Source of the DNA: Candidatus Nitrosopumilus sp.
GTDB lineage: Archaea; Thermoproteota; Nitrososphaeria; Nitrososphaerales; Nitrosopumilaceae
Direction: 5' to 3'
DNA length: 57,288 bases
Assembly (NCBI GenBank): GCA_024644105.1
Contig: JAHELP010000002.1
Location: forward strand, 1 to 57,288
Positions 1 to 57,288 of this stretch are shown in pieces. A program made the translations under genes and the position numbers. Within the stretch, counting starts at the first letter, position 1, and each line of letters begins with the position of its first letter. The notes under the pieces were generated by a model. It was not told the DNA's origin, ran no database searches, and saw only the letters and a program-made list of their open reading frames with translations.

Positions 1-437
1 AAATTTCAGATTGGTATGGAAAATATTTTGTTGCCACACTACGTGGAAATCATTTAAGAGTGTTAGATTTGGATTTGGGAAATAATCAAGTGCTTGACAG
101 TAAAGCATTACTTGTTGGAGAATACGGCAGATTACGTAATGTCAGTGTGGGTCCTGATGGTAATTTGTATATTCTAACTAGTAATCAAGATGGCAGAGGA
201 GCCCCTGTATCAAATGACGATAGAATTTTACGAATTACTCCATTAGAAAACAATGTGCAAACAGAAAATATTGTTCTTTCACCCCTAAAGCAGGTACAAT
301 TAGGAATCTCACCCCAAAATGTTTCATGTAATGATGGATTGAGTCTTGTCATCAAGGCAAGTAATCAAATGCCTGCATGTGTTAAAGATGCATCAGTACA
401 GAAACTAGTAGAAATTGGATGGGCAATTAACAATTAA
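1..437 (+). CDS. PQQ-dependent sugar dehydrogenase-type protein, C-terminal part (5' end outside window)
   Basis: The frame is open from base 3 to the stop at 435-437, so only about the last 144 residues are present. The fragment reads through WYGKYFVATLRG and HLRVLDLD, then LRNVSVGPDGNLYILTSN and RILRITP. These are the last beta-propeller blades of the glucose/sorbosone dehydrogenase (GSDH) family, which oxidise sugars with pyrroloquinoline quinone and are usually secreted. About 60 residues after the propeller, with two cysteines, form a C-terminal extension typical of extracytoplasmic thaumarchaeal homologues. Substrate cannot be inferred. The signal peptide, if any, lies upstream of the window. 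Confidence 0.8.
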   Translation, partial: ISDWYGKYFVATLRGNHLRVLDLDLGNNQVLDSKALLVGEYGRLRNVSVGPDGNLYILTSNQDGRGAPVSNDDRILRITPLENNVQTENIVLSPLKQVQLGISPQNVSCNDGLSLVIKASNQMPACVKDASVQKLVEIGWAINN

Positions 438-482
438 TTTAATTCTGTTGAATTGTATTAAGATATCAAATACGAATTGATA

Positions 483-890
483 TTATTTTTGAGATTTTAT
501 AAAATCGACAATAGATAATATTTTACCCATGTCAGCAAGATGACCATAACTTTTTCTTCTATTAATATTGGTTTTAGTTAGCGGAGTATTACTCATAGTA
601 CAAAATAATAATTTGCCATTATCCAAAGGAATAGAAATTCTTTTTATTTTCTCATATGATGATATTGAATATAATCCTGAACCTAGGTAGTTTTTTGCAT
701 TTGCATTTTCTTTCCATCCATGTAGAGCTCTCATCATAGTTTGTTTTGTTTCTGAAGGTGAAACAAGATTTTTCAATCCATCTCTTTGACTATTCCATAA
801 TATTTGACCATCACTGTCAGCAACTGCTGCAAATCTGACATCTTCATTAAAATCCATAATCATGTTGAGGAGTTTTTCGTATTTGTCCAC
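483..890 (-). CDS. Small roadblock/profilin-like protein, paralogue 1 (possible DUF6659 family)
   Basis: This 135-residue soluble protein has no transmembrane segment. An N-terminal helix (YEKLLNMIMDF) is followed by a strand pattern resembling roadblock/LC7 or PAS-like folds (FAAVADSDGQILW) and a later strand pair (KRISIPLDNGKLLF). It ends with a conserved SYGHLADMGKILSIVDF segment that its neighbour shares. I associate this kind of sequence with a thaumarchaeal domain of unknown function (DUF6659), from memory only. The start is GTG at 890. A TATA-like stretch around 912-922 lies 27 nt upstream, which suits a leaderless mRNA. It lies tail to head behind a paralogue at 998-1402, on the same strand. 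Function unknown; a sensory or ligand-binding role is a guess. Confidence 0.7.
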   Translation of the reverse strand: MDKYEKLLNMIMDFNEDVRFAAVADSDGQILWNSQRDGLKNLVSPSETKQTMMRALHGWKENANAKNYLGSGLYSISSYEKIKRISIPLDNGKLLFCTMSNTPLTKTNINRRKSYGHLADMGKILSIVDFIKSQK

Positions 891-997
891 AGTTTCTATG
901 GTAAATTTGTGTTAATAAATATTACAAAAAAAGGTACTAGTGTTAAATACAATCTAAAATCATTTAATTTGATATTGAAAATAACAGAGTCCTTTGT

Positions 998-1402
998 CTA
1001 TTCAAAAGTATTTACAAAATCAACTATGGACAATATTTTTCCCATTTCAACTAATTTTCCATAGCTTTTCTTCTTTGTATTTTTCATAGGAGTGTTATCT
1101 ACGCTCATAAACAATAGATGGAATGCATCAATTGGAAGTGTGACTCTTTTTGTTTTCTCAAAAGATGTAATGTGGTAAAGTGGAGCGCCAAGTGCATTAC
1201 GATCAGCAGCTTTGCACCTATCAACCCAATCATCAGATTCACGTTTTAGTGCTTTTTTGGTTTCAGCCAGTGGGACCTGAAGTTTTGCATCTTTTCTTTT
1301 AGAATTCCATAAAATGTCTCCAGAGGTGTTACTAATCACTGCAAGTCTAATGGATTCATCATAATCCATTAACATGTTTAGAACTTTCTCATATCGTCCC
1401 AT
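998..1402 (-). CDS. Small roadblock/profilin-like protein, paralogue 2
   Basis: This 134-residue paralogue matches the protein at 483-890 along its whole length (YEKVLNMLMDYDESIRLAVIS, GDILWNSKR, KSYGKLVEMGKILSIVDF), so the pair arose by tandem duplication. A longer reading frame begins at GTG 1423. I prefer ATG 1402 because MGRYEKVL aligns with the paralogue's first residues and an AT-rich TATA-like element centred near 1429 lies 27 nt upstream. It is transcribed divergently from the DICT-domain gene at 1501, across about 100 bp. No catalytic motif is visible. Confidence 0.7.
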   Translation of the reverse strand: MGRYEKVLNMLMDYDESIRLAVISNTSGDILWNSKRKDAKLQVPLAETKKALKRESDDWVDRCKAADRNALGAPLYHITSFEKTKRVTLPIDAFHLLFMSVDNTPMKNTKKKSYGKLVEMGKILSIVDFVNTFE

Positions 1403-1500
1403 GGAATAAGTAGTATTGTACACAATAAAAACAATTTGTCAAAGTCTTAATTTCATAAATTTAAGATTAACTTATATCTGATTTTGGATTTAACAAATCT

Positions 1501-2046
1501 ATGGTCGGACCATATGCTGGATTTGTAGGCGAAGTTTGGGAGGAATTTCCTCAGCTTGCTGAATGGCATGATGATGACCCAGCACAGCTTCAAATGTGGA
1601 ATATGGAAAAATTTATCGAAGCAGGATATCATAATTTTCATGCTGAAAGAAAACAGCTATACCATATCAGTAAATTGATTGAAAAGCATGCTCAGGATAA
1701 TGCTCAGCCACTACTTGCAACTTTTGAAGAAATTGCTAGATACAAATTTGTTGAAAAGAGATATCAGAAGCTAATTGAGAAAATTCCAAAAATTTGGGTC
1801 ATTGCAGATTATGGGAAAACCAAGTTACAGACACCAGATAAAATCAACATAATTAATTGTAAAAATACTCACCTATCCAACGTTTGGAGTGTAATTACCA
1901 GAGGCCCATATGGACCATTTGGATTGATTGCCGAAGAATATGAAGATGGGAAATTCAGGGGATTTTTTACTCTAAATCCAAATGTCACAAGACATGTTCT
2001 TACTGTGATGGGTAAAACACTAGGTACTAAATTTAATATTCAATAA
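1501..2046 (+). CDS. DICT-like sensory domain protein, paralogue 1
   Basis: This protein has 181 residues and no membrane segment. The central part (ERKQLYHISKLIEKHA, PLLATFEEIARYKFVEKRY, KIWVIAD) follows the pattern of the DICT domain found in bacterial diguanylate cyclases and two-component proteins: 'L..lS..lE......a.l...Fq...fy...e.rY..L......v.v'. The C-terminal half (VWSVITRGPYGPFGLIAEE, FRGFFTLNP) fits the rest of that domain. It appears as a stand-alone domain with no kinase or cyclase output. A TATA box around 1470-1477 lies 28 nt before ATG 1501, so the mRNA is probably leaderless. A paralogue follows at 2120 behind its own promoter. The ligand is unknown. Confidence 0.65.
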   Translation: MVGPYAGFVGEVWEEFPQLAEWHDDDPAQLQMWNMEKFIEAGYHNFHAERKQLYHISKLIEKHAQDNAQPLLATFEEIARYKFVEKRYQKLIEKIPKIWVIADYGKTKLQTPDKINIINCKNTHLSNVWSVITRGPYGPFGLIAEEYEDGKFRGFFTLNPNVTRHVLTVMGKTLGTKFNIQ

Positions 2047-2119
2047 TATAAAACAAAAATAATTAGCACTAGTTATTTAATTTATCACTAGTTATATATC
2101 AAAAACACAATAGAACCTT

Positions 2120-2671
2120 ATGAGTCAACAATACAGTAGTTTCATACAAGAGATATGGTCAAATTTTTCAGGATTAGCAGATACAAAAATTACTGATCTG
2201 ACTGATCACAATGTCTTATGGAGATTAAGTGAATACATTGATGCAGGTTATGTCAATTTCAAAGAAGGAAGAAAAGAGCTATACCGATTAAGTATTCTAC
2301 TAGAAAACTATGCAGTAAAATATAATGCACCTCTCTTGGCAACATTTGAAACAAGTGAGAGATACAAGTATGTCAAAGATCATTATACAGAAATTCTACA
2401 AAAAATTCCAAAGTCTTGGATAATTGGAAATTTCAATAACCCTTTACTTGCTCCGCAGCCTCCAGAATCTGCTGAAGTAATTAGTTGTGATGGCACAAAC
2501 ATTTCAGATATGTGGATTGTTGTAACAAGAGGTCCCGAGGGTCCATTTGGTCTTGTTGCAGAAAATATTGGAAATGACGAGTACCTAGGTTTCTTTTCAT
2601 ATAGCCCTACTGTGATTTCAAAAGTAATTCAAAGAATAAATGAAAAATTGAAAATACAGATAGAAATTTAG
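2120..2671 (+). CDS. DICT-like sensory domain protein, paralogue 2
   Basis: This 183-residue tandem paralogue of 1501-2046 shares the same blocks (ELYRLSILLENYA, PLLATFETSERYKYVKDHY, KSWIIGNF, MWIVVTRGPEGPFGLVAE). Its own TATA box (about 2092-2099) sits 25 nt before ATG 2120. The two copies may therefore be transcribed independently, which would allow different expression of similar sensors. The stop codon interlocks with the stop of a small convergent gene (2668-2796). The DICT assignment rests on pattern similarity only. Confidence 0.65.
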   Translation: MSQQYSSFIQEIWSNFSGLADTKITDLTDHNVLWRLSEYIDAGYVNFKEGRKELYRLSILLENYAVKYNAPLLATFETSERYKYVKDHYTEILQKIPKSWIIGNFNNPLLAPQPPESAEVISCDGTNISDMWIVVTRGPEGPFGLVAENIGNDEYLGFFSYSPTVISKVIQRINEKLKIQIEI

Positions 2672-2796
2672 TCAGAATATTCTCTTTTTCTTCTATATGC
2701 TCCACATTTAGGACATGGCTTTTTTTTATCTCCAGGTATTGTAAGTTCCAGTGGAGTTTGACAATCAAGGCAGAATTCTTTTATATTTTCTGACAT
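2668..2796 (-). CDS. Small zinc-ribbon protein
   Basis: The product is 42 residues, with CLDC and CPKC pairs about 20 residues apart (EFCLDCQTPLE, KKPCPKCGAYRRKRE). This is a minimal four-cysteine zinc ribbon with a basic tail. ATG 2796 is the only usable start in frame. A TATA-like element (about 2826-2836 on the minus strand) lies far enough upstream for a start at or near the ATG. It converges on the DICT gene, and their stop codons share bases 2669-2670. Function unknown; a nucleic-acid or protein-binding adaptor is plausible. Confidence 0.6.
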   Translation of the reverse strand: MSENIKEFCLDCQTPLELTIPGDKKKPCPKCGAYRRKREYSD

Positions 2797-2901
2797 GCGT
2801 TTTATGATTTCTTGTGCACTTAAGGATATGTAAAGTATAGTTAATCAAAATTGGTTAAACTCAACATATGATATAGAATGTATTCAGAGAAAGTAGTAGA
2901 T

Positions 2902-3321
2902 TTATGAGTAATATTGCTTAAACCCTTTATCAGTTGGATAAAGTTCTGTTTTGGGACCGAGTATTCCTTGTTTTTGAATGACTTTGAGTAATCCATTTTT
3001 CTCCAAATCTTCCAAGATAGAATCAAGTTCCTGACTATCTAGCCCAGTATTTTTCTGAATACTCTCAAAGGTTTTTGATCCTCTGTTTAATGCACCTAAA
3101 ACAAGATCATTTTTAGATTGAGGTTTTGAAGAATCTATCTCTTGTGTTTCAGTGACATTGAGTTTGTTTTCAGTAAAACCTGATTGAAAGTCATTTTGTG
3201 GTGGGGGTTGAGAAAAGTTTTGTCCTATTCCTCTTTTTTTCAATATACGTGGAATAATTCTAGCTAGTGGAATTGCCAAGAAAATTACCAAATAAATCCA
3301 GGCAAAATTAGGTTCAGCCAT
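2902..3321 (-). CDS. Membrane-anchored winged-helix protein
   Basis: This protein has 139 residues. An N-terminal hydrophobic segment (about residues 5-24, FAWIYLVIFLAIPLARII) is followed by a basic patch and a polar Pro/Gln/Ser linker to about residue 70. The C-terminal 65 residues look like a winged helix (LVLGALNRGSKTFESIQKN, LDSILEDLEKNGLLKVI, ELYPTDKGFKQYY). The layout suggests a membrane-tethered DNA-binding or protein-binding wHTH facing the cytoplasm. ATG 3321 lies about 24 nt after a TATA-like element (3341-3350). Target and signal unknown. Confidence 0.7.
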   Translation of the reverse strand: MAEPNFAWIYLVIFLAIPLARIIPRILKKRGIGQNFSQPPPQNDFQSGFTENKLNVTETQEIDSSKPQSKNDLVLGALNRGSKTFESIQKNTGLDSQELDSILEDLEKNGLLKVIQKQGILGPKTELYPTDKGFKQYYS

Positions 3322-3401
3322 TACTAATTGAACATAGAGATAGCATAAATTTGTTGAGAAAAATAAACTCTAATCTCTGAACATGCACCACATTAGATTG
3401 G

Positions 3402-3409
3402 TATAAAAG
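3402..3409 (+). promoter_or_regulatory. TATA box of the SPFH/prohibitin gene
   Basis: TATAAAAG is centred 28 nt before TTG 3433. The spacing places transcription initiation at or next to that TTG, which supports the longer start over the internal ATG 3469. Confidence 0.6.
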
Positions 3410-3432
3410 TAGAAGATAGCATACTGTATACG

Positions 3433-4296
3433 TTGTCAAAGTATCAATCACCTAAAGTTAAGGTAAACATGAGTGCAGCAAAAGGAGTTGCAGTCGCGAT
3501 TGTTATTTTAATAATTATTGGTGTTATAGCATCAGCTTCTGTGAAAATTGTTGATTCTGGTCATAGAGGAGTATTATTGCATTGGGATGCAGTCGATCTT
3601 TCAAATCCACCACTTGAAGAAGGAATACATTTTGTTGTCCCTTTCCAAGATGAGGTAGTCAACATTGAGGTTCGTACTCTAAAATATGCAAGTGAAGCAA
3701 GAAGTGCATCAAGAGATCTGCAAACCGTAGAAACTACAGTTACAGTCAATTATCATCCAAATAAGGAACAAGTTCATACATTATACAAGAATTTAGGCTT
3801 AGATTATGAGAACAGGGTTATTCAACCAGCAATAGAAGAAACTGTAAAACAAGTAACTGCAAATTATAATGCTGAAGAATTAATTACAAAAAGACCTCTT
3901 GTAAAACAAGATATAGAATTTTCCATAAGAGAGAGATTAAATCAATTCAATGTTGTAACAGAAGTTATTTCAATTACTGATTTTGAATTCTCTGCATTAT
4001 TTGCATCTGCAATTGAATCCAAAGTAGAAGCAGAACAAAATGCACTTAGAGCAGAAAATGATTTGAAAAGAATTGAAGTTGAAGCTAGGCAAGCAGAGGC
4101 CAACGCCATAGGTGTAGCAAATGCAAACATTGCAGAAGCTAGAGGTGAGGCAGAGGCAATTGCCATAATTAACAAAGCATTAGCTGAAAATCCAAATTAT
4201 TTAGATTGGCTAAAAACACAGGCATGGGATGGAAAACTACCTCTAGTAGTTGGTGAAGGTGGAACTCCATTTATACAAATTCCAGTTAGACCTTAA
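3433..4296 (+). CDS. SPFH domain protein, prohibitin-like
   Basis: This protein has 287 residues. An N-terminal membrane anchor (about residues 18-38) is followed by the prohibitin/SPFH core (VDSGHRGVLLHWDAVD, EGIHFVVPFQDEV, NYHPNKEQVHTLYKNLG, VIQPAIEETVKQVTANY, AEELITKR). A long Ala/Glu-rich coiled coil (about 190-255) carries the prohibitin hallmark AEARGEAEAIAIINKAL. Prohibitins form large membrane rings that scaffold or regulate proteases; that role is known for the family, not shown here. TTG 3433 is preferred because of the TATA box 28 nt upstream. It converges on a small membrane protein 14 bp downstream. Confidence 0.88.
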   Translation: MSKYQSPKVKVNMSAAKGVAVAIVILIIIGVIASASVKIVDSGHRGVLLHWDAVDLSNPPLEEGIHFVVPFQDEVVNIEVRTLKYASEARSASRDLQTVETTVTVNYHPNKEQVHTLYKNLGLDYENRVIQPAIEETVKQVTANYNAEELITKRPLVKQDIEFSIRERLNQFNVVTEVISITDFEFSALFASAIESKVEAEQNALRAENDLKRIEVEARQAEANAIGVANANIAEARGEAEAIAIINKALAENPNYLDWLKTQAWDGKLPLVVGEGGTPFIQIPVRP

Positions 4297-4310
4297 GTGA
4301 TTTAAAAAAT

Positions 4311-4610
4311 CTAATCTCTATCTTTAAGCTGCTCTCTAATTGCATCATACATTACAAGAAATTGTTCTGGTTCATTTTGCCTGTAATTTTTTTCAAGATT
4401 TTGAATTTCTTGATGTGTAATTTTTTCTCCTTTATTTTCATAATATTCCTTAATTATTTGAGCAGGAGTTTTTTTGATATTATATTTTCTAAGAGATTGA
4501 TTAACAGATCTTTTACAGTACAAATCATAAATCAAAAAGCGATAGGCAAGGTATCCAGATAATCCAACGATTGCAACAACAAGGATTGGGATGATGATGA
4601 TTGATGCCAT
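4311..4610 (-). CDS. Small single-pass membrane protein
   Basis: This 99-residue protein has an N-terminal transmembrane helix (about residues 3-28, IIIIPILVVAIVGLSGYLAY). A charged helical cytoplasmic domain follows (TPAQIIKEYYENKGEKITHQEIQ, EQFLVMYDAIREQLKDRD). There are no cysteine or catalytic motifs. It converges on the SPFH gene, so a shared pathway is possible but unproven. I do not recognise the family. Confidence 0.65.
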   Translation of the reverse strand: MASIIIIPILVVAIVGLSGYLAYRFLIYDLYCKRSVNQSLRKYNIKKTPAQIIKEYYENKGEKITHQEIQNLEKNYRQNEPEQFLVMYDAIREQLKDRD

Positions 4611-4772
4611 ATTATACTGTAGGTGTTTTCAGTATTTCATTGTTATTCTTTTATCTAAATTTGAGATAATGTGTGAATTGTGGATAATTTGAGCCTAGCA
4701 AAGTCACAAAACTAGATAAAAAATAAGAAAATATCTCTAGTTTCTTTAAGGAGAAACGTCAATTTAATAGAA

Positions 4773-5249
4773 TTGAAATCAAATGATAAAAGATGGATCA
4801 TTCTTGCCATGGTAGCAGGGATTGCTGGATTAGCTATTACAGTTGGTTTTGTTGGACAAGGAAATGTAAGACATGTTGAAATTTTTTGGGCAGAAACAGT
4901 AGAACAAACTATAGTTTTTGAAGAAGTCAATGGAGAAACGCAAGTAAGAGGAGTTAAAGGGGTAAGCGGAGATGCAAATCCAACATTATTATCACGTACA
5001 TCATTTGCATACATTCTAACTGTAATTAACAATGGTACAACACAGCATAGACTATACATTGATGGATTCAATGTTCAAACAGAATTATTAGAACCGGGTC
5101 AACAAGACACAATCACAATCTACCCAGATAAAGAAGGTGAATTCACATACTATGACAAGAGGCAAAATTTAGTCCCATTAGGTAAAATCAAAATTGTTTC
5201 AGTGGTTCCAAGTGATGAGTTTCAAGGAATTTGGAAAGATTTGATTTAG
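4773..5249 (+). CDS. Membrane-anchored cupredoxin-like fold protein without obvious copper ligands
   Basis: This protein has 158 residues, with an N-terminal anchor (about 9-29, IILAMVAGIAGLAITVGFVG) and an all-beta extracytoplasmic domain. The later part (QHRLYIDGFNVQTELLEPGQ, TITIYPDKEGEFTYYD) has the strand order of cupredoxin-like domains. The Cys and Met ligands of type-1 copper sites are absent and only one His is in a plausible place, so copper binding is doubtful. TTG 4773 is 25 nt after a TATA-like TCTTTAAGG. The cupredoxin-like fold is an inference from pattern. Confidence 0.65.
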   Translation: MKSNDKRWIILAMVAGIAGLAITVGFVGQGNVRHVEIFWAETVEQTIVFEEVNGETQVRGVKGVSGDANPTLLSRTSFAYILTVINNGTTQHRLYIDGFNVQTELLEPGQQDTITIYPDKEGEFTYYDKRQNLVPLGKIKIVSVVPSDEFQGIWKDLI

Positions 5250-5261
5250 TTTGTCATACTG

Positions 5262-5420
5262 TTGTTTATTAGTTGGAAAAAATCAGCATCATCTGTGACT
5301 AATGTAGACGAACTTTATCAAAAAGAGATGGAGGAGTTAATGAATGAGATTAACAGTAAAACAAAGTCATGGTTCAAGAAATTAAAGGAACAGTCAAAGA
5401 ACACCAAAGTTGATATGTAA
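5262..5420 (+). CDS. Short helical protein
   Basis: An in-frame open stretch just after the cupredoxin-like gene gives 52 residues from TTG 5262 (or fewer from GTG 5295). The product is almost entirely charged helix (VDELYQKEMEELMNEINSKT, SWFKKLKEQSKNTKVDM), with heptad-like spacing suggesting a coiled coil. No separate promoter is obvious, so it would be co-transcribed with 4773-5249. The coherent amphipathic pattern favours a real gene, but it is short and I do not recognise it. Confidence 0.45.
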   Translation: MFISWKKSASSVTNVDELYQKEMEELMNEINSKTKSWFKKLKEQSKNTKVDM

Positions 5421-5436
5421 ATCAGTTAACACGATT

Positions 5437-6309
5437 CTATTTTTCAGCATATATCAAATCAACTTTATAATTTAATGTAGCACGTGGATTAAGTTTTAAA
5501 ATCCAAGGAATGTAAGAGGGAGTTTTAGTTTTTGATGTTATTTTAAATCCCAATTTCTCCAAATTTGTGCGTAATGTTTTTTCATCAAGTGGATTTTTTA
5601 CAGAATTAGTCCCTCTATCAAAATCATATGGATCACTGATTATAAAATGACCACAGGTAATTTGTTTTGAAACATGATTTAAAAATTTAGCAGGTTCGAC
5701 TAATTCTAAAACATTCAAAGCTAAAACAAGATCAAACTTAGATTTACCAAATACAGGAGACAAAAAATCAGCTGCGACGTATTCAAGATTATCTTTGTAA
5801 GATTTTTTTGCAATTCTTAAAGCAGAAAATGACCTATCTATTCCAAAAACCATATCATGAGATTCAGCCAAAAAGGAAGTAAGCAGCCCAATTGAGCATC
5901 CATATTCTAAAGCAAGTTTTGATTTTTTTAACAAACCAATATTTTTTTTTATTTCAGAATAGAATTTTGAAGATTTACTATTTTGATATATTCTTGACCA
6001 TCGTTCTTCAAGAGCAGTTCGATCATCATTTGATTTATGAGCTTTTGATATAGAACTCTTACAAAATTTCTTCAAATTTTGATTCTCAATTAATTGATAA
6101 AGTTTGCCTCCCAATTTTTTACGTGATGAAAGATAGATAGAAAAATCATCCCACAATATTGGGATTTTCTCAATAATTGGAAATTGTTTATGACATTTTT
6201 TACATTCTAAAATTCCTTCAATAATTTCTTTAGATTGTTTGAATGTGGTTAATTCTAATTTAGAACTACAGTTTACACATCTTAAAAATTCAAGACTAGA
6301 TTCAAACAT
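5437..6309 (-). CDS. SAM-dependent methyltransferase with N-terminal Trm112-like zinc ribbon
   Basis: This protein has 290 residues. Residues about 9-52 form a Trm112-like/zinc-ribbon module (CVNC, then CKKCHKQFPIIEKIPILW). A class I methyltransferase core follows, with motif I ALEYGCSIGLLTSFLAE, an acidic motif II end (VFGIDRSFSALRIA), AADFLSP, and motif IV DLVLALNVLEL. Free-standing Trm112 activates several archaeal methyltransferases; here a similar module is fused in cis. The substrate is not evident and could be a small molecule, a lipid or RNA. It is a single-gene unit on the minus strand. Confidence 0.75.
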   Translation of the reverse strand: MFESSLEFLRCVNCSSKLELTTFKQSKEIIEGILECKKCHKQFPIIEKIPILWDDFSIYLSSRKKLGGKLYQLIENQNLKKFCKSSISKAHKSNDDRTALEERWSRIYQNSKSSKFYSEIKKNIGLLKKSKLALEYGCSIGLLTSFLAESHDMVFGIDRSFSALRIAKKSYKDNLEYVAADFLSPVFGKSKFDLVLALNVLELVEPAKFLNHVSKQITCGHFIISDPYDFDRGTNSVKNPLDEKTLRTNLEKLGFKITSKTKTPSYIPWILKLNPRATLNYKVDLIYAEK

Positions 6310-6405
6310 TTTCGGATAACAAAACAGTGATTTTTGAATTAATAATTTCTTTGTTAAGAAAAACCAAGATAATCTTAAATGGAGTATTTCAGGATTTTAT
6401 GCAAA

Positions 6406-7602
6406 ATGGGGGAATTTCAAGAATTTGCTGAGGCTCTATTTGGGCAATTATCAGTTGAATTAAACGAAGAAAGGGAGATTATCGAATTAGCAGTTAAAGC
6501 CAAAGATGACATTGCAAATAAAGTAAAATTCATGGAATTGGACGAAATTGCAAATTCAGTATTTCCGGATTTTAAAAATAAAGTCGAAGAATTTCTAGGA
6601 GTTAAAGTTCCAGATAATATAGTACTAAAATTTCCAGAGTTGGCAGAATTGAAGAGAGTTAAAGGAAGCAAAGTTTTTGCAGATAAAGAATCAAAGGAAT
6701 TTGTTACAGAATTATTTAATGCAGTTGCCAAAGAAGATTTAAAAAAAATAGCTGAACTAATGCAGCAAGACACTGCCAAATATTTAGTATATTCAACATA
6801 TGCTATTCAATACATTTCTAAAATCACAACAACATATGGAGACTATCTTGATTCTGTAATTTATTTAAACAAATTCATTTTATCAAGATACCCACAAATA
6901 GTTCTTCACAAACAAGGGGAGCCATATGAGTCAAGATTTGAAAATGTAAATTCTGGATATCATGGAGCAGTAAAGATGACAGTACTTGAAGAATTAATTC
7001 ATTCTGCTCAAGGGAATCTCCAACAAGTTAACAAAAATGCCGCAACAGAAGTAAACAAAATTAATGAAGAATTAGCAAAAATAATCTTATCGCTAGATAC
7101 TGAAACAGTAAACAAACTATCAGAGTATTGTCAATTACAAGCAGTGCCAGATGATTTTCCATTTGCAAAAAAAGCAAATTTATTTTTCTTTTTGAATCCA
7201 GACCATTTCTTGATTGAGCAAATAGGCCCAGATGTTATGACATTTACACATGTGGAGATTGATCCAAAGATTGGAGAATCAATTCCAGAACTTTTAGAAA
7301 TTTACAAAAAATGGCTTGTTCCAATTCAACAGCATCACTCAGCATTTACTGCAATGGAGGGAATGGCAGCATTTGCAATTGAGAGTATCTTAAAGGATGA
7401 TCTAGATTTTCAAAACTATCTTTCAACCTTTATGGGAACTGATTTTTCATCATATCAAGTTAGAAAGAGTATGGGCAAGGACTTTACAAAAGTAGTTTAT
7501 GATAAACTAGGCAAGGATGCCTTTAAAAAAATGATAGAAATCCCGCCAAATACTAGAGAACTCAAGGATCCTCAACTATATCTGAATAAACTGAGTTTGT
7601 AA
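6406..7602 (+). CDS. Metallopeptidase-like protein of unknown function
   Basis: This protein has 398 residues, is helical and carries no signal peptide. It has LEELIHSAQ near residues 194-202 and, some 120 residues later, TAMEGMAAFAIES. That pair resembles the HExxH and downstream E-G-x-A of gluzincin metallopeptidases, but the first His of HExxH is Glu here. It is therefore either inactive or coordinates metal differently. ATG 6406 is preferred over ATG 6379 because a TATA-like CTTAAATGG lies about 30 nt upstream. The next gene, a SirB1-type protein, begins 3 nt after the stop, so the two are almost certainly co-transcribed. Confidence 0.6.
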   Translation: MGEFQEFAEALFGQLSVELNEEREIIELAVKAKDDIANKVKFMELDEIANSVFPDFKNKVEEFLGVKVPDNIVLKFPELAELKRVKGSKVFADKESKEFVTELFNAVAKEDLKKIAELMQQDTAKYLVYSTYAIQYISKITTTYGDYLDSVIYLNKFILSRYPQIVLHKQGEPYESRFENVNSGYHGAVKMTVLEELIHSAQGNLQQVNKNAATEVNKINEELAKIILSLDTETVNKLSEYCQLQAVPDDFPFAKKANLFFFLNPDHFLIEQIGPDVMTFTHVEIDPKIGESIPELLEIYKKWLVPIQQHHSAFTAMEGMAAFAIESILKDDLDFQNYLSTFMGTDFSSYQVRKSMGKDFTKVVYDKLGKDAFKKMIEIPPNTRELKDPQLYLNKLSL

Positions 7603-7605
7603 TAA

Positions 7606-8424
7606 TTGGAAGAAAAATTTGATCCATTAGTGGCAGAATGGTTGTCGTTTGTAAATAACCCAAACTTCAACTTGGTTGAAAAATGTTTAAAATTTTCACA
7701 GATTTTAGAATATCCAGATCTTGATGTAAATGATTATATCAATAAAATTAATCGAATTGGAAAATCGCTAAAAGAAACAATCAGTGATGTTAAAAATCCA
7801 ACATATCTTATTTCCATGTTAAATGAACATCTATTTGAAAAATTAGGATTCAGTGGAGATGATGATGATTACTATAATCCAAAAAACAATTTTTTAAATG
7901 AAGTAATTGATAAAAAAACAGGTCTTCCAATAACTATTTCAATTCTATATGTGGAAATTGCAAAGTTCATTGGTTTGGATTTAAAGATAGTAGGCTTTCC
8001 TAGTCATATTCTTGTAAAATACAATGAAGAGATGATTTTAGATCCATTTTATGATGGACGCTTACTAGATGTGGATGATTTACAAGACATTCTAGATGCA
8101 AATTATGGTGGACAGTTGGAATTTCAACCAGAATTTCTAGATGAGGTAAAATCAGAACAAATACTAATTAGATTAACTAGGAATTTGAAAAATTCCTATG
8201 TTCAATCATTTGTGTACGAAAAAGCATTAAGATGTGTCAACATGGTTTTAGCTATTGAACCTGAATCACCTGAAGACATTAGAGATAAAGGAATTTTGGA
8301 GGAAAGAATGCAAAATTCTGAAATTGCATTAAAATATTTGAATAAATATTTAGAAATTACCCCAAACGCAGAAGATGTAGATTTTATTTTAGAATTGATT
8401 AGAAGTATAAAGATAAAAAATTAA
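7606..8424 (+). CDS. SirB1-family transglutaminase-like protein with TPR tail
   Basis: This protein has 272 residues. The middle (FLNEVIDKKTGLPITISILY, GLDLKIVGFPSHILVKYNE, ILDPFYDGRLL) matches the SirB1/YchA family. That family is a transglutaminase-like fold in which GLPI and the later His segment mark the domain. The C-terminal about 70 residues form TPR-like helices (YEKALRCVNMVLAIEPESP, SEIALKYLNKYLEITPNAED). The usual catalytic Cys is not evident, as in most SirB1 members, so a binding rather than enzymatic role is likely. TTG 7606 follows the previous stop by 3 nt. The last 4 bases overlap a convergent small gene. Confidence 0.8.
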   Translation: MEEKFDPLVAEWLSFVNNPNFNLVEKCLKFSQILEYPDLDVNDYINKINRIGKSLKETISDVKNPTYLISMLNEHLFEKLGFSGDDDDYYNPKNNFLNEVIDKKTGLPITISILYVEIAKFIGLDLKIVGFPSHILVKYNEEMILDPFYDGRLLDVDDLQDILDANYGGQLEFQPEFLDEVKSEQILIRLTRNLKNSYVQSFVYEKALRCVNMVLAIEPESPEDIRDKGILEERMQNSEIALKYLNKYLEITPNAEDVDFILELIRSIKIKN

Positions 8425-8591
8425 TCAATTATAGAATCAACATCAGATCCTTTTTTGATCATTGAGATTTCATGACGTGCAATTTTGTTTCTTAATGCAC
8501 GTTTGAGAATATCAACTTCACTTCTGAGCAATGCAATTTCGTCTTCAAGTTTTGCAACTCTCTCATAGATGGTTTCAGCTTCTGAACTCAT
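8421..8591 (-). CDS. Small coiled-coil protein
   Basis: The product is 56 residues from ATG 8591 (MSSEAETIYERVAKLEDEIA, then LLRSEVDILKRALRNKIARH). It shows regular leucine/isoleucine heptads predicting a dimeric coiled coil, and a short acidic tail. It converges on the SirB1-type gene, and the TTAA at 8421-8424 supplies both stop codons. Clean heptads and a sensible start suggest a real gene. Function unknown; bZIP-like or prefoldin-like adaptors are possibilities only. Confidence 0.6.
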   Translation of the reverse strand: MSSEAETIYERVAKLEDEIALLRSEVDILKRALRNKIARHEISMIKKGSDVDSIID

Positions 8592-8665
8592 GATTATTTG
8601 TTTGAATAAAAATTGTCTTAAAAAGTTATGGGTAAATTTTTTGATGGTCAGGTTAGCTTTTTGAA

Positions 8666-8827
8666 CTATAATTCAAATTCTTGACGACATTTTTCACACT
8701 TTGCTCTCTCTTCTCCAGGTGAGCCAAGAATGAAAATTTTACCAATGGTTTTACAAATAGGACACATTCCAGTAGTGGCATTTTTTGGACCAGTACGAAT
8801 AATTTTTTGTGTTTTTCTTCGTCCCAT
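8666..8827 (-). CDS. Small basic zinc-ribbon protein
   Basis: The product is 53 residues from ATG 8827. A basic N-terminus (MGRRKTQKIIRTGPKN) is followed by CPIC and CEKC pairs about 20 residues apart. A TATA-like element (8850-8859) lies 27 nt upstream. The composition suggests binding to RNA or to a nucleic-acid complex, resembling small archaeal ribosome- or polymerase-associated zinc ribbons, but no family is recognised. It sits beside tRNA-Ser on the same strand. Confidence 0.65.
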   Translation of the reverse strand: MGRRKTQKIIRTGPKNATTGMCPICKTIGKIFILGSPGEERAKCEKCRQEFEL

Positions 8828-8865
8828 AAGAAAACTTTGCAAATCGGTCTATTAAGTTTTAATGG

Positions 8866-8949
8866 CGCGGGGAGAGGGATTTGAACCCACGAGTTCTTGC
8901 GAACATAGGATTAGCAATCCTACGCCCTACCAGGCTAGGCGACCCCCGC
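8866..8949 (-). tRNA. tRNA-Ser (anticodon GCT)
   Basis: This is a class II tRNA of 84 nt. The acceptor GCGGGGG pairs with TCCCCGC, with discriminator G. The anticodon stem TAGGA/TCCTA encloses TTGCTAA, so the anticodon is GCT, reading AGY serine codons. The long variable arm contains the hairpin GTTC-GCAA-GAAC, as expected for serine. The T-loop is TTCAAAT, and the T-stem has one U-U mismatch (GTGGG/CCCTC). CCA is encoded at 8865-8863, unlike in the other two tRNAs of this window. No intron. Confidence 0.95.
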
Positions 8950-9034
8950 ACAAATATGCCTAGAATTAATCTGTAAATAAGTCAAACTTTGTTAGGAAAT
9001 AATTGTAGCATCATCATGCATATAGGGCATTTTC

Positions 9035-9286
9035 ATGTTTTCAGATATGATTCAAGGGGCTCCAAAATACATCATGATTGCATTTTTTGCATTAGGTGCT
9101 TTGTTTGTAGGGTTTTCATTATGGGCATTATATCTTACAGATATTCCTCAAGAACAATTCCTAGAGGATCCTAGATTTGAAGAGGAGTATGTGAAATACT
9201 ATCAATGGAATATTCTATTTGGAAGTGCGGTGATAGGAATTGGATGGATTATTGCATTTCTTGGGCGTAAAATGTCACGCAGATAG
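9035..9286 (+). CDS. Small two-helix membrane protein
   Basis: This 83-residue protein has two hydrophobic segments (about 13-35, YIMIAFFALGALFVGFSLWAL, and 60-76, ILFGSAVIGIGWIIAFLG). They are separated by an acidic loop (IPQEQFLEDPRFEEEYVKYY), and the C-terminus is basic. Both ends probably lie on the same side. ATG 9035 is chosen; ATG 9047 is also possible. No recognised family or neighbouring partner. Confidence 0.6.
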   Translation: MFSDMIQGAPKYIMIAFFALGALFVGFSLWALYLTDIPQEQFLEDPRFEEEYVKYYQWNILFGSAVIGIGWIIAFLGRKMSRR

Positions 9287-9321
9287 AGATCACAAAAGTA
9301 TAGATTTTTCTGTAAATTAAT

Positions 9322-10068
9322 TCACTCGTCGTTAAATTGGCTATGATTATTAACAATTTCATCAATTGGAAGTCTTTTTCCACCGACAATTTTCAGATCC
9401 ACATGAACTTTTTTGTTTGAAATGGTAAGAATATTGTATGTATTCTCAAAATATCCACGAACCCGTTCAGATGTAGCGGTTCCTGCATTTACTACAGTAA
9501 GTGATCCAAAGTTCCATGCCCACGGTCTATGTTTATGTCCACACAAAACCACATCTACGTTAGAATCTAAAACAGTTCGAAGTACATCACCTGCATCAAC
9601 AACTGTTAACTGATCAGAACCAGTATCAGGTATTGCAATCAAGTGATGATGCATTGCAACAATCTTTACTTTGTCTTTGTATTTTTTCATCGTTCTCTCC
9701 AACCACAAATTTTGTCTATAACCTACTTCACCCTCATTTCTATCGGGTCTAGCAGTTCCTACGGTTACTAAAACTACATCATCATCTAATTCATTTACAG
9801 TTTCAAATGGAAAGAATTTTTTGAATAATAAATAGCCAGTATTCCTATAATCATGATTTCCACTAATAGTAATAATTTTTTTTGTTTTAAATTTGGCTAA
9901 AAGAGATTTACATTTTTCATATTCTTTCATCAACCCCTCATTAGTTAAATCGCCAGTAATTATAATGACATCAGGATTTAGTTCATTTACTTCATCAACC
10001 ATAAGATCAAATTTCTCTTGTAAAAATTGAGAACCAACATGTAGATCAGAGATTTGAACTATCTGCAT
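9322..10068 (-). CDS. Metallophosphoesterase (calcineurin-like)
   Basis: This protein has 248 residues. All five metal motifs of the calcineurin-like superfamily are present in order: QISDLHVGS at the N-terminus, VIIITGDLTNEG, ISGNHDYRNT, AMHHHLI, and CGHKHRPW. Such enzymes use two metal ions to cleave phosphomonoesters or phosphodiesters; the single-domain, cyclic-nucleotide-phosphodiesterase-like layout does not fix the substrate. An in-frame extension to 10167 exists, but motif I begins at the seventh residue from ATG 10068. That is usual for the family, so I use 10068. Confidence 0.88.
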   Translation of the reverse strand: MQIVQISDLHVGSQFLQEKFDLMVDEVNELNPDVIIITGDLTNEGLMKEYEKCKSLLAKFKTKKIITISGNHDYRNTGYLLFKKFFPFETVNELDDDVVLVTVGTARPDRNEGEVGYRQNLWLERTMKKYKDKVKIVAMHHHLIAIPDTGSDQLTVVDAGDVLRTVLDSNVDVVLCGHKHRPWAWNFGSLTVVNAGTATSERVRGYFENTYNILTISNKKVHVDLKIVGGKRLPIDEIVNNHSQFNDE

Positions 10069-10179
10069 TTTAATTATATTTCTCAAATAAGGTATTAAAT
10101 CATCTCTATAGAAATTATGTAGATGTAATTTCAAATTCAAGGTAGGATTAAATAATAAACATAGCAAATTCTTGCAGTT

Positions 10180-11211
10180 TTGAGTAAAAAAGCAGCAGTC
10201 ATGAAGGGGGATGGTATCGGACCAGAAGTTGTTGATTCAATGCTAAAAGTGCTAAAGGAATGTAATTTTCAATCAGAAATTATTCAATGTGAGGCAGGAT
10301 CAGAGCAATGGGAGAAAAATGGTAGAAAAGATGCATCATACATTCCTGATTCAACCATGAAAATATTAGAAGAATCAGATTGCTGTTTCAAGGGGCCAAC
10401 TACAACAATACCAGTACCTGGGGCACCAAGAAGTGTAGCAGTCACATTAAGACAAAAATTTGATCTTTATGCAAATATCAGACCAACTAAAACTTATGAT
10501 AGATTAACACCAAATAGAAAACTCGATTGTGTATGTTTCAGAGAAGCAACTGAGGGGCTCTATACTGGTGTAGAGGCAAAAATTACAGATGATGCAGCAA
10601 TTGCAATTAGAAAAATTACACGACAAGGAAGTAGAAGATTAGTTAATTCAGCAGTAGATTGGGCAAACAAATTCAACATGAAAAAAATGGTTGCAATTAC
10701 AAAAAGAAATATTCTAAAACAGACTGATGGTATTTTCTGGGATGAAACCCAAAAAGCAGTTGAGGGAACTGGAATTGAATTATCTGAAATTTACATAGAC
10801 AACATGGCACAGCAGATGGTAATTGCAACTGAGCAGTTTGATGGTGCGGTATTGGTAAGTACCAATTTATTTATGGATATTATTTCTGAACTTGCATCAG
10901 CTCTCGTGGGTTCAATTGGATTAATCTATTCTGCAAATATTGGAGACAATTATGCAATGTTTGAAGCAGCACATGGTAGTGCACCTCAATTTGCAGGACA
11001 AAACAAAGTTAATCCAACTGCTACTGTCCTATCAGGTGCTTGGATGGCAGACTATATGGGAGAAAGACAAGTCAGAGATGCAATCTTTGCAGCAACTGAA
11101 AAAGTAATCAATGAAGGAAAAGCAGTAACATGGGATATTGGTGGAAATGCAACAACCACTCAGATGACCGATGCAATTATCACATATGCAAAAGAAAATC
11201 TAAGAAAATAA
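10180..11211 (+). CDS. Isocitrate/isopropylmalate dehydrogenase family enzyme, probably isocitrate dehydrogenase
   Basis: This protein has 343 residues. It has the beta-decarboxylating dehydrogenase hallmarks: N-terminal GDGIGPEVVDS, substrate-arginine region LRQKFDLYANIRPTKTY, FREATEGLYTGVE, the lysine region KRNILKQTDGIFW, and C-terminal NIGDNYAMFEAAHGSAPQFAGQ. Family members oxidise isocitrate, isopropylmalate or homoisocitrate with NAD(P). In thaumarchaea a protein like this usually serves as isocitrate dehydrogenase, but substrate cannot be proved from sequence alone. TTG 10180 lies about 26-28 nt after TATA-like AAATAATAA. It is transcribed divergently from the phosphoesterase. Confidence 0.85.
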   Translation: MSKKAAVMKGDGIGPEVVDSMLKVLKECNFQSEIIQCEAGSEQWEKNGRKDASYIPDSTMKILEESDCCFKGPTTTIPVPGAPRSVAVTLRQKFDLYANIRPTKTYDRLTPNRKLDCVCFREATEGLYTGVEAKITDDAAIAIRKITRQGSRRLVNSAVDWANKFNMKKMVAITKRNILKQTDGIFWDETQKAVEGTGIELSEIYIDNMAQQMVIATEQFDGAVLVSTNLFMDIISELASALVGSIGLIYSANIGDNYAMFEAAHGSAPQFAGQNKVNPTATVLSGAWMADYMGERQVRDAIFAATEKVINEGKAVTWDIGGNATTTQMTDAIITYAKENLRK

Positions 11212-11745
11212 TTAAAATATAGATTCTACAAGAATCAACTCTTCAAAGAAAAGTTTCTTCTTTGCGATAATTCGGGTTTTCAAGCCTAATTTTTGAGCAT
11301 AATTGATTAGTTTTTGATAATTTGATAACGATGAGGTAACAAAAACAAATTTTCCATTTTCATCCATGTTTTCAATAATAGAATCAAATATTTTTTTAGG
11401 AATTTCAAATCCTTCCTCACCTCCGTCGGTTGCAATATCTATAATTTCATCAGTTGCAAGATAAGGTAAATTACATACAATAAAATCAAATTTTATTTTA
11501 ATGGCATCAGAGCCATTGCAGCAAATCAAATTTTCAGTTTTGTAAGTTTGTTTTTTTAAAACATCAAAATTAATATCAGTACCAACAACAAATGAAAAGT
11601 TTTCAGACAAAAGTTTTGTCAGATATCCAGAACCACTTCCAACATCTAAAGCAAAATTACCTTTCTCATTCTCAATATTTTCAACTATAAAGAAAGTATC
11701 CTCAGAAGGAGGATACTCATCATTTTTCAAGTATTTTGTTTGCAA
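11212..11745 (-). CDS. HemK/Mtq2-like protein glutamine methyltransferase
   Basis: This protein has 177 residues. It begins with YPPSEDTFFIVENI, a segment typical of archaeal and eukaryotic HemK2/Mtq2. The SAM-binding motif is ALDVGSGSGYLTKLLSE. The catalytic motif reads CNLPYLA, where most family members have NPPY. The family methylates the glutamine of the GGQ motif of release factor 1 and is commonly partnered by Trm112. The start overlaps the end of ksgA by 26 nt, making it the last gene of the rpl21e-rpoF-DUF655-ksgA operon. Confidence 0.8.
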   Translation of the reverse strand: MQTKYLKNDEYPPSEDTFFIVENIENEKGNFALDVGSGSGYLTKLLSENFSFVVGTDINFDVLKKQTYKTENLICCNGSDAIKIKFDFIVCNLPYLATDEIIDIATDGGEEGFEIPKKIFDSIIENMDENGKFVFVTSSLSNYQKLINYAQKLGLKTRIIAKKKLFFEELILVESIF

Positions 11746-12427
11746 GATTAATTATTTCATCTCCTGAAAGATCATCTACACGTTTATCAATAATTGACTC
11801 TTTATTGAATTGTTTTAAAATATTTTTAACCGTTTTTCTCCTATATGAAAAAATTTTGTTGATTGTTTGAATTTGATCTTTTTTTAGATTATTTTTTTTA
11901 ACGATTTTTAGAATTATAGAATCAATTTTTGGTGGAGGAGTAAAATTGTTTTTTCCTACTTTTGATATAAGAGTAATTTCAAACGCATTAGTTGCAATAA
12001 TGCTAATAGCTTTTCGCTGTTTGGATGATTCTGCAAGTAGTTTATCACCAAATTCTTTTTGAACCATGATTACACCATGAGAAAAAGAGGTTTGAGCCAG
12101 CCACTCAATTGCATCTTTGCTTCTAGAATACGGGAGATTTGATACAAAAATAGTAAAAACATCTTTTGTTTTAAAGCCATCACCAGATTTTAAGACTAAA
12201 TTATCAATGCCAGAGAATTTGGATTTTGCATCTTTAACTAACATTTCATCTAAATCAATTGAGATAACTTTCTTGGCTTTTTGGCACAAAAGAGGGGTTA
12301 AAATTCCCTGACCAATTCCAATCTCAAATACAACATCATTTTTTGTAATTTTTGCCTCTGAAACAATGGATTTTGCTATAGAATTAGAGTTCAGAAAGTG
12401 TTGCCCAAGTTTTTTTCTTTTTATCAT
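11720..12427 (-). CDS. ksgA: 16S rRNA adenine dimethyltransferase KsgA/Dim1
   Basis: This protein has 235 residues. It starts with KKLGQHFLNSNSIAKSI, the family N-terminus, then the SAM motif VFEIGIGQGILTPLL, ISIDLDEMLV and catalytic SNLPYSRSKDAIEWL. C-terminal helices carry FSYRRKTVKNIL. The enzyme dimethylates two adjacent adenosines in helix 45 of 16S rRNA late in small-subunit assembly. At 235 residues it is shorter than the usual 260-280. The start overlaps the DUF655 gene by 4 nt. Confidence 0.93.
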   Translation of the reverse strand: MIKRKKLGQHFLNSNSIAKSIVSEAKITKNDVVFEIGIGQGILTPLLCQKAKKVISIDLDEMLVKDAKSKFSGIDNLVLKSGDGFKTKDVFTIFVSNLPYSRSKDAIEWLAQTSFSHGVIMVQKEFGDKLLAESSKQRKAISIIATNAFEITLISKVGKNNFTPPPKIDSIILKIVKKNNLKKDQIQTINKIFSYRRKTVKNILKQFNKESIIDKRVDDLSGDEIINLANKILEK

Positions 12428-12990
12428 CTCTTAACAAAGAGATTCATTCTACTTTCGCCTGAAATTTCATCCATAATTCGTTCAGAAATGTGTTTAATTG
12501 GTTCCTTAAATCCAACACGATCTTGTAAATCTTGATAGCTTTCAAATTTTTTCTTTTCTCTTTCTTCAAGCATAGTCTTCATGTAGGTTTTTCCAATTCC
12601 AGGAATTAATTCAAGTGCATGAATTCTAGGTGTTAGTGGTTGTGCATTGTTTAGGTATGCAACAAATTTTGATTCATTTTCAGTGACAATTGTTTCTATC
12701 ACTGAATCCAATTCACTTTGAGCAGATGATGAAATTTTATCATATTCCATTTTTCCTAAAACAGATAAAACTTTAGTTCTCCCTTCTTTTCCGATATAGA
12801 TTTTTTCTCCAATCTCAAATGTAGAATTGGGAATTCCTAGTACTTCTAACAAAGTAAGTCTATCTTCGCCAATAGCTGTAATAATAATTCCATCTCTACC
12901 TCTAACAGTAGATGATTTTCCTCTAGCATTGAAATCTAAAACATATGCATGCTCCTCATACTTTCGAGGTGGGGGTTGTGCCCTATACAA
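12424..12990 (-). CDS. DUF655 family protein
   Basis: This protein has 188 residues. An N-terminal beta-rich half (HAYVLDFNARGKSSTVRGRD) is followed by a C-terminal helix-hairpin-helix-like element (LELIPGIGKTYMKTMLEERE). This is the archaeal DUF655 arrangement. The gene lies between rpoF and ksgA, the conserved archaeal order, which points to a role in RNA or ribosome biology. Overlaps with ksgA and tight spacing to rpoF show an operon. The molecular function is not established to my knowledge. Confidence 0.85.
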   Translation of the reverse strand: MYRAQPPPRKYEEHAYVLDFNARGKSSTVRGRDGIIITAIGEDRLTLLEVLGIPNSTFEIGEKIYIGKEGRTKVLSVLGKMEYDKISSSAQSELDSVIETIVTENESKFVAYLNNAQPLTPRIHALELIPGIGKTYMKTMLEEREKKKFESYQDLQDRVGFKEPIKHISERIMDEISGESRMNLFVKR

Positions 12991-13010
12991 AATTGATTAC
13001 TCCTAAAAAC

Positions 13011-13337
13011 TTACGAATGCTCCTTGATTATCTTGAGCATTTTTTCTAGGGTTTCAGCAAGAATTAATTTTTTCCAACCAAAGGTGAAAGAACGTAACTC
13101 AGCCAAACTTGTAGGTCTAATGTTTACTATTTCTACAGCTTCATCTTCTGTTAATTCACATTCTTTGATGAGTTGTTTTTTCATTTCTTTTGCATCTTTT
13201 GATTCAGTTGTTACAAATTTTGAAACATAATCATAGGTCCAACGTTGAATTTGATCCATTTGTTCAACATCAACTTTACCTAAAATTTCTTTAACTTCTG
13301 AAAGAGAAATAGCTTGTTTCTTTTTTACTTCTTCCAT
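13011..13337 (-). CDS. rpoF: DNA-directed RNA polymerase subunit F (Rpo4/Rpb4)
   Basis: This protein has 108 residues. The HRDC-like helical subunit reads AISLSEVKEILGKV, RWTYDYVSKFVT, LTEDEAVEIVNIRPTSLAELR, and ends with a lysine-rich helix. NIRP is the archaeal RpoF/Rpb4 signature; the protein pairs with RpoE (Rpb7) as the polymerase stalk. ATG 13337 is chosen, one base after the L21e stop. A GTG at 13346 in frame would overlap L21e by 8 nt. It sits downstream of rpl21e, as in many archaea. Confidence 0.9.
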   Translation of the reverse strand: MEEVKKKQAISLSEVKEILGKVDVEQMDQIQRWTYDYVSKFVTTESKDAKEMKKQLIKECELTEDEAVEIVNIRPTSLAELRSFTFGWKKLILAETLEKMLKIIKEHS

Positions 13338-13338
13338 A

Positions 13339-13638
13339 TTATACACCGAATGGTTTAATGTGATCCAATCTAGTGATTAAGGTTTTCGATTTTTCACCTA
13401 ATTTTACATCTAGTGTGATTGCTCTTCTACCAACATTTGTAATGACACCTACTTTGCCGTGGTATCTTCTATGTGGTAATCCTTTATGCTGTCTTGGATC
13501 AATAATGACAAGTGCTTGTTGTCCTTCTTGGTATTCACGTAACAAAAATGAGACTCCTCTAGGTGCCTTTTTCTTCATTACAGATCTAGATTTATGCTTA
13601 AATCCGTGTGAACGACCACTTGACTTCTTAGTTGCCAT
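13339..13638 (-). CDS. rpl21e: Large ribosomal subunit protein L21e (eL21)
   Basis: This protein has 99 residues and is highly basic. It has SHGFKHKSRSVM near the start and HKGLPHRRYHGKVGVITNVGR, the KOW-like core of eL21, followed by KSKTLITRLDHIKPFGV. It begins the operon rpl21e-rpoF-DUF655-ksgA-hemK-like. A TATA-like CTTAAAATAG (13662-13671) lies 28 nt before ATG 13638. Confidence 0.95.
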   Translation of the reverse strand: MATKKSSGRSHGFKHKSRSVMKKKAPRGVSFLLREYQEGQQALVIIDPRQHKGLPHRRYHGKVGVITNVGRRAITLDVKLGEKSKTLITRLDHIKPFGV

Positions 13639-13694
13639 GAGTGTAAAACCTTGAAAAGCCCTATTTTAAGACTTAGAACAAGAATCCTTGGAAT

Positions 13695-14750
13695 TTATCC
13701 AATAAGATCGGTTCTTAGCTGTCCACATGCAGCAGATATTTCAGTTCCTTTTTCAATTCTAATTGTACAGTTAATCCCTGCCTTAGTTAGAATCCGTTCA
13801 AATTCTAGTACATTTTCTTCTGATGGACGTTTAAAATCACCTGCAGTTGGATTGATTGGAATCAAATTCACATGGGAGCCATTACCTTTCAAAAGAATAG
13901 CCAATTCGTTTGCAATTTCAGGAGAGTCGTTTATTCCAGCCATTAATGCGTACTCAAAAGTTACACGACGACCTGTTTTTTTAAAATAATTTCTACCCAT
14001 TTCAATAATTTCTTCTACTGAATTAGGAGTGGCAGTAGGAACCAATTTTTTTCTTAATCCATTGTTTGGAGCATGTAAAGAAATTGCCAAACCTATCTGG
14101 AGATTTTCTTCAGCAAGTTTCTCAATTCCTGATCTAATACCAATTGTAGAAATTGTGATATGTCTTTGACCCAAACCAAATCCTCTATCATGAGTTAAAA
14201 TTTTAACAGCTCTAATCATTTCATCATAATTTGCCATAGGTTCACCCATACCCATAAAAACTAAATTTGTTACATGCTCACCCCTTTGCTGTAATATTTC
14301 TGCAAAGTGAATAACTTGGGATACAATCTGTTCAGCTTTCAAGTTTGTTTCAAAACCCATTTGTCCAGTTGCACAAAATACACATCCCATTGCACAACCA
14401 ATTTGAGTTGAAACACAAATAGTAGAACGTGGATGACCGCCAATTTTAGAAGGATCATATTGCATTAGAACAGTTTCTACAGAGTTGTTATCACTTAGAT
14501 TGAGTAAAAGTTTTGTAGTATCTCCATCTTCGCTGACAACACGATGAGTTTCTTTTGCTGAACCAATTGTATATCCTGCTGCAATCAATTCTTCTCTTAA
14601 TTTTTTAGGAAGTTGTGGGATGTCATTAAGATCTTTTGGGAATTTATAATATAATGGAAGTAAAATTTGATCTGCCCGATATCTCGGATAACCCATATCA
14701 ATTACAAGTTCTTCCATCTCTTCTGGAAGTAATCTATAAAGATCTGTCAT
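13695..14750 (-). CDS. rlmN: RlmN-type dual-specificity rRNA/tRNA adenine-C2 methyltransferase (radical SAM)
   Basis: This protein has 351 residues. The N-terminal helical domain (YPRYRADQILLPLYYKFP) is followed by CVSTQIGCAMGCVFCATGQM, which carries the radical-SAM CxxxCxxC cysteines at about residues 119, 123 and 126. Then come NLVFMGMGEPMANYD and the C-terminal ISAACGQL, holding the cysteine that RlmN methylates during catalysis. The enzyme makes m2A2503 in 23S rRNA and, in bacteria, m2A37 in tRNA. It is mainly bacterial, so transfer into this lineage is likely. It has its own TATA box about 29 nt upstream of ATG 14750. Confidence 0.93.
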   Translation of the reverse strand: MTDLYRLLPEEMEELVIDMGYPRYRADQILLPLYYKFPKDLNDIPQLPKKLREELIAAGYTIGSAKETHRVVSEDGDTTKLLLNLSDNNSVETVLMQYDPSKIGGHPRSTICVSTQIGCAMGCVFCATGQMGFETNLKAEQIVSQVIHFAEILQQRGEHVTNLVFMGMGEPMANYDEMIRAVKILTHDRGFGLGQRHITISTIGIRSGIEKLAEENLQIGLAISLHAPNNGLRKKLVPTATPNSVEEIIEMGRNYFKKTGRRVTFEYALMAGINDSPEIANELAILLKGNGSHVNLIPINPTAGDFKRPSEENVLEFERILTKAGINCTIRIEKGTEISAACGQLRTDLIG

Positions 14751-14844
14751 GATGTATTACAGATTCACAAATGGCATATTTTATAATTTAGTGATTTAAT
14801 GAAAGAAAACCAAAAAGAGTAAAAATTAGGAGAAAAGAAGGAGA

Positions 14845-16032
14845 TTACTCTTCTACAGGTTTTGAATCATCTGATTCAGTTTCTACAGTAGCCTCTACCT
14901 CAGGTGTCTCTACAGTAGCCTCTACCTCAGGTGTCTCTACAGTAGCCTCTACCTCAGGTGTCTCTACAGTAGCCTCTACCTCAGGTGTCTCTACAGTAGC
15001 CTCTACCTTAGGCTCCTTTGCCTTTTTGGCAGTTGCTTTTTTTGTAGTCTTTTTCGTCTTTTTCTCAGCTTCTTCAGGATCTATGACACCTGCATCTCCA
15101 AGAGCAAAGATTACTTCCTCTTCAGGATGATGAGGACTGTCCACCATTCTAGCAATTCGTTTCTTACCTGATTTTTTAAAGTAGATTCTATAGGTACTTG
15201 TATGTGCAACTACATTTCCACCGATTGGACGAGTTGGATCACCAAAGAAGACATCAGGAGATGCCATAACTTGGTTTGTTGCAATTGCAGCACAATTGTA
15301 TGTTTCTGCAATTCTTGACAACAAATGAACAAAGTGATTTAGTTTTTGTTGTCTTACAGACAGTGTTCCTCTTCCAAGATATTCAGCACGGAACAATCCA
15401 ACTGCAGAATCAGCAACAATTAGTTTAACATTGTTTTCTTCAATTACAGGACCGGCTTCTTCTAAAATTAATACTTGGTGTGCACTGTTATATGCACGAG
15501 CTACTATGATATTATCTAAAACTTTTTCAGGATCCATATCATGTGCTTGTGCAATAGATACAATTCTTTCAGGTCTGAAAGTGTTTTCAGTGTCAATGTA
15601 TAAGACAGAACCTTCAAGACCGCCTTCTTCTTTACTTTTTTGAACCATCACAGACATTGTATGTGCAAATTGTGTTTTACCACAACCAAACTCTCCATAA
15701 ACTTCTGTTAGGGCTTGAGTTTCAATACCACCATCAAACAGAGTGTCAAGACAATTAGTACCAGTGGTAATTTTACCAATACTTTGTCTATACTTGTAAA
15801 TTTCACTTGCACTGACAAAATCTTTGGCAATTAATCCACCTTCAACAAGATGTTGTCGGGCTTTATTGACAATTTTCTCTGCAGTATCCTTTTCCATTCC
15901 AGTAATTTCTGCAATTTCTACAGGACCTCTAACGATGAGATCCATGACGTTGTGGACACCTGCATCGGATAATTTTCTTGTAGTTACAGGACCTACGCCC
16001 TCTAAACTATCTAATCTTAAATCTTCTACCAT
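14845..16032 (-). CDS. radA: DNA repair and recombination protein RadA with repetitive acidic tail
   Basis: This protein has 395 residues. The N-terminal helix-hairpin-helix domain (LEGVGPVTTRKLSDAGV, ITGMEKDTAEKI) is followed by a RecA/Rad51 core with Walker A GEFGCGKTQ (113-121), FRPERIVSIAQAH, Walker B VKLIVADSA and LSVRQQKLNHFVHLL. The core ends near residue 325. After it comes a Lys-rich stretch, then five near-identical copies of VEATVETPE, an acidic tail most RadA proteins lack. RadA forms filaments for strand exchange. ATG 16032 lies 27 nt after TATA box CTTATAAAG, and an inverted repeat covers the start. Confidence 0.95.
   Translation of the reverse strand: MVEDLRLDSLEGVGPVTTRKLSDAGVHNVMDLIVRGPVEIAEITGMEKDTAEKIVNKARQHLVEGGLIAKDFVSASEIYKYRQSIGKITTGTNCLDTLFDGGIETQALTEVYGEFGCGKTQFAHTMSVMVQKSKEEGGLEGSVLYIDTENTFRPERIVSIAQAHDMDPEKVLDNIIVARAYNSAHQVLILEEAGPVIEENNVKLIVADSAVGLFRAEYLGRGTLSVRQQKLNHFVHLLSRIAETYNCAAIATNQVMASPDVFFGDPTRPIGGNVVAHTSTYRIYFKKSGKKRIARMVDSPHHPEEEVIFALGDAGVIDPEEAEKKTKKTTKKATAKKAKEPKVEATVETPEVEATVETPEVEATVETPEVEATVETPEVEATVETESDDSKPVEE
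14882..15010 (-). repeat. 27-bp in-frame tandem repeats in the radA tail
   Basis: Four perfect 27-bp units at 14891-14917, 14918-14944, 14945-14971 and 14972-14998, with partial units on both sides, encode VEATVETPE. Identical codons in every copy indicate recent expansion by slippage or unequal exchange. Confidence 0.9.
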
Positions 16033-16063
16033 ACCGTATAGTACGGTACCAGTACTTTATAAG
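16032..16063 (-). promoter_or_regulatory. radA promoter with inverted repeat over the start codon
   Basis: The TATA box at 16055-16063 (CTTATAAAG on the minus strand) is centred 27 nt before ATG 16032. Between them lies a perfect 7-bp inverted repeat TACCGTA-TAG-TACGGTA (16032-16048), followed by GGTACC and another GTAC. This is unusually GC-containing for the region. It covers the presumed transcription start, so it is a candidate operator. No regulator is identified. Confidence 0.5.
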
Positions 16064-16115
16064 GTTATTGTTTGAGAAAATGATCGTAAAATGATTAATT
16101 TTTACTGAAAATAGA

Positions 16116-16298
16116 CTAACGTCTCTTTCGTCTTTGTCCAGGTTTATTTTGACCAGGGAATCTGCCTAAAACAAATCTTTTCTTAAAGTTACTTTTGTTT
16201 CCAACACTAGAACTAGTACCTACGATTTTTCTACCTTCAACCTTTGGTGTTTGTCCTCTAACTTTACCTGCTTTGGTAAGTGAACCGTGTGTTGCCAT
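16116..16298 (-). CDS. rps30e: Small ribosomal subunit protein S30e (eS30)
   Basis: This protein has 60 residues and is very basic. HGSLTKAGKVRGQTPKVE and a Lys/Arg-rich C-terminus (GRFPGQNKPGQRRKRR) match eS30. In animals this protein is made as a fusion to a ubiquitin-like FUBI domain; here it stands alone. A TATA-like element (16320-16328) lies 26 nt before ATG 16298. Confidence 0.93.
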   Translation of the reverse strand: MATHGSLTKAGKVRGQTPKVEGRKIVGTSSSVGNKSNFKKRFVLGRFPGQNKPGQRRKRR

Positions 16299-16338
16299 GA
16301 TAAGAAATAGGGATTAGTGAATTTATGTATTTGGATGA

Positions 16339-18063
16339 CTACCAGTACTTTGCTTTAACAGTCTCGATAACTTTTTCGTGTTCCCTACTCTTTCTACGTG
16401 CATATTTCTCCATAGCACCAAGAGGTACACCGCCAAGAGATCGTGCAATTGCATTAAAGAAGTATCTTTGTGGGCCTTTTGAACCAGTCTTAGTCATGAA
16501 TTTTTGAATACCATATTTGAAATTGTGTTGCCATGTCTTGTAAAGAACACCAAGCTGTGCAGGAGTCATTTCATTTCCAATATGGAAGAAATCTGATTTT
16601 TCTAGCAATCCTATTGGAACAAATGTTAGTGCTGTAGCAGTAAACATTGAATCAGGTTGCTCTCGTTCTAATTCACTTAGTAATTGAATAGTTTCCCAAG
16701 AATCTTCAGGGGTTTCATCGTTATCAAGACCCATAATTAGTGTGAATGCAGGAATCCAATAATCCTGGTTCAAAGTTTTAACACCTTCTTTTACAACCCA
16801 GTGCCATTCAGATGGATCATAAGGAGCAAGTTTTCTATCAGCATATTTACCGATTAATCTAAGACTTCCAGTTTCAAATCCAGCTTGAATACCTATCATG
16901 TTATCTGGACTTGCTTTCATAATTCTAGATAGATTAGGAATTAATTTTTCATCTGCAATTGCACCTGCCAGTGTACCGTGAGTTGGATTTGTATGCTCAA
17001 CACCTGTAGACATGATAGCAGTAAACAATTCCTCTAATGCTTCTCTATTTGGTTCCATTCCTTTTGCAGTTCTTGGATCCATGCCATAGACAAAGATATC
17101 ATCACTGTGAATCCATGCAGATTTAGAACCACCTTTCTTAATGTTAACTTCAATTTCTTTTTTGACTTTTTCTGGTGAATAATATCTTAAAGATCTTAAT
17201 GTTACATCACAGAATTTACATCCCCTTCCACAACCTCGCATTACTTCAACCATTCCATGCATACTTGGTTCTACAATGTCAGGAATTTCTTCTAGTTCTG
17301 GTCTATCCCAGAAATTTACAAATCTTCCGTGAATTTTTTTTCCTTCTCTTTCAAATTCTTTAATGTTAACTTTAAAGTCACTTCTCTTTCTGAAAGGATC
17401 CATGTTTTCAAAATCACCATTAATCAAATAGTTAAAGAATCGTCCTGCATGTCCATCAATTTCAGGTGCGATACCACCAAGTTCTCCTTCAAGAATTGCA
17501 TAGATTCCAAATTCTTCAATTTTTGCAGGATCGTAATTATATTGCCAGGTTCCAGATGCACCAGAAATTACTTTGGCTTTACTTCCGGTTTTTGCTTTTG
17601 CAGCTTTTATTCTGTGATGTAATTCAGCATTGTAAAATTCATCATACGAAGTCTGTTTTCTTCCATAAGTAAATGTCATAGTTACCGGACCCATTCCAAG
17701 TGGATCCATTTCATAAGTTCCAATAACCTCAGTATCAGGTCCAATAAATTGTTCAATGTGATCAGGATGAGCAACGACAACATCTTGTCTACTAAATCCA
17801 TCGCGAAGCAAACCTGCTTCTAATTTTCTCAATCCGTATGGAGCATAATTTGCTACACCGTTGGTATGAGGAATATAATTACAAATGAAATCAAATAGAA
17901 TCTTTGGAGTTACTTGATTTCCAAGAATTTTATACCAAAAACTCTTTTTGTCTCGATTAGGGTCAAGTGCTGGAGCACATCCAAAAAATGTTGCAAGAGA
18001 CAGTCCCCTATAAGGAGACATTAAAGTTCTATCAGCGGTTAATACTATTTTTGGATTACCCAT
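16339..18063 (-). CDS. B12-binding-type radical SAM protein
   Basis: This protein has about 574 residues. The N-terminal about 250 residues look like the cobalamin-binding/UPF0313-like part (IVLTADRTLMSPYRGLSLATF, RQDVVVAHPDHIEQFIG, AILEGELGGIAPE). The radical-SAM cluster RGCGRGCKFCDVT follows, then a TIM-barrel region (AWIHSDDIFVYGMD, GIQAGFETGSLRLIG). The reaction is unknown; relatives perform methylations and ring modifications. ATG 18063 is used, although in-frame GTG 18072 and TTG 18075 are close and a TATA-like TTTAAAATA at 18091-18098 permits any of them. A single-gene unit followed by pyrK. Confidence 0.8.
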   Translation of the reverse strand: MGNPKIVLTADRTLMSPYRGLSLATFFGCAPALDPNRDKKSFWYKILGNQVTPKILFDFICNYIPHTNGVANYAPYGLRKLEAGLLRDGFSRQDVVVAHPDHIEQFIGPDTEVIGTYEMDPLGMGPVTMTFTYGRKQTSYDEFYNAELHHRIKAAKAKTGSKAKVISGASGTWQYNYDPAKIEEFGIYAILEGELGGIAPEIDGHAGRFFNYLINGDFENMDPFRKRSDFKVNIKEFEREGKKIHGRFVNFWDRPELEEIPDIVEPSMHGMVEVMRGCGRGCKFCDVTLRSLRYYSPEKVKKEIEVNIKKGGSKSAWIHSDDIFVYGMDPRTAKGMEPNREALEELFTAIMSTGVEHTNPTHGTLAGAIADEKLIPNLSRIMKASPDNMIGIQAGFETGSLRLIGKYADRKLAPYDPSEWHWVVKEGVKTLNQDYWIPAFTLIMGLDNDETPEDSWETIQLLSELEREQPDSMFTATALTFVPIGLLEKSDFFHIGNEMTPAQLGVLYKTWQHNFKYGIQKFMTKTGSKGPQRYFFNAIARSLGGVPLGAMEKYARRKSREHEKVIETVKAKYW

Positions 18064-18114
18064 TCCCTTCACCAAAATAATTTTCTGATTTATTTTAAAC
18101 CTTGCTAGTCAGAC

Positions 18115-18927
18115 TTAATAATTTTCTAAAATTCCAGCCTTATTCCTATGTAAATAGCCAAATTCCTTATTTGTAGACAAATGTTTTCCATCAAATACAG
18201 TTCCATCGCGACAAACAAGATCCTCACCCATACAGCAACTACCACAAATTCCAACTCCACATTTCATCATTCTCTCAAGACTAGCTTGAACAAAGATTTG
18301 TTTAGAATTAGCAGATTGAACAGTTTTGTACATCATTATTTCAGGACCGCAAACATACACTGCATCATAATGTGTTTCATTAACTAATTTTTCAACTAAA
18401 TCAGTTACAAATCCTTTTTCACCGTAACTTCCATCATCAGTTGAAACAATTACTCTATGTGAATTATTTTTTAGTAATTCATTTGATAAAGATTCAAAGA
18501 ATACTTCATCTTTTGATTTTGCACCCATTAGTACAGTTACATCATCAGTAGGTTTTACAAAAGTAAGTAGTCTCATCATAGGAACAAGACCTGTTCCACC
18601 ACCCACAAGCAAAAGTTTTCCTTCTCTAATATCAAATGAATTTCCATAAGGACCTCTAATTCCAATTTGACCTCCTGCTGGTACATTGAATAGTCCTGTT
18701 GAAGATGGACCGTGTTTTCTTACTGTAAATGCAGCTTTACCAGTTTCTTTTGAAATCATTACACTCATGGGTAATTCATTAACACCGGGAATCCAAACCA
18801 TAGCAAATTGTCCTGGAAGGACATTGGGCATCACATCATCTGAGAAAACTAAAGTTCTAACTGTTGGTGTTTCATCAATTACTTTTTCAATTGTTACTAT
18901 TGTTGGGTGGTTAAGATTTCTTTGCAA
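18115..18927 (-). CDS. pyrK: Dihydroorotate dehydrogenase electron-transfer subunit PyrK
   Basis: This protein has 270 residues. It has a ferredoxin-reductase FAD domain (NVLPGQFAMVWIPG, GIRGPYGNSFDI), an NAD-binding segment (KLLLVGGGTGLVPMMRL, DAVYVCGPEIMMY) and a C-terminal 2Fe-2S cluster (KCGVGICGSCCMG, then a Cys at VCRDG). PyrK passes electrons from the class 1B PyrD to NAD in pyrimidine synthesis. Its start overlaps the end of pyrD by 17 nt, consistent with translational coupling. Confidence 0.93.
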   Translation of the reverse strand: MQRNLNHPTIVTIEKVIDETPTVRTLVFSDDVMPNVLPGQFAMVWIPGVNELPMSVMISKETGKAAFTVRKHGPSSTGLFNVPAGGQIGIRGPYGNSFDIREGKLLLVGGGTGLVPMMRLLTFVKPTDDVTVLMGAKSKDEVFFESLSNELLKNNSHRVIVSTDDGSYGEKGFVTDLVEKLVNETHYDAVYVCGPEIMMYKTVQSANSKQIFVQASLERMMKCGVGICGSCCMGEDLVCRDGTVFDGKHLSTNKEFGYLHRNKAGILENY

Positions 18928-19822
18928 GACCTATCATCTCCTTTATTGTAGAATAATTTTGTCGCTTCATGTAATTTAATATTCCATTGTTAATTTCATC
19001 AAAAACTCCAACCCAATTATCACCTATTGCACTTCCAAGTTGAACACCCGAAGCTCCTGCCAAGAAAAATTCAACTGCATCTTCCCAAGTAGAAATTCCC
19101 CCACATCCAATTATTGGAATATCATATTGTGAAGATATTTCATAAACGCATCTTAATGCAATTGGTTTAATCGGAGTTCCAGATAGTCCTCCAAATTTAT
19201 TACTTAGAATTGGTCTCTTAGTCTCTACATCAATAGCCATGGCTCGAACAGTGTTAATTGCAGTAATGGCATCAATTCCAGAATCAATTGCAGTACTAAC
19301 GGTATTGAGATAGTTACTGGTGCCTAAACCCACTTTGGCAATTACAGGTACATTGGTACTATTTTTTACTGTAGATACTATTTCTTTAACTAGACCTGGA
19401 TCATCTCCAACTTCCAAACCAACTTTAGCAACATGAGGACAAGATAGATTGAGTTCATATGCTTTGACTTTGCAATTTTCAAATTCTTTTATCATGGATT
19501 CAAAGTCTTCAGGGATTGAACCAACTAAACTTACTATAATTGGAACGTCTTGGTTTGGTTCAATCATTTTAGCAAAATTTGATGCTCCTGGATTTGAAAG
19601 GCCAACAGCATTTATCCATCCGCCTCCTTTTACACTAAAGATAGTAGGGTTTGGATATCCTTCCCAAGGAGCAGTACTAAGAGACTTGGTTACTACTGCA
19701 CCAGCACCAGATGCATAAAGTCGATTAAACACATCTAGAGATATGCCTAAAATTCCAGATGCCAACATCACAGGTTTATCTAATTGAATTTTACCTATGG
19801 AAGTTGCAATACTGGGTTCCAC
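18911..19822 (-). CDS. pyrD: Dihydroorotate dehydrogenase, class 1B catalytic subunit
   Basis: This protein has 303 residues. It is an FMN-binding TIM barrel with IQLDKPVMLASGILG, TKSLSTAPWEGYPNP, and catalytic-loop ELNLSCPHVA, whose cysteine is the class 1 base. VIAKVGLG, LSGTPIKPIALRCV and GCGGISTWEDA follow. With PyrK it forms the NAD-linked 1B enzyme. The GTG at 19822 is supported by TATA-like TTATATTC (about 19845-19854), 28 nt upstream. The pyrimidine gene pyrF lies 22 kb away at 41926. Confidence 0.94.
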   Translation of the reverse strand: MEPSIATSIGKIQLDKPVMLASGILGISLDVFNRLYASGAGAVVTKSLSTAPWEGYPNPTIFSVKGGGWINAVGLSNPGASNFAKMIEPNQDVPIIVSLVGSIPEDFESMIKEFENCKVKAYELNLSCPHVAKVGLEVGDDPGLVKEIVSTVKNSTNVPVIAKVGLGTSNYLNTVSTAIDSGIDAITAINTVRAMAIDVETKRPILSNKFGGLSGTPIKPIALRCVYEISSQYDIPIIGCGGISTWEDAVEFFLAGASGVQLGSAIGDNWVGVFDEINNGILNYMKRQNYSTIKEMIGLAKKS

Positions 19823-19907
19823 TTTGATTAATGAGCTTAGTTTCGAATATAACAGTTGATTCTTGATTCTGGTACCTTTTTTAAAGGTGATTTAGAATCA
19901 ACTAGTC

Positions 19908-21395
19908 ATGTATTCTGTAATTTTAACAGAATTGGGAATCTCAGTTTTCAATGATGGAAAACTCGATAAAGCGTTTGCCTTCTCAAATCCTGTAAAAGAG
20001 TATCTTCTAGTAAAAAATAAGGAATCGAAATTAAATGAGCTTGTAAATTATCTAGCATCAACCCAAAGAGGTTTTTCTGTAAGTGATGAATCATTGCTTT
20101 CAATTCTAAAAAAATATTCTATTGATTGTCATCTCATGGAATCTGCAGAATTGGATGAAGTTCAAGCAAACAAACCACAGATTATTGTTGATTCAGGTTT
20201 TGCCTCTAATTTACAAGATACACTTGGAAAACTAAGAGAGTTTGCTTTAGGATTATCGTCATCAAAAGTTACCGAAGTCTCAGAAAGCCCAGATCTTCAC
20301 ATTATTCAGGCAATTAATTCCCTGGATGAAATTGATAAGATAGCAAACGGATTGAGTTCAAGACTAAGAGAATGGTATGGATTACACTTTCCTGAATTAG
20401 ATAATATTATTGATAGCATAAACGGATATGCACAAATTGTAATGGCCGGAAAACGAGAATCCTTAACTAAACAAGTTTTTGAAGAAGCAGGTTTTCCAGA
20501 ATCAAAAGTAGAAATGCTATCATTAATTTCATCAAAAAGTAGAGGTGGAGATATTTCAGATATCAATTTATCTATTGTACAATCAATTGCAAAACAAGTT
20601 TTAGACTTTCATGAATTGCGGAAAAAACTTGAAGAGCATGTTGAATCAGAAATGCAAGAAATTGCTCCAAATCTTTCAGCAATTCTTGGAACAGCAGTAG
20701 GTGCAAGGATTTTAGGAAGGGCTGGTAGTCTTAAAAAAATGGCATCACTTCCTGCCAGTACAATTCAAGTTCTTGGAGCTGAAAAAGCATTATTCAGATC
20801 ATTGAAGACCGGTTCTCAACCACCAAAACATGGTTTACTATTCCAACATGCTATGGTTCATGCAGCCCCAAGATGGCAAAGAGGAAAAATTGCTCGTGCA
20901 GTAGCTGCAAAAGCAGTCATTGCTGCAAGAGTTGATGTCTACGGTGAAGGATTAAACCAAACATTACTTGAAAAACTCAACATCAGAGTTGATGAAATAG
21001 GTAAGAAATATGAAAATCCAACTGAAAAAGACACCAGACCACCTCCAACATTTAGAAGAGAGGGTGGTTTTAGAGATAATCCAAGACGAGAAGGTGGAGA
21101 TAGAAGAAGAGGTGACCGTAGAGAAGGTGGAGATAGAAGAAGAGGTGACCGTAGAGAAGGTGGAGATAGAAGAAGAGGTGACCGTAGAGAAGGTGGAGAT
21201 AGAAGAAGAGGTGACCGTAGAGAAGGTGGCTTTAGAGATAATCCAAGACGAGAAGGTGGAGATAGAAGAGAAGGAAGCTATAGAGATAATCCAAGACGAG
21301 AAGGTGGAGATAGAAGAGAAGGAAGCTATAGAGATAATCCAAGACGAGAGGATCAAAATTCAAATAAAAAGAGAAAAAAGTTTGGACGAAGATAA
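19908..21395 (+). CDS. nop5: Nop5/Nop56-58 C/D-box RNP scaffold protein with Arg/Gly-rich repeat tail
   Basis: This protein has 495 residues. An N-terminal domain is followed by a coiled coil (about 120-260) and the Nop/NOSIC domain, with APNLSAILGTAVGARILGRA, LKKMASLPASTIQVLGAEKAL and PKHGLLFQHAMVH. It bridges L7Ae-bound C/D sRNAs and fibrillarin to guide 2'-O-methylation. The last about 115 residues are a repetitive tail of GGDRRRGDRRE and SYRDNPRRE units, like eukaryotic GAR domains but Asp-containing. A TATA-like TTTTTTAAA lies 26 nt before ATG 19908. The fibrillarin gene overlaps its 3' end. Confidence 0.94.
   Translation: MYSVILTELGISVFNDGKLDKAFAFSNPVKEYLLVKNKESKLNELVNYLASTQRGFSVSDESLLSILKKYSIDCHLMESAELDEVQANKPQIIVDSGFASNLQDTLGKLREFALGLSSSKVTEVSESPDLHIIQAINSLDEIDKIANGLSSRLREWYGLHFPELDNIIDSINGYAQIVMAGKRESLTKQVFEEAGFPESKVEMLSLISSKSRGGDISDINLSIVQSIAKQVLDFHELRKKLEEHVESEMQEIAPNLSAILGTAVGARILGRAGSLKKMASLPASTIQVLGAEKALFRSLKTGSQPPKHGLLFQHAMVHAAPRWQRGKIARAVAAKAVIAARVDVYGEGLNQTLLEKLNIRVDEIGKKYENPTEKDTRPPPTFRREGGFRDNPRREGGDRRRGDRREGGDRRRGDRREGGDRRRGDRREGGDRRRGDRREGGFRDNPRREGGDRREGSYRDNPRREGGDRREGSYRDNPRREDQNSNKKRKKFGRR
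21058..21356 (+). repeat. In-frame tandem repeats encoding the Nop5 Arg/Gly/Asp tail
   Basis: Four nearly perfect 33-bp units start at 21091, 21124, 21157 and 21190 (encoding EGGDRRRGDRR). Related units encoding RDNPRREGGDRRE flank them. The strand is almost pure purine, so all plus frames and one antisense frame stay open; those extra frames are not genes. Confidence 0.85.
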
Positions 21396-22056
21396 CCAAT
21401 CATTTTTTTGGATAAAATCAGAAGGCCAAAATAAGTTAGCAACTGAGAACATGGTTCCCGGAAATCAGGTTTACAAAGAGAAGTTGATTATTAAAAAAAA
21501 TATTGAATATAGATTGTGGGATCCATTTAGAAGTAAATTAGCTGCAGCGATAATGAATGATTTAGATTATTTTCCTTTTGAAAATAAAAACTCAGTTCTA
21601 TATTTGGGAGCATCAACAGGAACTACAGTTAGTCACATTTCAGATATTGTAGGACCAAGTGGAATAGTTTATGGAGTAGAGCATGCAAGTAGAGTGGCAA
21701 GGGATTTCTTAGATAGGGTTGCAGCACATAGAAAAAATATTATTCCAATATTACAAGATGCAAGAAAACCAAAAGAGTATTTTTCAGTTTTTGGAAAAGT
21801 GGATGTAGTGTATGTAGATATTGCACAACCAGATCAAACACAAATTGCAATTGATAATTGTGAAATGTATTTGAAAAAAGGAGGATATTTCTTTTTAGTA
21901 ATTAAAACCAGAAGTATTGATGTAACAAAGGCACCAAAAAGAATTGTTGATGAAGAAATAGAGAAATTAAAACCAAGATTTGATGTTTTACAAATTATTG
22001 ATTTACATCCTTATGATAAAGATCACGCAATGGTAATTTCACAGTTCAAAAATTAG
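21382..22056 (+). CDS. flpA: Fibrillarin, C/D-box rRNA 2'-O-methyltransferase
   Basis: This protein has 224 residues. It has FFWIKSEGQNKLATENMVPG, then VYKEKL and YRLWDPFRSKLAAAI, SAM motif VLYLGASTGTTVSHISDIVG, VYGVEHASRVARDFLD and the catalytic region VDVVYVDIAQPDQTQIAI. It methylates ribose 2'-OH within C/D guide RNPs with Nop5. The in-frame TTG at 21382 gives a family-length N-terminus and overlaps nop5 by 14 nt, implying translational coupling. The long open frame upstream of 21382 is the shadow of the nop5 repeats. Confidence 0.93.
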   Translation: MDEDNQSFFWIKSEGQNKLATENMVPGNQVYKEKLIIKKNIEYRLWDPFRSKLAAAIMNDLDYFPFENKNSVLYLGASTGTTVSHISDIVGPSGIVYGVEHASRVARDFLDRVAAHRKNIIPILQDARKPKEYFSVFGKVDVVYVDIAQPDQTQIAIDNCEMYLKKGGYFFLVIKTRSIDVTKAPKRIVDEEIEKLKPRFDVLQIIDLHPYDKDHAMVISQFKN

Positions 22057-22673
22057 TTATTTTCAATTATTTTCTGAACAGGCTTCCAGCTTTTACGCAC
22101 AAATTTAGGCATCTCATGATTTTTTTTATAATATTTTGTTACAAATTTTACAGTTACAGAATCAGATGGATATCCGCTACCTAAATTATGAATTTTTCTT
22201 AATTTTAAGATGGCCCGGTCTCTAGTGACTTTGGCAAGGATGGATGCTGCAGATACGACAGCAAATCTACTATCTGCACGATGATATGATTTAATTTTAT
22301 GATTATCAGATAGTTTTGAAATTTCTCTTCCAAATCTCGTCGGATTTACATCACATGAATCAACATATGAAATATCAGGATTTAATTTTGAAACAACTCT
22401 TGCCATGTATTTTGCCTCTAGACTGTTTAAGCAGTGTTTTTTTACACTAGCATCAATAGACCTTGGAGAAATTTTTGCAATATAGTAATCATCAACAATT
22501 TCAAGAATTTTTTTGTATAGATGTTCACGTAATTTGGGTGAGAGTTTCTTTGAATCTTTTACCCCTAAAGCAGTTAATTTTTTTATATTTTTTTTATCCA
22601 AAGATATTCCAGCAATTACTAATGGTCCCAACATAGGACCACGTCCAGCATCATCAATACCACAGATTTGCAC
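22053..22673 (-). CDS. rnhB: Ribonuclease HII
   Basis: This protein has 206 residues. It has CGIDDAGRGPMLGPLVIAG with the first catalytic Asp and Glu-position motif, KDSKKLSPKLRE, DISYVDSCDV, YHRADSRFAVVSAASILAKVTRD and LGSGYPSD. It cleaves RNA-DNA hybrids and removes primers and misinserted ribonucleotides. DDAGRGP in place of the more usual DEAGRGP is a notable variant. GTG 22673 is chosen because a TATA box (22694-22704) lies 26 nt upstream and the product then begins just before the catalytic motif. Its end overlaps fibrillarin by 4 nt. Confidence 0.92.
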   Translation of the reverse strand: MQICGIDDAGRGPMLGPLVIAGISLDKKNIKKLTALGVKDSKKLSPKLREHLYKKILEIVDDYYIAKISPRSIDASVKKHCLNSLEAKYMARVVSKLNPDISYVDSCDVNPTRFGREISKLSDNHKIKSYHRADSRFAVVSAASILAKVTRDRAILKLRKIHNLGSGYPSDSVTVKFVTKYYKKNHEMPKFVRKSWKPVQKIIENN

Positions 22674-22693
22674 GAATTGTGTCTTAAAGCACA

Positions 22694-22712
22694 AGTATTA
22701 AACCGTTATACG
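22694..22712. promoter_or_regulatory. Adjacent divergent TATA boxes for rnhB and trm1
   Basis: GGTTTAATACT on the minus strand (22694-22704) is centred 26 nt before rnhB GTG 22673. GTTATACG on the plus strand (22705-22712) is centred 26 nt before trm1 TTG 22734. The two boxes abut within 60 bp of intergenic DNA, so the two preinitiation complexes could hardly form at once. Confidence 0.5.
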
Positions 22713-22733
22713 TTTAGAAAAATTGAAAAATAA

Positions 22734-23882
22734 TTGGAATTTCCAGATGAAACTTTTCAAGAAATAATTGAAGGTAAAACAAAACTGCTCGTCCCAAAAA
22801 AATCAATGACTGATAAAGTTCCTCCAATGAGTCCAGCTTTTTTTAATCCAAAAGCAAAACTAAACAGAGATTTTTCTATCATTGTGTATTCTGCTTTTCT
22901 TCATAAATTTCATGGTCCAAAAATTTTCTTAGAAGGTCTTTCAGGAATAGGTGCTAGAGGGTTAAGAGTTGCAAATGAATTAGAAGTTGAAAAGATTGTA
23001 ATTAATGATCTAAATCCTTCTGCACTCAAAATGGCGGAATATTCAGCGAATCTAAATCAAATAAAAAATATTGAATTTTCTGAAAAAGAAGTATGTAGAT
23101 TTTTTAGCAATTATTCAAAAAAAGGAGAAAGGGGCTCAATTGTAGATATAGATCCTTTTGGATCACCTGCAGCATATTTTGACTGTGGAATTAGGGCAAC
23201 CATGCATGGAGGCATACTATCAACAGCGGCTACAGATCTTCAAGTGTTAAATGGTCTTTTCCAATCAGCATGTAAAAGAAAGTATGGAGGAGTTCCAGTC
23301 AGAACAGAATATGGAAATGAAATTGCCATTAGATTAATTCTAGGTTCTCTAAGAACAGTAGCTGCAAGACTTGGGGTAACTATAATCCCAATCTTTGTTG
23401 AAAGTGAAATGCATTACTATAGAACATATGTCAAAGTACTCAATAGACCAGATCAACAAGAAAATCTAGGATATATTTTACATTGTAAAAACTGCGGTCA
23501 TAGAAAATGTGCATTACAACAAGAGCAAGAATGTGAACTGTGTAAATCAAAAATTAGTATGGCAGGGCCATTATGGATTGGAAAAATTTTTGATAAAGAA
23601 TTTGTGCAAAACATGTTAGATGAAAACTCTACATTAGAAACAGACAAAAATTGTGAAAAAATACTTGTAAAGTGTATAGAAGAAGCAGACATGCCAGGGA
23701 CTTATTTTACAGTAGATGAAATTGCATCTATAATGAAATCATCTCCACCAAAATTAGAAAAAGCAATTTCAAGTTTAAGAGCAAATGGATTTTTATCTAG
23801 TATTACAGCATTTAATCCAACAGGTTTCAAAACTAATGCCAACATAAATGAAATAATTGAAATTTTTAAAACTATCCCGTAA
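22734..23882 (+). CDS. trm1: tRNA (guanine26-N2)-dimethyltransferase Trm1
   Basis: This protein has 382 residues. It has the EIIEGKTKLLVPK N-terminus, SPAFFNPKAKLNRDFSI, a SAM site (LEGLSGIGARGLRVANEL), the catalytic DIDPFGSPAAYFD, and a C-terminal zinc-binding part (HCKNCGHRKC, CELCKS). Trm1 makes m2,2G26 in tRNA. The TTG at 22734 is the first start and fits the TATA spacing. The last 11 nt overlap the convergent rlmE gene. Confidence 0.94.
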   Translation: MEFPDETFQEIIEGKTKLLVPKKSMTDKVPPMSPAFFNPKAKLNRDFSIIVYSAFLHKFHGPKIFLEGLSGIGARGLRVANELEVEKIVINDLNPSALKMAEYSANLNQIKNIEFSEKEVCRFFSNYSKKGERGSIVDIDPFGSPAAYFDCGIRATMHGGILSTAATDLQVLNGLFQSACKRKYGGVPVRTEYGNEIAIRLILGSLRTVAARLGVTIIPIFVESEMHYYRTYVKVLNRPDQQENLGYILHCKNCGHRKCALQQEQECELCKSKISMAGPLWIGKIFDKEFVQNMLDENSTLETDKNCEKILVKCIEEADMPGTYFTVDEIASIMKSSPPKLEKAISSLRANGFLSSITAFNPTGFKTNANINEIIEIFKTIP

Positions 23883-24465
23883 AACCCAAACAAACAAGAT
23901 ATAGTTCACTACTTTGTTTTCTACTAGCATCAGGTTTGGTAAGATTTATTCTGGCAAATTTTTTCTTTATGTAATCTCTAAATTCCATTGAGAATTCGCC
24001 ATCAAAAACTTTGAAGACAGCATTGCCTTTATGTGCTAAAACTTTATCCATTATTTTTGAGCAATCATAATTTAATGAAATTTGTTTAGCATGATCAACA
24101 GACCAATTTCCACTCACTTGTGGTGAAAGATCACAAATTACAGCGTTTACTTTACGACCAAAATAGGACAAAACTTCATCAACAACATGCTCATCTTCAA
24201 TATTTTCTCGTATAATATGAGCACCAGGAATTTCTTCAACATAAGACAAATCAATTCCCATAACTTTTCCTTGATTCCCAACTAATTTCAGTGCCATTTG
24301 AGTCCAGCCACCAGGTGCACATCCAAGATCTAGCACATTAAAACCAGGTCCTATGATACGATATGAGCGGTTTAACTCTTGTAGTTTGAATGCAGCTCTA
24401 CTTCTGAAACCTTGTTCATGAGCTAGTCTACGATAATGATCTTTACGTGCATCTGCTAGTTTCAT
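23872..24465 (-). CDS. rlmE: 23S rRNA uridine-2'-O-methyltransferase RlmE/FtsJ-like
   Basis: This protein has 197 residues. It has the DHYRRLAHEQGFRSRAAFKL N-terminus with the first catalytic Lys, SAM motif VLDLGCAPGGWTQMAL, VICDLSPQVSGNW with the catalytic Asp, and VFKVFDGEF with the second Lys. Family members methylate U2552-like positions in 23S rRNA, or tRNA anticodon loops (Trm7); the target here is inferred from archaeal context. It follows the TFE-beta-like gene with a 4-nt overlap. Confidence 0.9.
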   Translation of the reverse strand: MKLADARKDHYRRLAHEQGFRSRAAFKLQELNRSYRIIGPGFNVLDLGCAPGGWTQMALKLVGNQGKVMGIDLSYVEEIPGAHIIRENIEDEHVVDEVLSYFGRKVNAVICDLSPQVSGNWSVDHAKQISLNYDCSKIMDKVLAHKGNAVFKVFDGEFSMEFRDYIKKKFARINLTKPDASRKQSSELYLVCLGFTG

Positions 24466-25196
24466 TTAGCCTTCACTGGTTTTTTTAATTCAGCAATTAC
24501 CCAATCCTCAATGAATTGACAGTTTCTAGGACTAATCTCTCCTTCAAGTGAGCATTTTTGTTCCACTGGACAAACTAAACATGGTGCATTTTCAATTGAT
24601 TGTGTACTAATTGGAGTTTTCTTTAAAATTAGTTTGTAAGTCCAACGATTATTCTCTAAAAGTTTTTCTCTTGTAATGGTACCCATTCGTTCAAGTTTTA
24701 ATGCTAAACGAGAACCAATTTGGTTTGTAAGTTTAAGTTTTTTCCATAATTCGCCTTGTAGCATCCCATCAGATTCTTTTTCAGCTAAAATATCGCAAAC
24801 TTTGTTTGTCAATCTTTCCATGTCAACTTTCTCAATTTGGAAATTTTCAATTTCTGCATCTGAAAGTTGTTCTTCTAATTCTTCTTCAAGAGTTAATTCT
24901 TCTATTCTTTTAATTTCTTCTAATTCTTTTTTAGTTAATTTTTTTGCTTTAACAGGTTTTTCTACAACTTTCTTTGCTGTTTTCTTTGCAGGTTTGGCAG
25001 CTGCTTTCTTTGCTGTTTTCTTTGCAGGTTTGGCAGCTGCTTTCTTTGCTGTTTTCTTTGCAGGTTTGGCAGCTGCTTTCTTTGCTGTTTTCTTTGGAGA
25101 TGATGAATCTAGTACTTTCTTTTTCTTTTTTAAGGCAGCAAGATCAGCTTTAATCTTTTCTGCTTCTTCAATTAGAGTATCTTTTTTCTTTGCCAT
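24462..25196 (-). CDS. TFE-beta-like transcription factor (RPC39 homologue) with H1-like Lys/Ala tail
   Basis: This protein has 244 residues. The C-terminus reads CLVCPVEQKCSLEGEISPRN, then CQFIEDWV, a close match to the cubane FeS-cluster region that ends eukaryotic RPC39/RPC6 and archaeal TFE-beta. Before it is a winged helix (about 130-190, DGMLQGELWKKLKLTNQIG, LKLERMGTITREKL). TFE-beta pairs with TFE-alpha to help open promoters. Residues about 35-80 are perfect repeats of AKKTAKKAAAKP, resembling histone H1 or bacterial H1-like tails. The spacing GGTGATTTAATG gives a plausible ribosome-binding site. Operonic with rlmE. Confidence 0.75.
   Translation of the reverse strand: MAKKKDTLIEEAEKIKADLAALKKKKKVLDSSSPKKTAKKAAAKPAKKTAKKAAAKPAKKTAKKAAAKPAKKTAKKVVEKPVKAKKLTKKELEEIKRIEELTLEEELEEQLSDAEIENFQIEKVDMERLTNKVCDILAEKESDGMLQGELWKKLKLTNQIGSRLALKLERMGTITREKLLENNRWTYKLILKKTPISTQSIENAPCLVCPVEQKCSLEGEISPRNCQFIEDWVIAELKKPVKAK
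24969..25094 (-). repeat. 36-bp in-frame repeats encoding the Lys/Ala tail
   Basis: Three identical 36-bp units (24969-25004, 25005-25040, 25041-25076) plus a partial fourth encode AAAKPAKKTAKK. Perfect identity including synonymous sites implies recent expansion. The antisense strand is open across this region only because of composition. Confidence 0.9.
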
Positions 25197-25251
25197 TAAA
25201 TCACCTTATTTTTTAAATTCAATTTCTTATTTATCAATCAATATTTCATTC

Positions 25252-25716
25252 CTATTTAACAGTAAATGTTCCTTTAGTTGAGATGTTCTTTAGTTGTTTT
25301 GAGACCATTTCTGTGACTATTTCATATGAACCAGGAGTATCAATTACTATTGAAAATTCTTCTTCTACAGGAATGATTTGACTTGCAGATTCAAAGCATT
25401 GCTCAAAATATCCACCCTGTGTAATTACATCGTTCTTTGCAGAAGAATAAATGGTAATGTATAGATCTCCGCAACTAAATGAAGAATCATCAACTTTTAC
25501 TTGAATTTCAACAGGTTCTGTTGTAGTGTATTGTTTAGATAATCCAATAATTTCAATGGGGGCATTATGAGATGGCATCCCCTCAGAATCAGACATTGGC
25601 CACATGTTTAACTCTCTATCAGGTTTTTGAAGAATGTCAGTTAATACTAGGGAACCAACAATTATTGAAAAAATTACAGGTAAAACAAATACAACAAAAA
25701 CGCGGTTAGTAGCCAT
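25252..25716 (-). CDS. Secreted or membrane-anchored beta-rich protein of unknown function
   Basis: This protein has 154 residues. An N-terminal hydrophobic segment (about 7-27, FVVFVLPVIFSIIVGSLVL) serves as signal or anchor. The rest is beta-rich and extracytoplasmic (APIEIIGLSKQYTTTEPVEI, FSIVIDTPGSYEIVTEM), with two cysteines about 25 residues apart that could form a disulphide. The strand pattern resembles an Ig-like or cohesin-type sandwich. It is divergent from the OLD-type gene; a TATA box at about 25740-25749 lies 28 nt before ATG 25716. Family not recognised. Confidence 0.65.
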   Translation of the reverse strand: MATNRVFVVFVLPVIFSIIVGSLVLTDILQKPDRELNMWPMSDSEGMPSHNAPIEIIGLSKQYTTTEPVEIQVKVDDSSFSCGDLYITIYSSAKNDVITQGGYFEQCFESASQIIPVEEEFSIVIDTPGSYEIVTEMVSKQLKNISTKGTFTVK

Positions 25717-25820
25717 TTTGTTTTAAGATCTGTAATTCCCTTATATCTATTTAGCAAAATTTCAAAGATCAAGATCAATTTGACGAATGAGTTAAATCGT
25801 AGCCAACTAAATATCGCTAG

Positions 25821-27914
25821 ATGCGACTTAGAAAATTTAGAGCTAGAGCATACCGTTGCATTCACGATTCTGGAGAAATAACAGTTGGTGATTTAGCAGC
25901 CTTTGTGGGAAGAAACGAAAGTGGAAAAACTACAATTCTTCAAGCACTTACTCTTTTGAATAAAGATGAGGAATTATCTGAATTAGATCTTTGTGATGAA
26001 ATGAATGAAGAACTAAAAGAAGAAATGCGATTAGCTGAAGGAGAATTTGAACTAAACCAACATGAAATTAGTTTAATCAAAGAAAAGTTTCCAGGGTTAC
26101 CAGACATTAAAAAAATTAAATTATTTAGAACTAATCAAAATCCAAGGGTTCAGTATGAATTTGAAGATATTAAATTAAGTGAAGACGATAATAAGGGATT
26201 AAACTCTTGGGAGAATTTTTCAAGACAAATTTTTGGATTTTTAGATACTATTCCAAATCATATAAGAATACAAGTTGATACAAAGTTTTTTGAAGAGGAT
26301 GTACCAAAAAATCAAGAATCTTTTGATAGTGGAATGGCAGAATTTAGTAATCAATTTCATGTAATTGCTATTCAAGAACCCAAAGTAATCGAAGAGTGGG
26401 AAAAAATCTATGAAAGTCCTGAAAATCAATTTTCAAATTTACTCAGTGGTGAAAGTGAAAAAACAGCATTGATGAATTTTATTTCATCAGATTTACATCC
26501 AAGATTTGTTTATTTTTCAGATTATAAAAAAATCTATGGGAATATCAATCTCAATGAATATCTAAGAGAAGAAAAAGGTGAACGACAAGATTCCATTGAA
26601 TTTGTTGAAGAATTTGATAAAGCAGAGACTGTAAGAAATCTATTCTATTTAGCAGAATTAGATATGAGAGAATTAGATGAAGTAAAAGAAAGTCCATCAA
26701 AATGTATCAAACTACTAAATGCTGCAAGTAATAGATTGACTAAAAAATTAAATCCTGCTTGGAAAGGAGACCCTATCCATGTTGATTTGAGATATAATCC
26801 AGGAAATATTATGAGCGTTGTAATTTCAGATGTGCATAAAGATGGAACCATTACCAATACAGGTTTACTGAATAGAAGGGCAGAGGGTTTCAAGTGGACG
26901 TTTTCATTTATTGTTAATTTTGCAGCTGAAACACAAAGAGCAGAACTAAAAGAAGCAATACTACTTTTAGATGAACCTGCAAGAAATCTTCATCCAACTC
27001 AGCAAATGGGTATTTCAGATTTGTTAAAAAATTTAGCAGGATCAAATCAAGTACTATATGCAACTCACTCACCATTTATGATATTTGATTATACTCCAGG
27101 AAACTTACTTGTAGTTGAATTAGATAAGAGAAAGCACCTTAGTAGAATATTTTACGATTATTGGAATGCAGATGATAAAACATTAACGCCAATATTGTAT
27201 GGATTATGTAGAGGTCAAGTTGAATCCATTGTAGATAGAGAAATAGGAACAAATTCCAGACCAATAATCATTGTTGAAACAATGTCTGATGCAATGTACC
27301 TAAATGCATTTGATAAATTCCTACAAGATCCAAATATTTCAATGAATCCACTCAATGTTGTTGCAGCATATAACAAAAATGCAGTATTACCATTAGCAAT
27401 ATTTTATAGAAATCATGGATATAGAACATTTGTACTATTAGATAATTCCGAAGAATCTAAGCAAATATCATCTCAACTAGTCTCAAATGAATTCTCATCT
27501 GTGCAGACAATATTCTTTGAACGTGAGGGAAAGAAACTAGAATCAATTGAAGATTATATTGCACTTGAAGATTATCTGTATCCAGTAAATCAAACATATG
27601 AAATTAAACTCAGGCAAGAGGGATTTTCAAATCTTACACCTCAAGATGTGACATCTAAAGAAGGTAAAGGAATTTTGGAAAAATTGAAAAAAATTTGGCA
27701 AGAACATAGAGAAGACGATTGGGAAGAATTTGATAATGAAGAGATTACCAGATATATTTGTGAAAAAATCACTCTTGAAGAAGCTGGTTTTCTATCAGAC
27801 AAAACTAAAGATCAATTCAGGTCTCTATACAGACTAATTGCTGAACGAATCAGACAATATCAAAATGTTGTAACAAAGCCTGATTTGGATAAATTCCAAA
27901 AGGCCAAACGTTGA
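25821..27914 (+). CDS. OLD-family-like ATPase with divergent TOPRIM region
   Basis: This protein has 697 residues. The N-terminal SMC/RecF-like ATPase half has FVGRNESGKTTILQAL (Walker A, about 30-40), and near residue 380-415 ILLLDEPARNLHPTQQ (Walker B/D-loop) and LYATHSPFMI (H-loop). The C-terminal part has IIVETMSDAMYL (about 485), like the first TOPRIM Glu motif, and FVLLDNSEES (about 540) where a DxD is expected. The second acidic residue is missing. OLD nucleases act in phage defence or repair; here nuclease activity is uncertain. Not linked to other defence genes. Confidence 0.75.
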   Translation: MRLRKFRARAYRCIHDSGEITVGDLAAFVGRNESGKTTILQALTLLNKDEELSELDLCDEMNEELKEEMRLAEGEFELNQHEISLIKEKFPGLPDIKKIKLFRTNQNPRVQYEFEDIKLSEDDNKGLNSWENFSRQIFGFLDTIPNHIRIQVDTKFFEEDVPKNQESFDSGMAEFSNQFHVIAIQEPKVIEEWEKIYESPENQFSNLLSGESEKTALMNFISSDLHPRFVYFSDYKKIYGNINLNEYLREEKGERQDSIEFVEEFDKAETVRNLFYLAELDMRELDEVKESPSKCIKLLNAASNRLTKKLNPAWKGDPIHVDLRYNPGNIMSVVISDVHKDGTITNTGLLNRRAEGFKWTFSFIVNFAAETQRAELKEAILLLDEPARNLHPTQQMGISDLLKNLAGSNQVLYATHSPFMIFDYTPGNLLVVELDKRKHLSRIFYDYWNADDKTLTPILYGLCRGQVESIVDREIGTNSRPIIIVETMSDAMYLNAFDKFLQDPNISMNPLNVVAAYNKNAVLPLAIFYRNHGYRTFVLLDNSEESKQISSQLVSNEFSSVQTIFFEREGKKLESIEDYIALEDYLYPVNQTYEIKLRQEGFSNLTPQDVTSKEGKGILEKLKKIWQEHREDDWEEFDNEEITRYICEKITLEEAGFLSDKTKDQFRSLYRLIAERIRQYQNVVTKPDLDKFQKAKR

Positions 27915-27996
27915 GATTTAAGAAGTTTGCTCATGAAAAACACTAAACGAAGAAATAGACAACTGGGGAAAATTCTTTAAGGTTTAAGTGAGAGAA

Positions 27997-30150
27997 ATGG
28001 ATTTGAATTTTATGAATAGATCCTCTACGAGAGGAATTATCCTTTCATTTACATTACTATTTTCTATTATGATAATCTCACTTCCGTCATATGCTTATGC
28101 AGACGATGTTTCAGTTACAAGTGTTGCATTAGAAGAAACCTCATTATTAGAATTAAAGAACGACTCAAATGAAGAAGTTAATACATTAAGAATTTGGCTT
28201 GGAAGTGATTTTAATTTTAAATCATTTAAAACTGAAAAGGGATGGGTAGGTGAGAAAAACTCACAGGGAGTAATAATTTTCACATCAACAGAATCCATCA
28301 AGCCAGGAGAATCTGTAAAGTTTGGTGTGATAACAGATAAACCAAACCCTGCAATCAACTGGAAAGTTTTAGATAAAAAAGATGTTCAAATTGAAACTGG
28401 GCTGTCTATCGCAAAAGAATTACCAGTGGTAGTTAAAAATACTAAACCAAATCAAAATACAGAAAATTCTAGTCAAAGTATGACATCAGAATCATCATTT
28501 AGAATAGTTCCAGAGAAACCAAACGTGGGTTCAACAATTAGAGTTACTGGAGATAATTTTGGGGCATCACAAGAATTTGATTTCTATATTGATTCTAAAA
28601 AAATTGGTACATTTGTGACTGATGGTAATGGTCATTTTATGACCACAATGAAAATTCCATCTGATCAAAAAGCTGACAGAGTAGATTTCAAAATAAAAGA
28701 CAAAGCAGGTGAAGAAAAGAATCTTAGTCTCAGAATAGGAGAAGTAGAAAATAGAATTCCCGAGTCAGAGAATATACCACTTACAATTCAAGGAATTCCT
28801 AATATTGTGAATAGAGGAGACTTGTTAGAAATATTTGGAACAGGTACTCCAGGTAAAGGAATTACAATTACAATTAATTCGCCAGAAGGGGAAGTAATCA
28901 GAACAAGAACATCAGAAGTCGACAGTAAAGGAAACTGGAAATTAGACCCACTTCTTGTTCCATTGGATAGACCATTTGGGAAATATACAGGAACAATCAC
29001 AGATGGAAAACAAAATAAATTAATTAGTTGGACAGTAGAATCAGATAAAAAAATCATCATCACTCCAACCACTTTAAAGTTTGAACCAGGAGAGATTATG
29101 AAATTTAATGGAACAGCAATACCCAATAAGCCTATTGAAATTGTATTAGAGGATCCATTAGGAAAAGAAGTCTTTTCAGATATAATTTCGATTGATGCAT
29201 CAGGAGAAGTAGAATTTGAATATCAAACAACACAAACAACTACAGAGGGGACATATGCGTTAATTGCTACTCAAGATAAAGAAAAAGAATTCACATATGC
29301 TGGTTTAGGACAATTGCCAACAATTCCAGTCAACTTAGAATTTGATAAACTCAATTACAAAACAAGTGAAACTGCATTTATAACAATCTCAGGAAAAGCC
29401 TCTGAGATACTCAGTTTGCTGATAATAGATCCTTCAGATAAAACAAAGGGAGATGTTGTTTCTATTCAGCTTCAACCTGATGGTCGTGGTTCACACTCGA
29501 TAGATTTGAAAGGATTTGCATCAGGAGTATATACAGCAGTAGCTAGTAAAGGAACTTCACAAAGTACAGAAATCTTTACTGTCGGTTTAGTGGTTGGTTC
29601 TGGAGACATTGAAATCAATACCACAAAACTTGACTATAATCCAGGAGATCCAATTCTAGTTTTAGGCGATACTGGTTCTAATGTTCTACTTACACTTACT
29701 ATGTTAGATCCAGACGGTAAAGAAATTAAGGTTAAAGAGACATTTTCAAACAAGAATGGAAAGATTTCTGAGAGTTCATTTAGAGTTCCTTCAGATGCAA
29801 AACCAGGAATTTGGATTATCAAAGCAACAAGTGGTTCAAACTTTGATAATACAGAAATTGAAGTCCTTGGAACTTCTATAGAGGGTTTGGTTGTATCAGT
29901 AGTAGATGGAGATGAGATTCCAGGAGTTGGAAAATCTAAGACCATCAAGGTAAATGGTGGACAACAAACAGTAACTATTGAAATTTTTGCGGCAGATGGT
30001 GAAATTATTGACGAGCTTTCATTCCCAGCATCTAAACAAGGAGAAATTAAACAACCATGGATTATTCCTAAAGATACAGAACCAGGAACATATACCATCA
30101 AAGTTTCAGATGCCTTCAATAGTGCCGAATCAACTTTCCAAATAGAATAA
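27997..30150 (+). CDS. Large secreted protein with Ig-like repeats
   Basis: This protein has about 717 residues. A signal peptide (FTLLFSIMIISLPSYAYA, cleavage near ADDV) is followed by at least five beta-sandwich repeats of roughly 95 residues. Each has a phrase like PGE.I...G and a closing G.Y.. or GTYT segment (KPNVGSTIRVTGDNFG, FEPGEIMKFNGTAIPN, YNPGDPILVLGDTGSN, PGTYTIKVSD). The fold resembles macroglobulin MG2 or bacterial Ig-like adhesins. No C-terminal membrane helix is seen, so it is released or held by the S-layer. GTG 27988 and ATG 28012 are alternative starts. Probable cell-surface protein. Confidence 0.78.
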   Translation: MDLNFMNRSSTRGIILSFTLLFSIMIISLPSYAYADDVSVTSVALEETSLLELKNDSNEEVNTLRIWLGSDFNFKSFKTEKGWVGEKNSQGVIIFTSTESIKPGESVKFGVITDKPNPAINWKVLDKKDVQIETGLSIAKELPVVVKNTKPNQNTENSSQSMTSESSFRIVPEKPNVGSTIRVTGDNFGASQEFDFYIDSKKIGTFVTDGNGHFMTTMKIPSDQKADRVDFKIKDKAGEEKNLSLRIGEVENRIPESENIPLTIQGIPNIVNRGDLLEIFGTGTPGKGITITINSPEGEVIRTRTSEVDSKGNWKLDPLLVPLDRPFGKYTGTITDGKQNKLISWTVESDKKIIITPTTLKFEPGEIMKFNGTAIPNKPIEIVLEDPLGKEVFSDIISIDASGEVEFEYQTTQTTTEGTYALIATQDKEKEFTYAGLGQLPTIPVNLEFDKLNYKTSETAFITISGKASEILSLLIIDPSDKTKGDVVSIQLQPDGRGSHSIDLKGFASGVYTAVASKGTSQSTEIFTVGLVVGSGDIEINTTKLDYNPGDPILVLGDTGSNVLLTLTMLDPDGKEIKVKETFSNKNGKISESSFRVPSDAKPGIWIIKATSGSNFDNTEIEVLGTSIEGLVVSVVDGDEIPGVGKSKTIKVNGGQQTVTIEIFAADGEIIDELSFPASKQGEIKQPWIIPKDTEPGTYTIKVSDAFNSAESTFQIE

Positions 30151-30189
30151 TTTCAAACAATTTTATTTCACCTAGTAAAGCGAAACATT

Positions 30190-30702
30190 ATGAATCTTAA
30201 AGAAAAAATTGCAGACTATCCAAATTTTCCAAAAAAAGGGATTTTATTTAGAGACTTTAGTCCAGTTTTGAAAGATCCTTCAGCATTATCATATATTGCA
30301 GATGAATTTTCAAAGTATTTCCATCCAAAAGATATTGATGTATTTGCTGGAATTGAATCAAGAGGGTTCATTCTAGCTACCATCTTAGCCTCTAGATACA
30401 ACAAAGGCATGGTTATGATAAGAAAAGCAGGGAAATTGCCTGGAAAAACGACAAAATTGGCATATACTATTGAATATGGAAAAGACACAATTGAAATTCA
30501 GAAGGACATTATCAAAGAGGGTGAAAGAATTCTCATTTGTGATGATTTACTTGCAACGGGTGGAACCGCAAAAGCATCTGCAAAATTAATTGAAAAAGTA
30601 GGTGGAAAAATTATTGGATTTGCATTCATTATTGAATTAGTTGATCTAAACGGAATGAAAGGAATTAGTAAATACAATTGTAAATCACTGGTGAAATATT
30701 AA
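30190..30702 (+). CDS. apt: Adenine phosphoribosyltransferase
   Basis: This protein has 170 residues. It has [20 protein letters not shown], typical of Apt, then [14 protein letters not shown], and the PRPP-binding loop [18 protein letters not shown]. It converts adenine plus PRPP to AMP. The next gene starts at the stop codon (overlap of 1 nt) and encodes a methylthioadenosine phosphorylase, which releases adenine. The pair forms a salvage route from MTA to AMP. TATA-like TTTTATTTC lies about 29 nt before ATG 30190. Confidence 0.93.
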
Positions 30703-31493
30703 TGGAAAAAGATGTAGAGATAGGAATTTTTGGAGGAACAGGAATTTATGATTCAGGTTTACTTGAAAATGCACAAGAAATTGACATTGATACACCATAT
30801 GGTAAACCTTCTGACACTATTACGGTTGGAATGTTCAAAGGTAGAAAAATTGCTTTCCTTCCAAGACATGGAAAAAAACATACCATTCCACCTCATAAAA
30901 TAAATTTTAAAGCAAATATTTGGGCATTCAAAGAATTAGGGGTTACTAGAATTATAGCTCCATCAGCTGTTGGTAGTTTAAAAGAAGAATTAGAACCAGG
31001 ACATTTTGTTCTACCAACACAATTCATAGATTTTACAAAATCAAGAGAGGGTACGTTTTCAGATAATGGAAGAGTCATTCATATTTCAGTGGCTGATCCT
31101 TTTTGTCCAGAATTACAATCATCAATACTGCAAGTAACAGATAACCAAGATCTAAATATGCATAAAGATTGTACGTACGTTTGTATTGAGGGACCAAGAT
31201 TTTCAACAAAAGCTGAATCAAAATTCTATAGAACAACAGGTGCAGATATTATTGGAATGACACTTGTTCCTGAATGTCAACTTGCAAGAGAGGCTCAGAT
31301 TTGTTATGCTTCGATTTCAACAGTTACAGATTATGATGTTTGGGCAGATAAACCAGTTACAGCTAAAGAAGTTATTGAAACACTTTCAAAAAATGTAGAG
31401 AAAACAAAAAAAGTACTAACAGAATTAATTGATAAAATTCCTAAAACAAGAAGTTGTTCATGTGCAAAGGCATTAGAAGAAGCAGAATTCTAA
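30702..31493 (+). CDS. mtnP: S-methyl-5'-thioadenosine phosphorylase
   Basis: This protein has 263 residues. It has [51 protein letters not shown] (phosphate and purine sites), [27 protein letters not shown] and [16 protein letters not shown]. These match the MTA phosphorylase family; some archaeal members use methylthioinosine, so the substrate is not absolutely fixed. Co-transcribed with apt. The C-terminal CSC motif is common in thermostable MTAPs that form disulphides. It converges on a small gene with a 4-nt overlap. Confidence 0.92.
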
Positions 31494-31774
31494 TCATCTA
31501 CGAATGATTCTTTTGTGAGTCCATCGGGTAGAGTCAAATCACCCTGTAATAGATTTCTCTGAAGCAAATCTATGACTTCCTCAACATTATAACCTAATTT
31601 TTCTAATTCTTTCTCAGTTATCTGCGAAAGTTTTGCTCCAATATTTTGTCCCCCAATTCTACCAAAGGCAATAGCAGTAAAACGAAATTCATTCCCATCT
31701 ATTGTAAAATTACCAGTAATTTTTGCAGCCATTTGGCTTCCATGAATATTATTAATGTGAACTTTAAGATCCAT
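31490..31774 (-). CDS. Conserved hypothetical small protein
   Basis: This 94-residue soluble protein has an N-terminal beta-meander ([35 protein letters not shown]) and a C-terminal helical half ([20 protein letters not shown]). No cysteine or catalytic motif is seen. It is the last of a minus-strand set (32204-32560, 31783-32181, 31490-31774). I do not recognise it. The regular fold pattern and family-like composition argue for a real gene. Confidence 0.65.
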
Positions 31775-31782
31775 TTCAGAGA

Positions 31783-32181
31783 TTAAATTTCTACAGCTTT
31801 GTTAACATTGTCATCAATTAGAAAGCTCCAATGCTTATCATCTTCAACTTTGAAATCATTTACTTTTAGTGGAATCACTTTTTCATCTAAACATTCGTGT
31901 TTTATTTCTCCATTTTCCTTTAATTTCACCAATTTCCATTTGTATTTTCCTTGCTGGAGTTTACAAATAGTAACACCCCATTTTGCATCAGGATCAATCT
32001 TAGGCATTCCAACTGTCTCAGCAAGTTCTTCAATACCAAGTTGTTTTTCTTCACAGAATTTTTTCTTACAAACACCACAACGCCATACATCGACAGAACC
32101 TATAGTTCGTTCATCTATGTTGATATTTACCACACCAAAATAGACAGGCTGGTGTTTACAAGTTTCAGTGTCAATATCCAA
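31783..32181 (-). CDS. Hypothetical protein with Cys/His metal-binding motif
   Basis: This protein has 132 residues. CKHQPVYFG near residue 8 and VWRCGVCKKKFCEEK near residue 33 provide Cys, His, Cys, Cys and Cys in a zinc-knuckle-like arrangement. The rest is mixed alpha/beta (WGVTICKLQQGKYKWKLV). TTG 32181 is supported by TATA-like CTAAATAATAC about 26 nt upstream. It lies between a wHTH gene and a small hypothetical on the same strand. Function unknown. Confidence 0.65.
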   Translation of the reverse strand: MDIDTETCKHQPVYFGVVNINIDERTIGSVDVWRCGVCKKKFCEEKQLGIEELAETVGMPKIDPDAKWGVTICKLQQGKYKWKLVKLKENGEIKHECLDEKVIPLKVNDFKVEDDKHWSFLIDDNVNKAVEI

Positions 32182-32203
32182 TGTTGTTCACCAATCATTA
32201 GTA

Positions 32204-32560
32204 TTATTTAGTTCTTGCATCATCGTATGGTTTTTCTAAAATTACACCAATACTATCAACTATTTTATTTCGTTTAAATTCAATATTTTCTCGTTCACAC
32301 ATCTTTCTATACATATTAACTGCCGTAAATCTAGGATGCATTGCTTCAAATTCTGTAGAAGAAATATCAATAAAAGCACCTAAATTCATTAGATCGTTTA
32401 AAACTTTTTTAGCTTGATCAATTGAGATCTCTAATTTTTGAGATATCGTTTCAGATGACATTTTTCCGTTACAAGTAACTAACAAGTATACTTTGGCTTG
32501 AATAGGTTCTAAATGAATTTCAGATACTAAGTTATGTTCAATTTCTGAATAAGACATCAT
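32204..32560 (-). CDS. TrmB-like winged-helix transcriptional regulator
   Basis: This protein has 118 residues. The wHTH region (LEPIQAKVYLLVTCNGKMSS, ETISQKLEISIDQAKKVLND, LMNLGAFIDIS) matches the N-terminal DNA-binding domain of TrmB-type regulators. A short helical tail follows and there is no sugar-binding C-terminal domain. Two Met codons occur at the start; either is possible. It could regulate the small genes downstream on the same strand, but nothing fixes the target. Confidence 0.72.
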   Translation of the reverse strand: MMSYSEIEHNLVSEIHLEPIQAKVYLLVTCNGKMSSETISQKLEISIDQAKKVLNDLMNLGAFIDISSTEFEAMHPRFTAVNMYRKMCERENIEFKRNKIVDSIGVILEKPYDDARTK

Positions 32561-32602
32561 TTTTAAAATAAATTATATTAACATAAAACATGTTCTATGT
32601 GA

Positions 32603-32836
32603 CTATTTTTTAACAAGTATTTTTTTGGAAATTTTTAAAGAAAAACCCATTGCAATAAAATGAATTATTCCTCCAATTAATACAGCATAAAGCAAATTAT
32701 CCAAAATAGTCCACGATATAACAAATGAAACTAGAGATGGAATTGTAATTATTGCAGCAATTATCGTTCCTTTTAGTGCAATGTCTCTAATTGAAAGTTT
32801 AGAATGTTTGTCATTAGACAATAGCTGAAATTTCAA
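32603..32836 (-). CDS. Small two-helix membrane protein
   Basis: This 77-residue protein has two hydrophobic helices (about 24-45, LKGTIIAAIITIPSLVSFVIS, and 50-70, LLYAVLIGGIIHFIAMGFSL) and lysine-rich termini, predicting both ends in the cytoplasm. It starts with TTG 32836, 30 nt from a TATA box shared with the divergent Hsp20-like gene. Shared control suggests a shared job, perhaps at the membrane. Confidence 0.62.
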   Translation of the reverse strand: MKFQLLSNDKHSKLSIRDIALKGTIIAAIITIPSLVSFVISWTILDNLLYAVLIGGIIHFIAMGFSLKISKKILVKK

Positions 32837-32861
32837 AAATGGTAATAAAAATCAAAGATAC

Positions 32862-32870
32862 TTTATATTT
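32862..32870. promoter_or_regulatory. Probable bidirectional TATA box
   Basis: The only TATA-like element in the 56-bp gap reads TTTATATTT on the plus strand and AAATATAAA on the minus strand. Its centre is about 27 nt from TTG 32893 (plus) and about 30 nt from TTG 32836 (minus), which suits leaderless transcription both ways. Confidence 0.5.
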
Positions 32871-32892
32871 GGTAGACTGTAATTTTTACTGT

Positions 32893-33351
32893 TTGGCAAG
32901 TTATAAAGGAGCATACTCAAATGATCAATCATTAAATTTTGTAATTCCCATTATCATTATTTTATTTTTAGGAATCATCTACATAATGACACAAAGAGCA
33001 GATACAGGGTTTGTAAGCTTTATTCTAATTGGTGCAGCAGCCCTTACAATGTTTTATTGGGTAAGAGTTCTTAAAAAAATGACAAAGGATCAAAAACCAT
33101 CATACAGTCAGGTAAGAGAACAAGAAACAAAGAATTGGGTGTATGATCTGATTAAAGGAGAAGACGAATTAGTTTTTGTAGCAGAAGTTCCAGGTCCTGA
33201 AGACAAAATTGCAGTTAGATTAGTTGATGGAATTTTATACATTCGTGGAACATCTGGATTTTCAAAAGAAGTTCCAATTGAAGGAGTTGCTGAAATGCAA
33301 ATTTTTGATTTCAAATATAGAAATGGCGTTCTAACATTAAGAATAAAATAA
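32893..33351 (+). CDS. Membrane-anchored Hsp20/alpha-crystallin-like protein
   Basis: This protein has 152 residues. Two N-terminal transmembrane helices (about 16-32, FVIPIIIILFLGIIYIM, and 41-57, FILIGAAALTMFYWV) are followed by a cytoplasmic domain with the small-heat-shock strand pattern (ELVFVAEVPGPEDKIAVRLV, GILYIRGTSGFSKEVP, FKYRNGVLTLRI). Ordinary Hsp20 proteins are soluble; the anchor implies a membrane-bound chaperone or client-binding domain. An earlier ATG 32839 exists in frame, but TTG 32893 fits the TATA spacing and gives a sensible N-terminus. Confidence 0.7.
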   Translation: MASYKGAYSNDQSLNFVIPIIIILFLGIIYIMTQRADTGFVSFILIGAAALTMFYWVRVLKKMTKDQKPSYSQVREQETKNWVYDLIKGEDELVFVAEVPGPEDKIAVRLVDGILYIRGTSGFSKEVPIEGVAEMQIFDFKYRNGVLTLRIK

Positions 33352-34473
33352 CTAGAGACTTTTTGCTAATTCTAATTTTTGCGGTAAATATTTGTCAGTA
33401 ATATTTGTTAATCCATATTTTGAAAATGCTTCCAATTCAGCTTTTCTCTTTAATCTTAAAAAGACATCTAGTTCTTTTTTCCAAATTCCATCTTGATATC
33501 TAGGATCTTTTTGCAAATCATAACATCGTTTGATATCAGATTCAGTCATCGGAATTGTTGGTAACTTGTATTTTTCAATATCAGTAGCCCATACACCAAC
33601 CCATTTTGCATCAGGTACTGTTAATTCTCTTAGATGAGCAGCATTTGCTGAACCAGATTTAATTACCATGGCAATATGCTCTCCATACACATCACCGTCT
33701 GTTAAAACGATAACAGGTAGTTTCATTTCTTCATGTAATCTTTTTAACAAAGTTCTAGTTGAACGAGGAGCTTGTCCTCCTGTATTGATGATTATTGATT
33801 TGAATTTTTTGTCAATTTGTTCCTCAACAAATCTTGTAAAGAGTCCACCTTTTTCAATTGCAATAACAATTTCTGCACTAGTATCAACTAATTCAGCAGT
33901 TGTTAAACTAGGACCTATAGAGTAACCATCAGGATGATTTGAAAGATTCATAGTTTTTCCTTCATATCCAGGTATAGTATATTCTATATTCAAATCCCCA
34001 AAGATTGAGCTTCTTTCTTCGGGAAAGATATGAAAGTCTTCTCTAGGTTTTGAAGTTACAGCCTCTAAATCCACAATAATGTTATCGGATTCAGATTGAT
34101 CTTCAAACTCAATTGCGAAAGCCTGTGAAGAATAATAAACATCTCTTAAAGTGGAGGATTTTTTTTCATGTGTTAATCTATTTGCAAAAAATGCCAGCCA
34201 CATCAATTGTGTGAAAGATCTTAATTGTGCAGAATTTCTCGAACTTCTTACAGCAGCATTATTTCCTAAAATGTATTGTCTAAGTTTTTTATCATATACA
34301 ATATTACTTACAGATCTGCTTGGGATAGAAAATTTCGGGAATTGCCCATTATCTAAATCATCATAGATAGTTGCACCATGACTTTTAAGCATCTCAAGGA
34401 TATTCTTTTGTTTTTCATCAGCTTTTTTACTTCGTTCTTTAATTCTTGTTTGTTCTTTTTTACTTGTTTTCAA
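33352..34473 (-). CDS. top6A: DNA topoisomerase VI subunit A
   Basis: This protein has 373 residues, a Spo11-type subunit. The 5Y-CAP domain has the catalytic tyrosine in LRDVYYSSQ (residues 113/114). The TOPRIM domain has IAIEKGGLF (Glu) and VIVLTDGDVYGEH (DxD), and WVGVWATDIEKY is near the end. It makes the double-strand break in type IIB topoisomerisation. It overlaps top6B by 14 nt and ends the operon rio1-pno1-top6B-top6A. Its stop abuts that of the convergent Hsp20-like gene. Confidence 0.96.
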   Translation of the reverse strand: MKTSKKEQTRIKERSKKADEKQKNILEMLKSHGATIYDDLDNGQFPKFSIPSRSVSNIVYDKKLRQYILGNNAAVRSSRNSAQLRSFTQLMWLAFFANRLTHEKKSSTLRDVYYSSQAFAIEFEDQSESDNIIVDLEAVTSKPREDFHIFPEERSSIFGDLNIEYTIPGYEGKTMNLSNHPDGYSIGPSLTTAELVDTSAEIVIAIEKGGLFTRFVEEQIDKKFKSIIINTGGQAPRSTRTLLKRLHEEMKLPVIVLTDGDVYGEHIAMVIKSGSANAAHLRELTVPDAKWVGVWATDIEKYKLPTIPMTESDIKRCYDLQKDPRYQDGIWKKELDVFLRLKRKAELEAFSKYGLTNITDKYLPQKLELAKSL

Positions 34474-36331
34474 TTTCTTTTTCCTCCTCTACTGATTTTT
34501 TAGATTCAACTGCATTTTCTTCCAGTATTTTCTTGTAATTAGGTTCTTTTTTCTTACCAGCAAGCTCTGTACAAAATTCTGCAATTAGTGGAATATATTT
34601 AGCATAAAGATTTGCTCTTTTCTTTGCCATATCAGCTTGGCCTCTTTTTGACATGTATGCTGCCAACTTTCTTGATAAAAATTGTAATCCTAATCTTAAT
34701 TCGCGCTCTATTTCTTGTCTGTCAGCAACATTTTCTTTCCCTGCTGTTTTGTAGGGGATTCTCGTAGAGCAAATATGAGATACAATAATGAATGGTGGAT
34801 CTCCTTTTACTTTGTATCTACCCCAATCTGTATCATTTACAACTTTTAGCACCACATCACTACCTTCATCATAAAGAAGTGGAATTCTGTTGGCATAGCG
34901 ATAAACATGGGGACCACCCGATTTTATTTCACCGCCATATGCAATTCCCATCTCAATAATGAATGGAAATCCAGAATATGCAGATGCAGGACGTTGAACA
35001 ACAGCAGTAAAATCAGGATTAAAGAATTTCTTTATTCCTTTTTCTAGAGGTTCTTCTCCAAGAGGAGCCAAACAACTTGAATCAGGAGCCATGAAATCTT
35101 CAAATTTTTGAAGGGAATCACTAAGTTGAACTAATTCTTGATTTGACAAGGTACCCATTCTTCTTTCAGGTTTGAACTTTGCAAATTCTGCAAATTTTAC
35201 TGCTGTAGTAGGTCCAATGCGTTGAAACCTTTTAGTCAAAAATGTAGTTAGTGGTTCTCCCTGAACAGTATTAGTCAATTGTTTGTAATATTGACTTTCA
35301 GGATCCATGTCAACTGATTTAGATTGGGAATCTCCAAAATCCCAATAGAATAATTTTTTGTTTGCAATATCTAGATCTTCAATTTTTATTTTATTTAGTT
35401 TTTCAAAATCCATTTTTAGAAAAGACATTAATGCGATTACTACTCTAACTTGACGAGAAAGGGTTTTCCATTTTTTCTTTGCTTTATCCATAATTGATGT
35501 AAAACTTAGATTTTTTAAAGACAATCCTAAATCTTTTCTAACTTTTTCAATCATTGCATCATCAATTGTAGGAATTTCAAATTGTGATTCAACAATCATT
35601 CTTCTAATTCGTTCTACATCAATTCCATGAGGGTGTGGTTTGATTATTGTTGGTGGTGGTGGAATATCTTTTACAAATCTTGTATGAGTGAATTTTTGTC
35701 CTTTAGGATCATCAAAAGTGATTGAAGCATATGGAGTAATCAAGGATGTTTCATAAACATAATCACGAATTTTGTTACCTGCTTTTGAATAATCTCCTTC
35801 TAAACAAATACTTACTGATAATCCTTTTTTTGAGATTTCTTTAGTCGTATGTTTAACAATGACAGGTTTATTTTTTTGAATATCTAATAGAATTTCAAAC
35901 TGGTTTTGAATTTCTCCATCTACAGAACTTTTTACTATAACAGGTTTATTGGTTGTAATTTGTCCATAAAGAATTGCCATTGTTGCTCCAAGTCCAAACA
36001 TTCCTCTAGCTTGCTTAAGTCCAAATTTTGAACCATATAGTACAGTTCCAAAAGCAAGTGGAATATGTTCGGCATCAATTCCAGGACCATTATCCTTTAC
36101 AGTCAAAATGTAGGGCTTTGGATCGGGTTTTTCAGGCTCAACTGCCTTAATTGTTAAATGTACATCTGGAAGAATCCCTTTTTGATCACATGCATCTAGT
36201 GCATTTTCAACGAATTCTCGCACAGCAGTATAGAGGGATCTTGTAGGATTACTAAATCCGGCTAAATCACGATTACTGTAAAAGAATTCACTTGGAGAAA
36301 TTTGATTAAATTTTTCTTTAATAGAAGACAT
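34460..36331 (-). CDS. top6B: DNA topoisomerase VI subunit B
   Basis: This protein has 623 residues. The GHKL ATPase shows REFVENALDACDQKG (N-box), VKDNGPGIDAEHIPLAFG (G1) and ARGMFGLGATMAILYGQ (G2). The H2TH and transducer domains follow, with IGPTTAVKFAEFAKFKPERR. The C-terminus is lysine/glutamate rich. It supplies ATP-driven gating to Top6A. The gene is overlapped on both sides by pno1 and top6A, so all are translated from one mRNA. Confidence 0.96.
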   Translation of the reverse strand: MSSIKEKFNQISPSEFFYSNRDLAGFSNPTRSLYTAVREFVENALDACDQKGILPDVHLTIKAVEPEKPDPKPYILTVKDNGPGIDAEHIPLAFGTVLYGSKFGLKQARGMFGLGATMAILYGQITTNKPVIVKSSVDGEIQNQFEILLDIQKNKPVIVKHTTKEISKKGLSVSICLEGDYSKAGNKIRDYVYETSLITPYASITFDDPKGQKFTHTRFVKDIPPPPTIIKPHPHGIDVERIRRMIVESQFEIPTIDDAMIEKVRKDLGLSLKNLSFTSIMDKAKKKWKTLSRQVRVVIALMSFLKMDFEKLNKIKIEDLDIANKKLFYWDFGDSQSKSVDMDPESQYYKQLTNTVQGEPLTTFLTKRFQRIGPTTAVKFAEFAKFKPERRMGTLSNQELVQLSDSLQKFEDFMAPDSSCLAPLGEEPLEKGIKKFFNPDFTAVVQRPASAYSGFPFIIEMGIAYGGEIKSGGPHVYRYANRIPLLYDEGSDVVLKVVNDTDWGRYKVKGDPPFIIVSHICSTRIPYKTAGKENVADRQEIERELRLGLQFLSRKLAAYMSKRGQADMAKKRANLYAKYIPLIAEFCTELAGKKKEPNYKKILEENAVESKKSVEEEKEIENK

Positions 36332-36890
36332 CTTGATCTTCCCACAATTTCATTCGTTCTTCTTTTGCTTTTCTGTTTGCAGCTTCAAGTTTTGTGTAAA
36401 CGGCACCATGCATACTTCCACTTGATATTGAAGATATTGCATCAACAGCTAATCGTAATTTACTTGAATCGCCAATTATTGAAACAGTTTTTCCATAAAC
36501 TGAGATATGAGTGCCACTAAGATTTTCCATATTTCGTCTTGCTCTACCACCTTCTCCAATAATCCTCCCTTTTATCCTTTCAACATTTGCATTAGATTTT
36601 CCTGCAAATTCTCTAAGATCTATTACATGTAATGCATTTTCACCTTTCAGTAAAGTCATTGCATTGTCAGGTGAAAAGCCTCTTCCAATGGCAGTAACAA
36701 TCTCCATAGCTTTGAAAGGTTGAATTTTTTCAACATCACCTTGAGATTTTATAAAAACTTCACCAGTTTCTCCATCAATTTCTAAAGTAACGTGACAAAC
36801 TTCTTCAATTTTTGATTTTACATTTCCAGATTTTCCAATTAGTACAGCTATTCTGTCATTTGGGATACGAAGTAATTTTTCAAAGCTCAT
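36318..36890 (-). CDS. KH-domain ribosome assembly protein Pno1/Dim2-like
   Basis: This protein has 190 residues with two KH domains. The first has IPNDRIAVLIGKSGNVKSKIEE, and the second has ERIKGRIIGEGGRARRNMEN with the GxxG loop. It ends with SGSMHGAVYTKLEAANRKAK, typical of archaeal Dim2/Pno1. Relatives bind the 3' end of pre-16S rRNA and cooperate with KsgA/Dim1 and RIO kinases. Here it lies directly after rio1 with a 4-nt overlap. Confidence 0.92.
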   Translation of the reverse strand: MSFEKLLRIPNDRIAVLIGKSGNVKSKIEEVCHVTLEIDGETGEVFIKSQGDVEKIQPFKAMEIVTAIGRGFSPDNAMTLLKGENALHVIDLREFAGKSNANVERIKGRIIGEGGRARRNMENLSGTHISVYGKTVSIIGDSSKLRLAVDAISSISSGSMHGAVYTKLEAANRKAKEERMKLWEDQDVFY

Positions 36891-37666
36891 TTTACAATAT
36901 CCTCAAATATTTTATCTGAATCTTCAACAGGAATGCCTCTTTTATTGAAGAATCTTCCAATGTTATTAATATCTCGTTTAAGAAATTCTAAAGCATTTGG
37001 ATGTCTAAGATCAACACCTGATCCTAAATCAAATACAACTAAACCTTTTTCTGTTTTAAAAATATTATATTCTGAAAAATCTCCATGAACTAGTTTTGCT
37101 TTATGATATAGATCCCTAAGAATTGAAAGGGCTTGGACATAGTCATTTTCATCAACTTCTGAAGTGAGTAAGGATTTTGCAGGAATTCCATCATTGCCAA
37201 TGAACTCCATAGCTAAAACATTATTTGTGACATATAGTGGTCTTGGGACTGGAATTCCAGCCTCATAGCATTGAGATAGATTACGATATTCCTTCTTTGC
37301 CCAAAGATAAACTAGATTTTTTGTTCCTTTTTTGAGGTGAGAAAAGCGAGGATCTCCTAGTATGTATGGTTCACGTTTTTTAAAATTTGAAGTGCTTACC
37401 AAGTAAATTTTCAAAGCTATATTTACTTCATTTTCATCAACACCCCAAAATAGAACAGATTCTTTTCCAGCGCTAACAGAACCATTGACATATGCAATAA
37501 TATGATCAGTTATCATTTTGTAAAGAGTCATGACAGTAGGTTTATCCAAAACTTCATTGATCACTTTTCCTTTTTTGAAACCATCCTCTAATTGAGTGCG
37601 TTTTTGTTTTGAAATTAGTTTATTGTCTAATTTTGATTCTAATTTTTTACTTAAACTGTCAGTCAT
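36887..37666 (-). CDS. rio1: RIO1-type serine protein kinase
   Basis: This protein has 259 residues. It has an atypical kinase fold with GSVSAGKESVLFWG (nucleotide loop), VNIALKIYLV (Lys), LVHGDFSEYNI (catalytic loop) and VVFDLGSGVDL (metal-binding Asp). STSNFKKREPYILGDPRF identifies the RIO1 group. RIO1 kinases release assembly factors late in small-subunit maturation, matching the neighbour pno1. First gene of the operon; CTTTTATCTA about 27 nt upstream of ATG 37666 may be its TATA element. Confidence 0.93.
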   Translation of the reverse strand: MTDSLSKKLESKLDNKLISKQKRTQLEDGFKKGKVINEVLDKPTVMTLYKMITDHIIAYVNGSVSAGKESVLFWGVDENEVNIALKIYLVSTSNFKKREPYILGDPRFSHLKKGTKNLVYLWAKKEYRNLSQCYEAGIPVPRPLYVTNNVLAMEFIGNDGIPAKSLLTSEVDENDYVQALSILRDLYHKAKLVHGDFSEYNIFKTEKGLVVFDLGSGVDLRHPNALEFLKRDINNIGRFFNKRGIPVEDSDKIFEDIVK

Positions 37667-37750
37667 TAAAGAAAGATACTCCTACTAGATAAAAGAGATT
37701 GCGTTTATAATCTAAAAAATAGTCTAAAGGAAAGATCAAATTTAACAACC

Positions 37751-38050
37751 TTACATATTAAAGATGATTAAAAATGGAACATCAGAAACTTTTTTCACAG
37801 CAAGTTCAGAGCCAATACCAAGTTTTAAAGATAATGAAATAGTTTCTTTACCAGCCATATTGATTATTGAAGAATTTTTCAATAATGTTTCCGCTTCATC
37901 CCTTTCAACAAATCTTTCACCATAATAATTTTCACTAATATGCATAGTTAGTTCATCCTGAATAATTTTTTTTCCCAATAACTCAGCATCGCAAATATTG
38001 AGCATTGTTTGATTTTGGTAATTAGTAGTTCTTACTGAAAATTGCATCAC
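37751..38050 (-). CDS. DUF424 family protein
   Basis: This protein has 99 residues. It follows the DUF424 pattern: an N-terminal strand, NICDAELLGKKIIQDELTMH, then a C-terminal part with NMAG and VPFLIIF. DUF424 proteins are archaeal and of unknown role, often beside translation factors. Here the gene overlaps the 3' end of aIF2-beta by 4 nt. ATG 38047 is an equally likely start. Confidence 0.85.
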   Translation of the reverse strand: MMQFSVRTTNYQNQTMLNICDAELLGKKIIQDELTMHISENYYGERFVERDEAETLLKNSSIINMAGKETISLSLKLGIGSELAVKKVSDVPFLIIFNM

Positions 38051-38484
38051 GCATATTTACCTTTCAAAGTAGATTTTGCACCACAAGCTTCACAAATTAG
38101 AAAGGATATTCGATTTTCTTTAAGAATTTTTGTATCAGGACTTTTACAAGTTGGACATTCAAGATAATCTTTCACATAAATTTGAAATAATCTTGTAAAA
38201 TCATCTGGAGCTCGTCTGCCTACAAACATTGCCTTATCTCCAAGTCGTTCTGCCGGAACTGCAAATTCCTTTGAAAGATATTGTAGAACTTTATCAGGAT
38301 CTCTTCGTAAAATCTTTGGAAATTCTGAAAAATTTCGTAAAAAGGTCTTTTGGCCTTCCCACATTACATCGACAACAGGAAGTTCAAATCGGGTTTGAGA
38401 TTCTTTATCAGTGTCACCCAATTTATCCTGAATACGTTTGAGTAGATTTTCATAATCAGTTTTAGTCAATGAAAAATTATGCAT
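38047..38484 (-). CDS. aif2b: Translation initiation factor aIF2 subunit beta
   Basis: This protein has 145 residues. It has the family core WEGQKTFLRNFSEFPKIL, PDKVLQYLSKEFAV, and the C-terminal zinc ribbon CPTCKSPDTKI...CEACGAKSTLK. aIF2-beta is part of the ternary complex that delivers initiator tRNA. It is co-transcribed with DUF424, with a zinc-ribbon gene 54 bp upstream on the same strand. Confidence 0.94.
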   Translation of the reverse strand: MHNFSLTKTDYENLLKRIQDKLGDTDKESQTRFELPVVDVMWEGQKTFLRNFSEFPKILRRDPDKVLQYLSKEFAVPAERLGDKAMFVGRRAPDDFTRLFQIYVKDYLECPTCKSPDTKILKENRISFLICEACGAKSTLKGKYA

Positions 38485-38538
38485 GGTAGACCCTATATGG
38501 GTTTTGAAAAAGAGAAATCGTGTGGACCTTTTTTGAGG

Positions 38539-38685
38539 TTATTCCATCTTGCCTATTCGGAAGACGTTTGTACCACATGTTGGACATGTACCTTTTACAG
38601 CAGGACGTCCATTCTTGAGTGTCGTTTCTTTGGGATCTTTGATATCCCTTTTTGCTCTGCATTTTACGCAATATGCTTGAACCAT
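38539..38685 (-). CDS. DUF5679-type small zinc-binding protein
   Basis: The product is 48 residues from ATG 38685. It reads MVQAYCVKCRAKRDIKDP, TLKNGRPAVKGTCPTCG and ends VFRIGKME, with CVKC and CPTC pairs. I recognise this as the DUF5679 type of small zinc protein, seen in archaea and some bacteria. A TATA-like GCCTAAATACC lies 27 nt upstream. It precedes aIF2-beta, so a link with translation is possible. Confidence 0.85.
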   Translation of the reverse strand: MVQAYCVKCRAKRDIKDPKETTLKNGRPAVKGTCPTCGTNVFRIGKME

Positions 38686-38820
38686 TATGAAATTTGTCAA
38701 ACTTTGTGGTATTTAGGCAGAGGCTGTGAAAATTATTTCACTATAGACTAGATGTAGGTAAATTTTTTTAGGCATTAAAAAAGCAATTTTTCAAATTTTT
38801 TAAGTAAATTCAAGAATTTT

Positions 38821-38828
38821 TATAAAAA
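38821..38828 (+). promoter_or_regulatory. TATA box before a micro-ORF
   Basis: TATAAAAA in the context TTTTTATAAAAATAG is centred 28 nt before ATG 38852. It is among the best TATA matches in the window and lies 106 bp ahead of the next long gene, too far to serve that gene directly. Confidence 0.55.
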
Positions 38829-38851
38829 TAGTAAATGGATTATGAAAAAAT

Positions 38852-38914
38852 ATGCGTTTCTTAGGATTTGTTAAAGAAATAATGATTTTTCTAATATTAC
38901 CAATTATAAGCTAG
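38852..38914 (+). CDS. Putative leaderless 20-residue hydrophobic micropeptide
   Basis: ATG 38852 opens a 20-codon frame (MRFLGFVKEIMIFLILPIIS) ending in TAG 38912-38914. A near-perfect TATA box lies 28 nt upstream, so transcription should begin at the ATG itself. The last 13 residues are hydrophobic with one short charged segment before them, like a single membrane-inserted helix. The final bases also hold AATTATAAGC, a TATA-like element correctly spaced for the next gene (ATG 38934). A non-coding transcript is the alternative. Confidence 0.4.
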   Translation: MRFLGFVKEIMIFLILPIIS

Positions 38915-38933
38915 ATAGTTATAAAATTACAAA

Positions 38934-39434
38934 ATGGCATCAAAAAAAGGAATTGTAGTAACGGCAATAATTTTAGCTGCAATTACTGGAGCAAGTTTTT
39001 TGATGTGGATAATACCTCAAGATATTGAATCAACTTTTGTTGTGTCTGATTACGGAAATTATTTGAATGGTGTAAAAAATATCCATGAAGTATTAGAAGA
39101 ATCAATAGATCTAGAATATGAAAAATTACTAAATGGAGAAATTTCACCACAAGAGTATATTGCAGTAACTGAAGTGACATCATCTCAAGTAACCACTCAG
39201 ATTAGTGAATTTATCACGTCAAAACCATCTGAAGAATGGCAAGCTAGTTACATAAATTACATGGAATCTATGAAATCTTTTAATTCATTTATTATTGAAA
39301 CCAAGGTTTTAGCAAACATGATTGAAAATGGAAGCACTGAAGATGAAATGAGTGAAATTTTAGAAAAAATAGATTCATTAAAAATGGAATCTAAAGAATA
39401 TGCAAAAATTTCTGAACAGTCAAGACCAAATTAG
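38934..39434 (+). CDS. Membrane-anchored helical protein of unknown function
   Basis: This protein has 166 residues. An N-terminal transmembrane helix (about 7-27, IVVTAIILAAITGASFLMWII) precedes an extracytoplasmic domain that is nearly all alpha-helical (YLNGVKNIHEVLEESIDLEY, EEWQASYINYMESMKSFNSF, IETKVLANMIENG). There are no cysteines and no enzyme motif. A TATA-like AATTATAAGC 28 nt upstream overlaps the preceding micro-ORF. Four-helix-bundle sensor-like shape is possible. Family not recognised. Confidence 0.65.
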   Translation: MASKKGIVVTAIILAAITGASFLMWIIPQDIESTFVVSDYGNYLNGVKNIHEVLEESIDLEYEKLLNGEISPQEYIAVTEVTSSQVTTQISEFITSKPSEEWQASYINYMESMKSFNSFIIETKVLANMIENGSTEDEMSEILEKIDSLKMESKEYAKISEQSRPN

Positions 39435-39505
39435 CCTCAAAACCTAATTTTGCTATTGATATTTGTTGGAAATCGTTAAAAAGCAATTTTGTTATTAAAA
39501 TTTGA

Positions 39506-40651
39506 ATGTCTCAACAATCAGGTAAAGTTGAAAAAGATGTTAATGCGTCTACAGCCAATAAATTACTAGTAATTTGTATAGATAGAGATAATGATGTAGG
39601 TGAAAAAGCTGGTATCATAACACCAGTGGTTGGAAGAGATGCATGTATTGAGGCAGCTCAAAGGTTAGCTTTAGAAGATCCTGAAGATGCAGATTCAAAT
39701 TCTATTTTTGCAGCAATTAAAACATATGAAGATTTGATAAGCAAAGGATATCAGGTTGAAGTTGTAACAGTTGCAGGAGTTAAAGACAGAGGAGTTCAGG
39801 CAGATGAAAAAATACTGCTTGAAACAAAAAAGACATTAGAAAAATTTTCAGCAAATGGTGCAGTGATTGTTTCAGATGGTGAAGATGATGAAAGTGTAAT
39901 CCCAGTAATTCAAAATGTGCTTCCAGTGGTATCAGTACAAAGAGTTGTAATGAAAGTAAGTAGAAGTGTAGAATATTCTTATGCTGTTTTTGGAAAATAT
40001 CTCAAAATGCTTGCATATGATTCAAAATATTCAAAATTCTTTTTGGGAGTTCCAGGAATTCTTTTGTTAATTGGTGGTGTGGCAACAGTATTTGGTTATA
40101 CTGCAGAGATATTTGCAGTTCTTGTAAGTATATTGGGTGGTGCATTTTTGATTAGAGCATTTGATATTGATAGAATATGGTCCAGTTGGTCAAAACCAAC
40201 GCCGATGGGTTTTATCAGAATGTTTACAATGGTTGCAGGAGTTCTACTAATTCTTTCATCAGTGCCAGCTGGGGTTAGTGCAGTTGATACAGAAATCATT
40301 GAAGCAGATACACAATTAATTTCAAAAATTACAGACAAAGTATTAGTTGGACAGTTTGTTTCAGGTGCACTTCCAATTTTATGGATTGGTATGGGTTCAA
40401 TATTTGCTGGAACATTACTAAGTAATTGGATTGGAGGAATTCCAAGACAAATTAGTGATATATTACGAATAATTGTTTTAGCTGCACTTTATCCAACAGT
40501 CTTACAATTTACCAAAATTATGATCAATGATGAGCCTTCATTTACTCTGATTCCACCTCTCCTAGGAGGATTGGCAGCCACGCTAATCTCAGCTACAATT
40601 CTCTTTAAAAAATATAGAAAACATAAAGATCAAGAGATGATTTCAGACTAA
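39506..40651 (+). CDS. DUF373 family membrane protein
   Basis: This protein has 381 residues. The cytoplasmic N-terminal half (LLVICIDRDNDVGEKAGIITP, LALEDPEDADSNSIFAAI, GAVIVSDGEDDESVIPVIQ) is the DUF373 signature. It is followed by five or six transmembrane helices from about residue 175 to the end. DUF373 is widespread in archaea with unknown function; the DRDNDVG and SDGEDDE motifs suggest metal or nucleotide binding. TATA-like GTTAAAAAG lies about 29 nt before ATG 39506. Confidence 0.88.
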   Translation: MSQQSGKVEKDVNASTANKLLVICIDRDNDVGEKAGIITPVVGRDACIEAAQRLALEDPEDADSNSIFAAIKTYEDLISKGYQVEVVTVAGVKDRGVQADEKILLETKKTLEKFSANGAVIVSDGEDDESVIPVIQNVLPVVSVQRVVMKVSRSVEYSYAVFGKYLKMLAYDSKYSKFFLGVPGILLLIGGVATVFGYTAEIFAVLVSILGGAFLIRAFDIDRIWSSWSKPTPMGFIRMFTMVAGVLLILSSVPAGVSAVDTEIIEADTQLISKITDKVLVGQFVSGALPILWIGMGSIFAGTLLSNWIGGIPRQISDILRIIVLAALYPTVLQFTKIMINDEPSFTLIPPLLGGLAATLISATILFKKYRKHKDQEMISD

Positions 40652-40801
40652 ATTCTCATCATTGTAAATCAATAAACCTATTTTTTGAACAACACTGATA
40701 TCTTCAATTATACACCAAACGTTAAGTGGTGATAAGAAATAAGCAAATTCAAAGATTTAGTTTTTCAGTTATCGGGTCTGTATAAAATATATGGTAAAAG
40801 A

Positions 40802-41530
40802 TTGGAGAGTGAAATCCAAAATGGAGATATTCCAAATCATGTTGCTTTGATTTTAGATGGAAATCGAAGATGGGCAAAAAGACATCTATCAATGCCAAAA
40901 ACGGGTCACTGGAAAGGGGCAGATGCAGTAGAAAACCTTCTTGACTGGTGTGAGGAATTTGATATTAAAATAGTAACTCTTTATGCACTTTCAGCAGAAA
41001 ATTTAGATAGAAACGATGAGGAATTAAAATATCTGTATGAACTAATTCGTATTAGATTAGAGAAATTATTTGATGATCCAAGGATACATCGAAATAAAAT
41101 GAGAGTTAAAGGAATTGGCAGAATTGAACTTCTTCCAGAATCAATTAAAGATGTTCTAAAGCGATTAGATGATGCTACAAAAGAGTATAACAATCATTTT
41201 CTAAATATTGCACTTGCATATGGTGGACAAAATGAATTAGTCGATGCAGTAAAAAAAATAGGAGAAAAGATCAAAGAGGGATCTTTGGATGTAAAAGAGA
41301 TTAACAAAAAAGTGATTGAGTCAAATCTATACACATCACATTTACCTCAATCATCTCCAGACATGATACTAAGAACATCAGGTGAAAAAAGATTAAGTGG
41401 ATTTCTTATGTGGCAAAGTGCATATAGTGAATTAGTTTTTATGGATATTTTTTGGCCAGAGTTTAGAAAAATAGATTTAATGAGGGCAATTAGAACATAT
41501 CAAGAGAGAAAGAGAAGATTAGGGAAATGA
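40802..41530 (+). CDS. uppS: Cis-prenyltransferase (undecaprenyl/polyprenyl diphosphate synthase type)
   Basis: This protein has 242 residues. It has NHVALILDGNRRWAKRHLSM with the catalytic Asp and substrate-binding Arg/Trp, GADAVENLLDWCEEFDIKIV, TLYALSAENLDR, and near the end MILRTSGEKRLSGFLMWQSAYSEL split around RTSGE. Such enzymes extend FPP or GGPP in cis to the lipid carriers used for glycosylation. The TTG at 40802 is about 22 nt after GTATAAAATATA. Overlaps the Nudix gene by 4 nt. Confidence 0.93.
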   Translation: MESEIQNGDIPNHVALILDGNRRWAKRHLSMPKTGHWKGADAVENLLDWCEEFDIKIVTLYALSAENLDRNDEELKYLYELIRIRLEKLFDDPRIHRNKMRVKGIGRIELLPESIKDVLKRLDDATKEYNNHFLNIALAYGGQNELVDAVKKIGEKIKEGSLDVKEINKKVIESNLYTSHLPQSSPDMILRTSGEKRLSGFLMWQSAYSELVFMDIFWPEFRKIDLMRAIRTYQERKRRLGK

Positions 41531-41946
41531 TTGAAGAAACTTCAGCTGGAATCGTCTTATATAGAAAAGAAGAAACAAAAAATTTATTTTTACTTTTACA
41601 TTATCCATCAGGACATTGGGACTTTGTAAAGGGTAAAATGGAAAAAGGTGAATCTATCAAAGAAACAGCAATTAGAGAAACAAAAGAGGAAACTGGGATT
41701 ACAGATATTAAATTTATGGAAAACTTTGAAGAATGGATTGAATACAATTTTCAGTATCAGGGAGAACTAGTTCATAAAAAAGTAGTATTTTTCTTGGCAG
41801 AAACAAAAACAAAAGATGTTAAGATCTCACATGAGCATTTAGATTACACATGGATGGATTATAATACATCAATGGAAAAAACTACATTTGATAATGCAAA
41901 AACAGTACTAACTAAAGCACAAATGTTACTTTCCAAAACTTTGTAG
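41527..41946 (+). CDS. Nudix hydrolase
   Basis: This protein has 139 residues. The Nudix box GKMEKGESIKETAIRETKEE plus TGI matches GX5EX7REUXEEXGU with all key glutamates. The context (SAGIVLYRKEE, YPSGHWDFVKGKMEKG) resembles diadenosine-tetraphosphate hydrolases. It starts inside the last codons of uppS and converges on pyrF, overlapping it by 21 nt. A role in clearing dinucleotides or prenyl by-products is only inferred. Confidence 0.9.
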   Translation: MIEETSAGIVLYRKEETKNLFLLLHYPSGHWDFVKGKMEKGESIKETAIRETKEETGITDIKFMENFEEWIEYNFQYQGELVHKKVVFFLAETKTKDVKISHEHLDYTWMDYNTSMEKTTFDNAKTVLTKAQMLLSKTL

Positions 41947-42666
41947 TTGCAATTCTTTTGCAACATCTAATGGATTTTTTGAATTCAAAATTGTTCTACC
42001 TACAATTAGATAATTAGTACCAGATGAAATTACTTCATTTGCACTTCCACCTTGAGTGCCTACACCTGGAGAAAAGATACTCAAATTGTTTCCTGCTTTT
42101 TTAGAACAGTATTGAATAATTTTTGGAAATGTTGCTCCCACTACAATCCCATCAACTTTTGCTGTAAGTGCCCAGTTCAAAAATAATTGGTACAATTGTT
42201 GTTTTTTACCCATTTTGATTTCCATATCGTAAGACAGTTTGGCCTCAGGAGCGCTCATGTGGCATAAAGTAATTACTCCTTTTCCGTTTTTGTGGGCTGA
42301 ATTTACCAAATTTTTTAGGCTATCAAGACCCATTATTGGATTTGCAATTACTGCATCAAATCCTAAATTCCATAAATGCTCACTAGTGACTCTATTTGTA
42401 TTTCCAATATCATTAAGTTTGATATCTGCAATTGTTTGCAGTCCATATTTATGAGCAGTTTTGTTAATTTTTAGAATTTCTTTTCCACTCAAAGGGAGAA
42501 GTAAATGAAAATTTAGTTTTATCCCACAAAGGAATGGATGTAGTTGTTTTATATTTTGAATAGTTTTTGATTCTAAATTTTTTACAGATAGATCATAATC
42601 ATTGGCAAGAATAACTTTACCATTAGTTTTTGAGATCTGTGAAAGTCTAGTTTTGAAGGTGGCCAT
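41926..42666 (-). CDS. pyrF: Orotidine 5'-phosphate decarboxylase
   Basis: This protein has 246 residues. It has KVILANDYDLSVKN at the start, LCGIKLNFHLLLPL, TIADIKLNDIGNTN carrying the Asp-Lys-x-x-Asp catalytic network, and SPGVGTQGGS with VGRTILNSKNP at the phosphate site. It makes UMP from OMP. It follows a hypothetical gene with a 20-nt overlap; pyrD/pyrK lie elsewhere in the window. The archaeal-length TIM barrel has an extended helical region in the middle. Confidence 0.9.
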   Translation of the reverse strand: MATFKTRLSQISKTNGKVILANDYDLSVKNLESKTIQNIKQLHPFLCGIKLNFHLLLPLSGKEILKINKTAHKYGLQTIADIKLNDIGNTNRVTSEHLWNLGFDAVIANPIMGLDSLKNLVNSAHKNGKGVITLCHMSAPEAKLSYDMEIKMGKKQQLYQLFLNWALTAKVDGIVVGATFPKIIQYCSKKAGNNLSIFSPGVGTQGGSANEVISSGTNYLIVGRTILNSKNPLDVAKELQLQSFGK

Positions 42667-43327
42667 AATCTACTAAAGGATGAGTGTCTTTTAATTTTAT
42701 TATTTTGATATATGAATAACCATGTTCAGATGGATTTTCAACAAATGTGGGTTGAATACTATTTACTGTAGAAAATTTCAAGAAGGGTTTTTGAGGATCT
42801 GAATCCAATACAACATGACAAAAATAAGATGTTCCTTCATCATTAAAGTTCATGAAAACACCAATTAGCCATTTATCATTGTGAGGGAATAGGAATAATG
42901 GAAATGGTACATCTTCAATACCCCAAGTAAGTTTTGCCAGACTAGACATATCTTCCAATTGAATTGGTTGATATCTATCTAAAGTTCCATTTCCGGGTTG
43001 TAATGTTTTAGGGAGAGATTTTATTCTAACAATTGGAGAATAAAGTTTACTTGCATCTGAAGTAGTGTCAACAATTTCAGTTTCTTCTTTACCTCCTTTT
43101 AATCCATAACAGAGATAATGACCATTATTTTCTAGATGAGTGTAGTATACAATTGGTTTTTCTTTTAGAACATCCATTTGGACAGATAAAATTTTCTTAC
43201 CATCATAATCATGTAGAAATGAAACTCTTGGTGCCCGTTCTAATGCGCAAACAAGCCTAGTAAATTCTAATGTTGACTGAACTTGAATGTATCGTGGTAA
43301 TTTATCAGTAATTTGTAACTTGTCCAC
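42647..43327 (-). CDS. Conserved hypothetical protein preceding pyrF
   Basis: This protein has 226 residues, is soluble and beta-rich (KILSVQMDVLKEKPIVYYTH, WLIGVFMNFNDEGTSYFCHV, YSYIKIIKLKDTHPL). No recognised catalytic motif. GTG 43327 is chosen, with TATA-like GTTTAATTTG 26 nt upstream. Overlap of 20 nt with pyrF implies co-expression, so a link with nucleotide metabolism is possible. I do not recognise the family. Confidence 0.68.
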   Translation of the reverse strand: MDKLQITDKLPRYIQVQSTLEFTRLVCALERAPRVSFLHDYDGKKILSVQMDVLKEKPIVYYTHLENNGHYLCYGLKGGKEETEIVDTTSDASKLYSPIVRIKSLPKTLQPGNGTLDRYQPIQLEDMSSLAKLTWGIEDVPFPLFLFPHNDKWLIGVFMNFNDEGTSYFCHVVLDSDPQKPFLKFSTVNSIQPTFVENPSEHGYSYIKIIKLKDTHPLVDYGHLQN

Positions 43328-43376
43328 AGGGATTTCCTGTTAGTTAACAAATTAAACTTATCCAAAACAAAGGAGC

Positions 43377-44378
43377 CTAGCTTCTTCTATCAATCACATC
43401 ATTGACAGATGGACCAGTTCCAATAATTGTTACAGGCGTGTTTAATTCTTTTTCAATATTTGTGATGAAAGATTTTGCATCATCAGAGAGCTCATCATAA
43501 GAAGTTTTTCCAGCACAATCGGTAAAGAGTACATCTAATTTTGTTATCGAGATTTGTGTTGCACTATTGAGCATGATTGCACGCCTAGCTAAATCAAAAT
43601 CAAAATCTGCGGCCCTTCTCTGACGACCTGTTACTGTTCCAAATTCGGACCAACCTTTTTTTTCTGCATCCTCTAGAGATAGTTCTTTGTCTAAAGGGCC
43701 AGTTCCTACACGAGTAACATATGATTTGAAAACTACAATTACTTCATCAACTTTGGTAGGTCCAAGACCAATATCAGCACAAATTCCTGAAGCAGTTACA
43801 TCCTTTGATGTAACAAATGGATAGGTTCCATGCCATAAAGAGAGAAAAGTTCCCTGTGTACCTTCAACCAAGACATTTTCATTTGCATCTATTGCTGAAT
43901 TTACTTCTAAAGGGACATCCACAATAAGTGGAGATAACGAATCAAAGTCTTTTGCTAGTTTTAAAACTCTCATTGCCCGGTCAGCATTTGCAGGACCAGT
44001 ACCAGAACCAGTACTTCCAATTTTTTCTTTTAGTTCACCCTTAGAATCTCTTGTGAGATGAGTTTCTTCAATTATTCCACAGTGTTTATCAATAAATGCG
44101 CGACCAGTAACTTCAAAATCTTGAATTTCTTTGTTTAAAACATCTGGATTAATCACAACTCCTGGTCCAATCATAACTCTAGCATTTTTATTTAGAAATC
44201 CACTAGGAAGCATTCTAACTTTGTATATTTTATCACCATCACGAATAGTATGACCAGCATTTGGACCAGCACCACCACGTACAATTATTTTGGGATTATC
44301 TTTAATTGCCAAATAAGAGATGATCTTTCCCTTACCTTCATCTCCAAAAAATCCTCCAACAACTACAGTTGATGTCAT
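43377..44378 (-). CDS. purA: Adenylosuccinate synthetase
   Basis: This protein has 333 residues. It has VVVGGFFGDEGKGKIISYLA (P-loop and catalytic Asp; FGDEGKGK replaces the usual WGDEGKGK), RGGAGPNAGHTIR, LPSGFLNKNARVMIGPG, STGSGTGPANADRAMR, VLVEGTQGTFLSLWHGTYPFVT split, and GTVTGRQRRAADFD. It joins IMP and aspartate in AMP synthesis. At 333 residues it is the short archaeal type. ATG 44378 is used, 25 nt after TATA-like CTTAAATAA; an earlier in-frame start would disrupt that spacing. Confidence 0.95.
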   Translation of the reverse strand: MTSTVVVGGFFGDEGKGKIISYLAIKDNPKIIVRGGAGPNAGHTIRDGDKIYKVRMLPSGFLNKNARVMIGPGVVINPDVLNKEIQDFEVTGRAFIDKHCGIIEETHLTRDSKGELKEKIGSTGSGTGPANADRAMRVLKLAKDFDSLSPLIVDVPLEVNSAIDANENVLVEGTQGTFLSLWHGTYPFVTSKDVTASGICADIGLGPTKVDEVIVVFKSYVTRVGTGPLDKELSLEDAEKKGWSEFGTVTGRQRRAADFDFDLARRAIMLNSATQISITKLDVLFTDCAGKTSYDELSDDAKSFITNIEKELNTPVTIIGTGPSVNDVIDRRS

Positions 44379-44427
44379 ATTCTCAAACCACAATTTCGTT
44401 TATTTAAGCTAAAGTGTTTTCACATGA

Positions 44428-44436
44428 TTTTATATT
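44428..44436 (+). promoter_or_regulatory. TATA box for the helical-repeat protein gene
   Basis: TTTTATATT is centred 27 nt before ATG 44459. It argues for that start rather than the upstream ATG 44414, which lies before the box. Confidence 0.5.
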
Positions 44437-44458
44437 CGGCATTAAATCATTTAGATCG

Positions 44459-44920
44459 ATGGTTGGAGAAAATTTTGCTGGAAATATTATTATTAATTTA
44501 GCAAATTTGCCTGATTTTCTTAGAAATCCTATATTGAAAAAAAGAATGGTGGAATTTTTTTCATTATCAGAAGATGAAAGAATTGAAGTGATTAACAATG
44601 CATTGGAAGCTGGCCCTACAATTCCATTTCCAAATTTTTCAAAACTTTTCAAAACATGGCTTAAAATTTTAGCTACATTATCTGAAGAACAGAGAAATGG
44701 ATTATTTTCTGCATATATTTTAGAGATTGCACGTTCGCCACAGAAACTAATTACTTTTAACGTAGATGGGATTTTAGAAATATTTTTAACATTAGAACTA
44801 AATGAAAGAGAAATTCTTGCTACTACAATTAAAAAAATTATTAACGACCTTGATGAGGATTCAAAAAGACGTATTTTATTAGTTATTCCAGAAAATGCTA
44901 AAAAACATTTGAATTTTTAG
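44459..44920 (+). CDS. Small all-helical repeat protein
   Basis: This protein has 153 residues, all alpha. It contains about four helical hairpins with a recurring L(S/D)E(D/E).(R/K) phrase: FFSLSEDERIEVINNALE, ATLSEEQRNGLFSAYI, LELNEREILATTIKK, DLDEDSKRRILLVIP. This suggests an internally duplicated helical solenoid used for protein binding. It is divergent from purA and converges on the YggX-like gene with a 4-nt overlap. Family not recognised. Confidence 0.62.
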   Translation: MVGENFAGNIIINLANLPDFLRNPILKKRMVEFFSLSEDERIEVINNALEAGPTIPFPNFSKLFKTWLKILATLSEEQRNGLFSAYILEIARSPQKLITFNVDGILEIFLTLELNEREILATTIKKIINDLDEDSKRRILLVIPENAKKHLNF

Positions 44921-45198
44921 ACACCAGTAGGCTCATCGGGTTTTCTATTATCTTCATTTGTGTAATCTATTACCTCACCTTCAGGTGATAAAACACCTAC
45001 GAAGATTTTCTCATGTTTTTTCAATAATTTCCTATGATCAAGCATAGACATGTCTAATTTCATTTCATTCATTACCATGATTTGGTATTCTTTCCATTCA
45101 GCCCAACATTTGTTACATGTAGGGTATTTTGCTGCAACAATCCCAAGTTCTTCACTATCAGGAATAGAATTTTTACATTTTGTACATGTTCGACCCAT
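44917..45198 (-). CDS. YggX-like Fe(II)-trafficking domain with N-terminal zinc-ribbon cysteines
   Basis: This protein has 93 residues. The second half (CWAEWKEYQIMVMNEMKLDM, DHRKLLKKHEKIFVG) follows bacterial YggX, in which W..W...Q...INE..LN..... HRK.L defines the family. YggX protects FeS proteins and moves iron. Unlike bacterial YggX, this protein adds CTKC (5-8) and CNKC (28-31), forming a probable zinc or iron ribbon. TATA-like GATAAAAGG lies 26 nt before ATG 45198. Confidence 0.78.
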   Translation of the reverse strand: MGRTCTKCKNSIPDSEELGIVAAKYPTCNKCWAEWKEYQIMVMNEMKLDMSMLDHRKLLKKHEKIFVGVLSPEGEVIDYTNEDNRKPDEPTGV

Positions 45199-45275
45199 GA
45201 AAAATAGGAATAATAAACTCCTTTTATCTTTTTTTGAATGTAAAACAATAATAATTATCAGAGACCCATGTGAAC

Positions 45276-45485
45276 ATGAAGATAAAATGCCCTAAATGTA
45301 AAGAAGACGCAGAGTTGGCCATGGATTATTCAGTTGTGAAATGTGGATCATGTGATTTAGATATGAGTTATGGAGAATATGTAAAATTTGTAGCCCATAA
45401 TGAATCTAAATATTCAGATATTTTAGGAGATTATGCTAGTAGTACTGAAGGCCATACTGCAGGATCATTAGATGAATGGGATTAA
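45276..45485 (+). CDS. Small zinc-ribbon protein
   Basis: This protein has 69 residues. CPKC and CGSC pairs lie about 18 residues apart (KIKCPKCKEDAE, VVKCGSCDLDMSYGEYVKF), followed by an acidic helical tail. ATG 45276 fits TATA-like TAATAATTATC 26 nt upstream; ATG 45270 is in frame. It is divergent from the YggX-like gene across about 80 bp. Function unknown. Confidence 0.65.
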   Translation: MKIKCPKCKEDAELAMDYSVVKCGSCDLDMSYGEYVKFVAHNESKYSDILGDYASSTEGHTAGSLDEWD

Positions 45486-45545
45486 CAAAATAGTGTAATC
45501 ATTCATCAGATTAAAATAATTAGTAAAACATAATTCTAATCATCA

Positions 45546-46187
45546 TTGGAATTTTTATTAGAAAATATTCTTAATTTAGTAGGATTTTTAGTAGGACTTG
45601 CAATTGGAATAATGTCATATGTAGGATTTAGGAATACGGGAAGTCCAACATTATTTAGATTAACAATTGCATTTTTTTCAATTAGTATAGGTTTCTTTGT
45701 CATTTGGACTGGATATATGGTAGAAGATTTTGTTACGAAGTCAGGAACTATCGAAAGATGGATTCAAACTTTAGGAATAGCAATTCAAACAGTAGGGTAT
45801 TTCTTTATTGCATTTTCTCATAGCATAAAATCATTCTTTCCAAAATCTAGTTACTTTAGATCAGTTGGAATCATTCCATTATTCCTAGTTTCTTCTGTTC
45901 AGCTAGAACATATTTTCAGATCTGTTTCATTTATCCTCTTGGTATATGGAGCAATTGAAACAATGCTATCATACTTGGAAAATAGGAATAAAGGAGCAAT
46001 TTCTGTTTCTGTGGGATTAGGATTATTGGCATTAGGGGAATTTTTAGGATGGTACTCGTTTGTATTCCCAGATTCGATTCTATATCCAGCATCAATGATA
46101 ATCAAAATTGGAGGATTGGTAGCATTGTTTATTCCAGTCAGCAAGGTTCCTCTAACAAAAATAAAATTTGATGAAGATTTTGAATAA
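45546..46187 (+). CDS. Multi-pass membrane protein (six or seven helices)
   Basis: This protein has 213 residues. Hydrophobic helices lie near 8-27, 36-57, 74-93, 108-120, 121-140, 150-172 and 180-198. The seven-helix layout (LVGLAIGIMSYVGFRNTGS, FSISIGFFVIWTGYMVEDF, IQTLGIAIQTVGYFFIAF) resembles membrane sensor domains such as those of 7TM kinases, but no signalling domain follows. A short acidic C-terminal tail is cytoplasmic. TTG 45546 lies about 25 nt after a TATA-like ATTAGTAAAA. Function unknown. Confidence 0.68.
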   Translation: MEFLLENILNLVGFLVGLAIGIMSYVGFRNTGSPTLFRLTIAFFSISIGFFVIWTGYMVEDFVTKSGTIERWIQTLGIAIQTVGYFFIAFSHSIKSFFPKSSYFRSVGIIPLFLVSSVQLEHIFRSVSFILLVYGAIETMLSYLENRNKGAISVSVGLGLLALGEFLGWYSFVFPDSILYPASMIIKIGGLVALFIPVSKVPLTKIKFDEDFE

Positions 46188-46306
46188 TTTTTTACTAGGC
46201 TCAAAAAATCATAATTTCAAAAATTTGTCAAATTCTTTTATCTTTTTAGTATATTGGAAAATATCAGTGTGCTCTCATAGAAATTAGAACAATTATTGTT
46301 GAAGAT

Positions 46307-46594
46307 ATGGCTGAATATAGAACTCATATGAAGATTATTGGTGATATTCTAGAAACAACCAGAGATGATTTACAAGACGGGGATGGAGCATCAGTTACTT
46401 ATCTAATTAGAAAAGCAAACATTTCACATTCTAGAATTTCAGCGATTTTGAAAACATTGGTATCACAAGGACTTTTAGAAAAAGTAGATAATCAAGGTTC
46501 AAATAAATATAAAATTAGTCAGCCAGGAAGAGAATTTTTACAAGCATATAACAAATTTACAAATTTTGCAGATAATTTTGGATTGAGTATTTAA
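46307..46594 (+). CDS. Winged-helix regulator, paralogue A
   Basis: This 95-residue protein is a single wHTH of the HTH_45 type (VTYLIRKANISHSRISAILK, TLVSQGLLEKVDNQGSNKYK, ISQPGREFLQAYNKF). A paralogue at 53473-53754 shares A.YRT.M.I, KAN.SHSR.S and the G..FL..Y ending. Such small wHTH proteins are abundant in thaumarchaea. The leader of about 35 nt is unusually long here. The stop interlocks with a tiny convergent acidic ORF. Confidence 0.78.
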   Translation: MAEYRTHMKIIGDILETTRDDLQDGDGASVTYLIRKANISHSRISAILKTLVSQGLLEKVDNQGSNKYKISQPGREFLQAYNKFTNFADNFGLSI

Positions 46595-46674
46595 TCACTA
46601 TTATCATCGTTTTCATCTAAATTATCATCAAAATCATCTTCGAAATCATTATCTTCATAATCAGTGGTAGACAT
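46591..46674 (-). CDS. Putative 27-residue acidic peptide
   Basis: ATG 46674 opens 27 codons (MSTTDYEDNDFEDDFDDNLD, then ENDDNSD), about 55 percent Asp/Glu. TTAA at 46591-46594 gives both its stop and that of the convergent wHTH gene. No convincing TATA box is seen at leaderless distance. An acidic mini-protein could be a DNA mimic or ion-binding peptide, but the frame might equally be chance; composition of the DNA (GAT/GAA runs) makes random open frames easy. Confidence 0.3.
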   Translation of the reverse strand: MSTTDYEDNDFEDDFDDNLDENDDNSD

Positions 46675-46718
46675 ATCCTTCAATAAAGAAACTTAGTCTA
46701 AAAACTTATCAAAAGTAA

Positions 46719-47348
46719 ATGGTAATTAAAGAAAAAAATGAAGAAGAAGTATTGAAAGTTATTTGTAATCAGGCAGGAATTGAAAAAGCTGCTAAAATTA
46801 TCAAAGATGGAGGAATAGTAGTATTTCCAACAGATACGGTTTATGGAATAGGATGCAATCCATACAATAAAAATTCGGTAGAAAAAATATATAAAATAAA
46901 ATCTAGAAATATTTCTAAATCGGTTCCAGTGTTAGCATATTCAATTAAAACTGCAGAAAAGATTGTTCATTTTGATGAATTCACTAAAAGAATTGTTGAA
47001 AAATTTTGGCCTGGTCAATTAACAGTAGTTTTGAAAGTAATTGATGAGGAAATCAAAAAATCATTAAATTTAGATGATAAAATTGCAATAAGAGTTCCTA
47101 ACCACAAATGCACATTAGAATTATTGGAAAAATGTGAGTTTCTTGTAGGAACTAGTGCAAATATTTCTGGAAATACATCATTTACAAATCCAGAAGAATG
47201 TTTAAAAAATTTACATGATTATGATATTTTTGTTGATGGTGGAACAATTACAAGTGATGGAGAATCAACAATTATAGAAATAGAAAATGAAAAGATCAAA
47301 ATTCTCAGAGAAGGTTCTATAACTAAAGAGGAAATTTTGAAACTATGA
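46719..47348 (+). CDS. sua5: Threonylcarbamoyl-AMP synthase (Sua5/YrdC family)
   Basis: This protein has 209 residues, YrdC domain only. It has IKDGGIVVFPTDTVYGIGCNP split at the family's PTDTVYG motif, KIYKIKSRNISKSVPVLA with KxR, FWPGQLTVVL, IAIRVPNH and LVGTSANISG. It makes the activated threonylcarbamoyl group used by KEOPS for t6A37 in tRNA. No C-terminal Sua5 domain. The next gene overlaps by 4 nt, and a Cgi121-domain protein gene is just beyond. Confidence 0.92.
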   Translation: MVIKEKNEEEVLKVICNQAGIEKAAKIIKDGGIVVFPTDTVYGIGCNPYNKNSVEKIYKIKSRNISKSVPVLAYSIKTAEKIVHFDEFTKRIVEKFWPGQLTVVLKVIDEEIKKSLNLDDKIAIRVPNHKCTLELLEKCEFLVGTSANISGNTSFTNPEECLKNLHDYDIFVDGGTITSDGESTIIEIENEKIKILREGSITKEEILKL

Positions 47349-47866
47349 ATTTGATAGTTACTTGCCCTAGGCACCTTGAGCCAGAAACTGAAGATGAATT
47401 AAGGAGTATTTTGGAAGAATTTGGAGATTCAGAGCCTAAAATATCAATAACAAGCATGTCAGGAATTTTGACAGCAGAAACAAATCTTGATCCCATTGAT
47501 GTTGTTAGAAAAATAAAAGAAATGCTACTTGATGAGCCATGGAGTGTTAGATATTGTAAGAGAATAATACCAATACAGAAAGTAATAGAATCAAAAATTG
47601 AGGAAATAGAGCAATGTGTTTCGGAGCTATCTAATAATATTTTGGATGAAGAGACATATAGAATATCTATTGAAAAGAGAAATTCAGATTTATCCAGTAA
47701 AGAAATAATTACAAAAATAGCAGATAAAATAAAAAATAAAGTTTCTTTGGAATTCTCTGATAAGATTATCTTAATAGAAATTTTAGGCAACAAAGCAGGA
47801 ATTTCTATCCTAAAAAAATCAGATATTCTTAGTACTGAAAAAACAAAAAGAAGTATGTCAGAGTAA
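47345..47866 (+). CDS. THUMP-domain protein, Tan1-like
   Basis: This protein has 173 residues. N-terminal LIVTCPRHLEPETEDELRSI is typical of Tan1/THUMPD1. A THUMP core follows (CKRIIPIQKVIES, EETYRISIEKRNSDLSSKEI, IILIEILGNKAGISIL). THUMP domains bind tRNA; Tan1 partners an acetyltransferase (Kre33/TmcA-type) for ac4C12. It overlaps sua5 by 4 nt and the convergent ubiquitin-like-Cgi121 gene by 9 nt, a tRNA-modification neighbourhood. Confidence 0.85.
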   Translation: MNLIVTCPRHLEPETEDELRSILEEFGDSEPKISITSMSGILTAETNLDPIDVVRKIKEMLLDEPWSVRYCKRIIPIQKVIESKIEEIEQCVSELSNNILDEETYRISIEKRNSDLSSKEIITKIADKIKNKVSLEFSDKIILIEILGNKAGISILKKSDILSTEKTKRSMSE

Positions 47867-48631
47867 AACAGCTGCTTTTTCAACTAAAATATCAGCCAAA
47901 GAATTGTTTGAATGAATTGAGTCAATATGTTTTTTTGAAATTTTGAAATGTTTTTTGATATATCCCTCATGATTTTTTAAAAAGAGATTTACTGAAACTG
48001 ACTTTAAGTCATCATACAAAATATTTAGAGTTTTTTTATTTCCTATAGCAACTAAAATAAAATTTGTATTAGGTTTAATTCCAGCTTTTTTTATTGCATC
48101 AGAAATTTGAGAAGTTAAAGCAAATCGCATTAAAATATCAGTTTCAAGTTTATTTGAAAGTAAAATATTATTTTTTTTAGATTCTATTGATAATGATATA
48201 ATTTTTCTTAAATGGTAAGGATTTAGAATAAAATCACTTGATATAGCCTGAAGTATAATTTTTGGATATGTTTTTCGAAGTTCATCAATGAATTTTACAT
48301 TGATTGATTTTTGTCCCTTGATTTCCATGATAAGGATCTGTTTTTTTGAATATTCAAAAGTTAATCTTTTTGATGCACCACCGTGAATTATGGGAATTAT
48401 GCTTACAAGATCATTATCTTTTATTATTGTAGATTTTCCATCCATTGCAGATGAATCGGCTCCATTGATTGCGATTAAGATATTTTCAGTATCAAGTTTG
48501 GGTGTATCAGCCGATTTTAGTTCTAATAATAAATTAATTAATTCCTGAATAGAAATATTGGATTTATCAATTTTTAAATTTTCTACTGGGAAAGATTTTT
48601 TTGCACCACCTACGAACTTTACAGAAAACAT
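47858..48631 (-). CDS. Fusion of a ubiquitin-like (MoaD/Urm1/SAMP-type) domain and KEOPS subunit Cgi121
   Basis: This protein has 257 residues. Residues 1 to about 85 form a beta-grasp: SVKFVGG, ISIQELINLLLELK, ILIAINGAD, then IIKDNDLVSIIPIIHGG ending with Gly84-Gly85, just where free Urm1/SAMP/MoaD end. Residues about 90-257 resemble Cgi121 (LILMEIKGQKSINV-like strand, DILMRFALTSQISDAIKKAG, FILVAIGN). Cgi121 binds tRNA in KEOPS during t6A synthesis. The gene faces sua5 and the THUMP gene. The Cgi121 call rests on the R(F/Y).LT.QI..AI..GI motif. Confidence 0.75.
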   Translation of the reverse strand: MFSVKFVGGAKKSFPVENLKIDKSNISIQELINLLLELKSADTPKLDTENILIAINGADSSAMDGKSTIIKDNDLVSIIPIIHGGASKRLTFEYSKKQILIMEIKGQKSINVKFIDELRKTYPKIILQAISSDFILNPYHLRKIISLSIESKKNNILLSNKLETDILMRFALTSQISDAIKKAGIKPNTNFILVAIGNKKTLNILYDDLKSVSVNLFLKNHEGYIKKHFKISKKHIDSIHSNNSLADILVEKAAVLL

Positions 48632-48670
48632 ATCTATCTAACTTAAAATCTAGAAATAATATTTAATTTA

Positions 48671-49018
48671 TTATTCAGTTTTTTCTTCACTAGTCTCAGA
48701 AGATTCTTCTGTAGATGTGGTCTCAACTACAGTTTCAGTTGCCTCGTCAGTGATGTTATCCTCAGTAAGTTCAATTTCAGATTGTTCTTCATCTTGTTCT
48801 ACAGATTTTGAAGCTTCAATACGTGCCTGTTTGGCTTTTTCTTCACGAATCTCTTTTTTGATAAATTTTGTAATATATCCTGCAATTTCATTTTTCAAAC
48901 CTTTAGAACGAACTATAGAAATTTGATCTAATGCTTTTTTATTGTCAGCAAAATCTTCACCAAATTTGGATTTATGTCCATCTAGAACTTCATATGAAAG
49001 TCGTTTTATTCTATCCAC
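48671..49018 (-). CDS. rps17e: Small ribosomal subunit protein S17e (eS17) with acidic tail
   Basis: This protein has 115 residues. The core IKRLSYEVLDGHKSKFGEDF, NKKALDQISIVRSKGLKNEI and AGYITKFIKKEI is eS17. About 50 residues of Glu/Thr/Ser-rich tail follow, which is unusual for a ribosomal protein. Longer in-frame starts reach 49132 into tatD, but GTG 49018 is 27 nt after GGTATAAAATACC and gives the normal eS17 N-terminus, so I use it. It lies downstream of tatD with its own promoter. Confidence 0.85.
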   Translation of the reverse strand: MDRIKRLSYEVLDGHKSKFGEDFADNKKALDQISIVRSKGLKNEIAGYITKFIKKEIREEKAKQARIEASKSVEQDEEQSEIELTEDNITDEATETVVETTSTEESSETSEEKTE

Positions 49019-49040
49019 TAAGCGTGTAAAGGAAGAGGGT

Positions 49041-49050
49041 ATTTTATACC
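49041..49050 (-). promoter_or_regulatory. TATA box of rps17e at the end of tatD
   Basis: GGTATAAAAT (minus strand) is centred about 27 nt before GTG 49018 and overlaps the last base of the tatD stop codon. It decides the start of rps17e. Confidence 0.55.
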
Positions 49051-49805
49051 TATATTCCAAGAAAGGATTTAGAATTTTTTTCCAAAAGGGATGCCATCTC
49101 ATCAAACGATTTACCAAGAATTTTTGAAGCACAGAAAATCACACTTGGAATAAAGCTTATCTGTCCAGATTTCATTTCGAAGCATCTAGAAAATCTTACA
49201 GGTCCATCAGTTTCAACAAGGATTTGAGATTCATCAGTTTTTGATAATAAAGTTTGTTTATCATTTGCATAAATTAGAACGGGTCCATATGAAACAAAAA
49301 ATCCCATATCCATTGCTTTTTGAAGTTGTTTTTTACTTCCATCAAACCAATGTAGTAAGGAATGTTTTGTATTATAAGAAGTCATGATTTCAAAAATATC
49401 ATCAAGGCTTTTTCTAGAATGAATTGAAACAGGTTTATCATATTTTTCTGCATAAGATAATAGTTTTTCAAATACATGATTTTGTTTTTCAGTATTATTA
49501 TTTTCACTTACATATGTTGGATCTAATCCAATTTCACCAATTCCTGAAATATTATCATGATTACTTTCAATTAATTGAGATATATTTTCAATTTCTTCAT
49601 TTGCACATTCGGGGTGAATTCCAATGAAAGGTAAAACAAGTTTACTCTTTTCTGCAAGTTCTAAAGTTTTCAATGAATTATTGTAATCCATTGATACACA
49701 ACAAGCTTTGATTTGTAAGTACTCCATTTGTTTTAGTAGGAAATCTATATCAGTATCATATGCAGGATCAGACAAATGTATATGAGAATCAAAATACCAA
49801 GTCAT
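49050..49805 (-). CDS. TatD-family deoxyribonuclease/hydrolase
   Basis: This protein has 251 residues. Metal ligands appear in order: FDSHIHLSDPAYD, LPFIGIHPECA, GIGEIGLDPTYV, VSIHSRKSLDDIF, LLHWFDGS and VETDGPVRF. The TatD family are metal-dependent 3'-5' exonucleases in DNA repair or quality control. ATG 49805 puts the first HxH seven residues in and sits 29 nt from TATA-like GATTTATACAG; a longer frame from 49868 adds an atypical extension. Divergent from the histone gene. Confidence 0.88.
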   Translation of the reverse strand: MTWYFDSHIHLSDPAYDTDIDFLLKQMEYLQIKACCVSMDYNNSLKTLELAEKSKLVLPFIGIHPECANEEIENISQLIESNHDNISGIGEIGLDPTYVSENNNTEKQNHVFEKLLSYAEKYDKPVSIHSRKSLDDIFEIMTSYNTKHSLLHWFDGSKKQLQKAMDMGFFVSYGPVLIYANDKQTLLSKTDESQILVETDGPVRFSRCFEMKSGQISFIPSVIFCASKILGKSFDEMASLLEKNSKSFLGI

Positions 49806-49872
49806 TTCTTTATCAATTCTTAAAATAGTCTGTATAAATCGATTCCTTAGTGATATTTTTTCACTCATTATC

Positions 49873-49887
49873 TTTTTTCGGAAAAAA
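49873..49887. repeat. Short palindrome upstream of the histone gene
   Basis: TTTTTTC-G-GAAAAAA is a 7-bp inverted repeat with a one-base centre, 15 bp before ATG 49902 and between tatD and the histone gene. It overlaps where a TATA element would be expected for the histone gene, so it may be an operator or simply an A/T-rich bend. Confidence 0.4.
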
Positions 49888-49901
49888 CTAAAACAAAATT
49901 C

Positions 49902-50123
49902 ATGAAATCATCAGAGTTAGGATTATCAGCAATGTATAGAATTCTAAAAAAGGCAGGGGCAGAAAGAGTAAGTGATGAATCAGCTGATGAATTAAGAAGA
50001 ACAATAGAGGAGATTGCAGATAGTATTGCTAAAAGTGCAGTAGATATGGCTTCTCATGCTAGTAGAAAGACAGTAAAAGGTGAAGATGTAAAGTTGGCTT
50101 CAAAACCATTTAACAAATTCTAA
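49902..50123 (+). CDS. Archaeal histone
   Basis: This protein has 73 residues, a single histone fold: [68 protein letters not shown] and RKTVKGEDV are the L1 and L2 loop DNA-contact regions of HMf-type histones. No N- or C-terminal tail. It packs DNA as dimers and larger stacks. Transcribed divergently from tatD; tRNA-Cys follows 40 bp downstream. Confidence 0.95.
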
Positions 50124-50162
50124 TCTAAAGAGTTTAATTATTCACTTTGTGTTTTTTAAAAC

Positions 50163-50234
50163 GGTACTCTGGCAGAACGGTTATGCGTGAGCCTGCAAAG
50201 CTTATACAAGGGGGTTCGACTCCCTCGGGTACCT
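50163..50234 (+). tRNA. tRNA-Cys (anticodon GCA)
   Basis: The gene is 72 nt. The acceptor GGTACTC/GGGTACC pairs with one mismatch or wobble at the last pairs, and the discriminator is T (U73), the cysteine identity base. The anticodon stem TGAGC/GCTTA encloses CTGCAAA, giving GCA. The T-arm GGGGG-TTCGACT-CCCTC is normal. CCA is not encoded. The last base is also the first base (plus strand) of the convergent cupredoxin gene's stop codon. Confidence 0.95.
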
Positions 50235-50641
50235 TATTCTACTATTACTTGGCCTTTCATCCAAGGATGAAGAGTACAAAAATAATCAAATGTACCTATT
50301 TCATTAAAATCAAGTGAATACGATTCAAAAGGATCTAAATGCCCACTGTCAAACAAGTCAGTAGGATTACCGTAAAAACCTGAAGTAACACTGTGAAATG
50401 CAGAATCCTCATTAAGCCATGTAACATTCTGGCCTGAATTAATTACAATAACAGATGGAATGTAACATCTATCAATCTCATCACAACCAGGACGAGAAAC
50501 TTTGGTAGGCATAATAACATCTGCTTCAATAATTATTTCTGATTCTATAGAATTTTTTTCAGTTGAAGAAAACGATAATGTTAAAGCAATTACTACAAGA
50601 ATGATTATGATTATAGGTAGAATAATTATTATTTTTTTCAT
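50234..50641 (-). CDS. Membrane-anchored blue copper protein (plastocyanin-like)
   Basis: This protein has 135 residues. An N-terminal transmembrane helix (about 4-26, IIIILPIIIIILVVIALTLS) precedes a cupredoxin domain. The type-1 copper ligands are visible: His in SAFHSVTSG, then Cys, His and Met in YFCTLHPWMKG. Thaumarchaea use many such plastocyanins instead of cytochrome c for electron transfer. CDEIDRC may give a disulphide. ATG 50641 is chosen; TTG 50644 precedes it. The stop abuts tRNA-Cys, overlapping by one base. Confidence 0.92.
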   Translation of the reverse strand: MKKIIIILPIIIIILVVIALTLSFSSTEKNSIESEIIIEADVIMPTKVSRPGCDEIDRCYIPSVIVINSGQNVTWLNEDSAFHSVTSGFYGNPTDLFDSGHLDPFESYSLDFNEIGTFDYFCTLHPWMKGQVIVE

Positions 50642-50719
50642 CAAATTACATCATTTCCTTTTGAGAGTTATTACATAATTACCAAATTCTCTAAATATAT
50701 AACATATCAGAAGACACAA

Positions 50720-52471
50720 TTGGCTCAAAATGGAAATGGATTGTTGGAATACATTCCTGGTTCACATACATTACTAGTGCAGAAAAATTCTAGTCCTCCT
50801 CTAGAAGGTTTTGCAGAAAATATTCAAGAAAGCATCCATGAATATGCCGAAAACTCAAAAAGTGAAGTTGAGAAAGGGAATAACTTTCTTCAGTGGATAT
50901 TAACAAGAGTTTTTGAGGCTACAGAAGATGATGCAGCGGACGCGATTGTTGATGGAGCAAACGATCTAGGTATTGATGCATATCTACCAGTAGATTTCTC
51001 AGATAACACAATTAGATTATTTCAATCAAAATATGGTACATCTCATTCACTTGAAGCAATTGCAAAATTTAAAGAAGATGCAAAGCGATTACTCGCAAAA
51101 GATGTTGTGAAAATGAGACCAGAAATGGCACAGCTTGTCACTAAAATAAAAGAAAAAAATCTCAAGATAAAATGTTGTTATGTTACTGACCAAGATGTTG
51201 ACTATCATGATGAAGTAGTAGAAATTATTGATCAAAAAGTAATAATTCAAAAATTATGGGATCGAATTAAAAAACCAGCAGCTGGAAAAAAATCATCCAT
51301 AAAACTGGAAAGAATGCTTAGACATGAAAATACAATTTTAGGAATTTTGAAGTTAAGAGAACTAACAGAATTTGTAAGCAAGAATCGAGATTATGTATTT
51401 GAGTCAAACATAAGACAATGGATGCAATTTAAAACAACAGTTAACAAAGGATTAAGAGAAACATTACAATCTAATCCAGGTAAATTCTTCTTTTACAATA
51501 ATGGAATAACTATTGTAGTAAGTGATTTTTCAGAATTGGGTGAAAATATGATTGAGCTTAAAGCTCCACAAATTGTTAATGGGGCACAAACATCAAACTC
51601 AATTCTTGATCATTCTAAGAGAACAAAAAACATGGAAGGTTCCATGACAGTAACAATTATCAAAGCTGATGATGAGCAGGAGCAAAATAATATTACAAAA
51701 TATAGAAATTCTCAAAATTCAGTTAGAGGAAAAGATCTTGTTTCATTAATGGATTTTCACAAGTCAGTGAAATCCCAATTGAAGAACTCTGGTTATTTTT
51801 ATGAAATTCAAGCTGGTTCTTTTGATACTAAATCAAAATCCAAACAATGTGAATATGATGGAGACACAATATACAATAATTATCTTCCAGATAATCACAA
51901 AAAAGTCATTGTTGCCAAAGATGCAATACAAGCATTGGTAGCAGGTATTGAACAAAGACCAACAGAGGCATACAGTTCACCAGCACAATTCCTTCCGAGA
52001 GGAAGCAAATATGATGATGTGTTTAATGATAATCTTAAAGATGATTACCGAATTTTACTTTATCCATATCTTGTCAAAGAGTTTGCAAAAAAGTCATTGA
52101 AATATGGAAAACAAGGAGGGCATAAAACGAAAAGATATGCCACATTATTTTTTGTAGCAGTATATTTTAGAATACTTCATAAAAAAATTCTTGATTCAAA
52201 GGGAGATTTTAAGGGAGATGTAAGGAGATTGGAACCAATTTTTCGTAGTTTCAAACTTAATTCTAGAATTTTAAAGATTACAGATGTAGTGGTGACTAAA
52301 TTTCTTGAAGATACAGTAGTAGATGATGAAATTGAATTGGCAAATACAAAGCATAATTTCTTCTCTCAACATGTATGGAATGATTCAATGCTTAGAGTGA
52401 TAGATAAAAAAATTAGGCAAGAAGAAGACGAAATTTTGGCACTAAAAAAACTAACAAATAATTTATTTTAA
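50720..52471 (+). CDS. AIPR-family protein (abortive phage infection type)
   Basis: This protein has 583 residues. The core has FESNIRQWMQFKTTVNKGLR, GKFFFYNNGITIVVSDF, APQIVNGAQTSNSILDHSKR and ITKYRNSQNSVRGKDLVSL, matching the AIPR domain of abortive-infection proteins. An N-terminal about 180 residues (DGANDLGIDAYLPVDF, RLFQSKYGTSHSLEAIAKF) resemble a restriction-endonuclease-like fold with D.GiDa and fQsKyg, i.e. a PD-(D/E)xK-type nuclease signature. TTG 50720 is 24 nt after CTAAATATATAA. No partner defence genes nearby. Confidence 0.85.
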   Translation: MAQNGNGLLEYIPGSHTLLVQKNSSPPLEGFAENIQESIHEYAENSKSEVEKGNNFLQWILTRVFEATEDDAADAIVDGANDLGIDAYLPVDFSDNTIRLFQSKYGTSHSLEAIAKFKEDAKRLLAKDVVKMRPEMAQLVTKIKEKNLKIKCCYVTDQDVDYHDEVVEIIDQKVIIQKLWDRIKKPAAGKKSSIKLERMLRHENTILGILKLRELTEFVSKNRDYVFESNIRQWMQFKTTVNKGLRETLQSNPGKFFFYNNGITIVVSDFSELGENMIELKAPQIVNGAQTSNSILDHSKRTKNMEGSMTVTIIKADDEQEQNNITKYRNSQNSVRGKDLVSLMDFHKSVKSQLKNSGYFYEIQAGSFDTKSKSKQCEYDGDTIYNNYLPDNHKKVIVAKDAIQALVAGIEQRPTEAYSSPAQFLPRGSKYDDVFNDNLKDDYRILLYPYLVKEFAKKSLKYGKQGGHKTKRYATLFFVAVYFRILHKKILDSKGDFKGDVRRLEPIFRSFKLNSRILKITDVVVTKFLEDTVVDDEIELANTKHNFFSQHVWNDSMLRVIDKKIRQEEDEILALKKLTNNLF

Positions 52472-52597
52472 TTTCAAAGGTAGTAGTCCAACCAAGTAAA
52501 AATCTTGCAGGAGGTTTACATTGGCCAGACTGCCTACCTAAATTCAGTATAAACCAGTATTATTTAACATAATTTTTCTAAGCATGGTGACTCCAGA

Positions 52598-52801
52598 ATG
52601 TTTTTTATATTGATTAAAAAGAGCAAAAGCACTTTGGGTAAAAAAGAAAAATGCGTTATCTGCAATGAAATAGTAGGATTTCGTTTTAAGGCAATGGATG
52701 AATGGAAAATAGATGGCACATTATGCGGTAAATGTTATTCCAAAAAAGTTGATGAACATTATCCTGGAGAACATGTTAGAGTAAACAAACATTTAGATTA
52801 A
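52598..52801 (+). CDS. Small zinc-finger-like protein
   Basis: This protein has 67 residues. CVICNEIVGFRFKAMDEWKI and GTLCGKCYSKKVDEHY give two CxxC pairs about 24 residues apart, a treble-clef or zinc-ribbon arrangement. The N-terminal about 15 residues are basic, and ATG 52598 or TTG 52610 may be the true start, since a TATA-like TTATTTAAC is 36 nt upstream of the ATG. Function unknown. Confidence 0.62.
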   Translation: MFFILIKKSKSTLGKKEKCVICNEIVGFRFKAMDEWKIDGTLCGKCYSKKVDEHYPGEHVRVNKHLD

Positions 52802-52803
52802 TT

Positions 52804-53388
52804 TCAATCTAATTTTGATAATTTATTTGCATTAATACAATTCCAAACAAGTGGATCACTTTTTACATCCTTTTCTTGTAAAAATTTAATATCAGTGATA
52901 ATTTTTTTCTTTTTTAGGAGATTAACCTGAAAACTAGAAAATTTTTTACAATTACATTTGTTGAATAGACAAACATCTCCATCACCTTCATCATGATCTC
53001 GGGCTTCATGGCTACAATCACATACTGCATCTTTCTTTACGTCATCAAGGGATTTTTTTGCATATACTCCTAATCTAAGATATGCTTCACCACCATGACC
53101 TTTTTTGAATCGTTCATAATTTTCGGACTTGGGTAATTCTTTAAAAAATGAAAGATTCGTATCAGGTTTTTGAGAATCCGAACCCATGATAAACCAATAT
53201 TGATCACCAATCTCTAAAAATCGGATCTTTATTGAGGGATCTACCCATGAATGAATAGTATCATGCCAAAGTGAAGCAGCTTCTTTTCTGTCAGTAAATA
53301 ACGGAACAACATTCATTCTTAGGTCATAATATCGGTACGCAACACCCACAAAGTCATCAAACCAAGGAATGGAGGATTGAGAAGACAT
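52804..53388 (-). CDS. Hypothetical protein with Cys/His-rich zinc motif
   Basis: This protein has 194 residues. The first about 110 residues are mixed alpha/beta (FVGVAYRYYDLRMNVVPLF, KIRFLEIGDQYWFIMGSD). They are followed by CDCSHEARDHDEGDGDVC and then FNKCNCKKF, a compact C.C.H...H...C...C.C zinc site similar to motifs scattered through thaumarchaeal proteins. A TATA-like TCAGATAAATAAGC lies about 25 nt before ATG 53388. No function can be assigned. Confidence 0.66.
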   Translation of the reverse strand: MSSQSSIPWFDDFVGVAYRYYDLRMNVVPLFTDRKEAASLWHDTIHSWVDPSIKIRFLEIGDQYWFIMGSDSQKPDTNLSFFKELPKSENYERFKKGHGGEAYLRLGVYAKKSLDDVKKDAVCDCSHEARDHDEGDGDVCLFNKCNCKKFSSFQVNLLKKKKIITDIKFLQEKDVKSDPLVWNCINANKLSKLD

Positions 53389-53472
53389 TGCAGGAAAATC
53401 AGGTTAGTGCTTATTTATCTGATCTGAATTAATGGTAATACCCTTATATCATAGTTTTAGAATATGAGACAT

Positions 53473-53754
53473 ATGGCTTCCTATAGAACCAGTATGCAAA
53501 TTGTTGCAGATTTACTTAATGCTACACAACAGTCTGGTCAAGAGGGAATTAAAACAACATCACTTCTGACAAAAGCAAATCTTTCCCATTCAAGATTATC
53601 AAAATTCTTGGAGAATTTAACAGGTGCAGGCCTTATCAATAAAATAGAATTTGATGGCAAGAACACTTTTGTAATTACTTCAAAAGGTAGACAATACTTG
53701 GATTCTTATGTAAATTTCTCTAGTATTGCTGAATCATTTGGATTAGAACTTTAA
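53473..53754 (+). CDS. Winged-helix regulator, paralogue B
   Basis: This protein has 93 residues and is a paralogue of 46307-46594 (MASYRTSMQIVADLLNATQQ, SLLTKANLSHSRLSKFLENL, GRQYLDSYVNFSSIAESFG). An upstream in-frame ATG at 53464 exists, but ATG 53473 aligns with the paralogue and lies 27 nt after CTTATATC, so I use it. A stand-alone DNA-binding domain of the HTH_45 type. Confidence 0.78.
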   Translation: MASYRTSMQIVADLLNATQQSGQEGIKTTSLLTKANLSHSRLSKFLENLTGAGLINKIEFDGKNTFVITSKGRQYLDSYVNFSSIAESFGLEL

Positions 53755-53757
53755 AAT

Positions 53758-53970
53758 CTATTTTCTAGATCTTCGTTTAGCATTAGCTTGTTGTCGTTCT
53801 TTTCTTTCTTTGTAAGAGCTGTAAACTAAAATAATTATAATTCCTGCAATTGCTGCATAAAATAATGGTATAAGAGGTGGATCTCGAAATTCTCCTGAAG
53901 ATGGTTCAACAAATGCTATAGGAATAGTCACTACCATAAAGATCAATATGACTACAAGATATTTATCCAC
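53758..53970 (-). CDS. Small two-helix membrane protein
   Basis: This protein has 70 residues. Hydrophobic helices at about 4-22 (YLVVILIFMVVTIPIAFV) and 34-52 (IPLFYAAIAGIIIILVYSS) end in a very basic tail (YKERKERQQANAKRRSRK). The start is GTG 53970, about 26 nt from a TATA box shared with the divergent small membrane gene. Function unknown. Confidence 0.6.
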   Translation of the reverse strand: MDKYLVVILIFMVVTIPIAFVEPSSGEFRDPPLIPLFYAAIAGIIIILVYSSYKERKERQQANAKRRSRK

Positions 53971-53991
53971 AAAATAGTTGTTTTACAAAAC

Positions 53992-54000
53992 CATATATCT
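53992..54000. promoter_or_regulatory. Probable shared TATA box between two small membrane genes
   Basis: CATATATCT (plus) / AGATATATG (minus) is the only TATA-like element between GTG 53970 (minus) and ATG 54028 (plus). The centre is about 26 nt and 32 nt from those starts. Confidence 0.45.
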
Positions 54001-54027
54001 TTTTGATTTTACAAAGTGAGCATAGAA

Positions 54028-54216
54028 ATGGCTAAAATGCTAGAAATGATAGGAATAGCTCTTGTTGCAATAATGACATTAGGATTTGTGGGAGTATTTC
54101 AGCCATATGGCATAAAAAATGGCACATCAGAATTATTTTGGATATGTGCGGGTGGTACACTTATGATAATTATCTATAGAAAGATGAAAAACAAACGTGA
54201 TGAAAAGGAAAGTTAG
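54028..54216 (+). CDS. Small two-helix membrane protein
   Basis: This protein has 62 residues from ATG 54028; GTG 54016 upstream would add four residues but lies too near the TATA box. Two hydrophobic helices (MLEMIGIALVAIMTLGFVGV and LFWICAGGTLMIIIY) flank a short loop, and the C-terminus is basic and charged. It is paired head-to-head with a similar-sized membrane gene (53758-53970). Not recognised. Confidence 0.58.
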   Translation: MAKMLEMIGIALVAIMTLGFVGVFQPYGIKNGTSELFWICAGGTLMIIIYRKMKNKRDEKES

Positions 54217-54307
54217 AAATTTTTTAGAGTTTGTTTGTCATTGATCAATTATCAATCAACCGACAGATCTATAAAGGACAATTCGAATTGATTTATGAGG
54301 GGAGTAT

Positions 54308-54391
54308 TTGGAAGAACAAACAAAACAATGGTGGGAAGGTCTCGGAAAAGAGTTAGAAACAGATATTGAAACCTTCGAAGAATCAACTTAA
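54308..54391 (+). CDS. Putative 27-residue acidic protein with strong Shine-Dalgarno
   Basis: TTG 54308 opens 27 codons (MEEQTKQWWEGLGKELETDI, ETFEEST). GAGGGGAG at 54297-54304 is a strong ribosome-binding site just ahead, and CTATAAAG (about 54270-54277) is a TATA box that would start the mRNA some 8 nt before it. A true leader with SD is unusual next to the many leaderless genes here. An alternative overlapping frame from ATG 54295 (24 codons, Arg-rich) looks less protein-like. Confidence 0.45.
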   Translation: MEEQTKQWWEGLGKELETDIETFEEST

Positions 54392-54422
54392 TTATCATAT
54401 AATATATTTTGAAAATTTAACA

Positions 54423-54496
54423 AGCCTTGAGCGAGATACGAGCTCGCGACCTAACGCTTACGAGGCGTTCGCTCTACCAGGCTGAGCTACCAAGGC
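54423..54496 (-). tRNA. tRNA-Thr (anticodon CGT) with unusual T-loop
   Basis: The gene is 74 nt. The acceptor GCCTTGG pairs with TCAAGGC, and the discriminator is T. The anticodon stem AACGC/GCGTT encloses CTCGTAA, anticodon CGT. The T-stem GCGAG/CTCGC is perfect, but the loop reads CTCGTAT, whereas the near-universal form is TTCRANN: position 54 is C and position 58 is T. CCA is not encoded. It lies opposite in strand to the following glmM-like gene. Confidence 0.93.
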
Positions 54497-54549
54497 ACTT
54501 TTCGGTAAATCCATCAGAGTTAATAAAAAGCCTTTCCGAAATTGACTAA

Positions 54550-55848
54550 TTGAAAAAAACAATTTCAGGAATTAGAGGAATATTTGGAGAAGATCTTAAC
54601 CTAAAAGACATACTAGAATTTAGTAATAATTTTTCATCATTAATTAAATCAAAAAAATGTGTAATCGGAAAAGACACTAGGCCATCAGGTCAAATGGTAA
54701 AAGATACTGCTAGTGCTGCATTAATGAAAAATGGAATAGATGTTTTCAATTTAGGTACAGTACCAACGCCAGTGGTTTTTAGAGAGGCAAGAAAATATGG
54801 TGCAGGATTGGTAATTTCTTCATCTCATAATCCATTAGAATGGAATGGGATGAAGTTCATCATTGAAGGACGAGGAATCAATGAACAAGAACTACCTCAA
54901 ATAATTAACCATCAAGAAATTTTGAAAACAAAAATTGGAACTGAAACCGATCTTGTATCATCGTACATAGAAGATGCAAAAAAAATCATTGGGAATATTG
55001 AAAATAAACCAGAAATTATAGTAGATATAGGTGGAGGAGCTGCTAAAGGATTTGCTCCTGAATTATTAATGGAAGTTGGTTGTAATGTGCAAATATTAAA
55101 TGAAAATCTTTCAAAATGTAGCAGAGGACCAGATCCAACATCAGATAATTTATCAGAATTAGTTCAAGCAACTTCCAAAAAAGATATTGGGTTTGCTTTT
55201 GATTTAGATGGAGATCGATTAGTAGTAGTAAGAAAAGGCAAGAAACAATCACCTGATATTACACTTGGGTTAGGGGTTGCAAAATCATTAGAATTAGGAT
55301 ACAAGAATTTTGTTCTAAGTATAGATACTAGTGTGTCAGTTGAAAAATTCATTAATGAAAAGGGAGGAAACGTTAAGCGATCAAAAGTAGGTGAAGCAAA
55401 TGTGATAGATCTTATGTTAAAAAACAAAGCACAAGCTGGCGGAGAAGGAAGCAGTGGTGGATTTATTTTACCAGAATTCAACTATTGCAGAGAAGGAATT
55501 CTAACTAGTGGTTTAATTGCATCGATGTTAGGGACAACAGAATTTAATGAAATTTTGAAATTTATGGAAAGTTATTATCAAATTAGAGATAAAACAAAAA
55601 TCGATTCAGAGTTTCATGACAAAGTAATTGATGAAATTAAATTAAAATTTTCTAAAGAATATTCTGAAACAATTTCTTTAGATGGAATTAAAGGAATTAT
55701 TGATGAGGATAGTTGGGTTTTGATTAGAAAATCAAACACTGAAGATATCATTAGGGTATCAGCAGAATCAAATGACGAAGAAAAATGTAAGAGAATTGTT
55801 AAGGATGTAATTGAAATGGTGAATCAAAGTTATGAAAAAATTAGATGA
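54550..55848 (+). CDS. glmM: Phosphoglucosamine mutase / phosphomannomutase family
   Basis: This protein has 432 residues. It has ISGIRGIFGEDLNLKDILEF at the start, CVIGKDTRPSGQMVKD, the catalytic serine loop LVISSSHNPLEWNGMKFI, the metal-binding DLDGDRLVVV, and GGEGSSGGFILPEFNYCREG for sugar recognition. It isomerises hexose-phosphates, most likely glucosamine 1-/6-phosphate for surface sugars; archaeal members may also act on mannose or glucose phosphates. TTG 54550 is used. Overlaps thiL by 17 nt. Confidence 0.92.
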   Translation: MKKTISGIRGIFGEDLNLKDILEFSNNFSSLIKSKKCVIGKDTRPSGQMVKDTASAALMKNGIDVFNLGTVPTPVVFREARKYGAGLVISSSHNPLEWNGMKFIIEGRGINEQELPQIINHQEILKTKIGTETDLVSSYIEDAKKIIGNIENKPEIIVDIGGGAAKGFAPELLMEVGCNVQILNENLSKCSRGPDPTSDNLSELVQATSKKDIGFAFDLDGDRLVVVRKGKKQSPDITLGLGVAKSLELGYKNFVLSIDTSVSVEKFINEKGGNVKRSKVGEANVIDLMLKNKAQAGGEGSSGGFILPEFNYCREGILTSGLIASMLGTTEFNEILKFMESYYQIRDKTKIDSEFHDKVIDEIKLKFSKEYSETISLDGIKGIIDEDSWVLIRKSNTEDIIRVSAESNDEEKCKRIVKDVIEMVNQSYEKIR

Positions 55849-56782
55849 AACTGCAATAATTAAAATTTTTCAAAAAGGTCTATCAAATAAAAAATTTGAA
55901 TCTGAAGATGTAGAAATTTTAAATTTTGGTAAATTAAAGATTATAGCAAAAACGGACACCCTAGTAGAAAGTACAGATATTCCATCTAAAATGAAATTAT
56001 CTGATGCAGCAAGGAAAAGTGTTGTCGCATGTGTGAGTGATTTTTCATCAAAAGGGGTCAAGCCCAAATATGGGATTATCTCAATTAATCTTCCAAAAAC
56101 GATTTCACATTCAAAAGTTAAGGAAATTGTATCGGGATTTAAAAAAGCATGTAATGAGTTTGATATTTCAATTCTTGGTGGAGATACAAATGAAGGTAAA
56201 GAAATTGTATTCAATGTATGCCTATTTGGTATTACAGATAAGATAATCACGAGAAAAGATTCGAAAAAAGGAGATTTGATATTTGTGACTGGTCCTTTTG
56301 GCTATACATCTGCAGGATTGAATATGTTGCTGGGAAAGAAGAGGGGTAAAGGAAGTTTTGTTAAAAAAGCAATTAATTCCGTAATTAGTCCAAAACCTAG
56401 ATTGAGTTTTGGATTAAAGAATAAAAAATATTTTTCAGCATCAATGGATTCTAGTGATGGACTATCAACTACATTAAATGAAATGTCTAAACAAAGTAAA
56501 AAGAAATTCATCATAAACAAAATTCCAGCTTTAAAAGATATTGAAGATTTTGCAAAATATTATAATCTTAATCTTGATAATCTTGTTTTTAATGGAGGGG
56601 AAGAATATGAATTTGTATTCACAACATCTCCAAATAATAAAAAAATCATAGAAAAAAATGCAAAAAAATTAAAAATTCCCATTGTAGAAATAGGATATGT
56701 AACTCCAGGAAAAGGAGTATTTATGAAGAAAAAAGACAAAATGGTACTGATAAAAGATTTGGGCTGGAATCATTTTAAATAA
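55832..56782 (+). CDS. thiL: Thiamine-monophosphate kinase
   Basis: This protein has 316 residues. It has IIAKTDTLVESTDIPSKMKL, KSVVACVSDFSSKGVKPKYG, ISILGGDTNEGKEIVFNVCL and FGLKNKKYFSASMDSSDGLS, the metal-nucleotide and substrate motifs of ThiL in the AIR-synthase/SelD superfamily. It makes thiamine diphosphate. Pairing with glmM is unusual but the 17-nt overlap implies co-expression. In this family the N-terminal D(D/T) motif matches. Confidence 0.9.
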   Translation: MKKLDETAIIKIFQKGLSNKKFESEDVEILNFGKLKIIAKTDTLVESTDIPSKMKLSDAARKSVVACVSDFSSKGVKPKYGIISINLPKTISHSKVKEIVSGFKKACNEFDISILGGDTNEGKEIVFNVCLFGITDKIITRKDSKKGDLIFVTGPFGYTSAGLNMLLGKKRGKGSFVKKAINSVISPKPRLSFGLKNKKYFSASMDSSDGLSTTLNEMSKQSKKKFIINKIPALKDIEDFAKYYNLNLDNLVFNGGEEYEFVFTTSPNNKKIIEKNAKKLKIPIVEIGYVTPGKGVFMKKKDKMVLIKDLGWNHFK

Positions 56783-57100
56783 TTATTCACCATGTGAAAA
56801 ATTTCTTTCAACATTATTTACAATACTAAAAATGGATTCAGTTGGCAATACATTAACACATTCAGTAATCCATAATTCATCTAGATACATTAAACGCTTA
56901 AAATCATCAGCCGGAAGATCATCTGGATGTGAATCAGGATAAGTTGCATGAATTCTATATCCTTCATTTGCAATTTGTTGGCAGTTTTGTTCTATGAGAG
57001 ATAAACCAGAATCAGAAGGAGTTAAGAAATGAATTGCAACTGAGGCCATTAAAGCAGTGGCAACGGCTATACCAATCGCCAGGAATAAAATAGATGCCAT
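56783..57100 (-). CDS. Small membrane-anchored protein of unknown function
   Basis: This protein has 105 residues. An N-terminal helix (about 4-25, ILFLAIGIAVATALMASVAI) anchors a soluble part with two cysteines (NCQQIANEGYRIHATYP, and TECVNVLP) and an acidic middle (DSHPDDLPADDFKRLMY). ATG 57100 lies 27 nt after a TATA-like TTCATATACT; TTG 57109 is in frame. The stop abuts the thiL stop. Family not recognised. Confidence 0.62.
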   Translation of the reverse strand: MASILFLAIGIAVATALMASVAIHFLTPSDSGLSLIEQNCQQIANEGYRIHATYPDSHPDDLPADDFKRLMYLDELWITECVNVLPTESIFSIVNNVERNFSHGE

Positions 57101-57217
57101 TTGATCCAAGCAGATGAAGATAGTATATGAATAGTCATTGTTTTTTATTCAAGTGCCCAAAATAAGGCAAATTTAGAAAATCAATGTATTTTAAACCCTT
57201 TAAGACCTGATTAGACA

Positions 57218-57288
57218 TTGTCAGAAGTAGAAGCTGAAGTAGTTGAATCTGCAGTTGAGGAAACTGAATCTGCAGTTGAGGAAACTGA
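57218..57288 (+). CDS. Start of a gene with a Glu/Val/Ala repeat N-terminus (cut off by window end)
   Basis: TTG 57218 lies 26 nt after TATTTTAAACC. The 23 visible codons read MSEVEAEVVESAVEET and then repeat ESAVEET, so the N-terminus is acidic and repetitive. A similar acidic repeat tail occurs in RadA. Some thaumarchaeal ribosomal proteins carry acidic extensions of this type, but the identity of this gene cannot be told from the visible part. Confidence 0.6.
   Translation, partial: MSEVEAEVVESAVEETESAVEET
57245..57286 (+). repeat. Two 21-bp in-frame tandem repeats at the window edge
   Basis: Two identical 21-bp units (57245-57265, 57266-57286) encode ESAVEET; a third may begin at 57287. 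The array probably continues outside the window. Confidence 0.8.

Follow-up and report, generated by a model that had tools for sequence, protein, structure and literature searches.

The window analyzed here, meaning the whole stretch of 57,288 nucleotides, belongs to a Nitrosopumilus-type MAG of 1.285 Mb in 95 contigs (the window genome). Near its left end lie two pairs of small genes, R1 and R2 on the reverse strand and D1 and D2 on the forward strand. All four open reading frames reported by the initial annotation were found again at the same positions. The features are as follows, with "box" denoting the sequence TTRGCACTAG:

483–890, reverse strand: R1, Roadblock-like, 135 aa, GTG start; paralogue of R2 by homology
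937–946, reverse strand: box near R1 with one mismatch, TTAACACTAG, 56 bp upstream of R1
998–1402, reverse strand: R2, Roadblock-like, 134 aa, ATG at 1402 (open reading frame opens at GTG 1423)
1403–1500, no strand: divergent R2–D1 intergenic region, without a box in the window and with boxes in relatives
1501–2046, forward strand: D1, weakly DICT-like, 181 aa, with a predicted TrmB-effector/PLD-like fold
2063–2072, forward strand: exact box, TTAGCACTAG, 57 bp upstream of D2
2082–2091, forward strand: second box near D2 with one mismatch, TTATCACTAG, 38 bp upstream of D2
2120–2671, forward strand: D2, DICT-like as a paralogue of D1, 183 aa, with no Pfam match of its own

The ATG at 1402 is the most likely start of R2, as judged from its conservation among R2 relatives, and the gap between R2 and D1 is therefore 98 bp. 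R1 and R2 share 46% identity over 135 aa, and D1 and D2 share 38% over 183 aa; no relation between the R and D proteins was detected (hhalign, 1.1%). Both kinds of protein look soluble and single-domain, with low hydropathy, and neither a P-loop (0 of 98 R and D sequences) nor the HKD motif of phospholipase D (PLD) enzymes (HxKxxxxD; 0 of 48 D sequences) is present, which upholds the initial description of stand-alone domains without an output. Positions 1–6000 hold no known RNA element at the gathering threshold, and a PADLOC scan for anti-phage defence gave nothing noteworthy, its best match being a type I specificity model at E 0.02. A sigma-70-type promoter scan, which is not apt for archaea, found 21 sites against 13.5 expected.

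Structure prediction covered R2 and D1; the fold of R1, and of R3, a related gene at other loci, was assigned by homology. The AlphaFold2 model of R2 (pLDDT 84, alignment of 34 sequences) has the element order H E E H E E E H, which is the α-β-β-α-β-β-β-α order of the Roadblock/LC7 fold. Its top Foldseek match is an Asgard Roadblock protein (9jue, E 1.1e-6), and VIA-align superposes it on 7yh1 with Z 14.5 (112 aligned residues, rmsd 2.4) and on MglB in complex with MglA (3t12) with Z 14.0. R2 is thus predicted to adopt a Roadblock/LC7 fold akin to that of MglB and the Asgard Roadblocks. The R proteins differ from those systems in that the Pfam model Robl_LC7 (PF03259) matches neither the four proteins, nor the R alignment, nor the genome, and in that no MglA-like GTPase was found. 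Searches with R sequences returned no solved structure.

By profile, the R proteins resemble DUF6659 proteins. The R alignment matches six DUF6659 proteins of the same genome (hhalign, 97.8%, E 1.2e-12), and because of this match R1 and R2 look like a divergent branch beside a lineage-expanded DUF6659-type family. Individual sequences fall below the DUF6659 cut-off (PF20364): R1 scores 13.3 bits against 27, and 4 of 34 R sequences match at E ≤ 0.1. The profile similarity between DUF6659 and the Roadblock-fold R proteins makes a Roadblock-like fold probable for the entire DUF6659 family. The family is expanded in this small genome, with nine matches (L084–L092, genome G000) beside five matches to R2. 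In the open-licence literature we found no paper on DUF6659 and, by title, none on Roadblock proteins of Nitrosopumilus-type archaea.

The D proteins are harder to place by sequence. D1 lies below the cut-off of the Pfam DICT model (PF10069; 18 against 23.8 bits, E 0.0029), and 14 of 36 members of its family match that model at E ≤ 0.1, the best with E 0.0003. Solved structures are matched by D sequences only at E 0.5 or worse, and Foldseek with the AlphaFold2 model of D1 (pLDDT 87) returned nothing at E ≤ 0.001. In the VIA-align ranking, however, the sugar-binding domain of TrmB (2f5t) stands first, with TrmBL2 and PLD-fold proteins below it; residues 42–180 of D1 superpose on 2f5t with Z 12.0 and rmsd 2.7 over 125 residues. 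This suggests that D1 is a weakly DICT-like protein with the fold of the TrmB C-terminal effector-binding domain and of PLD. Unlike TrmB, D1 carries no DNA-binding domain (Pfam detects no TrmB-type winged helix in the D proteins, which are about 181–183 aa long); unlike the PLD enzymes, the D sequences have no HKD motif, and the identity to 2f5t is 8%. A DICT domain of Microcystis is fused to an output as DICT-HD-GYP (PMC7063779), whereas the D proteins stand alone.

A scan of genome contigs found 27 loci, some of them cut by contig ends. R2 and D1 stand head to head in 26 of these, with R1 in 23 of the 26 and D2 in 19. One other genome (G150) has an R pair with a partial second member and no D1, the absence of which is probably due to a contig end. 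Among 300 genomes of the class, 45 have D-family genes, and a head-to-head R–D pair with a gap of 88–112 bp accounts for 31 D genes in 30 genomes (pairing by coordinates, with R genes of at least 168 bits plus one partial R gene). Chance alone falls far short of explaining this arrangement. R2 and D1 form the constant pair among the four genes, which partly bears out the earlier idea that the two families work in pairs. R1 lies in tandem in 28 of the 30 block genomes. The window is atypical in its tandem D1 and D2, which are found on the same strand with a gap below 100 bp in 5 of the 30; in 9 of the 26 loci, D1, a photolyase gene and D2 follow each other on one strand, with gaps of 20–34 and 63–75 bp. 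Co-occurrence of the two families at large holds in part: 30 genomes share the R2–D1 block, but 15 of the 45 D genomes lack it and 13 genomes have R3 without D.

The initial annotation had also proposed that both partners were duplicated in parallel, which the trees do not bear out. They were built from 50 R and 48 D sequences; six related loci were excluded as redundant, and the removal of rows shorter than 100 aa took out, among others, R2 of L015 (through a start-codon artefact) and the cut D1 of L027. R1 and R2 fall into separate clades (96/96 and 100/100), and the R3 genes of other loci fall between them, attached weakly near R2. D1 forms a single clade (94/100), and D2 is mixed among the D genes of other loci (D3), which means that D1 and D2 did not arise as sisters in a recent tandem duplication. 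Co-duplication of the two pairs was therefore set aside as unsupported, and the picture that the trees suggest is one of older families brought together rather than of two recent tandem duplications. Lone R3 genes, close to R1 and R2, also occur at unrelated loci (L064–L071), in genomes mostly without D.

Clustering of the neighbors of the R2–D1 block revealed a recurrent set of genes in changing order, which we call the island. Its photolyase matches both Pfam domains (E 1.4e-78 and 7e-37), and the other Pfam names comprise a B12-binding_2 plus B12-binding protein (the B12 protein), an NmrA-like short-chain dehydrogenase (SDR), an amino-oxidase/CrtI-like FAD enzyme, a PNPOx-like protein, TFB, a WelO5-like oxygenase, TudS-DUF1722, MEDS, HTH_45 and TspO. 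For eight of the 20 island proteins scanned, Pfam gives nothing at E ≤ 0.01. The names CHMI, SRPBCC and "MEMB" used for some members are presumptive, and clusters designated c are numbers only. At least one other island gene is present in 24 of the 26 R2–D1 loci, and photolyase in 18 of the 26. At the eight contrast loci with R3 (L064–L071), one TFB and three c11 matches (45–46 bits) were seen and no other island gene. Photolyase loci of genomes lacking D also have the island (L099 and L103), which therefore does not require R and D. No other island genes were found within the 57-kb window; in the window genome they are distributed over several contigs (C10, C15, C46, C54 and C74; L093 and L166–L168), many of them preceded by a box.

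Several arrangements within the islands were noted in passing. Four loci (L016, L018, L021 and L024) have a second B12-protein paralogue beside MEDS-domain and HTH_45 genes, downstream of D2. A Pfam-less protein of about 95 aa is directly followed by the WelO5-halogenase-like oxygenase in what appears as a two-gene unit (L012, 15800–16875; L008, 4077–5134; L168). Island L008 also contains a TudS-DUF1722 (RudS-type) gene at 16951–17916, as in bacterial light-responsive operons.

The B12 protein has features of a photoreceptor. In four aligned sequences, W128-x9-E138H139 and E173xH175xxG178 are invariant; motifs of this form, W-x9-EH and D/ExHx2G, mark the AdoCbl photoreceptor CarH (PMC9304148). 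No MerR domain was found on it, the Pfam matches being B12-binding_2 and B12-binding only (L002, 8047–8889). B12-binding_2 was dropped as a stand-alone marker, the listed matches being mostly open frames of 800-plus residues, and the distribution of the protein was instead followed with an alignment of the island protein at E ≤ 1e-40. By this measure it is present in 110 of the 300 genomes, among them 44 of the 45 with D (Fisher 2.8e-21); photolyase is present in 39, of which 28 also have D (Fisher 4.5e-19). Within the window's genus (72 genomes), 27 have D and the B12 protein, 1 has D only, 18 have the B12 protein only and 26 have neither (Fisher 8e-7); for photolyase, 17 have both, 11 have D only, none has photolyase only and 44 have neither (Fisher 1.6e-9). 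All of these Fisher values ignore kinship and overstate independence, because the genomes are related. D and the B12 gene share a contig in 26 genomes, within 10 kb in 19 and at 74 bp in five, where a gene of the D3 clade directly follows the B12 gene; of the 28 genomes with D and photolyase, 19 have the two on one contig, and in 18 of these they lie no more than 10 kb apart. The B12 protein is found in only 5 of the 13 genomes with R3 but no D. Photolyase went undetected in 9 of the 30 block genomes and in 73 of the 110 genomes with the B12 protein.

The island genes are further connected by the box. Word counts in loci L001–L026 found TAGTGCCAA in 54 of 223 island upstream regions against 9 of 232 others and TAGTGCTAA in 42 against 11, counts that are not independent because many upstream regions are shared or homologous. 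Over the 377,660 bp of the 26 loci, the shorter pattern TTRGCACTA has 120 sites and its reversal 4. To check the full TTRGCACTAG beyond the discovery set, it was counted in the window genome and in genome G066; these have 15 and 13 exact sites, and the reversed pattern has 4 and 1 there. No more than 200 bp upstream of an island, R-family or D-family gene lie 8 of the 15 and 9 of the 13, where the binomial expectation, with about 20 island, R and D genes in the window genome (14 and 25 were first assumed), is less than 0.1 site; the other 11 of these 28 boxes precede no known island gene. In 18 further genomes there are 178 exact sites against 30 for the reversed pattern, and of 30 sites sampled there (one or two per genome, lowest coordinates first) only 7 are upstream of an island gene.

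In the window genome, genes with an exact box are D2, photolyase (C10), TFB and CHMI (C54), c5/c15 (C54, two sites), c11 (C15) and the c7–c4/PPOX region (C46); the shorter TTRGCACTA adds the CrtI-like and B12 genes (C54) and c13 (C46). Boxes are most often 55–59 bp from the start codon, where 67 of 127 same-strand boxes lie. D2 has a same-strand box ahead of it in 20 of 24 matches and R1 in 12 of 29. R2 and D1 have no box in the window, and the R2–D1 region carries boxes in relatives such as L016–L025. At 33875, 47151 and 50773 the window has three more GCACTAGT sites, which are inside open reading frames and not upstream of this gene set, and the full 16-bp palindrome of the box has one match in the window, with three mismatches and not upstream of the R or D genes. 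In family f3, which belongs to the same order, the D homologues (L079–L081) have no boxes nearby. Two further genes (L133 and L109; C73 and C8 of the window genome), which we take to be UbiX-like and fumarase/aspartase-like, have boxes at −61 and −67 and are possible additional members of the regulon.

As to what reads the box, the R and D proteins were ruled out, since islands without them (L099 and L103) carry boxes. Among the 18 further genomes, the two that lack the B12 protein, G042 and G123, have the fewest sites, 2 and 4, compared with 6 to 13 in the 16 that have it. For this reason the leading candidate for the reader is the B12 protein or a factor that accompanies it.

This gene set is reminiscent of bacterial light-response loci. 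The LitR (pmlR1) region of Pseudomonas comprises phrB, a short-chain dehydrogenase, an FAD-dependent oxidoreductase and ufaM (PMC9758184), and the archaeal islands likewise cluster photolyase, an SDR, an FAD oxidoreductase and a cobalamin-binding regulator-like protein. RudS (TudS-DUF1722) genes are often located in light-responsive operons (PMC11417400), and one archaeal island has such a gene. Together with the CarH motifs, these likenesses lead us to read the archaeal set as a light or photodamage regulon. It differs from LitR/CarH in that the archaeal B12 protein has no MerR domain by Pfam and a different N terminus of about 75 aa, and in the addition of TFB paralogues, the TTRGCACTAG box, a WelO5-like oxygenase and the DICT-like and Roadblock-fold proteins. 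On the present comparison of genomes, we consider it probable that the R1, R2, D1 and D2 proteins have an accessory signalling role in this regulon, an archaeal counterpart of LitR/CarH. Membership of the R and D genes in the regulon is well supported; that its signal is light is what we infer, and the molecular step at which they act is a guess. The initial suggestion of an unrecognised sensory module thereby gains a context, namely an island with a putative B12 photoreceptor and photolyase and a regulon defined by the box.

The same regulon could answer to another signal, such as oxidative or redox stress or cobalamin status, with photolyase as one target of several and light not sensed directly. 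Many of its members are of redox or flavin type (CrtI-like, SDR and PPOX-like), and the frequent presence of the B12 protein in genomes without photolyase would fit such a signal; the combination of photolyase with a Wx9EH B12 module nevertheless points to light, as does the fact that every photolyase genome of the genus has D, and we regard a different signal as rather unlikely. It is more doubtful still that the four genes are passengers, small unrelated genes carried along by a variable genomic island without any part in the response. They are indeed patchy (45 of 300 genomes), and in the window and two of the 26 loci the block has no other island gene nearby. Yet the order of the block is kept while its neighbors are reshuffled, same-strand boxes recur ahead of D2 and R1 in the proportions given above, and the D2 box is retained in the window genome despite its scattered island.

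A third reading takes R1 and R2 for regulators of the MglB type that act on a small Ras-like GTPase to which D provides the input, as in MglAB or the actinobacterial conservons. Coupling of MglA and MglB has been described (PMC4316618), and MglA-bound MglB is among the closest folds to R2. A search of 10 genomes with the Roc model (PF08477), however, gave only matches inside open frames of about 595 residues and weak partial matches in 199-residue frames, and thus no MglA-like gene by this one model; nor was there a GTPase among the island genes scanned. Because no GTPase partner was found, an MglAB-like switch is argued against, and we rejected this kind of regulation as very improbable.

In the light regulon that we favor, light acting on the cobalamin protein, photodamage, or both would switch on the genes preceded by TTRGCACTAG, D2 and R1 included, with the box sitting just upstream of the TATA region of these genes. 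The D proteins may serve as receptor domains for a small ligand or a partner, their fold being TrmB-effector-like and devoid of a DNA-binding part, and a Roadblock dimer of R1 and R2 might dock D1 onto the box-reading factor or TFB and so tune the response; these two steps are the least certain. A more far-reaching version, which we put forward only tentatively, is a light regulon whose members are dispersed and defined by the box, run by a cobalamin photoreceptor that works together with TFB paralogues and binds DNA through an archaeal part other than MerR; in it, the R1/R2 dimer and the TrmB-fold DICT proteins would form a new signal-relay complex that links the state of the photoreceptor with transcription and needs no kinase, cyclase or GTPase.

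Light is considered one of the factors by which ammonia-oxidising archaea are segregated with depth in the ocean, and the photolyase of surface marine Thaumarchaeota is known and cited as UV protection (PMC10232715). In the open-licence literature we found no description of light sensing or light-response control, of this regulon, of the box or of the B12 protein in these archaea. The present analysis provides functional context for these archaeal Roadblock-fold and DICT-like proteins. Now that a gene set has been named, the box has been seen in the genome of the window itself and a B12 photoreceptor has been put forward as a candidate, the question of light becomes testable in cultured Nitrosopumilus. 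If the proposal is true, light-sensitive nitrifiers would have a testable light-response system built around a B12 light sensor and a DNA-repairing photolyase.
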